From assembly GCA_947448375.1 (NCBI GenBank), contig CANFMY010000006.1, positions 1 through 37,749 of the forward strand: a stretch of DNA of 37,749 nucleotides, in the 5' to 3' direction. The notes beneath the pieces are model-generated. The model made no database searches and had not been told where the DNA came from. It was given only the letters and a program-made list of their open reading frames with translations. Each line of letters opens with the position of its first letter. Position 1 is the stretch's first letter. A program made the position numbers and the translations under genes. The stretch is from Comamonadaceae bacterium (GTDB lineage Bacteria > Pseudomonadota > Gammaproteobacteria > Burkholderiales > Burkholderiaceae_C). This document shows positions 1 through 37,749 of this stretch, one piece after another.

Positions 1-271
1 CCATGTACTTGAAGTATTCGACGTGACCGCCCTGGTACGAGCTGACCGCGATGCCCTGCACGTCTTCCTGCAGTGCCGCCGTGACCACATCATCGACCGA
101 GCGGTTGTGGCCCAGGTGGATCACCTCGGCGCCCATGCTTTGCAGAATGCGGCGCATGATGTTGATGGCGGCATCGTGGCCATCAAACAGGCTCGCAGCG
201 GTGACAAAGCGCACCTTGTGCTGGGGGCGGTACTGGGCGAGGGCCTGGTATTCGGCGGACAGGTCGGTCAT
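1..271 (-). CDS. icmF: Fused isobutyryl-CoA mutase (IcmF), N-terminal fragment
   Basis: The reverse strand from the ATG at 271 encodes about 90 residues that run off the window. The ORF track misses it because it has no stop codon. The translation begins [11 protein letters not shown] and continues with [19 protein letters not shown], then [19 protein letters not shown] and [18 protein letters not shown]. This is the adenosylcobalamin-binding domain at the N-terminus of IcmF, with the DGHD cobalamin-ligand motif at about residues 29-32 and the SSYQGGH loop. Full-length IcmF is roughly 1,090 residues and fuses this domain to a G-protein chaperone and the substrate-binding mutase domain. The family interconverts isobutyryl-CoA and n-butyryl-CoA and also acts on isovaleryl/pivalyl-CoA. 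A large palindrome lies about 65 bp upstream. A stand-alone methylmalonyl-CoA mutase small subunit is less likely given the N-terminal position and sequence. Confidence 0.85.
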
Positions 272-333
272 CGAGGTCTCCTGCGAACAGCCTCCCCCGG
301 ACCACGTCGGCGGTCCATCCCGGGGATGGGCTG

Positions 334-357
334 ATTGACGTTTACGTAAACGTCAAT
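334..357. promoter_or_regulatory. 24-bp perfect palindrome, probable MerR/LiuR-type operator of icmF
   Basis: The dyad core TGACGTTTACGTAAACGTCA extends to 24 bp of perfect symmetry in the icmF leader, between icmF and the TRAP permease stop. The inner TTTACGTAAA resembles sites described for LiuR, a MerR-family regulator of branched-chain amino-acid and acyl-CoA catabolism in proteobacteria. That assignment is by resemblance only; the perfect symmetry is directly visible. Confidence 0.6.
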
Positions 358-436
358 TGCGAATCATACGACAGTCCGGCTGGCAGCAGGCTGACGACCG
401 GACCCCCAGGCGCCCCCGCAGGAGCGCCCTGCCAGC

Positions 437-2479
437 TTACTTCCCGTAGAGGTAGTTAGGCAACCACAAGGTGAGCTGGGGCCAGATGTACATCAGCACC
501 ATGCACACGATCACGATCAGCATGTAAGGCATCATGCCGGCGAAGATCTGGTTGATGGTCACATGCGGTGGCGATACCCCCTTGAGGTAGAACGCCGACA
601 TGGCCACCGGAGGCGAGAGGAACGCTGCCTGCAGGTTGACGAACACCAGCACCCCCCACAGCATGGGATCGATCTGGAAGTGGGCCAGCAGCGGCAGGAA
701 GATGGGCACGAAGATCACGATGATCTCGGTCCATTCCAGCGGCCAGCCCAGCACAAAGATGATGGCCTGTGAGAGCAGCATGAACTGAATGGGGCTCAGG
801 TTGAGCGCCATCACCCACTCCTCCACCAGTCGCTGGCCACCCAGGATGGCAAACACGGCGGAGAACAGGGCCGAGCCCACGAACAGCCAGCACACCATGG
901 AGGTGGTCTTGGCAGTCAGATACACCGCTTCCTTGATGCGTTCAAAGTTCAGCCCGCCGGAAGCCCAGGCCATGAGGAAGGCGCCCGTTGCTCCCACGGC
1001 GGCCGACTCGGTGGCCGTCGTGATGCCCAGCAGGATCACCCCCAGCACGACCAGGGTCAGCACGCCCAGGGGCATGACCGATCGCACCAGCATGTCCAGA
1101 ATTTCGTACTGCTCGGCATCAAAGCCGCGGTAGTACCACAGGAGCAAGCCCAGGACGAACACGCAGGTGATGGCAAAGCCGCTGTAAAAGCTTTCGGGCA
1201 CGGGTTCGGTGCGCGGTGCGTTGGACGTGTCGCCGTCCCCCAGGGCTTGCAGGGGCGCATCCTCTTCAGCGCCGGGGGGGGCTTTGACCCCTTCGCTACC
1301 GGGGGGCTCTTGCACACCTGCGGAGGATTCTGCGCCAGGAGGTTCTTGCACACCGTTGCTGGCACCGGGGGGCTCTTGCACCCCGCCCGAGGCACCCGGG
1401 GGCTCTTTCACGCCACCCGAAGCGCCAGGGGGTTCTTGCACACCCGCGGCGCCAGGAGGTTCCTGCACGCCATTGCCGGATCCGGGGGGTTCCTGCACGC
1501 CCGTGCGCTCGGTGGTGGCGGTGGCCGCCCCCGAGGCGGCGGCGCTCGCGCTCACCGCGGTGTCGGCCGCGCGGTTATCAGCCTGCGAATAAATCACCAC
1601 GTACCACCAGGCAGCGCCCAGCGTGACCGCCGCCATGATGACCGGCACCAGACTCATGAGCAAACTCTTGACAAGTTTGCCCCAGCTCAAGCCCAGCTGG
1701 GCACCGCCGGCGCTCAGCGCGCGCGCGGGCGACAGCACAGCGGTCAGCAAGGCCGGCAACATGCGCGGCGAATACCGATCGGCAACATGTTGCACCCAGG
1801 GCGAGACCGCAGCTCGCAATTGCTCCGGGGGCAGCTTGGGCGCCACCTTGGGGTCGATCAGCACCCAGCCGATGACGTAAATCAGGTACAGCAAGGCCAG
1901 GAAGAAGCCCGGAAACATGGCCGCTGCGTACAGCTTGACCACCGATTGCCCGGCCACGGCCGCGTAGACGATGATCATCACCGAAGGCGGAATCAGAATG
2001 CCCAGGGTGCCCCCGGCGGTGATCACGCCGGCAGCCAGGCGTGTGTCATAGCCGGCGTTGAGCATGGGGCGCATGGCAATCACGCCCATGAGCACCACCA
2101 CCGCGCCCACCAGGCCGCTGGCGATGCCCCAGAAGGTGCAAATCACCAGCGTGGTGACGGCCAGAGAGCCGGGCAGCCGGCGGAAGGCCAGCTGCACGCT
2201 GTGGAACATCTTGTCCACCAGGGCGCCGCGTTCCATCACATAGCCCATCAGCACAAAGAGCGGGATGGACAGCAGCGTGTCGTTGGTCATCGCCCCAAAG
2301 GTGCGCTGCACCATCAGGTTGAAGATCTTGTTGTCGAACCAGGGTTGCGACGGATCGTAGAAGGTGGAGAAGCCAAACACCATGCCCAGACCCATGAGGG
2401 TGAAGGCGGTGGGAAAGCCCATCATGATGACCACCACGATGAGGCCGAGCATCAGCAGGCCGAGTGCGGGATCGCTCAT
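437..2479 (-). CDS. dctM: TRAP transporter large permease (DctM family) with a repeat-bearing loop
   Basis: This is the ion-coupled translocating subunit of a tripartite ATP-independent periplasmic transporter. At 680 aa it is much longer than a typical 420-450 aa DctM. The N-terminal half (about 1-300) and C-terminal part (about 435-680) are hydrophobic multi-pass regions with family-like stretches such as GGTLGILIPPSVMIIVYA and ITTATESAAVGATGA. Between them is a polar loop of roughly 130 residues that contains eight copies of a GVQEPPG-type repeat (residues 327-405). Large TRAP subunits with an extended central loop are known; this repeat is not something I recognise. The start overlaps dctQ by 4 nt (2476-2479), so the two permease genes are translationally coupled. 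The substrate cannot be read from the sequence; the associated binding protein resembles the TakP group, which points to a carboxylate. Confidence 0.9.
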   Translation of the reverse strand: MSDPALGLLMLGLIVVVIMMGFPTAFTLMGLGMVFGFSTFYDPSQPWFDNKIFNLMVQRTFGAMTNDTLLSIPLFVLMGYVMERGALVDKMFHSVQLAFRRLPGSLAVTTLVICTFWGIASGLVGAVVVLMGVIAMRPMLNAGYDTRLAAGVITAGGTLGILIPPSVMIIVYAAVAGQSVVKLYAAAMFPGFFLALLYLIYVIGWVLIDPKVAPKLPPEQLRAAVSPWVQHVADRYSPRMLPALLTAVLSPARALSAGGAQLGLSWGKLVKSLLMSLVPVIMAAVTLGAAWWYVVIYSQADNRAADTAVSASAAASGAATATTERTGVQEPPGSGNGVQEPPGAAGVQEPPGASGGVKEPPGASGGVQEPPGASNGVQEPPGAESSAGVQEPPGSEGVKAPPGAEEDAPLQALGDGDTSNAPRTEPVPESFYSGFAITCVFVLGLLLWYYRGFDAEQYEILDMLVRSVMPLGVLTLVVLGVILLGITTATESAAVGATGAFLMAWASGGLNFERIKEAVYLTAKTTSMVCWLFVGSALFSAVFAILGGQRLVEEWVMALNLSPIQFMLLSQAIIFVLGWPLEWTEIIVIFVPIFLPLLAHFQIDPMLWGVLVFVNLQAAFLSPPVAMSAFYLKGVSPPHVTINQIFAGMMPYMLIVIVCMVLMYIWPQLTLWLPNYLYGK
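1270..1501 (-). repeat. Imperfect tandem repeat of about 30 bp encoding GVQEPPG(A/S)xx
   Basis: Eight in-frame units lie inside dctM: GVQEPPG six times, GVKEPPG once and GVKAPPG once, separated by linkers of 2-5 Ala, Ser, Gly, Asn or Glu residues. On the plus strand they appear as recurring GGGGGNTCTTGCAC-like blocks. Unit length varies (about 27-36 bp), always in multiples of three. Confidence 0.9.
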
Positions 2480-3135
2480 GCGTGGCCTCCTTTCGCGCGC
2501 TGGTGGGCCGACTCTTCAATGGACTTGGCGTTGGCAATGGCTTGCTGGCGCGCCTCGTCGTCCACGTAGGTGCTGCTCGAGAGTTGCTGTTCGACCACGT
2601 CGATCTCGTCGGCGTCCTTGAGGCGGGGTGTCCACTCACCTGTGCGGATGCACACGGCGCATCGCAGGATTTCGGCCAATCCCTGGAGCAGCACGATCAG
2701 GCCGGCCATCGGGATCACGGCTTTGAACGGATACAAGGGCAGCGGGTCCGCGTTGAAGGTCTGCTCACGGATGGCCCAGGAATCGGCGGCATAGGTCCAG
2801 CCGGCCCAGGTCAGGGCGATCACGCCCGGCATGAAGAACAGCACGTACAGCACGAGGTCCAGCGTGGCCTGGGTGCGAGGCTTGGCGCTGCCATAGAAAA
2901 AATCCCCGCGCACATGGCCGTCCTGACACAGGGTGTAGGCGCCGCCCATCATGAACAGGGTGCCATAAATCATGTTGCTGGCATCAAAGATCCAGGCGGT
3001 GGGGGCGTTGAGCGCATAACGTTTGAAAACTTCGGCCACGACCAGCAGCATCAGCACAACGATGAGCCAGGCAAATGCCTTGCCCACCGCCATGCTGATG
3101 CGGTCAGCCGCATGGAGCAGGGATTGGGTGTTCAT
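2476..3135 (-). CDS. dctQ: TRAP transporter small permease (DctQ family)
   Basis: This 219-residue protein has the four hydrophobic segments expected of DctQ, at about 15-40, 50-70, 90-120 and 130-165. Characteristic stretches are FAWLIVVLMLLVVAEVFKRY, then MIYGTLFMMGGAYTL with GHVRGDFF. DctQ partners DctM to form the membrane component of the TRAP transporter. The C-terminal 50 residues form a charged tail, longer than in short DctQ proteins, which is seen in permeases paired with large DctM subunits. Its stop overlaps the dctM start (ATGA). An intrinsic terminator lies just upstream, between it and dctP, so its expression probably depends on read-through. Confidence 0.88.
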   Translation of the reverse strand: MNTQSLLHAADRISMAVGKAFAWLIVVLMLLVVAEVFKRYALNAPTAWIFDASNMIYGTLFMMGGAYTLCQDGHVRGDFFYGSAKPRTQATLDLVLYVLFFMPGVIALTWAGWTYAADSWAIREQTFNADPLPLYPFKAVIPMAGLIVLLQGLAEILRCAVCIRTGEWTPRLKDADEIDVVEQQLSSSTYVDDEARQQAIANAKSIEESAHQRAKGGHA

Positions 3136-3149
3136 GTTCGATCGGGGTC

Positions 3150-3184
3150 AAAAAAAACACCCATCCAGGCGAGCCTGGATGGGT
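3150..3184 (-). terminator. Intrinsic terminator between dctP and dctQ
   Basis: A 12-bp perfect stem (ACCCATCCAGGC at 3159-3170 with GCCTGGATGGGT at 3173-3184) with a 2-nt apex is followed on the minus strand by T8 (3150-3157). It sits 22 nt after the dctP stop and 15 nt before the dctQ start, and is oriented to terminate or attenuate transcripts leaving dctP. Confidence 0.88.
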
Positions 3185-3206
3185 TGGTACTCAGGCTAAG
3201 AAAAGC

Positions 3207-4316
3207 TTAGGCCTTTTTCTTCGCGAAGTAGAAATCATAGGCCATCTTGAAGTTGACCATGTAGTCGCTTTGCCACTGGCCGGCGCGCTGGGCGTACACG
3301 CGCTGCGAATCCATCACGCGCTTGAAGAACGGGTTCTCGGCGGCCTTCTTCTCCGAGACTTTGTCCCAGGCTTCAAGTTGCGCCCGCAGGATGGCGTCGG
3401 GCGTCTTGTAGAACTTGATACCCTGCTTCTTCATCTCCTCGTAATCCTTGGAGTTGCGGTCGATGGCTTTCCAGCTCATCTCCGCGGAGCTGGCCTGCAC
3501 CGAGTAATCGATGATCGACTTGAGTTCAGTGGGCAGGGTGTTGTACTTGGTCTTGTTGAACAGGATTTCGAACTGTTCGCCGCTCTGGTGGAAGCTTTGC
3601 AGCATGCAGTTCTTGACCACATCGGGAAAGCCCAGCACGCGGTCGGAAGAGGCGTTGTTGAATTCGGCCGCGTCGATCAGACCGCGATCCAGCGCGGGCA
3701 CGATCTCGCCACCCGGCAGCGGGTTGACCGACACACCCAGCTCATTGAAGATGTCCACGGCCAGTCCCACCGTGCGGTACTTCAGACCTTTGAGGTCACC
3801 CACCTTGGCGATGGGCTTTTTGAACCAGCCCAGCGGCTGGGTGGGCATTGGGCCGTAGACCAGAGACACCACGTCGATGTTGAGGGACTTGTAGATTTCT
3901 TCCAGGATGGCCTTGCCGCCACCATAGTTGTGCCACGACAGCACCATGTTGGGGTCCATGCCGAACGCCGGGCCAGAGCCCCACAGCGCCAGCGCGGTGT
4001 TCTTGCCGTAGTGATAGGCCAGCACGCCGTGACCACCGTCCAGGGTGCCTTTGTTGACCGCGTCGAGCAGCTGGAAGGCGGGAACCACGGCGCCGGCAGG
4101 CAGCACTTCGATCTTGAGGCGACCGCTGGCCATGTCATTGACCTTCTTGGCGAAATCGTTGGCGTACTCGTGGAAGATGTCCTTGGCCGGCCAGGTGCTC
4201 TGGAAGCGGAAAGTGACGGTATCGGCGCGCGACACCATGGGGGCGCTCATGGCGCCAGCGGCAACGGCAGCGCCTTTGAGCAGGTTACGGCGGCGGGGGG
4301 TTTTGGACTCGGTCAT
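3207..4316 (-). CDS. dctP: TRAP transporter substrate-binding protein (DctP family), Tat-exported
   Basis: This is the periplasmic solute receptor of the TRAP system, 369 aa, usual length for the family. The N-terminus has a twin-arginine signal (PRRRNLLKG, then the hydrophobic AAVAAGAMSA), so it is probably exported folded. The mature protein has the DctP/TAXI-like fold signatures LKGLKYRTVGLAVDIFNELG (about 170-190) and PLPGGEIVPALDRGLIDAAE (about 198-217). These include the conserved arginine that in characterised DctP proteins binds a substrate carboxylate. The sequence resembles the TakP group of 2-oxo-acid receptors, but the substrate is not determinable here. AGGAGA lies 5-10 nt before the ATG. 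It is the first gene of the dctPQM operon and is separated from dctQM by a strong terminator. Confidence 0.92.
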   Translation of the reverse strand: MTESKTPRRRNLLKGAAVAAGAMSAPMVSRADTVTFRFQSTWPAKDIFHEYANDFAKKVNDMASGRLKIEVLPAGAVVPAFQLLDAVNKGTLDGGHGVLAYHYGKNTALALWGSGPAFGMDPNMVLSWHNYGGGKAILEEIYKSLNIDVVSLVYGPMPTQPLGWFKKPIAKVGDLKGLKYRTVGLAVDIFNELGVSVNPLPGGEIVPALDRGLIDAAEFNNASSDRVLGFPDVVKNCMLQSFHQSGEQFEILFNKTKYNTLPTELKSIIDYSVQASSAEMSWKAIDRNSKDYEEMKKQGIKFYKTPDAILRAQLEAWDKVSEKKAAENPFFKRVMDSQRVYAQRAGQWQSDYMVNFKMAYDFYFAKKKA

Positions 4317-4333
4317 GCGTTCTCCTGGTAATG

Positions 4334-4356
4334 TGTCTAAGACAATTGGTCGACAA
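4334..4356. promoter_or_regulatory. Dyads upstream of dctP, possible regulator site
   Basis: TGTCTAAGACA (an odd-centred dyad, 4334-4344) is followed by TTGGTCGACAA (4346-4356), 18-40 nt upstream of the dctP start. GTCTAAGAC and TTGTCGACCAA-like half-sites resemble GntR-type operators in general form. No regulator gene is adjacent, so the assignment is tentative. Confidence 0.3.
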
Positions 4357-4532
4357 ACACTGGATTCTTGCTTTTTTGCGAATTTGGTACAGAGGGTTTT
4401 TACCTACTTCCGGGCTATCGCCCGTGCGCTGAGCCTGTCGGGAAAATTCGGCACAATGCCACAACCCTTCAACCTTTAAGGGGTGCGCCAGCTGTTTCGT
4501 GTGCGTGCCTCGCGGAATTCAGGAACAGTGCC

Positions 4533-5333
4533 ATGCAGCGACGTGATTTTTTCCAACACTCTGCCGTGGTTGGCAGCACGGCCCTGGCCAGCGGCTTGGC
4601 CGGCTGTGCCACCGCCGGTGGTGGCGCCCACGCGTCATCGCGCATGCCTTTCACGGTGCCGCAGGTGGTGCTGCCGGTGGTGGGCAGTGACGAGGTCTTT
4701 CCCGTTCGACGCATTTACTGCATTGGCCGCAACTATGCAGCGCATGCGCGCGAAATGGGGTCGGACCCGACCCGCGAGCCGCCCTTTTTCTTTCAGAAGC
4801 CGACTGACGCCATCCAGTTTGTGCCCACCGGCACGGTGGCCGATCATCCCTACCCGCCGCTGACCAAAAACTACCACTATGAGGCCGAATTGGTGGCTGT
4901 GCTGGGGCGCGGTGGACGCAACATCCCCGTGGACAAGGCCCTGGACCTGGTGTGGGGCTACACCCTGGGCTTGGACATGACCCGGCGCGATTTGCAGCGC
5001 TTCATGGGCGACCAGAAAAAACCCTGGGAGATCGGCAAGAGCTTTGACCAGAGCGCACCCATCGGGGCCGTGCACAAGGTGGCGCAGACGGGTCATTTCA
5101 CCCAGGGGGCGATCTGGCTGAAGGTCAACGGCCAGGTCAAGCAGCAGGCGGATCTCAAGCAGATGATCTGGTCGGTGGCCGAGCAAATCAGCAAGCTCTC
5201 CGAGGCTTTCGAGCTGTTTCCAGGCGACATCATCTACTCTGGCACCCCCGAGAATGTGGGTCCGGTGGTGCGCGGTGATGTGATCGAGATGCACATCGAC
5301 GGCCTGCCCAACCTGAGCGTGCGCATTGTTTGA
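4533..5333 (+). CDS. Fumarylacetoacetate hydrolase (FAH)-family protein with Tat/lipoprotein-like signal
   Basis: The start ATG at 4533 (not the track start at 4368) has AGGA 9 nt upstream and gives 266 aa. The FAH domain covers about residues 58-265. It shows GRNYAAHA (65-72), the acidic metal ligands E117 and E119 in YEAELVAVLG, D148 in LGLDMTRRDLQ, the lysine in KPWEIGKSFDQ, and the closing SGTPENVGPV. The family hydrolyses or isomerises C-C bonds in 2-oxo/acyl-pyruvate-type substrates such as fumarylpyruvate and 2-hydroxyhepta-2,4-diene-dioate. The oddity is the N-terminus: MQRRDFF, a hydrophobic stretch, then GLAGC (21-25). This fits a twin-arginine signal and also a lipobox, whereas FAH enzymes are usually cytosolic. 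It is followed closely by a rhodanese gene. Confidence 0.85.
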   Translation: MQRRDFFQHSAVVGSTALASGLAGCATAGGGAHASSRMPFTVPQVVLPVVGSDEVFPVRRIYCIGRNYAAHAREMGSDPTREPPFFFQKPTDAIQFVPTGTVADHPYPPLTKNYHYEAELVAVLGRGGRNIPVDKALDLVWGYTLGLDMTRRDLQRFMGDQKKPWEIGKSFDQSAPIGAVHKVAQTGHFTQGAIWLKVNGQVKQQADLKQMIWSVAEQISKLSEAFELFPGDIIYSGTPENVGPVVRGDVIEMHIDGLPNLSVRIV

Positions 5334-5349
5334 AGGGGGCAACGTGGTG

Positions 5350-5769
5350 ATGAGTCAACGTGCTTTGTCACAGCCCGAGCCCGCCGAGGGCTACGCGGGG
5401 GATGTGTCGCCGCAACTGGCGTGGGACTGGGTGCAATCGGGCCGCGCTGTCCTGGTGGATGTGCGCACGGACGCCGAGCGCGAGTGGGTGGGCTTTGTGC
5501 CCGGTGCCGTGGCCCTGGCCTGGAAGCAGTGGCCCGGCATGGCCATGAACCCCGAATTCGAAACGCAGATCCCGACCCTGCGGGACAAGCCGCTGCTGAT
5601 GCTGTGCCGCAGTGGCGTGCGCTCCATCGCCGCGGCCAAGCGGGCCACCGAACTGGGCGCCACGGCCTACAACATCCTGGAGGGCTTCGAGGGCGATCCG
5701 GACGCACAGGCACACCGGTCCTTGAGCGGTGGCTGGAAGCTGCGCGGACTGCCCTGGCGGCAGAATTGA
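5350..5769 (+). CDS. Rhodanese-like domain protein
   Basis: A single rhodanese domain of 139 aa. The start at ATG 5350 (GTG 5344 is an alternative) has a purine-rich GAAGGGGG at 5332-5339. The active-site loop is CRSGVRS with the nucleophilic Cys at residue 86, preceded by VLVDVRTDAEREWVGFVPGA, the usual CH2A-type motif. Rhodaneses carry a persulfide on this Cys and transfer sulfane sulfur; the specific acceptor is not identifiable. The gene begins 16 nt after the FAH-family stop, so the two are probably co-transcribed. The FAH gene may be exported while this protein has no signal peptide, so they need not act together. Confidence 0.9.
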   Translation: MSQRALSQPEPAEGYAGDVSPQLAWDWVQSGRAVLVDVRTDAEREWVGFVPGAVALAWKQWPGMAMNPEFETQIPTLRDKPLLMLCRSGVRSIAAAKRATELGATAYNILEGFEGDPDAQAHRSLSGGWKLRGLPWRQN

Positions 5770-5851
5770 CATCAGCCGTATCGGCCTGACCCACGCGATG
5801 AGGCGGCTGGTCTTGGCGTGGATGAGCCGGCAGCTTCGTTGGTCGTACAAC

Positions 5852-6634
5852 TCAGGGCGTTGCCGGGTACCGATGTGAGGCCACTTCCAGCAAGCCGTCG
5901 AAAATCAGCGATTCAACCAGCTCGATGGGCGTCGACATGCTCGGTGCCATCTTCCAGCCCGCACCGCCGGTCATGTAGCACAGCGGCTCGCTGCCGCAGT
6001 GATCCCGCACGTGCATGACCATGCGCTCGACCGCGCCGGCGATGGCATAGGTGCCTCCGCTGGTCAGCGCGTCACTGGTGTTGGTGGGGAAGGGGCGCAC
6101 ATCGCCAGTGGGCACACGCAACCCAGCCGTGCCGGACTCCAGGGCGCGCAGCATGATGCCGTGTCCTGGCAAGATGATGCCACCCAGGAAGTGACCTTCG
6201 GCGTCCACGGCTTCCACGGTCACCGCGGTGCCCACCATCACCACCACCATCGGGCGTGGAGGCTCGCCGGCGGTCTGCTTGTGCATGCGCGCCAGGGCGC
6301 CGATCATGGCGATCCAGCGGTCGGCCCCCAGACGGGTCGGGTGGTCGTAGCCGTTGGTGAGACCGGCCTCGGCAGCGCTGGGCACAACCCACCGGGGCGT
6401 CACGTCCCACAACTCCATTTGCTCTTCCACCCGGCGACGAATGGCCTCGCCCGCCACCACGCAGCCCAGCATATTTTGGGGTGCGGCCAGATTGGCCCAC
6501 TCGCGTTCGGCCAGGTGGTCGATGTTTTCCAGGAACACAGCGCCGTGCTGCAGCAGGCGTGCGCCGGCGTGCGCGCGGTCATAGAGCGCCCACTTCAGGC
6601 GGGTGTTGCCGACATCGAGTGCAAGTAAGGTCAT
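5852..6634 (-). CDS. coaX: Type III pantothenate kinase
   Basis: CoaX phosphorylates pantothenate, the first step of coenzyme A synthesis, in the cytosol. The 260 aa length is normal. Visible motifs are the N-terminal phosphate-binding [12 protein letters not shown], the [12 protein letters not shown] segment, [23 protein letters not shown] and [13 protein letters not shown]. It is the last gene of a minus-strand run: TetR regulator, TPR protein (4-nt overlap), then coaX after a 3-nt gap. In many betaproteobacteria coaX follows birA; here the neighbour is a TPR protein instead. Confidence 0.95.
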
Positions 6635-6637
6635 GGG

Positions 6638-7414
6638 TCAATCATCGGTGGCGTTGGCCAGTCCCACCACCAAGGCCTCCAGGGCATCGAGGGTGCGGGC
6701 CACACGCAGTTGTTGGTACAGGCGCTCGGCCCGGGCTTGATGGTGTTCAGGGTCAAGCATCATGAGACCTCGTGCCGTTTCGAGCATGCCCACCAACGAA
6801 CCCGGATTGAGTTCTGCGGCGCGATCATAAAGCGCCAGCGCGCTGTGCTTGCTGGTCCCGTAGGTCACGGCCCCCACCACTTCCCCCACCTTGTCGATCA
6901 CCTCGGCATTGAACGTGGCCAGGGCCAGGTGGGCGTCGGCATGCTGGGGGTTGAGGCTCAGGGTTCGGTCCAAGGCTTCACGCGTGCGCTGCCCCAAACC
7001 CAGCGCCAGGGACTTGGCCACGCTCAGCGACTGGGCGTGGCGTCCCAGCGAATACGCCAACAGGTACCAGGCATTGGGGTTGTCGGGGTGCGAGGCGGTG
7101 TGCTGGGCGGCCAGCGTCTGGGCCTGCTCGAGCAGGTGCTCGCGCTGCACCGAGCGCGGCTCCAGGTAGGTGGCATATACGCTCAGGGCGCGAACGGCCA
7201 CGGTCAGGCCTGCGGGCTCCTGACGCTGGGACAAGGCCACACCCGTTTGGTAGGCGGTTTCAAAATCACCGCGGTGGAACAGCGTCCACGCCTGCAGCAA
7301 TTCGTCCGATGCGGGCATGGGCTCGGCATCGCCCCCATGCAACCTGGACCAGTGGTCCCGCACCTGCTGTGGGCTGAGCGACATCGGGGGAGAGAAGGCC
7401 ACCCAGGGGTTCAT
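6638..7414 (-). CDS. Tetratricopeptide-like protein of unknown function
   Basis: This 258 aa protein is rich in paired helices. Repeat-like segments include LLQAWTLFHRGDFETAYQTG (about 43-62), NPNAWYLLAYSLGRHAQS (about 113-130), ALDRTLSLNPQHADAHLALATFNAEV (about 148-173) and ALYDRAAELNPGSLVGMLETARG (about 194-216), all with the alternating Ala/Gly/Tyr pattern of TPRs. There is no signal peptide or enzyme motif. It starts inside the stop of the TetR gene (ATGA at 7411-7414) and ends 3 nt before coaX, so it lies in the middle of a co-transcribed trio. I do not recognise a named family; a scaffolding role is only a guess. Confidence 0.75.
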   Translation of the reverse strand: MNPWVAFSPPMSLSPQQVRDHWSRLHGGDAEPMPASDELLQAWTLFHRGDFETAYQTGVALSQRQEPAGLTVAVRALSVYATYLEPRSVQREHLLEQAQTLAAQHTASHPDNPNAWYLLAYSLGRHAQSLSVAKSLALGLGQRTREALDRTLSLNPQHADAHLALATFNAEVIDKVGEVVGAVTYGTSKHSALALYDRAAELNPGSLVGMLETARGLMMLDPEHHQARAERLYQQLRVARTLDALEALVVGLANATDD

Positions 7415-8118
7415 GCGGACTTGGCTCCTGCCGCGGTGGCGTCGGCGCCATCAGTGCCATGAGTGGGGTCTTCGTAAGCCAGCAGCAGCAGTCGCAGGTG
7501 CTCGCGCGGTTCGACTTGGAGGTAGGGCAGGATCAGCCCCAGCACATGGCGTGCACCGCGCAGCAAGGCGCTTTGGGCTTGCGCGTCTTCCAGGGCATGG
7601 CGTGGGTCGCGCGCATATTCGTAGCTGAGCCACCAGGTCAGCATCACCACCATCTGGGTGGCACACAGATCGCTCTCCTCCGGGCTGATGGACAGGGCGC
7701 CCGTGTGCTCCAGGTGGGCGAGTACGGCGCGAAAGGCTTGCCGCTTGAGTTCCAGCACTGCCTGGATGTCGGTTTCCAGGCGGCGGTTGCGGGTGAGCAA
7801 GTCGCCCAGGTCGCGGTACAAAAACCGGTACTCCCACACCCGCTCGAAGAGGCTGTGCATGAAGAACCAGGCGTCCTCGACATCACGAACCTCGGGGGCG
7901 GCGCTCAAGAGGGGCAGCAGCGCTTTCTGGTAACGCTCGTAAAGCGAGTTGATCAACTCGTCTTTGGCCGGGTAGTGGTAATACAGGTTGCCCGGGCTGA
8001 TGCGCAATTCGGCAGCGATCAGCGTGGTGGAGACATTGGGTTCGCCAAAACGATTGAACAGCGCCAGCGTGACCTCAAGGATCCGCTCTGCGGTGCGTCG
8101 GGGCGCCTTCTTCGCCAT
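7411..8118 (-). CDS. TetR/AcrR-family transcriptional regulator
   Basis: This 235 aa protein has a TetR helix-turn-helix at about residues 8-55 (RILEVTLALFNRFGEPNVST, then IAAELRISPGNLYYHYPAKDELI). It is followed by an all-helical ligand and dimerisation region. The NLYYHYPAKDEL turn is typical of this family. It is the first gene of the TetR-TPR-coaX run and overlaps the next gene by 4 nt. The ligand and target are unknown; autoregulation of the run is a reasonable expectation because the upstream gap (8119 on) is only promoter-sized. Confidence 0.9.
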   Translation of the reverse strand: MAKKAPRRTAERILEVTLALFNRFGEPNVSTTLIAAELRISPGNLYYHYPAKDELINSLYERYQKALLPLLSAAPEVRDVEDAWFFMHSLFERVWEYRFLYRDLGDLLTRNRRLETDIQAVLELKRQAFRAVLAHLEHTGALSISPEESDLCATQMVVMLTWWLSYEYARDPRHALEDAQAQSALLRGARHVLGLILPYLQVEPREHLRLLLLAYEDPTHGTDGADATAAGAKSA

Positions 8119-8188
8119 GGTGTTGGGTCTCGTGGGGGTCTGTGGGCAGGGCCCTGTGCGCCGACTCTACCCCAAAGTGTCGGGCCCG

Positions 8189-10255
8189 TCACTCGGACGA
8201 TTGGGCTGTCACTTGTACCGCACAGTCGTAGAAGGTTGGCGCGCGGCCCAGGTCCGTCAGGGCCTGGCTGGTGAGTTCGTTCACGTTGGTGCCGTTCAAG
8301 CCATGGCGGCGCCACCAGATGCCCAAGCCCACCACCACGCCCGCTCGGGTGCGGTCGGTGACGCGGGCACGGCAGACATGACGTCCGCGCGCATTGAAGA
8401 CCGTCACGGTCTGACCGTCTTGCACACCGCGGGCCAGTGCGTCCTGCGGATGAATCTCCACCAGGGGTTCACCTTCGACATCACGCAGGCTGGTCACGTT
8501 GACGAAGGTCGAGTTCAGGAAGTGGCGTGCCGGTGGCGAGATCATGGCCAGCGGATACGTATCGCTTGAAGCCGGTGCCTCGTAATTGGGCAGGTAGTCG
8601 GGCAAGCCATCGAGGCCCAAGGCTTCAAGGCGCTCGCTCATGAATTCGCAACGCCCTGAGGGCGTGGGGAACTGTCCGTGAGCGAACGGGGCCTCGGGCC
8701 CGGGAATGCTGGCAAAGCCTTGTGCCATCAAGGTGGCGAAGGGCACAAACTCATGGCCGTCCGCTTGCGTCAATGCTTGGCGGCACAGGCTCTCGTCATC
8801 CTCGGCAAAGCACGCGTCATCAAACCCCATGTGGCGCGCCAGTGCACGGAAGATGTCGGTGTTGGTGCGGGCCTGGCCCAGTGGGGCAATGGCGGGTCGG
8901 TTCAGCACCACGTCAGTATGGCCATAGGTGCCATGCACGTCCCAGTGCTCGAGCTGGGTGGTGGCGGGCAGCAGGTAGTCGGCGTAGTCGGCGGTGTCGG
9001 TGCGAAAGTGCTCCAGCACCACCGTGAACAGGTCTTCGCGGGCGAAGCCCGCCACCACGCGCGCCGAGTCGGGTGCCACGGCCACCGGGTTGCTGTTGTA
9101 GACCACCAGCGCGCGCACCGGGGCATGGGGCGCATCAGGGGCGAGGTGGTTGCCAATGGTGCTCATGTTGAGCACGCGCGGTCGGCGCGAGCCCAGCAGA
9201 TCCGGGCGTTGCAGCGCCGCGGTGTTGAAACGCAGATGCCCCGAGTTGCTGAGCAACGCGCCACCCGCGCGATGTCGCCAGGCACCTGTCAAGGCCGGCA
9301 GGCAGGCGATAGCACGAACCGCATTGCCCCCGCCGCGTGCCCGCTGCACGCCATAGTTCAGGCGGATGGCCGCGGGTTGTGTGGTGCCGTAGTCGCGCGC
9401 CAGGCGCCGGATGGCGGGTGCGTCGAGTCCGCAGACCTCGGCGGCGCGCTCGGGTGGCCAGGTCAGGGCCCGGGCCTTGAGCTCGGGCCAGCCCAGCGTG
9501 TGTTGCGCCAGGTAGTCGTGGTCCAGCCAGTCATGCACGATCAACTCGTGCATGAGTGCCAGGGCCAGTGCGGCATCCGTGCCCGGTCGCAAGGCCAGGT
9601 GTTCGTCACACTTGTCGGCGGTTTCCGTGCGTCGCGGGTCGATGCAGACCAGCCGTGCGCCGTGGCGTTTGGCTTGCTGTGCCAGACGCCAGAAATGCAG
9701 GTTGCTGCCAACGGAATTGCTGCCCCAGATGAGGATCAGCTTGGCCTCGGCGAACCACTCCATCTTCATGCCCAGCTTGCCGCCCACGGTGTGCAACAGC
9801 GCCTCGGCTCCGGCACTCGCGCAGATGGTGCGGTCCAGGCGCGAGGCGCCCAGGCGGTGAAAAAACCGTGCAGCCATGGATTCGCCCTGCACCTGCCCCA
9901 TGGTGCCGGCGTAGCTGTAGGGCAGGATGGCTTCAGGGTCAACAGCCGCCAGATCCCCCAGGCGGCGGGCGATGTCTTGCAGGGCTTCATCCCAGGTGAC
10001 GGGCTCAAAGCGCGCGTTCGGGCCTTTGGGGCCCACGCGGCGCAGGGGCTGCAACAAGCGCTCAGGGTGGTAGGTGCGCTCGGTGTAGCGAGCCACCTTG
10101 GTGCACAGCACGCCGGCGGTGTGCGGATGGTCGGGGTTGCCCTGCACGCGCACCGCCACGCCCTCTTTCACGGTGGTGACCAGCGAGCAGGTGTCGGGGC
10201 AGTCGTGCGGGCAGGCGCCCAGGACCTGGGCGTCGGTCGGGGAGGGGTGCGTCAT
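8189..10255 (-). CDS. Molybdopterin-dependent oxidoreductase (DMSO-reductase family, 4Fe-4S)
   Basis: I place the start at ATG 10255, giving 688 aa; the longer track ORF reads into rlmJ. An N-terminal [4Fe-4S] motif is present as CPHDCPDTC (Cys 15, 19, 23) with Cys 51 in GVLCTK. Bis-MGD-binding and catalytic segments follow (LILIWGSNSVGSNLHFW, LVCIDPRRTETADKCD, LRPGTDAALALALMHELI). The C-terminal dinucleotide-binding domain includes LAMISPPARHFLNSTF and NARGRHVCRARVTDRTRAGVVVG. Family members oxidise or reduce small molecules such as formate, sulfoxides or nitrate; the substrate cannot be assigned. There is no Tat signal, so it is probably cytosolic. No electron-transfer subunit or cofactor-biosynthesis gene is nearby. 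Confidence 0.9.
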   Translation of the reverse strand: MTHPSPTDAQVLGACPHDCPDTCSLVTTVKEGVAVRVQGNPDHPHTAGVLCTKVARYTERTYHPERLLQPLRRVGPKGPNARFEPVTWDEALQDIARRLGDLAAVDPEAILPYSYAGTMGQVQGESMAARFFHRLGASRLDRTICASAGAEALLHTVGGKLGMKMEWFAEAKLILIWGSNSVGSNLHFWRLAQQAKRHGARLVCIDPRRTETADKCDEHLALRPGTDAALALALMHELIVHDWLDHDYLAQHTLGWPELKARALTWPPERAAEVCGLDAPAIRRLARDYGTTQPAAIRLNYGVQRARGGGNAVRAIACLPALTGAWRHRAGGALLSNSGHLRFNTAALQRPDLLGSRRPRVLNMSTIGNHLAPDAPHAPVRALVVYNSNPVAVAPDSARVVAGFAREDLFTVVLEHFRTDTADYADYLLPATTQLEHWDVHGTYGHTDVVLNRPAIAPLGQARTNTDIFRALARHMGFDDACFAEDDESLCRQALTQADGHEFVPFATLMAQGFASIPGPEAPFAHGQFPTPSGRCEFMSERLEALGLDGLPDYLPNYEAPASSDTYPLAMISPPARHFLNSTFVNVTSLRDVEGEPLVEIHPQDALARGVQDGQTVTVFNARGRHVCRARVTDRTRAGVVVGLGIWWRRHGLNGTNVNELTSQALTDLGRAPTFYDCAVQVTAQSSE

Positions 10256-10310
10256 GGGCGGATTGTGCCAGCGCTGGCGGCCTGTGTCGCCGCCCCTGCC
10301 CAGCCAGCGA

Positions 10311-11225
10311 TCAGTTGCCGCCAGATTCCACGAGGCAGGCGGCGTGGCGGTCCTGTCCCAGCAGCTGGACCAGTTGCTCCAGGGCCGGGCGCAAGGTCTT
10401 GGCCAGGGTGAACGGCGGGTTGACCAGGAAGACGCCACTGGCGGGCAGGCCGGGGCGCTGCACCTTGGTGTCGCCTTGCAGCGACACAGGCAGGGTGGAG
10501 GCCTTGCCCGACTTGACCGTCAGGGTGGCGTGCAGCCAGGACTTGCCGGCTTGTTGCGTGAGGGTGCGCAAGCGCTTGGGCAGGTCATGCGCTTCGGGGC
10601 GGCCAATGACCGGGTACCAGACCATGTAGGTGCCGGTGGGGAAGCGCTTGAGGCTGTCCTGGATGGTGGCTGCCACCCGCCCGTAGTCGGTCTTGAGTTC
10701 GTAGCTCGGATCGATGAGCACCAGGCCGCGGCGGCTGGGCGGCGGCAGGAATTTCTTCAGGCCGTCAAACCCGTCTTCGCGCAACACCGCCACGCGGCGC
10801 CCGGCATCGAGTTGTGCGACGTGCTGCTCCAGCAGCCGGGCATCACTGGGCAGTAACTCAAAGAGCTTGATTTTGTCTTGCTCTCTGAGTAAGTGATTGA
10901 TCACAAAGGGGGAGCCCGGGTAGCGCATCCACTGGCCGCGCGGGTTGAACTCGGCGACCAGGTCGAGGTAGTCTCTTATCAACGGGGAGAGCTCTCCCTG
11001 CAGTCCGGGCAGCGCCGTCACCAGCCGCTGCAGCCCGTCGAGCGCCTCTGCGCTGGTTTGCGCCCACTCACTGTCCAGCCTATACAAACCGGCACCCGCA
11101 TGGGTATCCACCGCCGTCAGCGGGACGGGTTTGTCGGCCAGGTAGCGCAGCACAGCCACCAGCACCAGGTGTTTGAGCACGTCGGCATGGTTGCCGGCAT
11201 GGAAGGCGTGGCGGTAACTGAACAT
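10311..11225 (-). CDS. rlmJ: 23S rRNA (adenine-2030-N6)-methyltransferase RlmJ
   Basis: The start at ATG 11225 (MFSYRHAFHAGNHADVLKH) matches the highly conserved RlmJ N-terminus and gives 304 aa; the upstream extension in the track is antisense to rplM-rpsI. RlmJ uses S-adenosylmethionine to methylate A2030 of 23S rRNA. Visible landmarks are the SAM-site VDTHAGAGLYRL (about 41-52), YPGSP followed by LLREQDKIKLFELLPSD, and catalytic motif IV written as DPSYELK rather than the more usual DPPY. The gene is divergent from rplM, with a 159-bp shared upstream region, and lies 55 nt from the molybdopterin gene that follows it. Confidence 0.93.
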   Translation of the reverse strand: MFSYRHAFHAGNHADVLKHLVLVAVLRYLADKPVPLTAVDTHAGAGLYRLDSEWAQTSAEALDGLQRLVTALPGLQGELSPLIRDYLDLVAEFNPRGQWMRYPGSPFVINHLLREQDKIKLFELLPSDARLLEQHVAQLDAGRRVAVLREDGFDGLKKFLPPPSRRGLVLIDPSYELKTDYGRVAATIQDSLKRFPTGTYMVWYPVIGRPEAHDLPKRLRTLTQQAGKSWLHATLTVKSGKASTLPVSLQGDTKVQRPGLPASGVFLVNPPFTLAKTLRPALEQLVQLLGQDRHAACLVESGGN

Positions 11226-11252
11226 GGGGGGGATGGTACTCCAGGGCCGGAC

Positions 11253-11261
11253 TGTTATAGA
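11253..11261 (+). promoter_or_regulatory. Probable extended -10 promoter of rplM-rpsI
   Basis: TGTTATAGA reads as TGn plus a TATAGA hexamer about 124 nt upstream of the rplM start. There is no clear -35. It would leave a leader of about 115 nt, long enough for control, though no L13-type fold is evident by eye. Confidence 0.45.
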
Positions 11262-11384
11262 ATGGAGGGCTTTCGCAGCGCCATGTGGCTCCGCGGCGAA
11301 AACTTCAACCCCACCTAAGAGGTTCCCATCAGAGGAACGCCGACCGTGGAAAAGAGCCCGCCAAACCAACTCAAGGAAATTTCC

Positions 11385-11813
11385 ATGTCTACGTTCAGCG
11401 CAAAACCCGCTGACGTGGTGCACGAGTGGTTTGTGATTGACGCCACCGACAAGGTGCTCGGACGTGTTGCCAGCGAAGCAGCACGCCGTTTGCGCGGCAA
11501 ACACAAGGCCATTTACACGCCCCACGTCGATACCGGCGACTACATTGTCGTCATCAACGCCTCCAAGATCCGTGTCACCGGCGCCAAAGAGCTGGACAAG
11601 GTCTACTACCGTCACTCGGGCTTTCCCGGCGGTATCTATGGCACCAACTTCCGCGACATGCAGGCCAAGCACCCCGGCCGCGCGCTCGAGAAGGCCGTCA
11701 AGGGCATGCTGCCCAAGGGCCCGCTCGGCTACGCCATGATCAAGAAGCTCAAGGTGTATGGCGGTGCTGAGCACCCCCACACCGCTCAGCAACCCAAAGT
11801 GTTGGAACTGTAA
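11385..11813 (+). CDS. rplM: 50S ribosomal protein L13
   Basis: L13 is an early-assembling large-subunit protein. The start at ATG 11385 follows AAGGAAAT and gives the normal 142 aa; the track start at 11346 is too early. Conserved segments are [50 protein letters not shown] and [19 protein letters not shown]. It forms the usual operon with rpsI, which starts 9 nt after this stop. Confidence 0.98.
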
Positions 11814-11822
11814 GGAGCTCTC

Positions 11823-12215
11823 ATGATTGGTGAATGGAACAATGGCACCGGCCGTCGCAAATCCAGCGTCGCCCGCGTGTTTCTGAAAAAAGGCTCCGGC
11901 AAGATCACGATCAATGGCAAGGACATTTCGGCTTTCTTTGGCCGTCAAACCTCCATCATGATCGCCCGCCAGCCCCTGATGCTGACCAACCACGCCGAAA
12001 CGTTCGACGTGCAGGTCAATGTGCATGGCGGTGGCGAATCCGGCCAGGCCGGCGCTGTGCGCCACGGCATCACCCGTGCCCTGATCGACTACGACGCGAG
12101 CCTCAAGCCCGCCCTGTCGGCTGCCGGTTACGTCACCCGTGACGCCCGTGAAGTCGAACGTAAAAAGGTCGGTTTGCACTCTGCTCGCCGTCGCAAGCAG
12201 TTCAGCAAGCGCTGA
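11823..12215 (+). CDS. rpsI: 30S ribosomal protein S9
   Basis: This small-subunit protein has 130 aa, as expected. It shows [19 protein letters not shown] at the N-terminus, [19 protein letters not shown] in the middle and the basic tail RRRKQFSKR, which in ribosomes reaches the P-site tRNA. A GGAG ribosome-binding site overlaps the short gap after rplM. A clear intrinsic terminator follows 57 nt after the stop, closing the operon. Confidence 0.98.
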
Positions 12216-12271
12216 TCCCGATGCCTCGGGGCCTGGGGGGCAGACGCCTTCCCTGCCCTGGGTCTTCACTC

Positions 12272-12305
12272 AAGCCGCCGTGGATCTCCCGGCGGCTTTT
12301 GTTTT
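12272..12305 (+). terminator. Intrinsic terminator of rplM-rpsI
   Basis: A 9-bp stem, AAGCCGCCG (12272-12280) with CGGCGGCTT (12290-12298), has a 9-nt loop and runs into TTTTGTTTT. It lies 57 nt after rpsI. Confidence 0.9.
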
Positions 12306-12417
12306 GGGACGACAGCGCCCGCCGCCCCTACACCCCCGGCCACTCCCGCGATACCCCTGCCGTCGGTATTGTTGAGAAAATTACGTTACTATTCCATTCC
12401 TATCAGAGGAAATTGCC

Positions 12418-12783
12418 ATGAGCGCTGTTGCCGAATCCCTGCCCACCGAGATGCCTGAACCGATTGTCTTCACCGACAGCGCGGCAGCCAAGGTGGCCGA
12501 CCTGATCGCCGAGGAAGGCAACCCCGACCTCAAATTGCGCGTGTTCGTGCAGGGCGGCGGTTGTTCGGGTTTCCAGTACGGTTTCACCTTTGATGAAGTC
12601 GTCAACGACGACGACACCACCATGACCAAGCATGGCGTGTCGTTGCTGATCGACGCCATGAGCTACCAGTACCTGCTGGGCGCCGAAATCGACTACAAGG
12701 AAGATTTGCAAGGCGCGCAGTTCGTCATCAAAAACCCCAATGCCACCACCACCTGCGGGTGTGGCTCTTCGTTCTCGGTCTGA
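12418..12783 (+). CDS. erpA: A-type iron-sulfur cluster insertion protein ErpA
   Basis: ErpA delivers Fe-S clusters to apo-enzymes, including those of isoprenoid synthesis. The 121 aa length and the three ligand cysteines fit the family: Cys49 in [12 protein letters not shown], and Cys113 and Cys115 in the C-terminal CGCGSSF. AGAGGAAA lies just before the ATG. The gene stands alone after the rpsI terminator, with its own upstream region of AT-rich character (GTTGAGAAAATTACGTTACT). It converges on anmK with only one base between the stop codons, so 3-prime ends of the two transcripts must overlap. Confidence 0.95.
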
Positions 12784-12784
12784 T

Positions 12785-13897
12785 TCAGGCGGGGTAAACA
12801 GCGCCCAGCACGCGCGCTCCGCGCGCGCCGGTCACGGGCGGCCAGTTACCGGCTTGGCGATTGACGGTCTGCTGTGCCAGCCAGGCAAAAGCAGCCGCTT
12901 CCACTTGCAAGGGCGGCAGGCCCGCCTCCCCCGACTCCACCACTTCACCTCCGGTCAGTCCTTCGCGCAGCTGTTGCATCAGATGCAGGTTGAGGGCTCC
13001 GCCGCCACACACGATGAGTCGTTGGCAGCTCGGGCTGTGTGCTGCCAAAGCCTGCAAGCTGGCCTGGACCGTGAAGGCGGTGAGCGTGGCCTGGATGTCT
13101 GGGGGTGACAGTTCGGCGTGTGAGCGCAGACGATCAGTCAGCCAGCCCGGGTTGAACAAATCCCGCCCCGTGCTTTTGGGGGGCGGTAGCTGCAGAAACG
13201 GCTCGGCCATCAAATGCGCCAGCAGGGCCTGCTGGACCTGTCCACTGGCCGCCCAGTGGCCATCCCGATCGAAGGCCTGGCCGGTGTGGGTGTGACACCA
13301 GTGATCCATCAGCAGGTTGCCCGGGCCACAGTCAAACCCCAGCACCTCGCCCTGTGGTCCCAGCAGACTGAGGTTGGCGATGCCACCCAGGTTCAGCACC
13401 GCGGTGTGCTGCCCGGGACGACCAAAGACACGCTGATGAAACGCCGGCACCAGGGGAGCTCCTTGTCCGCCTGCTGCCACGTCCCGACTGCGAAAGTCGG
13501 CCACCACGTCAATGCCGCACCGCTCGGCCAGCAAGGCTGGCTGGTTCAACTGCAGGGTGTAGCCCGTGCCGTCGTGGAGTCCGGGTTGGTGACGCACGGT
13601 CTGACCGTGGGCGCCAATGGCGCGCACCTCACGGGCGGTCATCCCGGTCTGTTGCAGCAAATCGTTGACCACGCGGGCATAGACCTCCACCAGCGCGTTG
13701 GCCGCCAGCGCGGCACGGTGCAGTTCGTTGGGGCCCGGCGTGTTGAGAGCCTGCAATTCGGCGCGCAGCGGGCCCTCAAAGGGGGCGCTGGCATGCGCCA
13801 GCACATGAAAGGGGGTGTCGCAGCGGGCCAGAACTCCATCCACCCCATCAAGCGAGGTGCCCGACATCAGGCCGATGAAACAGCCTGCGGAACTCAC
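12785..13897 (-). CDS. anmK: Anhydro-N-acetylmuramic acid kinase
   Basis: AnmK opens the 1,6-anhydro ring of anhMurNAc and phosphorylates it with ATP to MurNAc-6-phosphate during peptidoglycan recycling. I place the start at GTG 13897, giving 370 aa, the family length. It begins MSSAGCFIGLMSGTSLDGVDG, the signature N-terminus with the ATP-binding GTSLDG loop. Further landmarks are RAIGAHGQTVRHQPG, VADFRSRDVAAGGQGAPLVPAFH, NLGGIANLS, GFDCGPGNLLMD, and VCGGGALNLHLM. The track ORF is longer because the frame stays open into the upstream gene. The GTG overlaps the stop of the M23 peptidase gene by 4 nt, linking two peptidoglycan enzymes in one operon. Confidence 0.95.
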   Translation of the reverse strand: MSSAGCFIGLMSGTSLDGVDGVLARCDTPFHVLAHASAPFEGPLRAELQALNTPGPNELHRAALAANALVEVYARVVNDLLQQTGMTAREVRAIGAHGQTVRHQPGLHDGTGYTLQLNQPALLAERCGIDVVADFRSRDVAAGGQGAPLVPAFHQRVFGRPGQHTAVLNLGGIANLSLLGPQGEVLGFDCGPGNLLMDHWCHTHTGQAFDRDGHWAASGQVQQALLAHLMAEPFLQLPPPKSTGRDLFNPGWLTDRLRSHAELSPPDIQATLTAFTVQASLQALAAHSPSCQRLIVCGGGALNLHLMQQLREGLTGGEVVESGEAGLPPLQVEAAAFAWLAQQTVNRQAGNWPPVTGARGARVLGAVYPA

Positions 13898-15273
13898 TGA
13901 ATGCTGGCGACCTGCAACGTGGCCGCTGCGCTCAGATCGACGCGAGCGGCAGCGGCCTGCTGGAGGAACTGGGCGCGGGCGTGCTCGGGCACGGGGATCG
14001 ATTCGCTCTGGCGAGCCATCAGCAACGGGTCTTTTTGCTGCCCATTGACGCGGAACTCGAAGTGCAAGTGCGGACCCGTGGCCCAGCCGGTGGCGCCCAC
14101 TGCGCCCAGTGTCTGGCTCTGACCCACCGACTGCCCCCGCTTGACATCGATGCGGCTGAGGTGGGCATAGACCGTTGAATGACCGTTGCGGTGCTTGACC
14201 ATGACCATGTTGCCGAAGCCGTTTTGCCAGCCAGCAGTCTCCACCACGCCATCGCCCACGGCGCGCACCGGCGTTCCAGTGGGCGCGCCATAGTCCACGC
14301 CCAGGTGGGCGCGCCAGGTTTGCAGGATGGGGTGAAAGCGCATCTTGAACCCGCTGGTCACGCGCGAGAAGGCCAGGGGGGAGGCCAGGTAGGCGCGACG
14401 CAGGTTCTGGCCATTCATGTTGTAGTAGTCGCCGCGGGCGGCGCCAGCTTCCTGGAACCACACGGCCTGGAAGGTTTTGCCGTTGTTGACAAATTCGGCG
14501 GACAGGACGCGACCGGCACGCAGCGGCTCACCATCGGCTTCCAGGCTTTCGTAGACCACCGAAAAACGGTCATCGCGGCGCAGCGCGCGGTGGAAATCGA
14601 TGTCGCCAGCAAAAATGTCAGCCAACTGGGTGGCAACGTGGTCGGGAATGCGCGCGTCGTCGGTGGCCGCGAAGAGCGAGGTTTGAATGGTGCCACCCGC
14701 CATGCGAGTGGTGGCCTGCAGTTTGCCGGTGTCCTGTCGCGCCACAAATCCGTTGGCGTCGCGTTCAATGGTCAGACGCTCAAACTCGAGGGCATCGTCA
14801 CGCGCCATCCAGCGCACGGTCAGTTGTTGCAGGCGATGCAGGTCGTCGGCCTCGGCCGTGACCAGCCGACCGGCACGTCCCAGCAGGGCTTTGCGGGCCA
14901 GCGGGTTGGTGCGAACAAAGTCGGCGGCAGCAGGGTCGGCCAGACCGAGTCGGCGCAGCAAGCCATCCGCGCTGTCGCTGGAGCGGGTGGTATCCGAGCG
15001 GTACAGGCGCAGGGGCGCAGCCGTGTTGGCGGCCGTCAGTTGGCTGGAGAGGTCCAATGACAGAGGCTGCACGATTTCGCGGACCGGCAGATCTGCGGCG
15101 TCCGGGCCAAGGGCCGCCACCGCGTAGGAACCGCCGGCACCAATCAGCATGACCGACGCAACAGCCAGACCGATCCGCCGCGGATGCTCATGACGCAATT
15201 GCGCGAACTGCTGGCGACACAGGCCGGCAGTCTCTCGCAAAGTGTTCAGCAACGACGACAGGAACGGATGCAA
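13894..15273 (-). CDS. M23-family peptidoglycan endopeptidase, membrane-anchored
   Basis: This is a zinc metallo-endopeptidase predicted to cut peptidoglycan cross-links. One membrane segment (IGLAVASVMLIGAGGSYAVAAL) puts the rest in the periplasm. The C-terminal LytM/M23 domain has the ligands H and D in HLGVDYGAPTGTPV, HSTVYAHLSR, and HLHFEFR. A long helical region and an OapA/NlpD-like segment lie between. The start is uncertain: the frame opens at GTG 15357, without a ribosome-binding site, while TTG 15273 is preceded by GGAG at a good distance and is preferred (459 aa). A strong promoter lies at 15381-15408. The stop overlaps the anmK start by 4 nt, so cleavage and recycling functions are coupled. 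Confidence 0.88.
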   Translation of the reverse strand: MHPFLSSLLNTLRETAGLCRQQFAQLRHEHPRRIGLAVASVMLIGAGGSYAVAALGPDAADLPVREIVQPLSLDLSSQLTAANTAAPLRLYRSDTTRSSDSADGLLRRLGLADPAAADFVRTNPLARKALLGRAGRLVTAEADDLHRLQQLTVRWMARDDALEFERLTIERDANGFVARQDTGKLQATTRMAGGTIQTSLFAATDDARIPDHVATQLADIFAGDIDFHRALRRDDRFSVVYESLEADGEPLRAGRVLSAEFVNNGKTFQAVWFQEAGAARGDYYNMNGQNLRRAYLASPLAFSRVTSGFKMRFHPILQTWRAHLGVDYGAPTGTPVRAVGDGVVETAGWQNGFGNMVMVKHRNGHSTVYAHLSRIDVKRGQSVGQSQTLGAVGATGWATGPHLHFEFRVNGQQKDPLLMARQSESIPVPEHARAQFLQQAAAARVDLSAAATLQVASIQ

Positions 15274-15380
15274 ACCACAACTCCAAGGAACCCGATGCAA
15301 CGGGTTGCTCACGCCAGCGGGCACAAGCTGCCAGCGCACAAAAGGAAGACACGCCACGTAAAATCGTGGACGAAGCCAGC

Positions 15381-15408
15381 ATTATAGCGGGCAAGCCCCA
15401 ACCTGCAA
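15381..15408 (-). promoter_or_regulatory. Sigma-70 promoter for the M23 peptidase-anmK operon
   Basis: Minus strand: TTGCAG (15403-15408), a 16-bp spacer, then the consensus TATAAT (15381-15386). The start of transcription would be near 15374, about 100 nt before the preferred TTG. This consensus -10 lies in the region shared with tyrS. Confidence 0.75.
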
Positions 15409-15434
15409 GCCTTTGGAAAATCCAAAAAACTCAT

Positions 15435-16697
15435 ATGAATCAACCCCTTGCGTCGCACAATGAATCTTCTGCCAGTGGTCGGGCCGCCTATCCGGTGACT
15501 GACCGGGTACAGGAAGCCCTGGCGGTGAGCCTGCGCGGCTGCGAGGAATTGATCCCGCAGGACGAGTGGGTGCGCAAGCTGGCACGTTCGGAGGCGACCG
15601 GACAAGCGCTGCGCATCAAGCTGGGCCTGGACCCCACCGCGCCCGATATCCACATCGGTCACACGGTCGTGCTCAACAAGATGCGGCAACTGCAAGACCT
15701 GGGGCACCAGGTGATTTTCCTGATCGGCGACTTCACCACCATGATCGGTGACCCGTCAGGTCGCAACAGCACGCGCCCCCCGCTCACGCGCGAGCAAATC
15801 GAGTCCAATGCCCAGACCTACTACAAGCAGGCCAGCCTGGTGCTGGACCCGGCTCGCACCGAGATTCGCTACAACAGCGAGTGGAGCGATCCGCTGGGCG
15901 CGCGCGGCATGATCCAGCTCGCGGCCAAGTACACCGTGGCCCGCATGATGGAGCGCGACGATTTCAACAAGCGCTTCAAGGGCGGCCAGTCGATCAGCGT
16001 GCATGAGTTCCTGTATCCGCTGATGCAAGGGTACGACAGTGTGGCCCTCAAGTCCGACCTGGAGCTCGGCGGCACCGACCAAAAATTCAACTTGCTGGTG
16101 GGGCGTCACCTGCAGCAGGAATACGGGCAGGAGCCCCAGTGCATTCTGACCATGCCGTTGCTCGAGGGGCTGGACGGCGTGGACAAGATGTCCAAGAGCA
16201 AGAACAACTACATCGGCATCACCGAGGACGCCAACACCATGTTTGCCAAGGTGTTGTCCATCAGTGACGACTTGATGTGGCGCTGGTTCACCTTGCTCAG
16301 CTTTCGCTCGATGTCCGAGATTGATGCGTTGCGCCGCGAGATCGAGGGCGGGCGCAACCCCAAAGACGCCAAGGTGCTGCTGGCCAAGGAAATCACCGCA
16401 CGCTTTCACAGCGCAGCGGCTGCCGATGCTGCCGAGCAGGACTTCATCAACCGCAGCCGTGGCGGCGTGCCGGACGAGATTCCCGAGGTGTCACTGGACG
16501 GCGCGCCGATGGGCATCGGCGCCTTGTTGAAATCAGCGGGTCTCGCGCCCTCCACCAGCGAAGCCCATCGCTTGATCGAGGGCGGGGGCGTGCGGGTGGA
16601 TTCCGCCGTGGTGTCGGACAAGGGCCTGAAGCTCAGCGCCGGCACGTATGTGGTGCAGGTGGGCAAGCGCAAGTTCTCGCGCGTGACCCTGCGGTGA
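15435..16697 (+). CDS. tyrS: Tyrosyl-tRNA synthetase
   Basis: A class I aminoacyl-tRNA synthetase that charges tRNA-Tyr. I place the start at ATG 15435 (MNQPLASHNESS), 420 aa; upstream in-frame sequence in the track is promoter DNA. The HIGH motif is exact at residues 73-76 (PDIHIGHTVV), followed by FLIGDFTTMIGDPSGR. The second signature is KMSKSKNN. A C-terminal S4 RNA-binding domain includes EAHRLIEGGGVRVD. No good Shine-Dalgarno is visible before the ATG. The stop overlaps the next gene (GTGA at 16694-16697), which is translationally coupled. Confidence 0.97.
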   Translation: MNQPLASHNESSASGRAAYPVTDRVQEALAVSLRGCEELIPQDEWVRKLARSEATGQALRIKLGLDPTAPDIHIGHTVVLNKMRQLQDLGHQVIFLIGDFTTMIGDPSGRNSTRPPLTREQIESNAQTYYKQASLVLDPARTEIRYNSEWSDPLGARGMIQLAAKYTVARMMERDDFNKRFKGGQSISVHEFLYPLMQGYDSVALKSDLELGGTDQKFNLLVGRHLQQEYGQEPQCILTMPLLEGLDGVDKMSKSKNNYIGITEDANTMFAKVLSISDDLMWRWFTLLSFRSMSEIDALRREIEGGRNPKDAKVLLAKEITARFHSAAAADAAEQDFINRSRGGVPDEIPEVSLDGAPMGIGALLKSAGLAPSTSEAHRLIEGGGVRVDSAVVSDKGLKLSAGTYVVQVGKRKFSRVTLR

Positions 16698-17605
16698 GCA
16701 TGAGTCCCAAGGGCTGGTTGGCGGTCTCGGCCATCGTGGCGCTGGTCACGATCGCGCTCAAGACACTGGCCTGGTGGGTGACCGATTCCATCGGTCTGTT
16801 GTCGGATGCGATGGAGTCGGTGGTCAACCTGGCCAGCGCCATGTTCGGCCTGCTGATGGTGACCCTGGCGGCACAGCCCGCTGACGAGGAGCATCCCTAC
16901 GGTCACCACAAGGCCGAATATTTTTCGGCCGGCTTCGAGGGCATTCTCATTCTGGTGGCAGCACTGGGCATCATCTGGGCGGCGCTGCACCGCTTGTGGG
17001 ACCCGCAACCGGTGGAGCAGATTGGCTTGGGCTTGGGGCTGTCGATCGTCAGTTCGGCCCTGAACGGTTGGCTCGCCTGGGTGCTGTTTCGTGCCGCACG
17101 GCAGCACCGCTCCATTGCGCTGGAGGCCGATGCCAAGCATCTGGTGTCGGATGTGTGGACGTCGGCAGGGGTGGTGGTCGGCATGGTGATGGTCAGCCTG
17201 AGCGGCTGGTTGTGGCTGGACGCCGCGGTGGCCATCGGGGTGGCGTTGAACATCCTGCGCGAGGGCGTGCACCTGGTGTGGCGCGCGTCACAGGGGCTGA
17301 TGGACCAGGCGGTCGAGCCCGAGGTGCAGGCCCAAATTCACGCCGTGCTGGCCGAGTTCGAATACCAGCGGGGCGAAGCGCAGATCGTGCGGTTTGACCA
17401 TGTCACCACCCGCAAGGCTGGCCAGCGCCGTTTTGTGGACCTGCACCTGCACATGCCGGCCAGTTGGACGCTGGGCCGTGCGGCAGCCCTGCGCTTGAGT
17501 GTGGAGCAAGCCTTGATGAGCGCGGTGCCGGGCTTGCGGGCCTCCATTCAGTTGCTGCCCAGCGATGTGGAAGCCCACGCGGGTGACGAAAAGGATTTGC
17601 TGTGA
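16694..17605 (+). CDS. Cation diffusion facilitator (CDF) family transporter
   Basis: This is a proton-coupled divalent metal exporter of the inner membrane (303 aa). Six hydrophobic segments are visible in the first 210 residues. Metal-site motifs are [14 protein letters not shown] (helix 2) and [16 protein letters not shown] (helix 5, with the H..D pair), plus [19 protein letters not shown] after helix 2, a hallmark of the FieF-like branch. The soluble C-terminal ferredoxin-like domain (about 215-295) contains [12 protein letters not shown] and FVDLHLHM. The metal (Zn, Fe, Mn or Co) cannot be fixed by eye. The gene lies between tyrS and dtd with a 4-nt overlap at each junction (GTG start at 16694 or ATG 16700), an unusual company for a metal exporter. 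Confidence 0.93.
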
Positions 17606-18075
17606 TCGGACTGCTGCAGCGTGTGCGCGAAGCCCGGGTTTGCATTGCGGGCGAGGTGGTGGGCGAGATTGACGGCGGGCTGTTGCTGCTGGTGTGCGCC
17701 GAACGAGGTGACACCGAGCTACAAGCCGAGAAGCTCCTCACCAAGTTGCTCAAGCTGCGCATCTTCAGTGATGAACAGGGCAAGATGAACCTTTCCCTGC
17801 AGGACCGTCTGGCCGCGGCGCAGCCGGCAGGGCTGTTGATCGTGAGTCAGTTCACGCTCGCCGCCGACACCTCGGCAGGCAACCGGCCCAGCTTCACACA
17901 GGCGGCACCGCCTGCGGAGGGCGAGCGGTTGTATGACGGGCTGGTGCAACGCGCGCGCAGCCTGCATCCCCATGTGCAGACAGGTCGGTTTGGTGCCGAC
18001 ATGCAAGTCGAGTTAGTCAACGACGGGCCCGTCACCATCCCGATGCGGATCGCGCCGCCGGCATCGCCAACCTAG
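17602..18075 (+). CDS. dtd: D-aminoacyl-tRNA deacylase
   Basis: Dtd hydrolyses D-amino acids (and glycine on tRNA-Ala) off tRNA, protecting translation from wrong aminoacylation. The 157 aa length is close to the family norm. The two catalytic signatures are present: SQFTLAADT (about 82-90), with the active Ser/Gln/Thr, and the cis-Gly-Pro loop NDGPVTI (about 139-145). The GTG start overlaps the CDF stop (17602-17605). Dtd and tyrS are functionally related, because TyrRS is a well-known source of D-Tyr-tRNA, so the operon makes sense with the CDF gene as the odd member. Confidence 0.96.
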
Positions 18076-18108
18076 TCGCTTCTCGCTTGCAGATGGCAGA
18101 TTCAAGCG

Positions 18109-18783
18109 TCAGCCGTGCCAGGGCCTGCCGCGCATCCACGCCTGATCCGCATGCCGCAACACGGACAGATCGCCGCGCGTGTCGCCATAGGCGTGCAACT
18201 CCCAGGCTTCGCGCGGCTGGCCTTGCTGGGCAAACCAGGCTTGCAACCGTCGCCATTTTTCCTCGCCGTGGCAGTTGGGTGTGGACATCTGTCCGGTGCA
18301 GCGTCCGTCCTGCATCGCCAGTCCGGTGCAGATCAGGTGGGGAATGTCCAGGGCCCGCGCCACTGCGCCCAGATACACATCCGCAGAGGCGCTCAGCAGC
18401 ACGCAGGTATGCCCGGCTTGCTGGTGCGCCTGCAACTCGTCCAGGGCCCAGGTGTTGAGGTGGCGAGGCAGCCACGTCTGCACCAGACGCTCGGCGCTCT
18501 TGTCGAGCCCATCTTGCGGCGCTCCGCGCAAGGTCTGTTGCAACAAGGCCGCCTTGGCCTGGTGGTTGGACACCAGGCGCAGCACATACGCCATCAGCAC
18601 CGGGGCCTGTCGCACCAGGGCCCACCCCCAACCCCGTGTACCCAGATGAAGATGCAAAAACGCGCCCAGGCTATCGGCCGTGGTGAGCGTGCCGTCAAAG
18701 TCGAACACGGCCAGCACCGGGCGTTCGGTGGCGGCAATCGTCTCGGCCGTCGCATGGGAGCGCTCGGTCATCGGCCCACTCAT
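18109..18783 (-). CDS. HAD-IB family phosphatase of the lipid-linked pentose operon
   Basis: This is a haloacid-dehalogenase phosphatase of 224 aa from ATG 18783, which overlaps the upstream stop by 4 nt. The HAD motifs are visible: I, FDFDGTLTTADS (Asp28, Asp30); II, LLSASADVYLG; III, the lysine of EEKWRRLQ; IV, YGDTRGDLSVL. The cap region fits subfamily IB (SerB-like). HAD domains of this type occur fused to UbiA-type phosphoribosyltransferases in other bacteria, where they are proposed to remove the 5-phosphate from polyprenyl-phosphoribose-5-phosphate. That reaction is the inferred role here, from its position as last gene of a four-gene operon. It could instead act on a phospho-serine-like or nucleotide substrate. 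It converges on dtd with 33 nt between stops. Confidence 0.85.
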   Translation of the reverse strand: MSGPMTERSHATAETIAATERPVLAVFDFDGTLTTADSLGAFLHLHLGTRGWGWALVRQAPVLMAYVLRLVSNHQAKAALLQQTLRGAPQDGLDKSAERLVQTWLPRHLNTWALDELQAHQQAGHTCVLLSASADVYLGAVARALDIPHLICTGLAMQDGRCTGQMSTPNCHGEEKWRRLQAWFAQQGQPREAWELHAYGDTRGDLSVLRHADQAWMRGRPWHG

Positions 18784-20324
18784 CGCGTGTCGCCGTCCGG
18801 ACGTGGACACCGCACCTGCCCGCAGTAGCGCTCGCAAAATGGACACCCCGTCATGGGCAACCAGGCGGGGATGTTGTAGTAGCGCTTGAAAATGTCGCCC
18901 AGCACTTGCTGCCGGTAGGTCTCGAACTTGAAGCCCAGCCCCTCGACGACAAAAAACCGCGCGTCCGATTGCGCCAGTTCCAACAGCGAGACGCGGTCAA
19001 AGTAGGGCGCGTAATCTGCCAGTTCGGGGCGGCTGAAACTGATGATGCGAACTTTCTGGCCGTCAAAACGCGAATAGTCCACCAGCAGGTCGTCTTGCCG
19101 AGCATGAAACTTGCCCAAGCCAAACACGGGCACGTAGGTTTTCAGGGTGTGGCCATAAATGGCGGCTGGCGTGTAGGCGGTGGCCATGATGACGGTGCCG
19201 GGCTGGCTGACTTGCTGCAAAAGCGCCTCGGTGCGGTAGCTGCGCACGATCTCCGGATAAATTTTCACGTTCTTCCAGTCGGCCAGCTCGCGCGTGTACA
19301 TCCCGCCCACCACCAGCAGATGCAGGCCCAGGAAGACGGCCAGGTAGCGTCCCGCTCGCACCAGCGCCTCTCGGGGTAAAGCCAGCGCCACGGCAGCAAA
19401 CATCAGCGGATAAAAACTCAGTACCCAGTGCAGGCCAATCACCTTCTTGATCGACAACACGGCAAAAAAGGCCATGGGCACCAGGACCAGACACGCCAAC
19501 AACCGCTGCCGGCCCAACACCTGTCGCAGCGCCCCCCGGTGTTTCACACCCAGCCACAGCACGCCGGGGGTGAGCAGGTAGGCCCAGGTCAGCAGGTACA
19601 GCCCCGGCTTGTGCCAACCGAACACCTCACCCTCGTTGCGGTTGTAGACATTGAACATGATGTTGGACCAACCGTGCCCCATGTTCCACCAGAGGTTGAG
19701 TGTCGGCCCCGGCAGTGCGGCCAGCACCAGCACCAGCAAACCCGCCCAGCGTTCGCGCCGCACCAGCGCGAAATAGACCAGGTAGCTCAGTCCCAGCACC
19801 ACCGAGAAATACTTGGAGAGGAAAGCGCAGCCGATGAACACGCCGCTCAGGGCATACATCGTCCAGGCCCGGCCATCCAGGCGCGGGCGCACTTCGGCGT
19901 GGATCAGACACGCCACCGACAGCATGGACCACAGCATCAACGGCGTGTCGGTGGTGACCAGGGTGTTGATCCAGTTGATGGGCGTGAGCCAGAACAGCAA
20001 GGTCGCCCAAGGTGCCCGCTCGCGGTCCCAGGCCGACACCCCCCACCACAGCACCCAACCTTGCACCAATGGCAGCAGCACAATGGGCAAGCGAATGGAC
20101 CAGGTGCTGTCCCCCAGCAGGTGCAACATGGTGGCGATGAACCAGCCCACCATGGGGGGGTGGTCGTAGTAGCCCCAATCGGGGGCCACGCCCCACCAGT
20201 AGAAAAAGGCCTCGTCGCCGGTGATGGGGAACGTGGCGCTGATGAAAAGCCGCAGCACCAGCGAGAGGCCCGCCACGGCCCACAGGGCGCGTTGCATGGG
20301 AGGGGTCATGAAAGACGGATTCAT
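18780..20324 (-). CDS. GT-C (ArnT/GT39-like) polyprenyl-sugar-dependent glycosyltransferase
   Basis: This is a 514 aa membrane glycosyltransferase from ATG 20324, which overlaps the upstream stop by 4 nt. The first periplasmic loop carries the catalytic acidic pair, ITGDEAFFYWW (Asp37-Glu38), followed by YYDHPPMVGW, as in ArnT and other PMT_2-domain enzymes that use polyprenyl-phosphate sugars. About ten membrane helices follow to residue 350, including FLSKYFSVVLGLSYLVYF and LPGPTLNLWWNMGHG, then a soluble C-terminal domain (about 365-514). The end has a short Cys cluster, CPFCERYC. By operon context the donor would be a polyprenyl-phospho-pentose and the acceptor, outside the cytoplasm, is unknown (LPS, pilin or other protein). 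The track ORF is longer and includes antisense readthrough of the upstream gene. Confidence 0.88.
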   Translation of the reverse strand: MNPSFMTPPMQRALWAVAGLSLVLRLFISATFPITGDEAFFYWWGVAPDWGYYDHPPMVGWFIATMLHLLGDSTWSIRLPIVLLPLVQGWVLWWGVSAWDRERAPWATLLFWLTPINWINTLVTTDTPLMLWSMLSVACLIHAEVRPRLDGRAWTMYALSGVFIGCAFLSKYFSVVLGLSYLVYFALVRRERWAGLLVLVLAALPGPTLNLWWNMGHGWSNIMFNVYNRNEGEVFGWHKPGLYLLTWAYLLTPGVLWLGVKHRGALRQVLGRQRLLACLVLVPMAFFAVLSIKKVIGLHWVLSFYPLMFAAVALALPREALVRAGRYLAVFLGLHLLVVGGMYTRELADWKNVKIYPEIVRSYRTEALLQQVSQPGTVIMATAYTPAAIYGHTLKTYVPVFGLGKFHARQDDLLVDYSRFDGQKVRIISFSRPELADYAPYFDRVSLLELAQSDARFFVVEGLGFKFETYRQQVLGDIFKRYYNIPAWLPMTGCPFCERYCGQVRCPRPDGDTR

Positions 20325-21262
20325 GGCGACGAACGAGGACGATCCATCCGCCAACCATACAACAGCGCCACCAGGCCCACGGCAACGGCCAGCCACAAGG
20401 TCAGCAAGCGCACTTGCAGGGTCAGCAGCAGGGCCAGCGAGGTGCTCACGCCTTGTTGGGTGAACAGTCCCACCAGGCTGGCCTCCGTGCCGCCCAATCC
20501 GGCCGGCAGGGTGGTGAGGGCGCCCGCCACCATGGACAAGGCGTACCAGGACGTGGCTTGCAGCGCATCGGCCAGCAGGCCGTTGTGACGGCACAGGAGC
20601 CACACCGCCACGCCTTGTGCGCTCCAGGCCAGCAGGGTCAGACTCCAGGTGAGCCCCGGTTGGTGCTGGAGGCACTGCTGCGCTTGTTCGAGACCCAGCA
20701 CGTGTTGGACCTTGGCCGGAATCAGACGCAAGCCCCACTGCCAGGCCAGGCTTTGCATCGACAACCAGATGAGCGTGGTGACCAGGACGCACAGCAGCAT
20801 CACCACCAGGCCGGACGCATCAAAGGGTGACCACAGCAAGGCCGGCACGGCCAACAGCACCAGCGCCAGCAAATCCTGCCACCGCTCGGCGGCGAATACC
20901 GCCACGCTGGTGGAGACCGGCAGTGGACTCGGGCGCATGAGCAAGCCACGCGCCGCTTCGCCCACATTGCCGGGTGTCGGTGTCAGGCTGTACCCCGCCA
21001 GGTAGACCCGCAGGCCCCGTCGCCACGGGGTGGGGTGGCCACAGGCCGCTACCCACAGTCGCCAGCGTTGCCCTCGCAAGACATAGCTCACCAGGCACAA
21101 CAGCGTGGCGAGCGCCCCGTCCGTGGACAACAGGCCACGCCACACACCGGGTGCTTGCGGGTCTCCCCACCACTGCCAGGCGGCCTGACACAAGCCCAGC
21201 ACCACCAGGGCCACCAGGGCCAGCAGGAGCAGGCTGCGTCCGAGTGAGCCCAGGGGTGTCAC
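20321..21262 (-). CDS. UPF0104 / lysylphosphatidylglycerol-synthase-type membrane protein
   Basis: This 313 aa protein has eight or so hydrophobic segments and is of the AglD/LPG-synthase transmembrane-domain type (PF03706-like). I place the start at GTG 21262 (MTPLGSLGRSLLLLALVAL), overlapping the ubiA-like stop by 4 nt; the track frame simply remains open upstream. Family-like stretches are YLAGYSLTPTPGNVGEAARGLLM (about 85-107), FAAERWQDLLALVLL and MVAGALTTLPAGLGGTEASLVGLF (about 255-278). Proteins of this family are suspected to take part in glycolipid export or to assist transferases, but direct evidence for flipping is limited. Here it lies between the lipid-pentose synthase and the GT-C enzyme, so a role in presenting the lipid-linked sugar on the outer face is a reasonable inference. 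Confidence 0.85.
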   Translation of the reverse strand: MTPLGSLGRSLLLLALVALVVLGLCQAAWQWWGDPQAPGVWRGLLSTDGALATLLCLVSYVLRGQRWRLWVAACGHPTPWRRGLRVYLAGYSLTPTPGNVGEAARGLLMRPSPLPVSTSVAVFAAERWQDLLALVLLAVPALLWSPFDASGLVVMLLCVLVTTLIWLSMQSLAWQWGLRLIPAKVQHVLGLEQAQQCLQHQPGLTWSLTLLAWSAQGVAVWLLCRHNGLLADALQATSWYALSMVAGALTTLPAGLGGTEASLVGLFTQQGVSTSLALLLTLQVRLLTLWLAVAVGLVALLYGWRMDRPRSSP

Positions 21263-22137
21263 GCGCGTGGACTCGCAAACACCAGCAACCAAGCCACCGC
21301 CGACAACACGATCCAGCGGTCGCGCAGCAGGTCGCGCGCAAAGTCCTCGGCCTGGCCGCGGTGCACCTGGAACACGTAGCGCAGCGCGCCAAACACCACC
21401 AGCGGAATCGTCATCCACAGGCGTGGGCCATGACGCTCCAGCGCCTCGGGGGCGGTGGCAAAGAGGCTGTAGGTCAGCAAGGTGGCGGTGAGGGTGACCC
21501 CCACGCACAGGTCGAGAAAAGCAGGTGGGTAATGCGCCATCACGGCGCGTTGTTGTTCGCTGGCATGAAAGCTCTCGGCGCGACGCTTGGAAAACCCGAG
21601 AAACAGCGTGACAAACAAGCCCGTGAGCAGCAGCCAGTGCGAGGGCTGAATGCCGATGGCCCAGGTGCCCGCCAGCAGGCGCAACATGAAACCGGCGGCG
21701 ATGATGAATACATCGACCACCGGCACTTGCTTCAAGCGCAGGGTGTAGGCGGTGTTCAGCACCAGGTAGGCGGCGAGCAGGCCCATGAAAAGCGGCGTGG
21801 TCTGCGCGGCCAGCCACGCGGCACCCGCCAGACAGGCCAGGCCCACCGCCGCGCCTTCCGTGCCGGAGATGGCTCCACTGGCCAAAGGACGATGGCGCTT
21901 GCGCGGGTGCTGCGCATCGTCGTGGCGGTCGAGCCAATCGTTGAGCACATACACCGCGCTGGACGCCAGGCAAAACGCGGCGGCCGACCACAAGGCCAGA
22001 TGCACCAGATCGGCCTGGTGCCACAAGCGGCCAAACAACAAACCGGCCAGCACGAAACCGTTTTTCAGCCACTGGTGCGGGCGCAACAGTCGCAGCCAGG
22101 CGAGGGGGCGCGATGCGGTGGACGGTGGCATGCTCAT
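21259..22137 (-). CDS. Polyprenyl-phosphate 5-phosphoribosyltransferase (DPPR synthase-like, UbiA superfamily)
   Basis: A 292 aa integral membrane prenyltransferase-fold enzyme. Motifs match decaprenyl-phosphate phosphoribosyltransferase more than UbiA/CyoE. They are LLRPHQWLKNGFVLAGLLFG (18-36); the Asp-rich motif NDWLDRHDD (Asn66-Asp74), followed by HPRKRHRPLASG; PVVDVFIIAAGFMLRLLAG as second acidic region; and FGALRYVFQVHRGQAEDF with LLRDRWI at the end. In mycobacteria the homologous reaction joins polyprenyl phosphate and PRPP to make polyprenyl-phosphoryl-5-phosphoribose, precursor of lipid-linked ribose and arabinose. This is the first gene of the minus-strand operon. It has an extended -10 promoter so close (22144-22152) that the mRNA may be leaderless. 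No DprE1/DprE2 gene is in the window. Confidence 0.88.
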   Translation of the reverse strand: MSMPPSTASRPLAWLRLLRPHQWLKNGFVLAGLLFGRLWHQADLVHLALWSAAAFCLASSAVYVLNDWLDRHDDAQHPRKRHRPLASGAISGTEGAAVGLACLAGAAWLAAQTTPLFMGLLAAYLVLNTAYTLRLKQVPVVDVFIIAAGFMLRLLAGTWAIGIQPSHWLLLTGLFVTLFLGFSKRRAESFHASEQQRAVMAHYPPAFLDLCVGVTLTATLLTYSLFATAPEALERHGPRLWMTIPLVVFGALRYVFQVHRGQAEDFARDLLRDRWIVLSAVAWLLVFASPRA

Positions 22138-22143
22138 GACCGG

Positions 22144-22152
22144 ATTATCTCA
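22144..22152 (-). promoter_or_regulatory. Extended -10 promoter of the lipid-linked pentose operon; possible leaderless start
   Basis: Minus strand TGAGATAAT (TGn plus GATAAT) ends 6 nt before the ATG at 22137, so initiation at the usual 7-nt distance would fall on the A of the start codon. There is no clear -35 and no Shine-Dalgarno. Confidence 0.55.
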
Positions 22153-22251
22153 GGCGCTCTGCGGGTGAGCGGCGGGTCGTGGGGTTGCGTCGTTCGATCA
22201 ATCGCGTGCAACTCACTCGCCCTGCGCGTTCAAGAGGGGTCGAGTCAGGGC

Positions 22252-22350
22252 GCAATGGCAGATCAACTGGGGGTCAAAAGGGAGCCAATAGGTAGTCAAC
22301 AGGGAGTTAAAAGTGGGCAATGGGCGATCAATAGGCTACCTACAGACGAC
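22252..22350. repeat. Array of 11-bp phased direct repeats, consensus TCAANAGGGAG
   Basis: CAA (or TAA) recurs at 22253, 22264, 22275, 22286, 22297, 22308, 22318, 22329, giving steps of 11 bp except one of 10. Units include TCAAAAGGGAG, CCAATAGGTAG, TCAACAGGGAG and TTAAAAGTGGG. Degenerate CTA units continue at 22340 and 22351, and another CAATAGGGG at 22384 is still in phase. The outer copies share a longer block (GCAATGGNNGATCAA at 22252 and 22317). The region is non-coding, between ybeY and the ubiA-like gene. Confidence 0.8.
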
Positions 22351-22382
22351 CTAACGCCGCGCCTGGGCCGCAGCAGGGAAGT

Positions 22383-22847
22383 TCAATAGGGGTTGGGCAG
22401 GCCCAGACAGCCCATCAGCAGCACTTCCAGCGATTCCATTTCATTCGCTTCATCGTCACCGTCCTCGTGGTCATACCCCTGCGCGTGCAGGGTGCCGTGC
22501 ACGACGAGGTGGGCATAGTGTTCCACCAGGGGCTTGCCCTGTGCGCGCGCCTCGCGTGCCACCACGGGGGCGCACAGCACCAGGTCGGCCAGGGTGAGGG
22601 GTGTCTGGGTGTAGGCGAAAGTGAGCACGTTGGTGGCGTAATCCTTGCCCCGGAATTCGCGGTTGAGCCTGCGGCCTTCGGCGGCGCCCACAATGCGCAC
22701 GGTGATCTCGCCGGGTCCGGCCAGCGCGGTGCTGACCCACCGTTTGAGGCGGGCGGTGGTGAGCACGCCTCGCAAGCCGTCACGCTGCTGCTGCGTCAGG
22801 CCGTCCGACCATTGCAGTCGAACCTGACTCGCTTGCGGTGTGTTCAT
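22383..22847 (-). CDS. ybeY: Endoribonuclease YbeY
   Basis: YbeY is a single-strand endoribonuclease for 16S rRNA 3-prime maturation and ribosome quality control. The 154 aa protein has the signature zinc site [22 protein letters not shown] (three His of HxxxHxxGxDH). Another conserved stretch is [18 protein letters not shown], with the family arginine. Its ATG overlaps the phoH stop (22844-22847). The phoH-ybeY pairing is conserved in proteobacteria; the miaB and lnt genes often found around it are not here. Confidence 0.96.
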
Positions 22848-23788
22848 GCTTCTTTGCGCGTGCGTTGCGCGTCGTAGGCGTCGACGATACGCGCCACCAG
22901 CGGGTGACGCACCACATCGGCGCTGGTAAAGCGTGTGACGGCAATGCCCGAGACCCGTTTGAGCACGCGCTCGGCGTCGATCAGCCCGCTCATCTGCCCG
23001 CGCGGCAAGTCGATCTGGCTCACGTCGCCCGTCACCACCGCTCGCGCGCCAAAGCCAATGCGGGTGAGAAACATCTTCATCTGCTCGGGCGTGGTGTTTT
23101 GCGCCTCGTCCAGGATGATGAAGGCGTTGTTGAGCGTGCGCCCGCGCATGAAGGCCAGCGGGGCAATTTCCAGCGCGTTGCGCTCGAACGCCTTTTGCAC
23201 CCGTTCATAGCCCATCAGGTCGTAGAGCGCGTCGTACAGGGGGCGCAGGTAGGGGTCCACCTTTTGCCCCAGGTCGCCTGGCAGAAAGCCGAGCTTTTCG
23301 CCGGCCTCGACCGCCGGTCGGGTCAGCACGATGCGTTGGACCGCGCTGCGCTCCAGGGCATCCACCGCGCAGGCCACCGCCAGGTAGGTCTTGCCCGTGC
23401 CCGCCGGGCCGATGCCGAAGGTGATGTCGTGCTGGGCAATGTTGTGCAGGTACACGCTCTGGTTGGGGGTTCGCGCCTGCAGGTTGCTGCGGCGGGTCTG
23501 GAGCAGCGAGGCGCCCTCCTCCGCTTCAGCCAGGGGCGCGTCACCCGCCAGCATGAGTTGCACCTGCTCGGGCGGGATGGTGCGGGCCGCCCGCTCATAG
23601 AGTGCTTGCAGCACCTCCATGGCCCGTTGCGCCTTGACCTTGGGGCCGTCCACCTTGAATTGCTCGTGCCGGTGGGCGATCTTGACCTGCAGGGCCACTT
23701 CGATGGTGCGCAGGTGTTCGTCCATCGGTCCGCACAGGTGGGCCAGGCGGGCGTTGTTGGGCGGGGAGAAGCTGTGTCTGAGAATCAC
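22844..23788 (-). CDS. ybeZ: PhoH-like ATPase (PhoL/YbeZ)
   Basis: A P-loop ATPase of the PhoH family, with helicase-like core, commonly co-transcribed with ybeY and implicated in RNA metabolism. I prefer GTG 23788 ([15 protein letters not shown]), 314 aa; the track start at TTG 23827 would run into ruvA. Visible motifs are Walker [13 protein letters not shown] (about 128-139), [21 protein letters not shown], Walker [22 protein letters not shown], and [13 protein letters not shown]. The N-terminal part carries a small nucleic-acid-binding-like segment. It is divergent from ruvA, with 28 bp between start codons, so promoters overlap the opposing gene starts. Confidence 0.94.
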
Positions 23789-23816
23789 GTTGATAATCCG
23801 TGTCGAGAGGACTCCA

Positions 23817-24395
23817 ATGATAGGCAAGTTGAGCGGAACGCTGATCGAGAAGCAACCACCCCAGGTGTTGGTGGATTGTCATGGCGTGGGCTATGAGGTG
23901 GATGTGCCCATGAGCACGTTCTACAACCTGCCCGCCGTGGGCTCTCCCGTGTCGCTGCTCACCCACTTCGTGGTGCGCGAAGATGCGCAGTTGCTGTATG
24001 GCTTTGGCACGGCGACCGAGCGCGACACCTTTCGCCAGCTCATTCGCATTTCAGGCGTGGGGCCGCGCACCGCGCTGGGTGTGCTCAGCGGCATGAGCGT
24101 CGACGAACTGGCCCGCGCCGTCACCGAGCAAAGCCCGGGCCGGCTGGTCAAGGTGCCGGGCATCGGCAAGAAAACCGCCGAACGCCTGTTGCTGGAACTC
24201 AAAGGCAAGCTCGGCGCCGACCTGGGTTCGGCAGTGTCCGGTGCTGCCGCGGGCGACGCGCACCACGACATCCAGCAGGCGCTCCTGGCCCTGGGCTACA
24301 ACGACCGCGAGGCCGCGCTGGCCTTGAAAGCCTTGCCGGCCGACATCGGCGTGAGCGAGGGCATCAAGCAGGCCCTCAAGGCCCTGGCGCGATGA
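23817..24395 (+). CDS. ruvA: Holliday junction branch migration protein RuvA
   Basis: RuvA binds four-way junctions as a tetramer and loads RuvB. The start at ATG 23817 ([16 protein letters not shown]) with AGAGG upstream gives 192 aa, the usual length; the track ORF starts too early. Domain I (OB fold) spans about 1-62. Domain II has the HhH motifs [18 protein letters not shown] and [20 protein letters not shown] flexible linker and domain III (RuvB contact, about 148-192, [18 protein letters not shown]) follow. ruvB starts 13 nt downstream. Confidence 0.97.
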
Positions 24396-24408
24396 GGAGC
24401 GTGAACCC

Positions 24409-25467
24409 ATGAGCATCCAGACCGACGATTTCGCGCCCGCGCCCCGCGTGGTTACCCCGCAGGCGACCTCGCCGGCCGAGGACGCGCTGGAACGGGCCCT
24501 GCGGCCCAAGCAGCTTGCCGAGTACGTGGGTCAGGCCAAGGTGCGCGAGCAGCTCGACATCTTCATCGGGGCCGCGCGCCGTCGCGGCGAAGCCCTGGAC
24601 CATGTGCTGCTCTTTGGCCCGCCGGGCCTGGGCAAAACCACGCTGAGCCACATCATCGCCCACGAGCTGGGCGTGAACTTGCGACAGACCAGCGGTCCGG
24701 TGCTGGAAAAGCCCAAGGACCTGGCGGCGCTGCTCACCGGACTCGAGAAAAACGATGTGCTCTTCATTGACGAGATCCACCGCCTGTCCCCGGTGGTCGA
24801 GGAAATCCTGTACCCCGCGCTGGAGGACTACCAGATCGACATCATGATTGGCGAGGGACCGGCGGCACGCAGCATCAAGCTGGACTTGCAGCCCTTCACG
24901 CTGGTGGGGGCCACCACCCGTGCGGGCATGCTGACCAACCCGCTGCGGGATCGATTCGGCATCGTCTCGCGCCTGGAGTTTTATACCGCCGACGAATTGC
25001 AACGCATCGTGATGCGCAGCGCCGGGTTGTTGCAAACGCCGATCGACGAGGTGGGCGGCCTGGAGATTGCCCGGCGCTCACGCGGCACCCCGCGCATTGC
25101 CAATCGCTTGTTGCGTCGCGTGCGTGATTACGCCGAGGTCAAGGGCACCGGTCGCATCACGCGCGAGATGGCGCAACAGGCGCTGGCCATGCTGGACGTC
25201 GATCCGCTGGGGCTGGACCTGATGGACCGCAAACTGCTGGAGGCCGTGGTGCACCGCTTTGACGGCGGCCCGGTCGGGCTCGACAACATCGCGGCCAGCA
25301 TCGGCGAAGAGCGCGACACCATCGAGGATGTGATCGAGCCTTTTCTCATCCAGCAAGGCTACTTGCAACGCACGCCGCGCGGGCGCGTGGCCACCCTGGC
25401 CGCTTATCGGCATCTGGGGGTGTCGCCGCCGGCGGCCGCGGGTGCGCTGTTTGTCGAGCCGGAGTGA
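24409..25467 (+). CDS. ruvB: Holliday junction branch migration ATPase RuvB
   Basis: The hexameric AAA+ motor of the RuvAB branch migration complex, 352 aa. Motifs are Walker [14 protein letters not shown] (about 68-80), Walker [12 protein letters not shown], sensor 1 [20 protein letters not shown] with the arginine finger, and sensor 2 [17 protein letters not shown] winged-helix domain closes the protein ([21 protein letters not shown]). The SD before the ATG is GAGG. It forms an operon with ruvA; ruvC is not present in the window. Confidence 0.98.
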
Positions 25468-25476
25468 GCTTGCGCA

Positions 25477-26115
25477 TCAAGCGCTGGATTCGTCCCGCAC
25501 CGCATCGTCCAGATGCCGGGTGTCACCCCATCCCACCAGCGTGAGCCCCTGCGGCGACCACAACAGCCGGTTGATGGCGGCATTGCCCAGCGACCAGGTT
25601 CTCGGGGCCTGGAGGTGTTGTTGCGTGGCCAGACGGTAGAGCGCGTCCATCACCCCGCCATGCGCCACCAGCACGATTTGTTCGCCGCGATGGCGCGCGG
25701 CCAAGGCCTCGGTGGCGGCAGCCACGCGGTCGCGCACCTGCTCGAGGGTTTCGCCTTGCGCGGGGCCCCATCCGGGTTCGCGCTCGCGCCAGCGTCGGGT
25801 GTCTTCAGGCCAGGCGGTTTCTATCTCGGCCCAGGTGCGTCCTTCAAAAATACCGAAGGCACGCTCGCGCAAGGCGGTGTCGGGCACCGGGTCAAGCCCG
25901 ACCGCGGAGCCAATGGCACGCGCCGTCTCGAAAGCCCGGCTGAGGTCGCTGCTGTAAATGGCGGCAATGGGCTCGTCGGCCAGTGCTCGCGCGGCCTGGC
26001 GCGCCTGCCATTGTCCGCGCTCATTCAGACCAATATCGAGTTGTCCTTGTATGCGGGTGTCCACATTCCAGGCGGTTTCGCCGTGACGGATGGCGATCAG
26101 ACGGGTGGTTTCCAT
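25477..26115 (-). CDS. Histidine phosphatase (phosphoglycerate mutase-like)
   Basis: This 212 aa protein of the histidine phosphatase superfamily starts METTRLIAIRHGETAWNVDTR, with the catalytic His in RHGE. Other landmarks are YSSDLSRAFETARA, ERAFGIFEGRTWAEIE and the second histidine in VLVAHGGVMDALYR. This is the GpmB/CobC-type group: such proteins are annotated as cofactor-independent phosphoglycerate mutases but are often broad phosphatases, so the substrate is unresolved. It converges with ruvB, 9 nt between stops. Confidence 0.92.
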   Translation of the reverse strand: METTRLIAIRHGETAWNVDTRIQGQLDIGLNERGQWQARQAARALADEPIAAIYSSDLSRAFETARAIGSAVGLDPVPDTALRERAFGIFEGRTWAEIETAWPEDTRRWREREPGWGPAQGETLEQVRDRVAAATEALAARHRGEQIVLVAHGGVMDALYRLATQQHLQAPRTWSLGNAAINRLLWSPQGLTLVGWGDTRHLDDAVRDESSA

Positions 26116-26198
26116 GGGGGTAAGTGTAGAGGCCGTCCTGCAGGTTGTTCCAGAGGCCGTCCGCTTCTGGACTGACCCTCACGCCTAAATCGAGGAAA

Positions 26199-26216
26199 AT
26201 CGCACGATCGTTCGAT
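26199..26216. promoter_or_regulatory. Probable operator of the adjacent TetR gene
   Basis: ATCGCACGATCGTTCGAT is an 18-bp dyad with one symmetric mismatch (positions 5 and 14), centred 19 nt before the TetR start at 26226. CACGATCGTTCG-like sequences are typical of TetR autoregulatory sites in Burkholderiales. Confidence 0.6.
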
Positions 26217-26225
26217 TATTACGCC

Positions 26226-26828
26226 ATGCCACCGCCCACCGTCTCCTCCAAAGGTCAGCACACCCGCGCCGTCATCCTGGACGCCGCGCTGACGCTGGCC
26301 ACGCAAGTGGGGCTGGAGGGACTGAGCATTGGCGCCCTCGCCGACAGCACCGGCATGAGCAAGTCCGGTGTGTTTGCCCATTTCGGGTCGCGCGAAGAGT
26401 TGCAAATCTCGGTGATTCGCGAATACCACCAGCGTTTTGAGCAGGACGTGTTCTTCCCCTCGCTGCAGTTGCCCCGGGGCTTGCCGCGGTTGCGCTCTTT
26501 GTTCGAGTTGTGGGTTCAGCGCATCGCCCAGGAAATCGACGCCGGTTGCCTCTTCATTGGCGGGGCAGCCGAACTCGATGACCGGCCCGGGCCTGTGCGG
26601 GACGCGCTGGCCGCCTCCGTCAGTTTGTGGATGGCGTCGTTGCACCGAGCCGTGGTGCAGGCGCAAGCGCAAGGCCATGTCCCCCCGGCGTGGGACGCGC
26701 ACCAGGTGACCTTCGAGTTGCATGGCCTGGTGCTGGCCTTGCACCATGAAGCCCGGTTTCTGCGCTCTTCTTCGGGGCTGGCGCATGCGCGCCGTGGCTT
26801 CGAGCGCGTCTTGGGGCACGCAGCCTGA
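26226..26828 (+). CDS. TetR/AcrR-family transcriptional regulator
   Basis: This 200 aa protein from ATG 26226 has the TetR DNA-binding domain at about 10-55 (RAVILDAALTLATQVGLEGLSI, then LADSTGMSKSGVFAHFGSREEL). The C-terminal half (about 80-200) is the ligand-binding and dimer region, with WVQRIAQEIDAGCLFIGGAAELDDRPG. It is of the kind that often controls lipid or acyl-CoA genes, and it is followed after 62 nt by an enoyl-CoA hydratase/isomerase gene in the same direction. An 18-bp dyad just upstream suggests autoregulation. The effector is not known. Confidence 0.9.
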   Translation: MPPPTVSSKGQHTRAVILDAALTLATQVGLEGLSIGALADSTGMSKSGVFAHFGSREELQISVIREYHQRFEQDVFFPSLQLPRGLPRLRSLFELWVQRIAQEIDAGCLFIGGAAELDDRPGPVRDALAASVSLWMASLHRAVVQAQAQGHVPPAWDAHQVTFELHGLVLALHHEARFLRSSSGLAHARRGFERVLGHAA

Positions 26829-26890
26829 AGGCCACAAGCCCCCCTGTGTTGAGAAAGTCTGACAATGTCGCGGAAGACAAGGAGTGAACC

Positions 26891-27655
26891 ATGAGTGATG
26901 TGCTGCAACATGTGGAGTCGGGTGTGATGACCCTCACCCTCAACCGGGTAGACAAGAAGAACTCCTTCACGGCCGCCATGTATGCCCAACTGGCCGATGC
27001 CCTGGGGGCTGCCGCCGATGATGCCGCCGTGCGCGTGGTGCTGTTTCAGGGACACGAAACCATTTTCAGCGCGGGCAACGACATCGGCGACTTTCTCAAC
27101 AAGCCCCCCAGCACGCCGGACTCCCCGGTGTTTCGGTTTTTGAACGCCATTGCCACCTTCCCCAAACCCTTGCTGGCATCGGTGTGCGGCCCCGCGGTGG
27201 GCATTGGCACCACGATGCTGCTGCATTGCGACCTGGTCTACGCGGGCGACAACGCCATGTTTTCCATGCCGTTTGTGAACCTGGGCATTTGCCCCGAAGC
27301 GGCCTCTTCCCTCCTGGTGCCCCGGCTCATGGGCTATCAGCGTGCGGCCGAGGTGCTGCTGATGGGAGACCCCTTCATGGCCGAGGCCGCGCTGGAAGTG
27401 GGCCTGGTCAATCGGGTGGTGCCGCCCACCGAGGCCAATGCGTTGGCACAGCAACAAGCGCGCCGCCTGGCCACCAAACCGCTGTCGTCCGTCGTCGAGA
27501 CCAAGCGCTTGCTCAAGGCGTCCACCACGCCCGCGGTGCTCGAGCGCATGCGCGAGGAGGGGGCGATCTTTGGTCGCATGTTGCAAGAGCCTGCCGCCAA
27601 GGAGGCCTTCAGCGCCTTTCTGGAAAAACGCAAGCCGGATTTCTCTTCACTTTGA
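26891..27655 (+). CDS. Enoyl-CoA hydratase/isomerase (crotonase family)
   Basis: This 254 aa crotonase-fold protein acts on CoA thioesters. The oxyanion-hole segments are FSAGNDIGDFL (about 60-70) and CGPAVGIGTTMLLHCDLVYA (about 98-117). The active-site loop reads FVNLGICPEAASSLLVPRLMG, like Delta3,Delta2-enoyl-CoA isomerases (LGLxPEGGSS type) rather than classical two-glutamate hydratases. A good AAGGAG site precedes the ATG. It forms a probable operon with the thioesterase gene (7 nt gap) and likely the TetR gene upstream. Exact reaction (isomerase or hydratase) not fixed. Confidence 0.92.
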   Translation: MSDVLQHVESGVMTLTLNRVDKKNSFTAAMYAQLADALGAAADDAAVRVVLFQGHETIFSAGNDIGDFLNKPPSTPDSPVFRFLNAIATFPKPLLASVCGPAVGIGTTMLLHCDLVYAGDNAMFSMPFVNLGICPEAASSLLVPRLMGYQRAAEVLLMGDPFMAEAALEVGLVNRVVPPTEANALAQQQARRLATKPLSSVVETKRLLKASTTPAVLERMREEGAIFGRMLQEPAAKEAFSAFLEKRKPDFSSL

Positions 27656-27662
27656 GCCGGTC

Positions 27663-28154
27663 ATGACCGACCGTCAACCCAGACCGTCAGAGCCGGTGGT
27701 GTTCGAGCCCGAGTATCTGGAAGGTGTGCGCGATATCTTCGAGCGCAAGATTGTCTTCAACCAGACCCTGGGTCTGAAGATCACCGATATCCAGCCCACG
27801 GTGGTGACGGCCACGATCCAGATGCGCGACGACCTGATCGGGCATTACAGCCACCACCGGGTGCATGGTGGCGTCATCAGCGCCTGCATCGACACCATCG
27901 GTGCCGTGGCCTGTTTCGTGGCCTTGGGGGCGCACCACCTCGATGAACCCGTGGCCAAACGCCTGGAGCGTTTCCAGAAACTCGGGACCATCGACTTGCG
28001 AGTGGATTACCTGCGTCCGGGTCTGGGGACGCACTTCAACATCCGTGCCGAGGCGGTTCGCGTGGGCTCGCGCGTGGGCAATGCGCGCATCGAGTTCACC
28101 GCCGCCGATGGCCTGCTGGTGTCCACCGGCACCGGTGCCTACATCATGTCCTGA
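27663..28154 (+). CDS. Hot-dog fold acyl-CoA thioesterase (PaaI/YigI-type)
   Basis: The start at ATG 27663 gives 163 aa; the track ORF begins 75 codons too early, inside the enoyl-CoA gene. It is a 4HBT-type hot-dog protein with IGHYSHHRVHGGVISACIDTIGAVACF (the long helix with HGG and D) and TIDLRVDYLRPGLGTHFNI, then the closing strand SVGNARIEFTAADG-like segment. These enzymes hydrolyse acyl-CoA to free acid and CoA. Placed 7 nt after the enoyl-CoA isomerase gene, it probably acts on intermediates of the same degradation route or prevents CoA sequestration. Confidence 0.88.
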   Translation: MTDRQPRPSEPVVFEPEYLEGVRDIFERKIVFNQTLGLKITDIQPTVVTATIQMRDDLIGHYSHHRVHGGVISACIDTIGAVACFVALGAHHLDEPVAKRLERFQKLGTIDLRVDYLRPGLGTHFNIRAEAVRVGSRVGNARIEFTAADGLLVSTGTGAYIMS

Positions 28155-28177
28155 GGCGCACATCGCTTTCCTTCTAT

Positions 28178-29998
28178 ATGCGTCACGCTGCTTCCTCACC
28201 GCCTCTGCCGGCCCATGCGCCGAGTTCTTCGCGCACGGACAACGAAACCTTGCGCCGCCTGTTGCCCTACCTGTGGACTTACAAGTGGCGCGTGATGATT
28301 GCGCTGGCCTTCATGGTGGCGGCCAAGCTCGCCAACGTGGGCGTGCCGGTGTTGCTCAAGCACCTGGTGGACGCGATGGACTTGAAACCGGGCGAGCCCA
28401 CGAGCTTGCTGGTGGTGCCCGTGGCGCTGTTGCTGGGCTATGGCGTGTTGCGACTGTCGGTCTCGGCCTTCACCGAGTTGCGCGAACTGGTGTTTGCCAA
28501 GGCCACGCAGGGGGCGGCCCGACGCATGGCGCTGGAGACCTTTGAGCATTTGCATGGTTTGAGCCTGCGTTTCCACCTGGAGCGCCAAACCGGCGGGATG
28601 ACGCGCGACATCGAGCGCGGCGTGCGTGGCGTGGAGTCACTGATCTCGTATTCGCTCTACAGCGTGGTGCCCACGCTGTTCGAGGTGGCGCTGGTGCTGA
28701 CCATTTTGTCGGTGCAATTCGACCCGTTGTTTGCGCTGATCACCGTCGCCGCGCTGGTGTTTTATGTGGTGTTCACCATTCGCATCACCGAGTGGCGCAC
28801 CCAGTTCAGGCGAGAGGCCAATGAGTTCGATTCCGTGGCCCACACGCGGGCCATCGATTCGCTGCTCAATTACGAAACGGTGAAGTACTTCAACAACGAA
28901 GCATTCGAGTCACAGCGGTATGACGACAGCCTGCAACGTCTGCGCACGGCACGATTGAAAGCGCAAACCACCTTGAGTGTGCTCAACACCGGGCAGCAAC
29001 TCATCATTGCCGTGGCGCTGGTGGCCATGCTGTGGCGCGCCACGCAAGGTGTGGTCGACGGGCGCATGACCCTCGGAGACCTGGTGATGATAAACGCGTT
29101 CATGATTCAGCTCTACATCCCGCTGAATTTTCTGGGCGTGCTGTACCGTGAAATCAAGCAAAGCCTGGCGGACCTGGACCGCATGTTCCTGTTGCTGGAC
29201 CGCGAGCGTGAAATCGCCGACGCGCCGCACGCCACCGACCTGCACCTCACACAGCCCCCAACCGTGCGCTTCGAGCAGGTGGCTTTTGCCTATGACCCTG
29301 CGCGCCCCATCCTGCATGACTTGAGTTTCGAGATTCCGGCGGGCAAGACCGTGGCCGTGGTGGGCTCTTCCGGCGCAGGCAAATCCACCCTGGCTCGGCT
29401 GCTCTACCGTTTTTATGACGTCACAGCAGGGGCCATCCTCATCCAGGGCGTGGATCTACGTGACTGCACGCAGGACAGCCTGCGTCGCTCCATTGGCATC
29501 GTGCCGCAAGACACCGTGCTCTTCAATGACACCGTGGGCTACAACATCGCCTATGGTCGTCCGGGTGCCGAACCGCAGGCCATTGAAGAGGCTGCTCGCT
29601 CGGCCCGCATCCACGACTTCATCCAGGCCAGTCCCAAGGGCTATGACACGCTGGTGGGCGAGCGCGGCTTGAAACTCTCGGGCGGCGAGAAGCAGCGTGT
29701 GGCGATTGCCCGCACCTTGCTCAAGAACCCGCCCATCCTGATTTTTGATGAAGCCACCTCGGCCCTGGACAGCGCCAACGAGCGTGCCATCCAGGCCGAG
29801 TTGCAGGCCGTGTCCCGCAACAAAACCACGCTGGTGATTGCGCACCGACTCTCCACCGTGGTGGATGCGCATGAAATTCTGGTGCTGGACGGTGGTCGCA
29901 TCGTCGAGCGGGGCACCCACGCCCTGTTGCTGGCGCAGGGTGGGCGTTATGCCCGCATGTGGGCTTTACAACAAGCCAGCGAATCGACCGCGAATTGA
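28178..29998 (+). CDS. ABC exporter of the Atm1/heavy-metal-tolerance type
   Basis: A 606 aa half-transporter: six-helix membrane domain (about 30-320), then an ATPase domain. Atm1-type stretches are NYETVKYFNNEAFESQRYDDSL and LVMINAFMIQLYIPLNFLGVLYREIKQ, both close to Atm1/ABCB7 and bacterial glutathione-metal exporters. The ATPase domain has Walker A GSSGAGKSTLARL, signature LSGGEKQRVAIAR, Walker B ILIFDEATSALD and the switch histidine in IAHRLSTVV. The family exports glutathione-linked metals or persulfide compounds. It starts 23 nt after the thioesterase gene without an evident ribosome-binding site; it is likely co-transcribed with the genes before it. Confidence 0.94.
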   Translation: MRHAASSPPLPAHAPSSSRTDNETLRRLLPYLWTYKWRVMIALAFMVAAKLANVGVPVLLKHLVDAMDLKPGEPTSLLVVPVALLLGYGVLRLSVSAFTELRELVFAKATQGAARRMALETFEHLHGLSLRFHLERQTGGMTRDIERGVRGVESLISYSLYSVVPTLFEVALVLTILSVQFDPLFALITVAALVFYVVFTIRITEWRTQFRREANEFDSVAHTRAIDSLLNYETVKYFNNEAFESQRYDDSLQRLRTARLKAQTTLSVLNTGQQLIIAVALVAMLWRATQGVVDGRMTLGDLVMINAFMIQLYIPLNFLGVLYREIKQSLADLDRMFLLLDREREIADAPHATDLHLTQPPTVRFEQVAFAYDPARPILHDLSFEIPAGKTVAVVGSSGAGKSTLARLLYRFYDVTAGAILIQGVDLRDCTQDSLRRSIGIVPQDTVLFNDTVGYNIAYGRPGAEPQAIEEAARSARIHDFIQASPKGYDTLVGERGLKLSGGEKQRVAIARTLLKNPPILIFDEATSALDSANERAIQAELQAVSRNKTTLVIAHRLSTVVDAHEILVLDGGRIVERGTHALLLAQGGRYARMWALQQASESTAN

Positions 29999-30014
29999 CA
30001 GCTGAGGCGGGCGC

Positions 30015-30590
30015 TCAGCCAATCGGCCACACGACCCCGTTTTCGTTCAGGATGGCGTCCAGCGGCACATCGTGCGCCTCGGGTTCCAGGTCCGGCAGGA
30101 AGCCTTGCGCAAACCCCAGGCCCACGGTGAACGGCTTGGGCTGCAAGGCCGCGAGTGTGCGGTCATAAAACCCGCCGCCATAGCCCAGTCGGTAACCGCC
30201 CGCGCCGTAGCCCACGCAGGGCACAAACAGCAGCGTGGGGACGATCACCTCGGTGTCCTTGGGTTTGGGGATGTTGTAGGCGTCCTCTTCCATGGGGCAG
30301 CCCGGGTACCAGGCGTGAAACTGCAGCGTGTTGTTCTCGCGGTCCACCACCGGCAGGCCGATGCGACGGCGTTGTGGTTGCTCGAGCAACTCGCCGTCTT
30401 CCTTCCAGCGGTGCAAGGCCGGCAAGGGGTCGAACTCGCCCTTGATGGGCCAGTAAGCGCCAATCATGGCGTCGGGGCGGCCCACCAGCCAGATGCGCAT
30501 CACCCGCTGCAGCAAGTCGGCTCGCTGCAGTCGGTCTGGCATGTTCAGACGCTGCTCGATCAGTTCCTGGCGTTGAGTTTTCTTGTTCAT
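30015..30590 (-). CDS. fau: 5-formyltetrahydrofolate cyclo-ligase
   Basis: This ATP-dependent enzyme converts 5-formyl-THF to 5,10-methenyl-THF. I start it at ATG 30590 (MNKKTQRQELIEQRLN), 191 aa; the longer track start overlaps the structured spacer. Family landmarks are IGAYWPIKGEFD, VIVPTLLFVPCVGYGAGGYRLGYGGGFYDRTL with the ATP-binding GYGGGFYD, and VGLGFAQGFLPDLEPEAHDVPLD. In E. coli the homologue (ygfA/fau) lies downstream of the 6S RNA gene, and here a spacer of about 180 nt with strong dyad symmetry is found at the same place. Confidence 0.96.
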   Translation of the reverse strand: MNKKTQRQELIEQRLNMPDRLQRADLLQRVMRIWLVGRPDAMIGAYWPIKGEFDPLPALHRWKEDGELLEQPQRRRIGLPVVDRENNTLQFHAWYPGCPMEEDAYNIPKPKDTEVIVPTLLFVPCVGYGAGGYRLGYGGGFYDRTLAALQPKPFTVGLGFAQGFLPDLEPEAHDVPLDAILNENGVVWPIG

Positions 30591-30599
30591 GGCAAGGGT

Positions 30600-30740
30600 G
30601 GGGGCAAGGGCAGGGGACAGCGCAAGATGGCGTAGAACACGGACAAGGCGGGCTCGCAGCCTCACCCTGAATGGTCAAGGGAAGCTTCCAGGGAGCCTCC
30701 GATGCGAGCCCCAATGGTAACTGGACTCCCCCTCGCCTGA
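30600..30740. ncRNA. Candidate structured RNA, possibly 6S RNA (ssrS)
   Basis: The gene-free stretch 30591-30772 (182 nt, the size of 6S RNA) lies between fau and slt, matching the ssrS-fau neighbourhood of other proteobacteria. A 9-bp dyad, GGGCTCGCA with TGCGAGCCC (about 30650-30711), encloses a region holding GGAAGCTTCC. Flanking G-rich (about 30601-30617) and C-rich (about 30725-30736) arms could close an outer helix. I did not confirm the 6S consensus and cannot set the strand or ends. Confidence 0.35.
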
Positions 30741-30766
30741 CTGACGCGCATCATCCCGGGGATAAT
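30737..30766 (+). promoter_or_regulatory. Promoter of the lytic transglycosylase gene; possible leaderless start
   Basis: GATAAT (30761-30766) with CTGACT (30737-30742) 18 bp upstream. The -10 ends 6 nt before the ATG at 30773, so the transcript would begin on or near the start codon. A second in-frame ATG follows at 30782. Confidence 0.5.
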
Positions 30767-30772
30767 CGCGCC

Positions 30773-32869
30773 ATGCTAGCAATGACAAGGCTTTTCAAAC
30801 GCTCGGTGGCCCGGGTGCTGCCCAACGTACACGTGCGGGTGCAGCGGGTTGCACTGATGACAGCGCTGATGGTGGCCGGTGCGTTCCCGGGCGCGCAGGC
30901 TCAGACCAATACCCTGACAGCCGCTCAGACCTCCGAGCGCGGCGACGCCGCGGTGATCGAGATGTCGCAGGCCTTCAAGCGCAACGACCGCAAGCGCCTG
31001 ACCGCCCTGTTGCCGCAGGCTCGAGGGCACCTGCTCGAACCCTGGGCCGCTTACTGGGAATTGCGTGCCCGTCTCGACGAAGCCAGCTCCTCCGAGATTC
31101 GCCAGTTTTTGCAACGCTATGCCGGCACCTACCAGGAGGATCGGTTGCGCAACGACTGGCTGTTGTTGCTGGGCAGTCGGCGCGAGCTGTCCACCTTTGG
31201 CGACGAGCAAATTCACTACCGCATGCGCGACGACCGCGAGGTTCAGTGTTACCAGGTCTTGCTCGATGTCCAGAACAAGGGCGCTCAGATTCTCACCTCG
31301 ATGGTGGACGAGGTGCGTCGCTTGTGGATGCTGCAGCGCGAGGGCGACGAAGGCTGTGCCTGGGCTGCTGATACCTTGTTCGATGCCAAGCGTCTGAGTG
31401 CGCTCGATGTGTGGCGCAAGGCGCGTTTGTCTGTCGAACACAACCGACCGCGCCCGGCGCGACAGGCGGTGCAGATCGTTGCGCCCGATGCCCTGGGCAC
31501 ACTCCCCGATGTGTTGGGTCAGCCCTCGAAATTTCTGGCTCAGCGCATCGCCGCCCCTCAAAAGGTGCGTCAGGAATTGGTGGTGTTGGCCTTGGTGCGC
31601 ATCGCCGCGAGCGACCCGGACGAAGCCGCCAAACAGCTCGCCAACAAATGGAGCCCCTACCTCACCAGCGAAGAACGGCATTGGGTGTGGGGCGTGATTG
31701 GCCGTCAATCGGCCATGCGTCTGGACGACGACGCGCTGGACCACTTTGCCAAGGTGCGCAACGACCGTGACCTCAACGACGACATGCTGGGTTGGAAAGT
31801 GCGCGCCGCGCTGCGCGCAGGCAACACGCCGCGTTGGTCGGTGGTGGAATCGGCCATTGGTCACATGAGCGCGGAGGCGCGACGCGACCCCACCTGGGCG
31901 TACTGGCTGGCGCGTTCTCTGCAGGCGCGACGCCCCACCACGCCGGCGCTGAACCAGGAAGCCACCCAACTGCTCGAGAGCATTGCCGGACCACGCGGTT
32001 TTTATGAACAACTCGCGCTCGAGGCGCTGGGTCAATCCATCGTGCTGCCCGAGCGGCCTGCCGCACCCACGCCAGACGAGTTGGCGGTGGCACGGGCCAA
32101 TCCTTCCCTGCGCCGCGGCTTGCATGCCATCGCCATCGGTCTGCGCCCCGAGGGGGTACGCGAGTGGAACTACGGGACCAACCTGGTCAACGCACAAGGC
32201 CAGGCCGGACGCATGACCGACCGTGAACTTCTCGCGGCGGCCCACTGGGCCTGCGAGCAGCAGGTGTGGGACCGCTGCATCAACACCATGGACCGGGCCC
32301 GCCAGGAGTTCGACGCCGAATTGCTCTTTCCCATGCCGCACAAAACCGCGGTGCTGCAACGCACCCGCGAGATCGGCCTGGATGCCGCCTATGTGTATGG
32401 CCTCATCCGGCAAGAGAGCCGTTTTGTCACCGATGCCCGCTCGTCGGTGGGGGCGTCGGGCCTGATGCAGGTGATGCCGGCGACAGCGAAGTGGACAGCA
32501 CGCAAGATCGGGCTGAACCAATTCACCCTGGATCAACTCAATCAACGCGACACCAACATTGCCATTGGCACGGGCTACCTCAAACTGGTGCTCGACAACT
32601 TTGAAGGATCGCAGGCCCTGGCTGCCGCTGCTTACAACGCGGGACCTTCGCGCTCGCGCCGCTGGCGCAACGGCCCCTTGCTGGAAGGGGCGATCTGGGC
32701 CGAGAACGTGCCCTTCAATGAAACCCGCGACTACGTGAAGAAGGTCTTGAGCAACGCCACCGCCTACGCCGCGCTCATCAGCGGCCAGCCACAGTCGCTC
32801 AAGGCCCGGCTAGGCCTGGTGGGGCCGCGCGATGCTGCCGCGCAACCGGACAACGCGGAGTTGCCGTGA
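30773..32869 (+). CDS. slt: Soluble lytic murein transglycosylase (Slt family)
   Basis: This periplasmic enzyme cleaves the MurNAc-GlcNAc bond of peptidoglycan and forms 1,6-anhydroMurNAc. The start at ATG 30773 gives 698 aa (the track start is upstream). A signal peptide spans about 1-43, ending AGAFPGAQAQ. A long helical superhelix (about 50-500), as in Slt70, precedes the GH23 catalytic domain. The catalytic Glu548 is in LIRQESRFVTDARSSVGASGLMQVMPATA, followed by NIAIGTGYLKLVLDNF and AAAAYNAGPSRSRRWR. It makes anhydro-muropeptides, the substrates that the anmK route in this window recycles. The promoter is very close to the start codon. Confidence 0.94.
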   Translation: MLAMTRLFKRSVARVLPNVHVRVQRVALMTALMVAGAFPGAQAQTNTLTAAQTSERGDAAVIEMSQAFKRNDRKRLTALLPQARGHLLEPWAAYWELRARLDEASSSEIRQFLQRYAGTYQEDRLRNDWLLLLGSRRELSTFGDEQIHYRMRDDREVQCYQVLLDVQNKGAQILTSMVDEVRRLWMLQREGDEGCAWAADTLFDAKRLSALDVWRKARLSVEHNRPRPARQAVQIVAPDALGTLPDVLGQPSKFLAQRIAAPQKVRQELVVLALVRIAASDPDEAAKQLANKWSPYLTSEERHWVWGVIGRQSAMRLDDDALDHFAKVRNDRDLNDDMLGWKVRAALRAGNTPRWSVVESAIGHMSAEARRDPTWAYWLARSLQARRPTTPALNQEATQLLESIAGPRGFYEQLALEALGQSIVLPERPAAPTPDELAVARANPSLRRGLHAIAIGLRPEGVREWNYGTNLVNAQGQAGRMTDRELLAAAHWACEQQVWDRCINTMDRARQEFDAELLFPMPHKTAVLQRTREIGLDAAYVYGLIRQESRFVTDARSSVGASGLMQVMPATAKWTARKIGLNQFTLDQLNQRDTNIAIGTGYLKLVLDNFEGSQALAAAAYNAGPSRSRRWRNGPLLEGAIWAENVPFNETRDYVKKVLSNATAYAALISGQPQSLKARLGLVGPRDAAAQPDNAELP

Positions 32870-32952
32870 ATCGATTCATGTACCGCGACCTGAACAGCCT
32901 CATGCATTGCCCCGTTGTCACGCCACTTCAAGGCCACTCGCGCTGATCGACC

Positions 32953-33567
32953 ATGGCACGTCCCAAGTCAGCCTCTCACGATCTGCGCCGCGAAGCGATT
33001 CTGGACATCGCCGCCCAGTGCTTTGCCGACAGCAGTTACCCGGCGGCCAGCATGAACGACATTGCCCACGCCGGGGGCACGTCCAAGGCGCGGCTCTACC
33101 ACTACTACGAGAGCAAAGAGGCCATTCTGTTTGACCTGCTGGACCGCTACACCCAGCGCTTGCTGGTCATCATTGGCGAGAGCGAGGCAGCGGCCCAGCG
33201 GCTCAACCTCGATGATCGTGCGGCCTTGCACGAACTCATTCGCCGCTTCTTGCAAGAGTACGAAACCTCGGCGACCCGACACGTGGCCTTGCTCAATGAC
33301 ACCAAGTTTCTGGGCGAGACACAGCGCGAACTCATCGTGCATCGGCAGCGCGACGTGGTGGCGGCGTTCACCCGCTTCATCAAACGCGCCTATCCCGAGC
33401 GCTTCACGCCACACAACCAGACGGCCATCACCATGATGGTGTTTGGCATGATCAACTGGACCTTCACCTGGTTGCGACCTGGCGGCACCATGAGCTATGC
33501 CGCCTTTGCCAGTGAGGTGATCCGCACGCTGGAGTCGGGCTTGGCGGACGCGCCCCCCGCACCCTGA
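32953..33567 (+). CDS. TetR/AcrR-family transcriptional regulator
   Basis: This 204 aa protein has the TetR helix-turn-helix near the N-terminus (LRREAILDIAAQCFADSSYPAASMNDIAHAGGTSKARLYHYYESKEAIL). The C-terminal ligand region contains YETSATRHVALLNDTKFLGETQRELIVHRQRDVV and ITMMVFGMINWTFTWLRPGG. It starts MARPKSASHD and lies 83 nt after slt, 67 nt before the metallo-beta-lactamase-fold gene in the same direction, which is its most likely target or neighbour in function. Effector unknown. Confidence 0.9.
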   Translation: MARPKSASHDLRREAILDIAAQCFADSSYPAASMNDIAHAGGTSKARLYHYYESKEAILFDLLDRYTQRLLVIIGESEAAAQRLNLDDRAALHELIRRFLQEYETSATRHVALLNDTKFLGETQRELIVHRQRDVVAAFTRFIKRAYPERFTPHNQTAITMMVFGMINWTFTWLRPGGTMSYAAFASEVIRTLESGLADAPPAP

Positions 33568-33634
33568 CACCCACTCGCCTCCGCGGCAGGCGAGCCCTCA
33601 TTAGAATGAGCGCCAACACCTCAGGAGAAGCTCC

Positions 33635-34615
33635 ATGTCCAAAGCCTTCGCCAGCCAGGCCGACCTGGCCGACAAAAAAATCACCTTCGAGCAACTGAGC
33701 CCGCACTGCTGGGCCTACACCGCCGAGGGCGACCCGAACTCAGGCGTCATCATCGGTGACCAGTACATCATGGTGAGCGACGCCACCGCCACGCCCGACA
33801 TGGCGCGCGACCTGATCGCCAAGATCCGCACCGTCAGCGACAAGCCCATCAAGTATGTGCTGTTGACCCATTACCACGCCGTGCGCGTGCTCGGTGCCAG
33901 CGCCTACGCTGCCGAGGGCGCCACCGAAATCATCGCCAGCCGTGGCACCTACGAACTGATTGTCGAACGTGGCGCGCAAGACATGAAGAGCGAGATGGAG
34001 CGCTTCCCGCGCCTGTTCCGCGGCGCCGAGGGCGTGCCGGGTCTGACCTGGCCGACGATGGTCATCGGGGACGGCACGCCCGGTCGTCAGGGCAGCCTGC
34101 GCCTGGACCTCGGTGGCGTGCTCGTGGACATCTGGCATCCGGGCCCGGGCCACACCCGCGGCGACACCATTGCCTGGGTCGAAGCCGAGAAAGTGCTCTT
34201 CAGTGGCGATCTGGTCGAGTACGAAGCGGGTGTGTACACCGGAGACGCCCAGCTCGAAGAATGGCCTGCAACGCTGGAAGCCTTGCGCGCCTTGAAAGCC
34301 GAGGCCATCGTGCCCGGACGCGGCGAGGCCATGAAAGGCCAGGCCAACGTGAACAAGGCGCTGGACTACACCCAGCGCTGGGTGGAGACGCTGTTCCGCT
34401 GTGGCCGTGAAGCCGTGGCACAACAACTCGACCTCAAAGGCGCGATGGCCCATACCCGCCAAAGCATGGACCCCATCTTTGGTCATGTGTTCATCTACGA
34501 GCACTGCCTGCCATTTGATGTGAGCCGTGCCTTTGACGAAGCCGCGGGCATCAAGAACCCGCGCATCTGGACGGCTGAGCGCGACATGGAGATGTGGAAG
34601 TCGCTGCAGGCCTGA
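33635..34615 (+). CDS. Metallo-beta-lactamase-fold protein with altered metal motif
   Basis: This 326 aa protein has the MBL fold signatures but not a full zinc site. The first motif reads THYHAVRVLGA (His79, His81), where the canonical HxHxDH would need Asp and His at 83 and 84; here they are Val83 and Arg84. Downstream parts look normal: WHPGPGHTRGDTIAWVE (third His) and LFSGDLVEYEAG (bridging Asp). The site 1 ligands therefore remain and site 2 is incomplete. The C-terminal half is family-specific (PGRGEAMKGQANVNKALDYTQRWVETLF). AGGAGAAG precedes the ATG. Substrate unknown; could be mononuclear or a non-hydrolytic binder. The upstream TetR gene is co-directional. Confidence 0.88.
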   Translation: MSKAFASQADLADKKITFEQLSPHCWAYTAEGDPNSGVIIGDQYIMVSDATATPDMARDLIAKIRTVSDKPIKYVLLTHYHAVRVLGASAYAAEGATEIIASRGTYELIVERGAQDMKSEMERFPRLFRGAEGVPGLTWPTMVIGDGTPGRQGSLRLDLGGVLVDIWHPGPGHTRGDTIAWVEAEKVLFSGDLVEYEAGVYTGDAQLEEWPATLEALRALKAEAIVPGRGEAMKGQANVNKALDYTQRWVETLFRCGREAVAQQLDLKGAMAHTRQSMDPIFGHVFIYEHCLPFDVSRAFDEAAGIKNPRIWTAERDMEMWKSLQA

Positions 34616-34639
34616 GGGGCGTCCTTCCTCAACGCGCCA

Positions 34640-35509
34640 TCAGCGCGCCATCAACGCGCGGGCATCCCGCTCATACTTCTGCAACCGTTTGAGCGCGGAC
34701 TGCCGTTGCTCGGCGCTGGTGCTGTTGTGCATCTGCGCCATGGCGCGGCAGTTGAAGTCGTTCAGCCGGTCCACATAAGCCTGGTGGGCGGGCGCCGGTG
34801 ACATCACACTGCGTTGTAGCAAGCCCCGAATCTGGCGGCGCAGTTCATCGGGCGCAGGCCGCTGCTGTTGCAAGCCTCGCAGCGTGGCGACGATGTCTTC
34901 CTGTCGGCGCAGGCGAATCGCTTCGCCCAGCGAGACGTCGTAGGGCGAGCGCTCGGCTTGCTGACGCAGCAGGCGTTGCTGCTGGGCGTCGAGCCGTCCG
35001 TAAAAATCCTCGACGCGCTCGCGCGTTCGCTGTATCCGCTTTTTCAGCAACTCGTCCGCAGCCGGCTCCAGCCAATCGCGTCGCCAGTCGCGGTGGTGGC
35101 GTTCCAGCTTGTTGCGCAGGTGCTCGAGTTGTTCGGCTGTTAGGCTGCCCGCCAGGCGCGCCATGCCGGCATCGGCGGTATCGGCCAGGGTGGGCAGGCT
35201 CTCCCAGATGTCGCGGTAGACCTTGCAGGATTGTTCCTCGCTCACATCCTGCAGCGCCATCGACTGCAGTTGCTGCAGCCACTGCGCGTAACGGGGCAAC
35301 TGGGTGCTGCGATGCCACTGCTGGTAGGCCTGCAGGTCGTCAATCAGCACCGGCCGCTGCTCGGTGTTGACGTCCACAAACCGGTCGATCCACCAATACG
35401 CCAGATCGGGGCTGTTGTTGTAAACGGTTTGCAACATGCTGCACCCGCCCAACACGAGCGGCATCAACCCCATGAGCCAAGAAGTGCGCCAGCGGTGCCA
35501 CCCGGTCAA
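34640..35509 (-). CDS. Lipoprotein of unknown function (DUF6279-like)
   Basis: An outer-membrane-type lipoprotein signal is visible: RWRTSWLMGLMPLVLGGC, with the lipobox VLGGC. I choose the TTG at 35509 (MTGWHRWRTSWLM), 289 aa, as it supplies the basic n-region; ATG 35449 or ATG 35440 would leave a very short signal. The mature protein is almost entirely charged helix. It begins SMLQTVYNNSPDLAYWWIDRFVDVN, which is the pattern of DUF6279 lipoproteins, and has Arg/Gln-rich coiled-coil-like stretches (RLDAQQQRLLRQQAERSPYD). No enzyme motif is seen. It is divergent from glmU, with 67 nt between starts, and converges on the MBL gene. Confidence 0.78.
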   Translation of the reverse strand: MTGWHRWRTSWLMGLMPLVLGGCSMLQTVYNNSPDLAYWWIDRFVDVNTEQRPVLIDDLQAYQQWHRSTQLPRYAQWLQQLQSMALQDVSEEQSCKVYRDIWESLPTLADTADAGMARLAGSLTAEQLEHLRNKLERHHRDWRRDWLEPAADELLKKRIQRTRERVEDFYGRLDAQQQRLLRQQAERSPYDVSLGEAIRLRRQEDIVATLRGLQQQRPAPDELRRQIRGLLQRSVMSPAPAHQAYVDRLNDFNCRAMAQMHNSTSAEQRQSALKRLQKYERDARALMAR

Positions 35510-35576
35510 GGGCTCGCTGATAATGGGGGCATGGCTAACCAATAGCCGGGGCCATCCCCGGTGGAGAATCCAGCGC

Positions 35577-36962
35577 ATGAAGGCAGTTGATGTGGTGATC
35601 ATGGCGGCGGGCAAAGGGACTCGCATGCACAGCAGTATGCCCAAAGTCTTGCAACACCTCGGTGAGAAGGCCCTTGTTCAGCACGTCATTGACACGGCCA
35701 CGGCCCTGAAGGCACGTCACACGGTGGTCATCACCGGCCACGGGGCCGAGCAGGTCGAAGCGGCCCTGGCCGGTCAACCCGGCTTGCAGTTTGTGCGTCA
35801 GATGCCGCAACTGGGCACCGGCCACGCTTTGCAACAGGCCGCGCCCGTGCTACCCGACGATGGCGTCACTGTGGTCTTGTCTGGCGATGTGCCGCTCACG
35901 CAGGCCGACACCCTGCAGGCCTTGCTCGATGCCAGTGGTGGCGAGCGGCTGGCGCTGCTCACGCTCGAGATGGACGACCCCAGCGGGTACGGGCGCATTG
36001 TGCGCCAGGCCGATGGCTCGGTGCAGGCCATCGTCGAGCACAAGGACGCCAGCGACGCGCAGCGCCGCATCCGGGAAATTTACAGCGGCATCATGGCAGT
36101 GCCCACCCGCTTGCTGCGGCCCTGGTTGCAGCGCCTGCGCAATGACAACGCCCAGCAAGAGTATTACCTCACCGATGTGGTCAAGTTGGCCGTGGCGGAT
36201 GGCCAGTCGGTGGTGGCCCAGGTGCTCACAGACCCGGTGCAGGTAGCAGGGGTGAACACCCCGGTGCAACTGGCCGAACTGGAGCGTGCCTACCAGCAGC
36301 GGCGTGCGCACGCGCTCATGCTGCAAGGCGTGCGGTTGCGAGACCCGGCACGCTTGGATGTGCGCGGCGAGCTGACCTGCGAGCGCGATGTCGAGATCGA
36401 TGTGAACTGTGTGTTCCAGGGCCGTGTGCACCTGGGCGAAGGTGTGCGCATCGGGGCCAACTGCGTACTCGCCAACGTCACCATCGCAGCGGGCGCGGTG
36501 CTGCAGCCCTTCACCTGTGTGGAGGGCGGCGCGGAAGGCGTGACCGTGGGGCCGCGTGCCACGGTCGGTCCCTTTGCGCGACTGCGCCCCGGCGCTCAGC
36601 TGGGGGCCGATGTGCACGTGGGCAATTTTGTCGAAATCAAAAACTCCACCCTGGCCGATGGGGCCAAGGCCAACCACCTGGCCTATTTGGGCGATGCCAC
36701 CGTGGGTGAGCGGGTCAACTATGGGGCGGGCAGCATCACGGCCAACTATGACGGCGCCAACAAGCACCGCACCGTCATCGAGGCGGATGTGCACGTGGGC
36801 AGCAACTGCGTGCTGGTGGCGCCTGTCACGCTGGGGGCGGGCGGCACCATTGCCGGCGGCTCCACCATCAGCAAGAACACCGAAGCCGGTGCACTGACCG
36901 TGGCGCGTGGCAAGCAAGTGAGCATTCCCAACTGGAAGCGCCCCGTCAAGAAAACCCCCTGA
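35577..36962 (+). CDS. glmU: Bifunctional N-acetylglucosamine-1-phosphate uridyltransferase / glucosamine-1-phosphate acetyltransferase
   Basis: GlmU makes UDP-GlcNAc, the precursor for peptidoglycan and LPS. I start it at ATG 35577 after a GGAGAAT box; 461 aa. The N-terminal uridyltransferase domain shows VVIMAAGKGTRMHSSMPKVLQHL (6-28), LGTGHALQQ and LSGDVPL. Residues 250-450 are the left-handed beta-helix acetyltransferase domain, including GPFARLRPGAQLGADVHVGNFVEIK and NYDGANKHRT (catalytic histidine). A short tail follows. It precedes an AsnC/Lrp gene and glmS, so two consecutive enzymes of amino-sugar synthesis flank a regulator. Confidence 0.97.
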   Translation: MKAVDVVIMAAGKGTRMHSSMPKVLQHLGEKALVQHVIDTATALKARHTVVITGHGAEQVEAALAGQPGLQFVRQMPQLGTGHALQQAAPVLPDDGVTVVLSGDVPLTQADTLQALLDASGGERLALLTLEMDDPSGYGRIVRQADGSVQAIVEHKDASDAQRRIREIYSGIMAVPTRLLRPWLQRLRNDNAQQEYYLTDVVKLAVADGQSVVAQVLTDPVQVAGVNTPVQLAELERAYQQRRAHALMLQGVRLRDPARLDVRGELTCERDVEIDVNCVFQGRVHLGEGVRIGANCVLANVTIAAGAVLQPFTCVEGGAEGVTVGPRATVGPFARLRPGAQLGADVHVGNFVEIKNSTLADGAKANHLAYLGDATVGERVNYGAGSITANYDGANKHRTVIEADVHVGSNCVLVAPVTLGAGGTIAGGSTISKNTEAGALTVARGKQVSIPNWKRPVKKTP

Positions 36963-36989
36963 GCGCGTGGTCCACCCGGTTGGGTGCCC

Positions 36990-37520
36990 TCAGGCAGCGG
37001 TAGGGGTGTCTTGGTGTGCCGCACCCGGCAGCCACACCCTGGGGTTGCATTTGGCACGGCGCACCGCAAAAAACGTTCGCACGTTGCGCACATTGGTTTG
37101 CACGCCCAGCAGGCGCTGCACCAGGGCCTGGTAGGCCGGCATGTCGCGCACCAGCACCACCAGCACAAAGTCCGGACCGGCCGACACGCGCCAGCACTGG
37201 CTGACTTCGGCGTCTGCCACGGCGCGTTGCTCAAAGGCGTCCAGGTCTTGTGCGCTTTGGCGCTCCAGGGTCACCTCCAGAATGGCTTGCAAGCCTTCGC
37301 CGTAGTGCTCGGCCAAGGGCTCGGGCCGCAGGATGGCCACTTGCCGCTCGATCAAGCCCACCGCGTGCAGCCGGCGCACGCGGCGCAGGCAGGTGGGGGG
37401 GGATAGGCCGATGGCGAGCGCCAGGTCCTGGTTGGAGCGCGACGCATCCTGCTGCAGCAACTGCAGGAGGCGTTCATCGATCGTATCCAGATCAATTTTT
37501 TGTTTCAAAATAGAACTCAT
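36990..37520 (-). CDS. AsnC/Lrp-family transcriptional regulator
   Basis: This 176 aa protein has an N-terminal winged helix-turn-helix (DTIDERLLQLLQQDASRSNQDLALAIGLSPPTCLRRVRRL, about 11-50) and a C-terminal RAM/effector domain (about 70-155: GPDFVLVVLVRDMPAYQALVQRLL). It is slightly longer than the 150-165 aa norm, with an extra C-terminal tail (PGAAHQDTPTAA). It converges on glmU and is divergent from glmS, with a shared AT-rich region that contains AT-rich dyads, so glmS is a candidate target. The effector amino acid is unknown. Confidence 0.93.
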   Translation of the reverse strand: MSSILKQKIDLDTIDERLLQLLQQDASRSNQDLALAIGLSPPTCLRRVRRLHAVGLIERQVAILRPEPLAEHYGEGLQAILEVTLERQSAQDLDAFEQRAVADAEVSQCWRVSAGPDFVLVVLVRDMPAYQALVQRLLGVQTNVRNVRTFFAVRRAKCNPRVWLPGAAHQDTPTAA

Positions 37521-37596
37521 ATTGGAATTTTATTCCGTCACTATTATTAATGGAAATATTATTTCAATTAATGTATTTTAATATTTTTTTATTGCA
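37521..37596. promoter_or_regulatory. AT-rich promoter region with AsnC/Lrp-like dyads
   Basis: This stretch is far more AT-rich than the rest of the window. It holds the dyads GGAATTTTATTCC (37524-37536) and GAAATATTATTTC (37553-37565). The first, extended by its flanks, resembles the Lrp consensus (YAGHAWATTWTDCTR) at about 12 of 15 positions. It lies between the divergent regulator and glmS and so probably contains both promoters. Confidence 0.6.
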
Positions 37597-37630
37597 TGGT
37601 TGGTGACATACAGTCGTGAGTCACCAACCA
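37597..37630 (+). promoter_or_regulatory. Long inverted repeat in the glmS leader, abutting the ribosome-binding site
   Basis: TGGTTGGTGAC (37597-37607) pairs perfectly with GTCACCAACCA (37620-37630) around a 12-nt loop. The right arm ends directly at the GGAG of the glmS ribosome-binding site (37631-37634). Either an RNA hairpin near the transcript start or a DNA operator; no T tract follows, so it is not a terminator. Confidence 0.7.
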
Positions 37631-37640
37631 GGAGCCCTCC

Positions 37641-37749
37641 ATGTGCGGAATCGTTGCAGCCGTGTCGACCCACAACGTCGTTCCCGTCCTGGTGCAGGGC
37701 CTGCAGCGCCTGGAGTACCGGGGCTATGACTCGTGTGGCGTGGCCGTGC
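37641..37749 (+). CDS. glmS: Glucosamine-6-phosphate synthase (GlmS), N-terminal fragment
   Basis: The frame begins ATG 37641, with GGAG 6 nt upstream, and encodes [36 protein letters not shown] before the window ends. The N-terminal Cys after Met is the glutaminase nucleophile, and RLEYRGYDS is the family signature of the glutamine amidotransferase domain. GlmS converts fructose-6-phosphate and glutamine to glucosamine-6-phosphate, the first committed step to UDP-GlcNAc; GlmU encoded upstream completes the pathway. About 36 of roughly 610 residues are visible. The conserved hairpin-like repeat in its leader may control translation. Confidence 0.95.

Follow-up and report, generated by a model that had tools for sequence, protein, structure and literature searches.

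FAH enzymes carry out intracellular steps in the breakdown of aromatic compounds and keto acids, and normally cut small keto acids with the release of pyruvate. In the family member FAHD1, the catalytic dyad consists of His30 and Glu33, and the metal ligands are E71, E73, and D102 (PMC8398924, PMC7116474). A protein listed as fumarylacetoacetate hydrolase has been recorded at trace level in the Ruegeria exoproteome (PMC5839243), and the literature searched, which lay largely outside subscription journals and gives no proof of novelty, yielded no account of an exported FAH enzyme. On the side of uptake, the solute receptor TakP of R. sphaeroides binds pyruvate and the cation through Tyr100, Gln156, Arg177, and Glu214, with Trp215 taking part via its main chain (PMC1839085).

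Here, we analyze a stretch of 37,749 nucleotides from a Comamonadaceae bacterium (contig CANFMY010000006.1; hereafter the window), which encodes an FAH-family enzyme preceded by a putative export leader. The reading we favor, with a probability of roughly 0.6, is that this protein is an exported, Tat-carried, lipid-anchored acylpyruvase that releases pyruvate in the periplasm, where the neighboring importer takes the product up. The features of the gene are as follows.

4533..5333, + strand: FAH-family enzyme with Tat leader, 266 aa plus stop, starting at ATG 4533
4521..4524, + strand: Shine-Dalgarno-like AGGA, 8 nt 5' of ATG 4533
4533..4604, + strand: twin-arginine leader, residues 1–24, with RR at residues 3–4 (4539–4544)
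4605..4607, + strand: lipobox Cys25 (LAGC), predicted to be lipidated after cleavage by signal peptidase II (LspA is present in the genome)
4713..5327, + strand: FAH catalytic domain (PF01557), residues 61–265, E = 1.6e-53

In translation, residues 1–25 (MQRRDFFQHSAVVGSTALASGLAGC) comprise the MQRRDFF twin-arginine leader, a hydrophobic stretch, and the lipobox LAGC. The sequence-only reading had described exactly this order ahead of an FAH domain, and both its content and its coordinates are correct. The leader matches the Pfam TAT_signal model weakly (14.1 bits, below the cut-off of 22.7), a short and variable model by which leaders are often missed; because of this weak match, the case for the leader is built on conservation and not on one model score. 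Searches of the window genome recover both TatC and LspA. A promoter and terminator scan of positions 4250–5400 found nothing.

The leader is conserved among close relatives. Eighty homologues from GTDB genomes, and more from related genomes, were each read back to their start, and removal of duplicates left 91 close relatives with domain identities of 75–92%. Among these, the leader is of the RR type in 72, of the KR type in 17, and absent in 2, and the cleavage region is a lipobox in 62 and an ordinary cleavage region in 27. The comparison of homologues that the sequence-only reading had proposed as a check thus bears it out, 89 of 91 having a leader. When a subset of the clade is aligned (43 rows), R occupies position 4 throughout, whereas position 3 has R in 36 rows and K in 7, and Cys25 is kept in 28. 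The set also includes 15 relatives that are more distant: 14 have no leader, and the single one flagged as having it, L107, reflects an over-long start choice. Leaderless relatives begin about 21 residues ahead of the FAH domain.

In trees built from the domain alone, all leader-bearing sequences group as a single clade (support 100/99), apart from the leaderless cytosolic relatives, and the result is the same with or without the plasmid and P. aeruginosa fumarylpyruvate hydrolases. Two leaderless members (L063 and L086) are nested inside this clade; inspection of their upstream sequence in other frames revealed no leader, and on the tree these absences look like losses. On the tree, the lipobox label requires 11 changes to or from an ordinary cleavage site, at least 6 of which are forced by well-supported branches, while the RR/KR leader is retained. 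For example, a Cys-to-Ala or similar change separates the two members of sister pairs including L098/L099 and L097/L100, with RR retained in both. Given these changes in the cleavage site and the retention of RR, export appears to be the feature that is conserved and the lipid anchor the one that varies; an anchor is likely for the window protein, and not universal in the clade. The export signal itself is well supported by sequence, and export of the window enzyme is, in our view, highly probable.

Pooled dN/dS is 0.105 for the leader and 0.043 for the enzyme body, both rough values given that dS is saturated in several pairs. On these estimates, the leader codons are under purifying selection that is looser than in the body, as is usual for export signals. 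Replacement of RR by KR (e.g. L020, L022, L023, L026, L031, L033, L034, L047, L050, L055, L060, and L075) is found on several separate branches, and the KR leaders may use Tat more weakly or allow Sec. Sampling of 274 genomes from the class turned up no other close copy, and the gene is therefore patchy in distribution.

The FAH domain is complete and carries its metal ligands, as first read from the sequence. PF01557 scores 182 bits against the enzyme, compared with a curated cut-off of 23.9, and H71, E74, E117, E119, D148, K169, and T238 align with H30, E33, E71, E73, D102, K123, and the GTP-loop Thr of FAHD1. Across 54 sequences, H71, E74, E117, E119, and K169 are invariant, and D148 is kept in more than 90%. 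A structure predicted on the basis of 54 sequences has a mean pLDDT of 89, and its low-confidence regions fall mainly within the leader. Its best structural match is 6j5y, the P. aeruginosa fumarylpyruvate hydrolase with Mn2+ and pyruvate (TM 0.96 on target length, 56% identity), which is also the best match by sequence; the next solved structures are 4maq, a putative fumarylpyruvate hydrolase from Burkholderia, and then FAHD1. An acylpyruvase-type activity is likely for the enzyme.

Three other readings of this gene deserve attention. One is that the leader is a start-site artefact and that translation begins near Met38, a residue that is indeed present in the window protein. However, just 2 of the 54 sequences aligned have Met38, and the sequence upstream of its codon (ATG 4644) has no Shine-Dalgarno comparable to the AGGA of ATG 4533. 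Of 89 homologues, 78 have a Shine-Dalgarno ahead of the leader Met under a loose pattern and 68 under a strict one, whereas a control window gives 4 of 89. The sequence-only reading would have been undone by homologues lacking the leader together with a start near residue 38; with the leader conserved as described above, this does not hold, and Met38 is ruled out as the translation start, such that we give an artefact almost no credence. A leader that is real but weak, with most of the enzyme retained in the cytoplasm to act as an additional fumarylpyruvate hydrolase, gains from the 17 KR leaders, the two leaderless members, and the low TAT_signal score. Against it, the leader features are kept across wide divergence, and the genomic context of the clade differs from that of cytosolic fumarylpyruvate hydrolases. 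Specifically, the nearest leaderless relatives belong to gentisate operons that also encode gentisate dioxygenase and maleylacetoacetate isomerase, and among 21 leaderless relatives gentisate dioxygenase is nearby in 6 and maleylpyruvate isomerase in 7; by contrast, neither gene is near the enzyme in any of the 91 leader-clade loci (some with short flanks), and gentisate-operon membership was rejected on this ground. The window genome, a 3.0 Mb draft, has eleven other places with an FAH domain, and no such leader is present in those genes whose starts were inspected, including the closest paralogue (contig C26). This leaderless paralogue adjoins a maleylpyruvate/maleylacetoacetate-isomerase-like gene, so a gentisate step, if present, needs no leader enzyme, and a mostly cytoplasmic role for the window enzyme is quite improbable.

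The last reading accepts export and changes the chemistry, i.e. the main reaction would be oxaloacetate decarboxylation, as in FAHD1, or hydrolysis of another beta-keto acid, and not acylpyruvate hydrolysis. The conserved dyad and metal ligands fit this, and FAHD1 performs both acylpyruvate hydrolysis and oxaloacetate decarboxylation (PMC7116474). However, oxaloacetate decarboxylation is described as uncommon in prokaryotic members (PMC7116474), and the closest relatives of the window enzyme are fumarylpyruvate hydrolases, which makes this an unlikely main activity.

The favored reading, periplasmic release of pyruvate next to an importer, draws also on the neighboring genes, which are transcribed divergently from the enzyme gene.

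3207..4316, - strand: DctP, divergent TRAP receptor of TakP (alpha-keto-acid) type, which carries an RRR leader of its own (structure matches, residue alignment)
2476..3135, - strand: DctQ, small TRAP membrane subunit (family match)
437..2479, - strand: DctM, large membrane subunit of the TRAP transporter, containing a linker of VQEPPGA repeats (family match)

The best matches of the window DctP are the keto-acid-binding protein 7ug8 and TakP 2hzk, and in alignment Tyr100, Gln156, Arg177, and Glu214 of TakP are identical, with Trp215 replaced by Phe and Glu240 by Gln. DctP orthologues (77–87% identical) occupy the same divergent position in 8 of the 91 relatives, within a block that also conserves metallo-beta-lactamase/rhodanese and pantothenate kinase neighbors, and in three other relatives a Peripla_BP_6-type (ABC-type) solute receptor fills the divergent slot. 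Because the TRAP genes belong to one conserved, inherited block, the pairing is not a repeated independent association. The arrangement suggests uptake of the product beside its formation, and we regard coupling of the enzyme to the TakP-type importer as tentative, at a little under even odds.

Several further neighbors were considered. TRAP genes near the enzyme in Variovorax (L043/L048) and in L020/L031 were rejected as repeats of the association, their DctP not being a TakP-like orthologue. Adjacency of TctC (Bug) receptors was likewise set aside: the 3.0 Mb genome holds 111 matches to such solute receptors, and their frequency near the gene is no higher than genome density predicts, i.e. 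close to chance and hence uninformative. Neighboring genes with Tat leaders were also discarded as pointers to an exported pathway, being mostly solute receptors and weak hints; given the RRR leader of the window DctP, Tat may serve the receptor as well as the enzyme. In the two Polaromonas loci (L033 and L034), an RR-leader protein that by eye resembles a dienelactone-hydrolase-type enzyme lies just 3' of the FAH gene. A single-domain rhodanese (5350–5766, + strand) lies 3' of the enzyme gene in the window, and a metallo-beta-lactamase/rhodanese family gene is present at the loci of 15 relatives, downstream of the enzyme in 14. The window DctM (680 aa) carries its run of VQEPPGA-like repeats between membrane parts, a repeat kind also seen in L097, a relative of the same genus, and in L100, where it is reduced.

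From these features we infer a series of steps that covers export, lipidation, substrate class, periplasmic chemistry, and TRAP coupling. The enzyme would fold and load Mg2+ or Mn2+ in the cytoplasm, and cross the inner membrane in its folded state via Tat, a route that would suit a metal enzyme needing to be loaded before export. Signal peptidase II (LspA) would then cut before Cys25, leaving the lipidated enzyme anchored and facing the periplasm. There, it would cleave (or decarboxylate) small 2,4-dioxo acids arriving from outside into pyruvate and a second acid, and the neighboring uptake system, in the window the divergent TakP-type TRAP transporter, would import the products.

An export signal along the whole branch probably means that the enzyme works outside the inner membrane in water and soil bacteria, often with a lipid anchor. 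That the clade as a whole cleaves C–C bonds of dioxo acids outside the cytoplasm and couples this to a TRAP importer dedicated to keto acids is rather more doubtful. If true, it would represent a step of periplasmic organic-acid catabolism, undescribed in the literature searched, in Burkholderiales of freshwater and soil as well as in some Alphaproteobacteria; i.e. some of these bacteria would cleave such acids beyond the inner membrane and import the products. The findings also correct annotation, as the leader-clade proteins resemble gentisate-pathway enzymes by sequence yet lack the gentisate gene context.

Compared with known systems, the window enzyme shares a common fold and catalytic residues with the fumarylpyruvate hydrolase 6j5y at about 56% identity, but 6j5y has no leader, is cytosolic, and has relatives of its type in gentisate operons. 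FAHD1 has the catalytic dyad and metal ligands in common with it, yet is mitochondrial, about 40% identical, and has no bacterial export signal. To our knowledge no FAH-family member is known among Tat-dependent lipoproteins, with which the enzyme shares an RR motif, a weakly hydrophobic stretch, and a lipobox on a folded, metal-binding enzyme. Finally, the window DctP keeps the Tyr, Gln, Arg, and Glu with which TakP binds pyruvate, differs from TakP at Trp215 and Glu240, replaced by Phe and Gln, and a keto acid is its predicted ligand.
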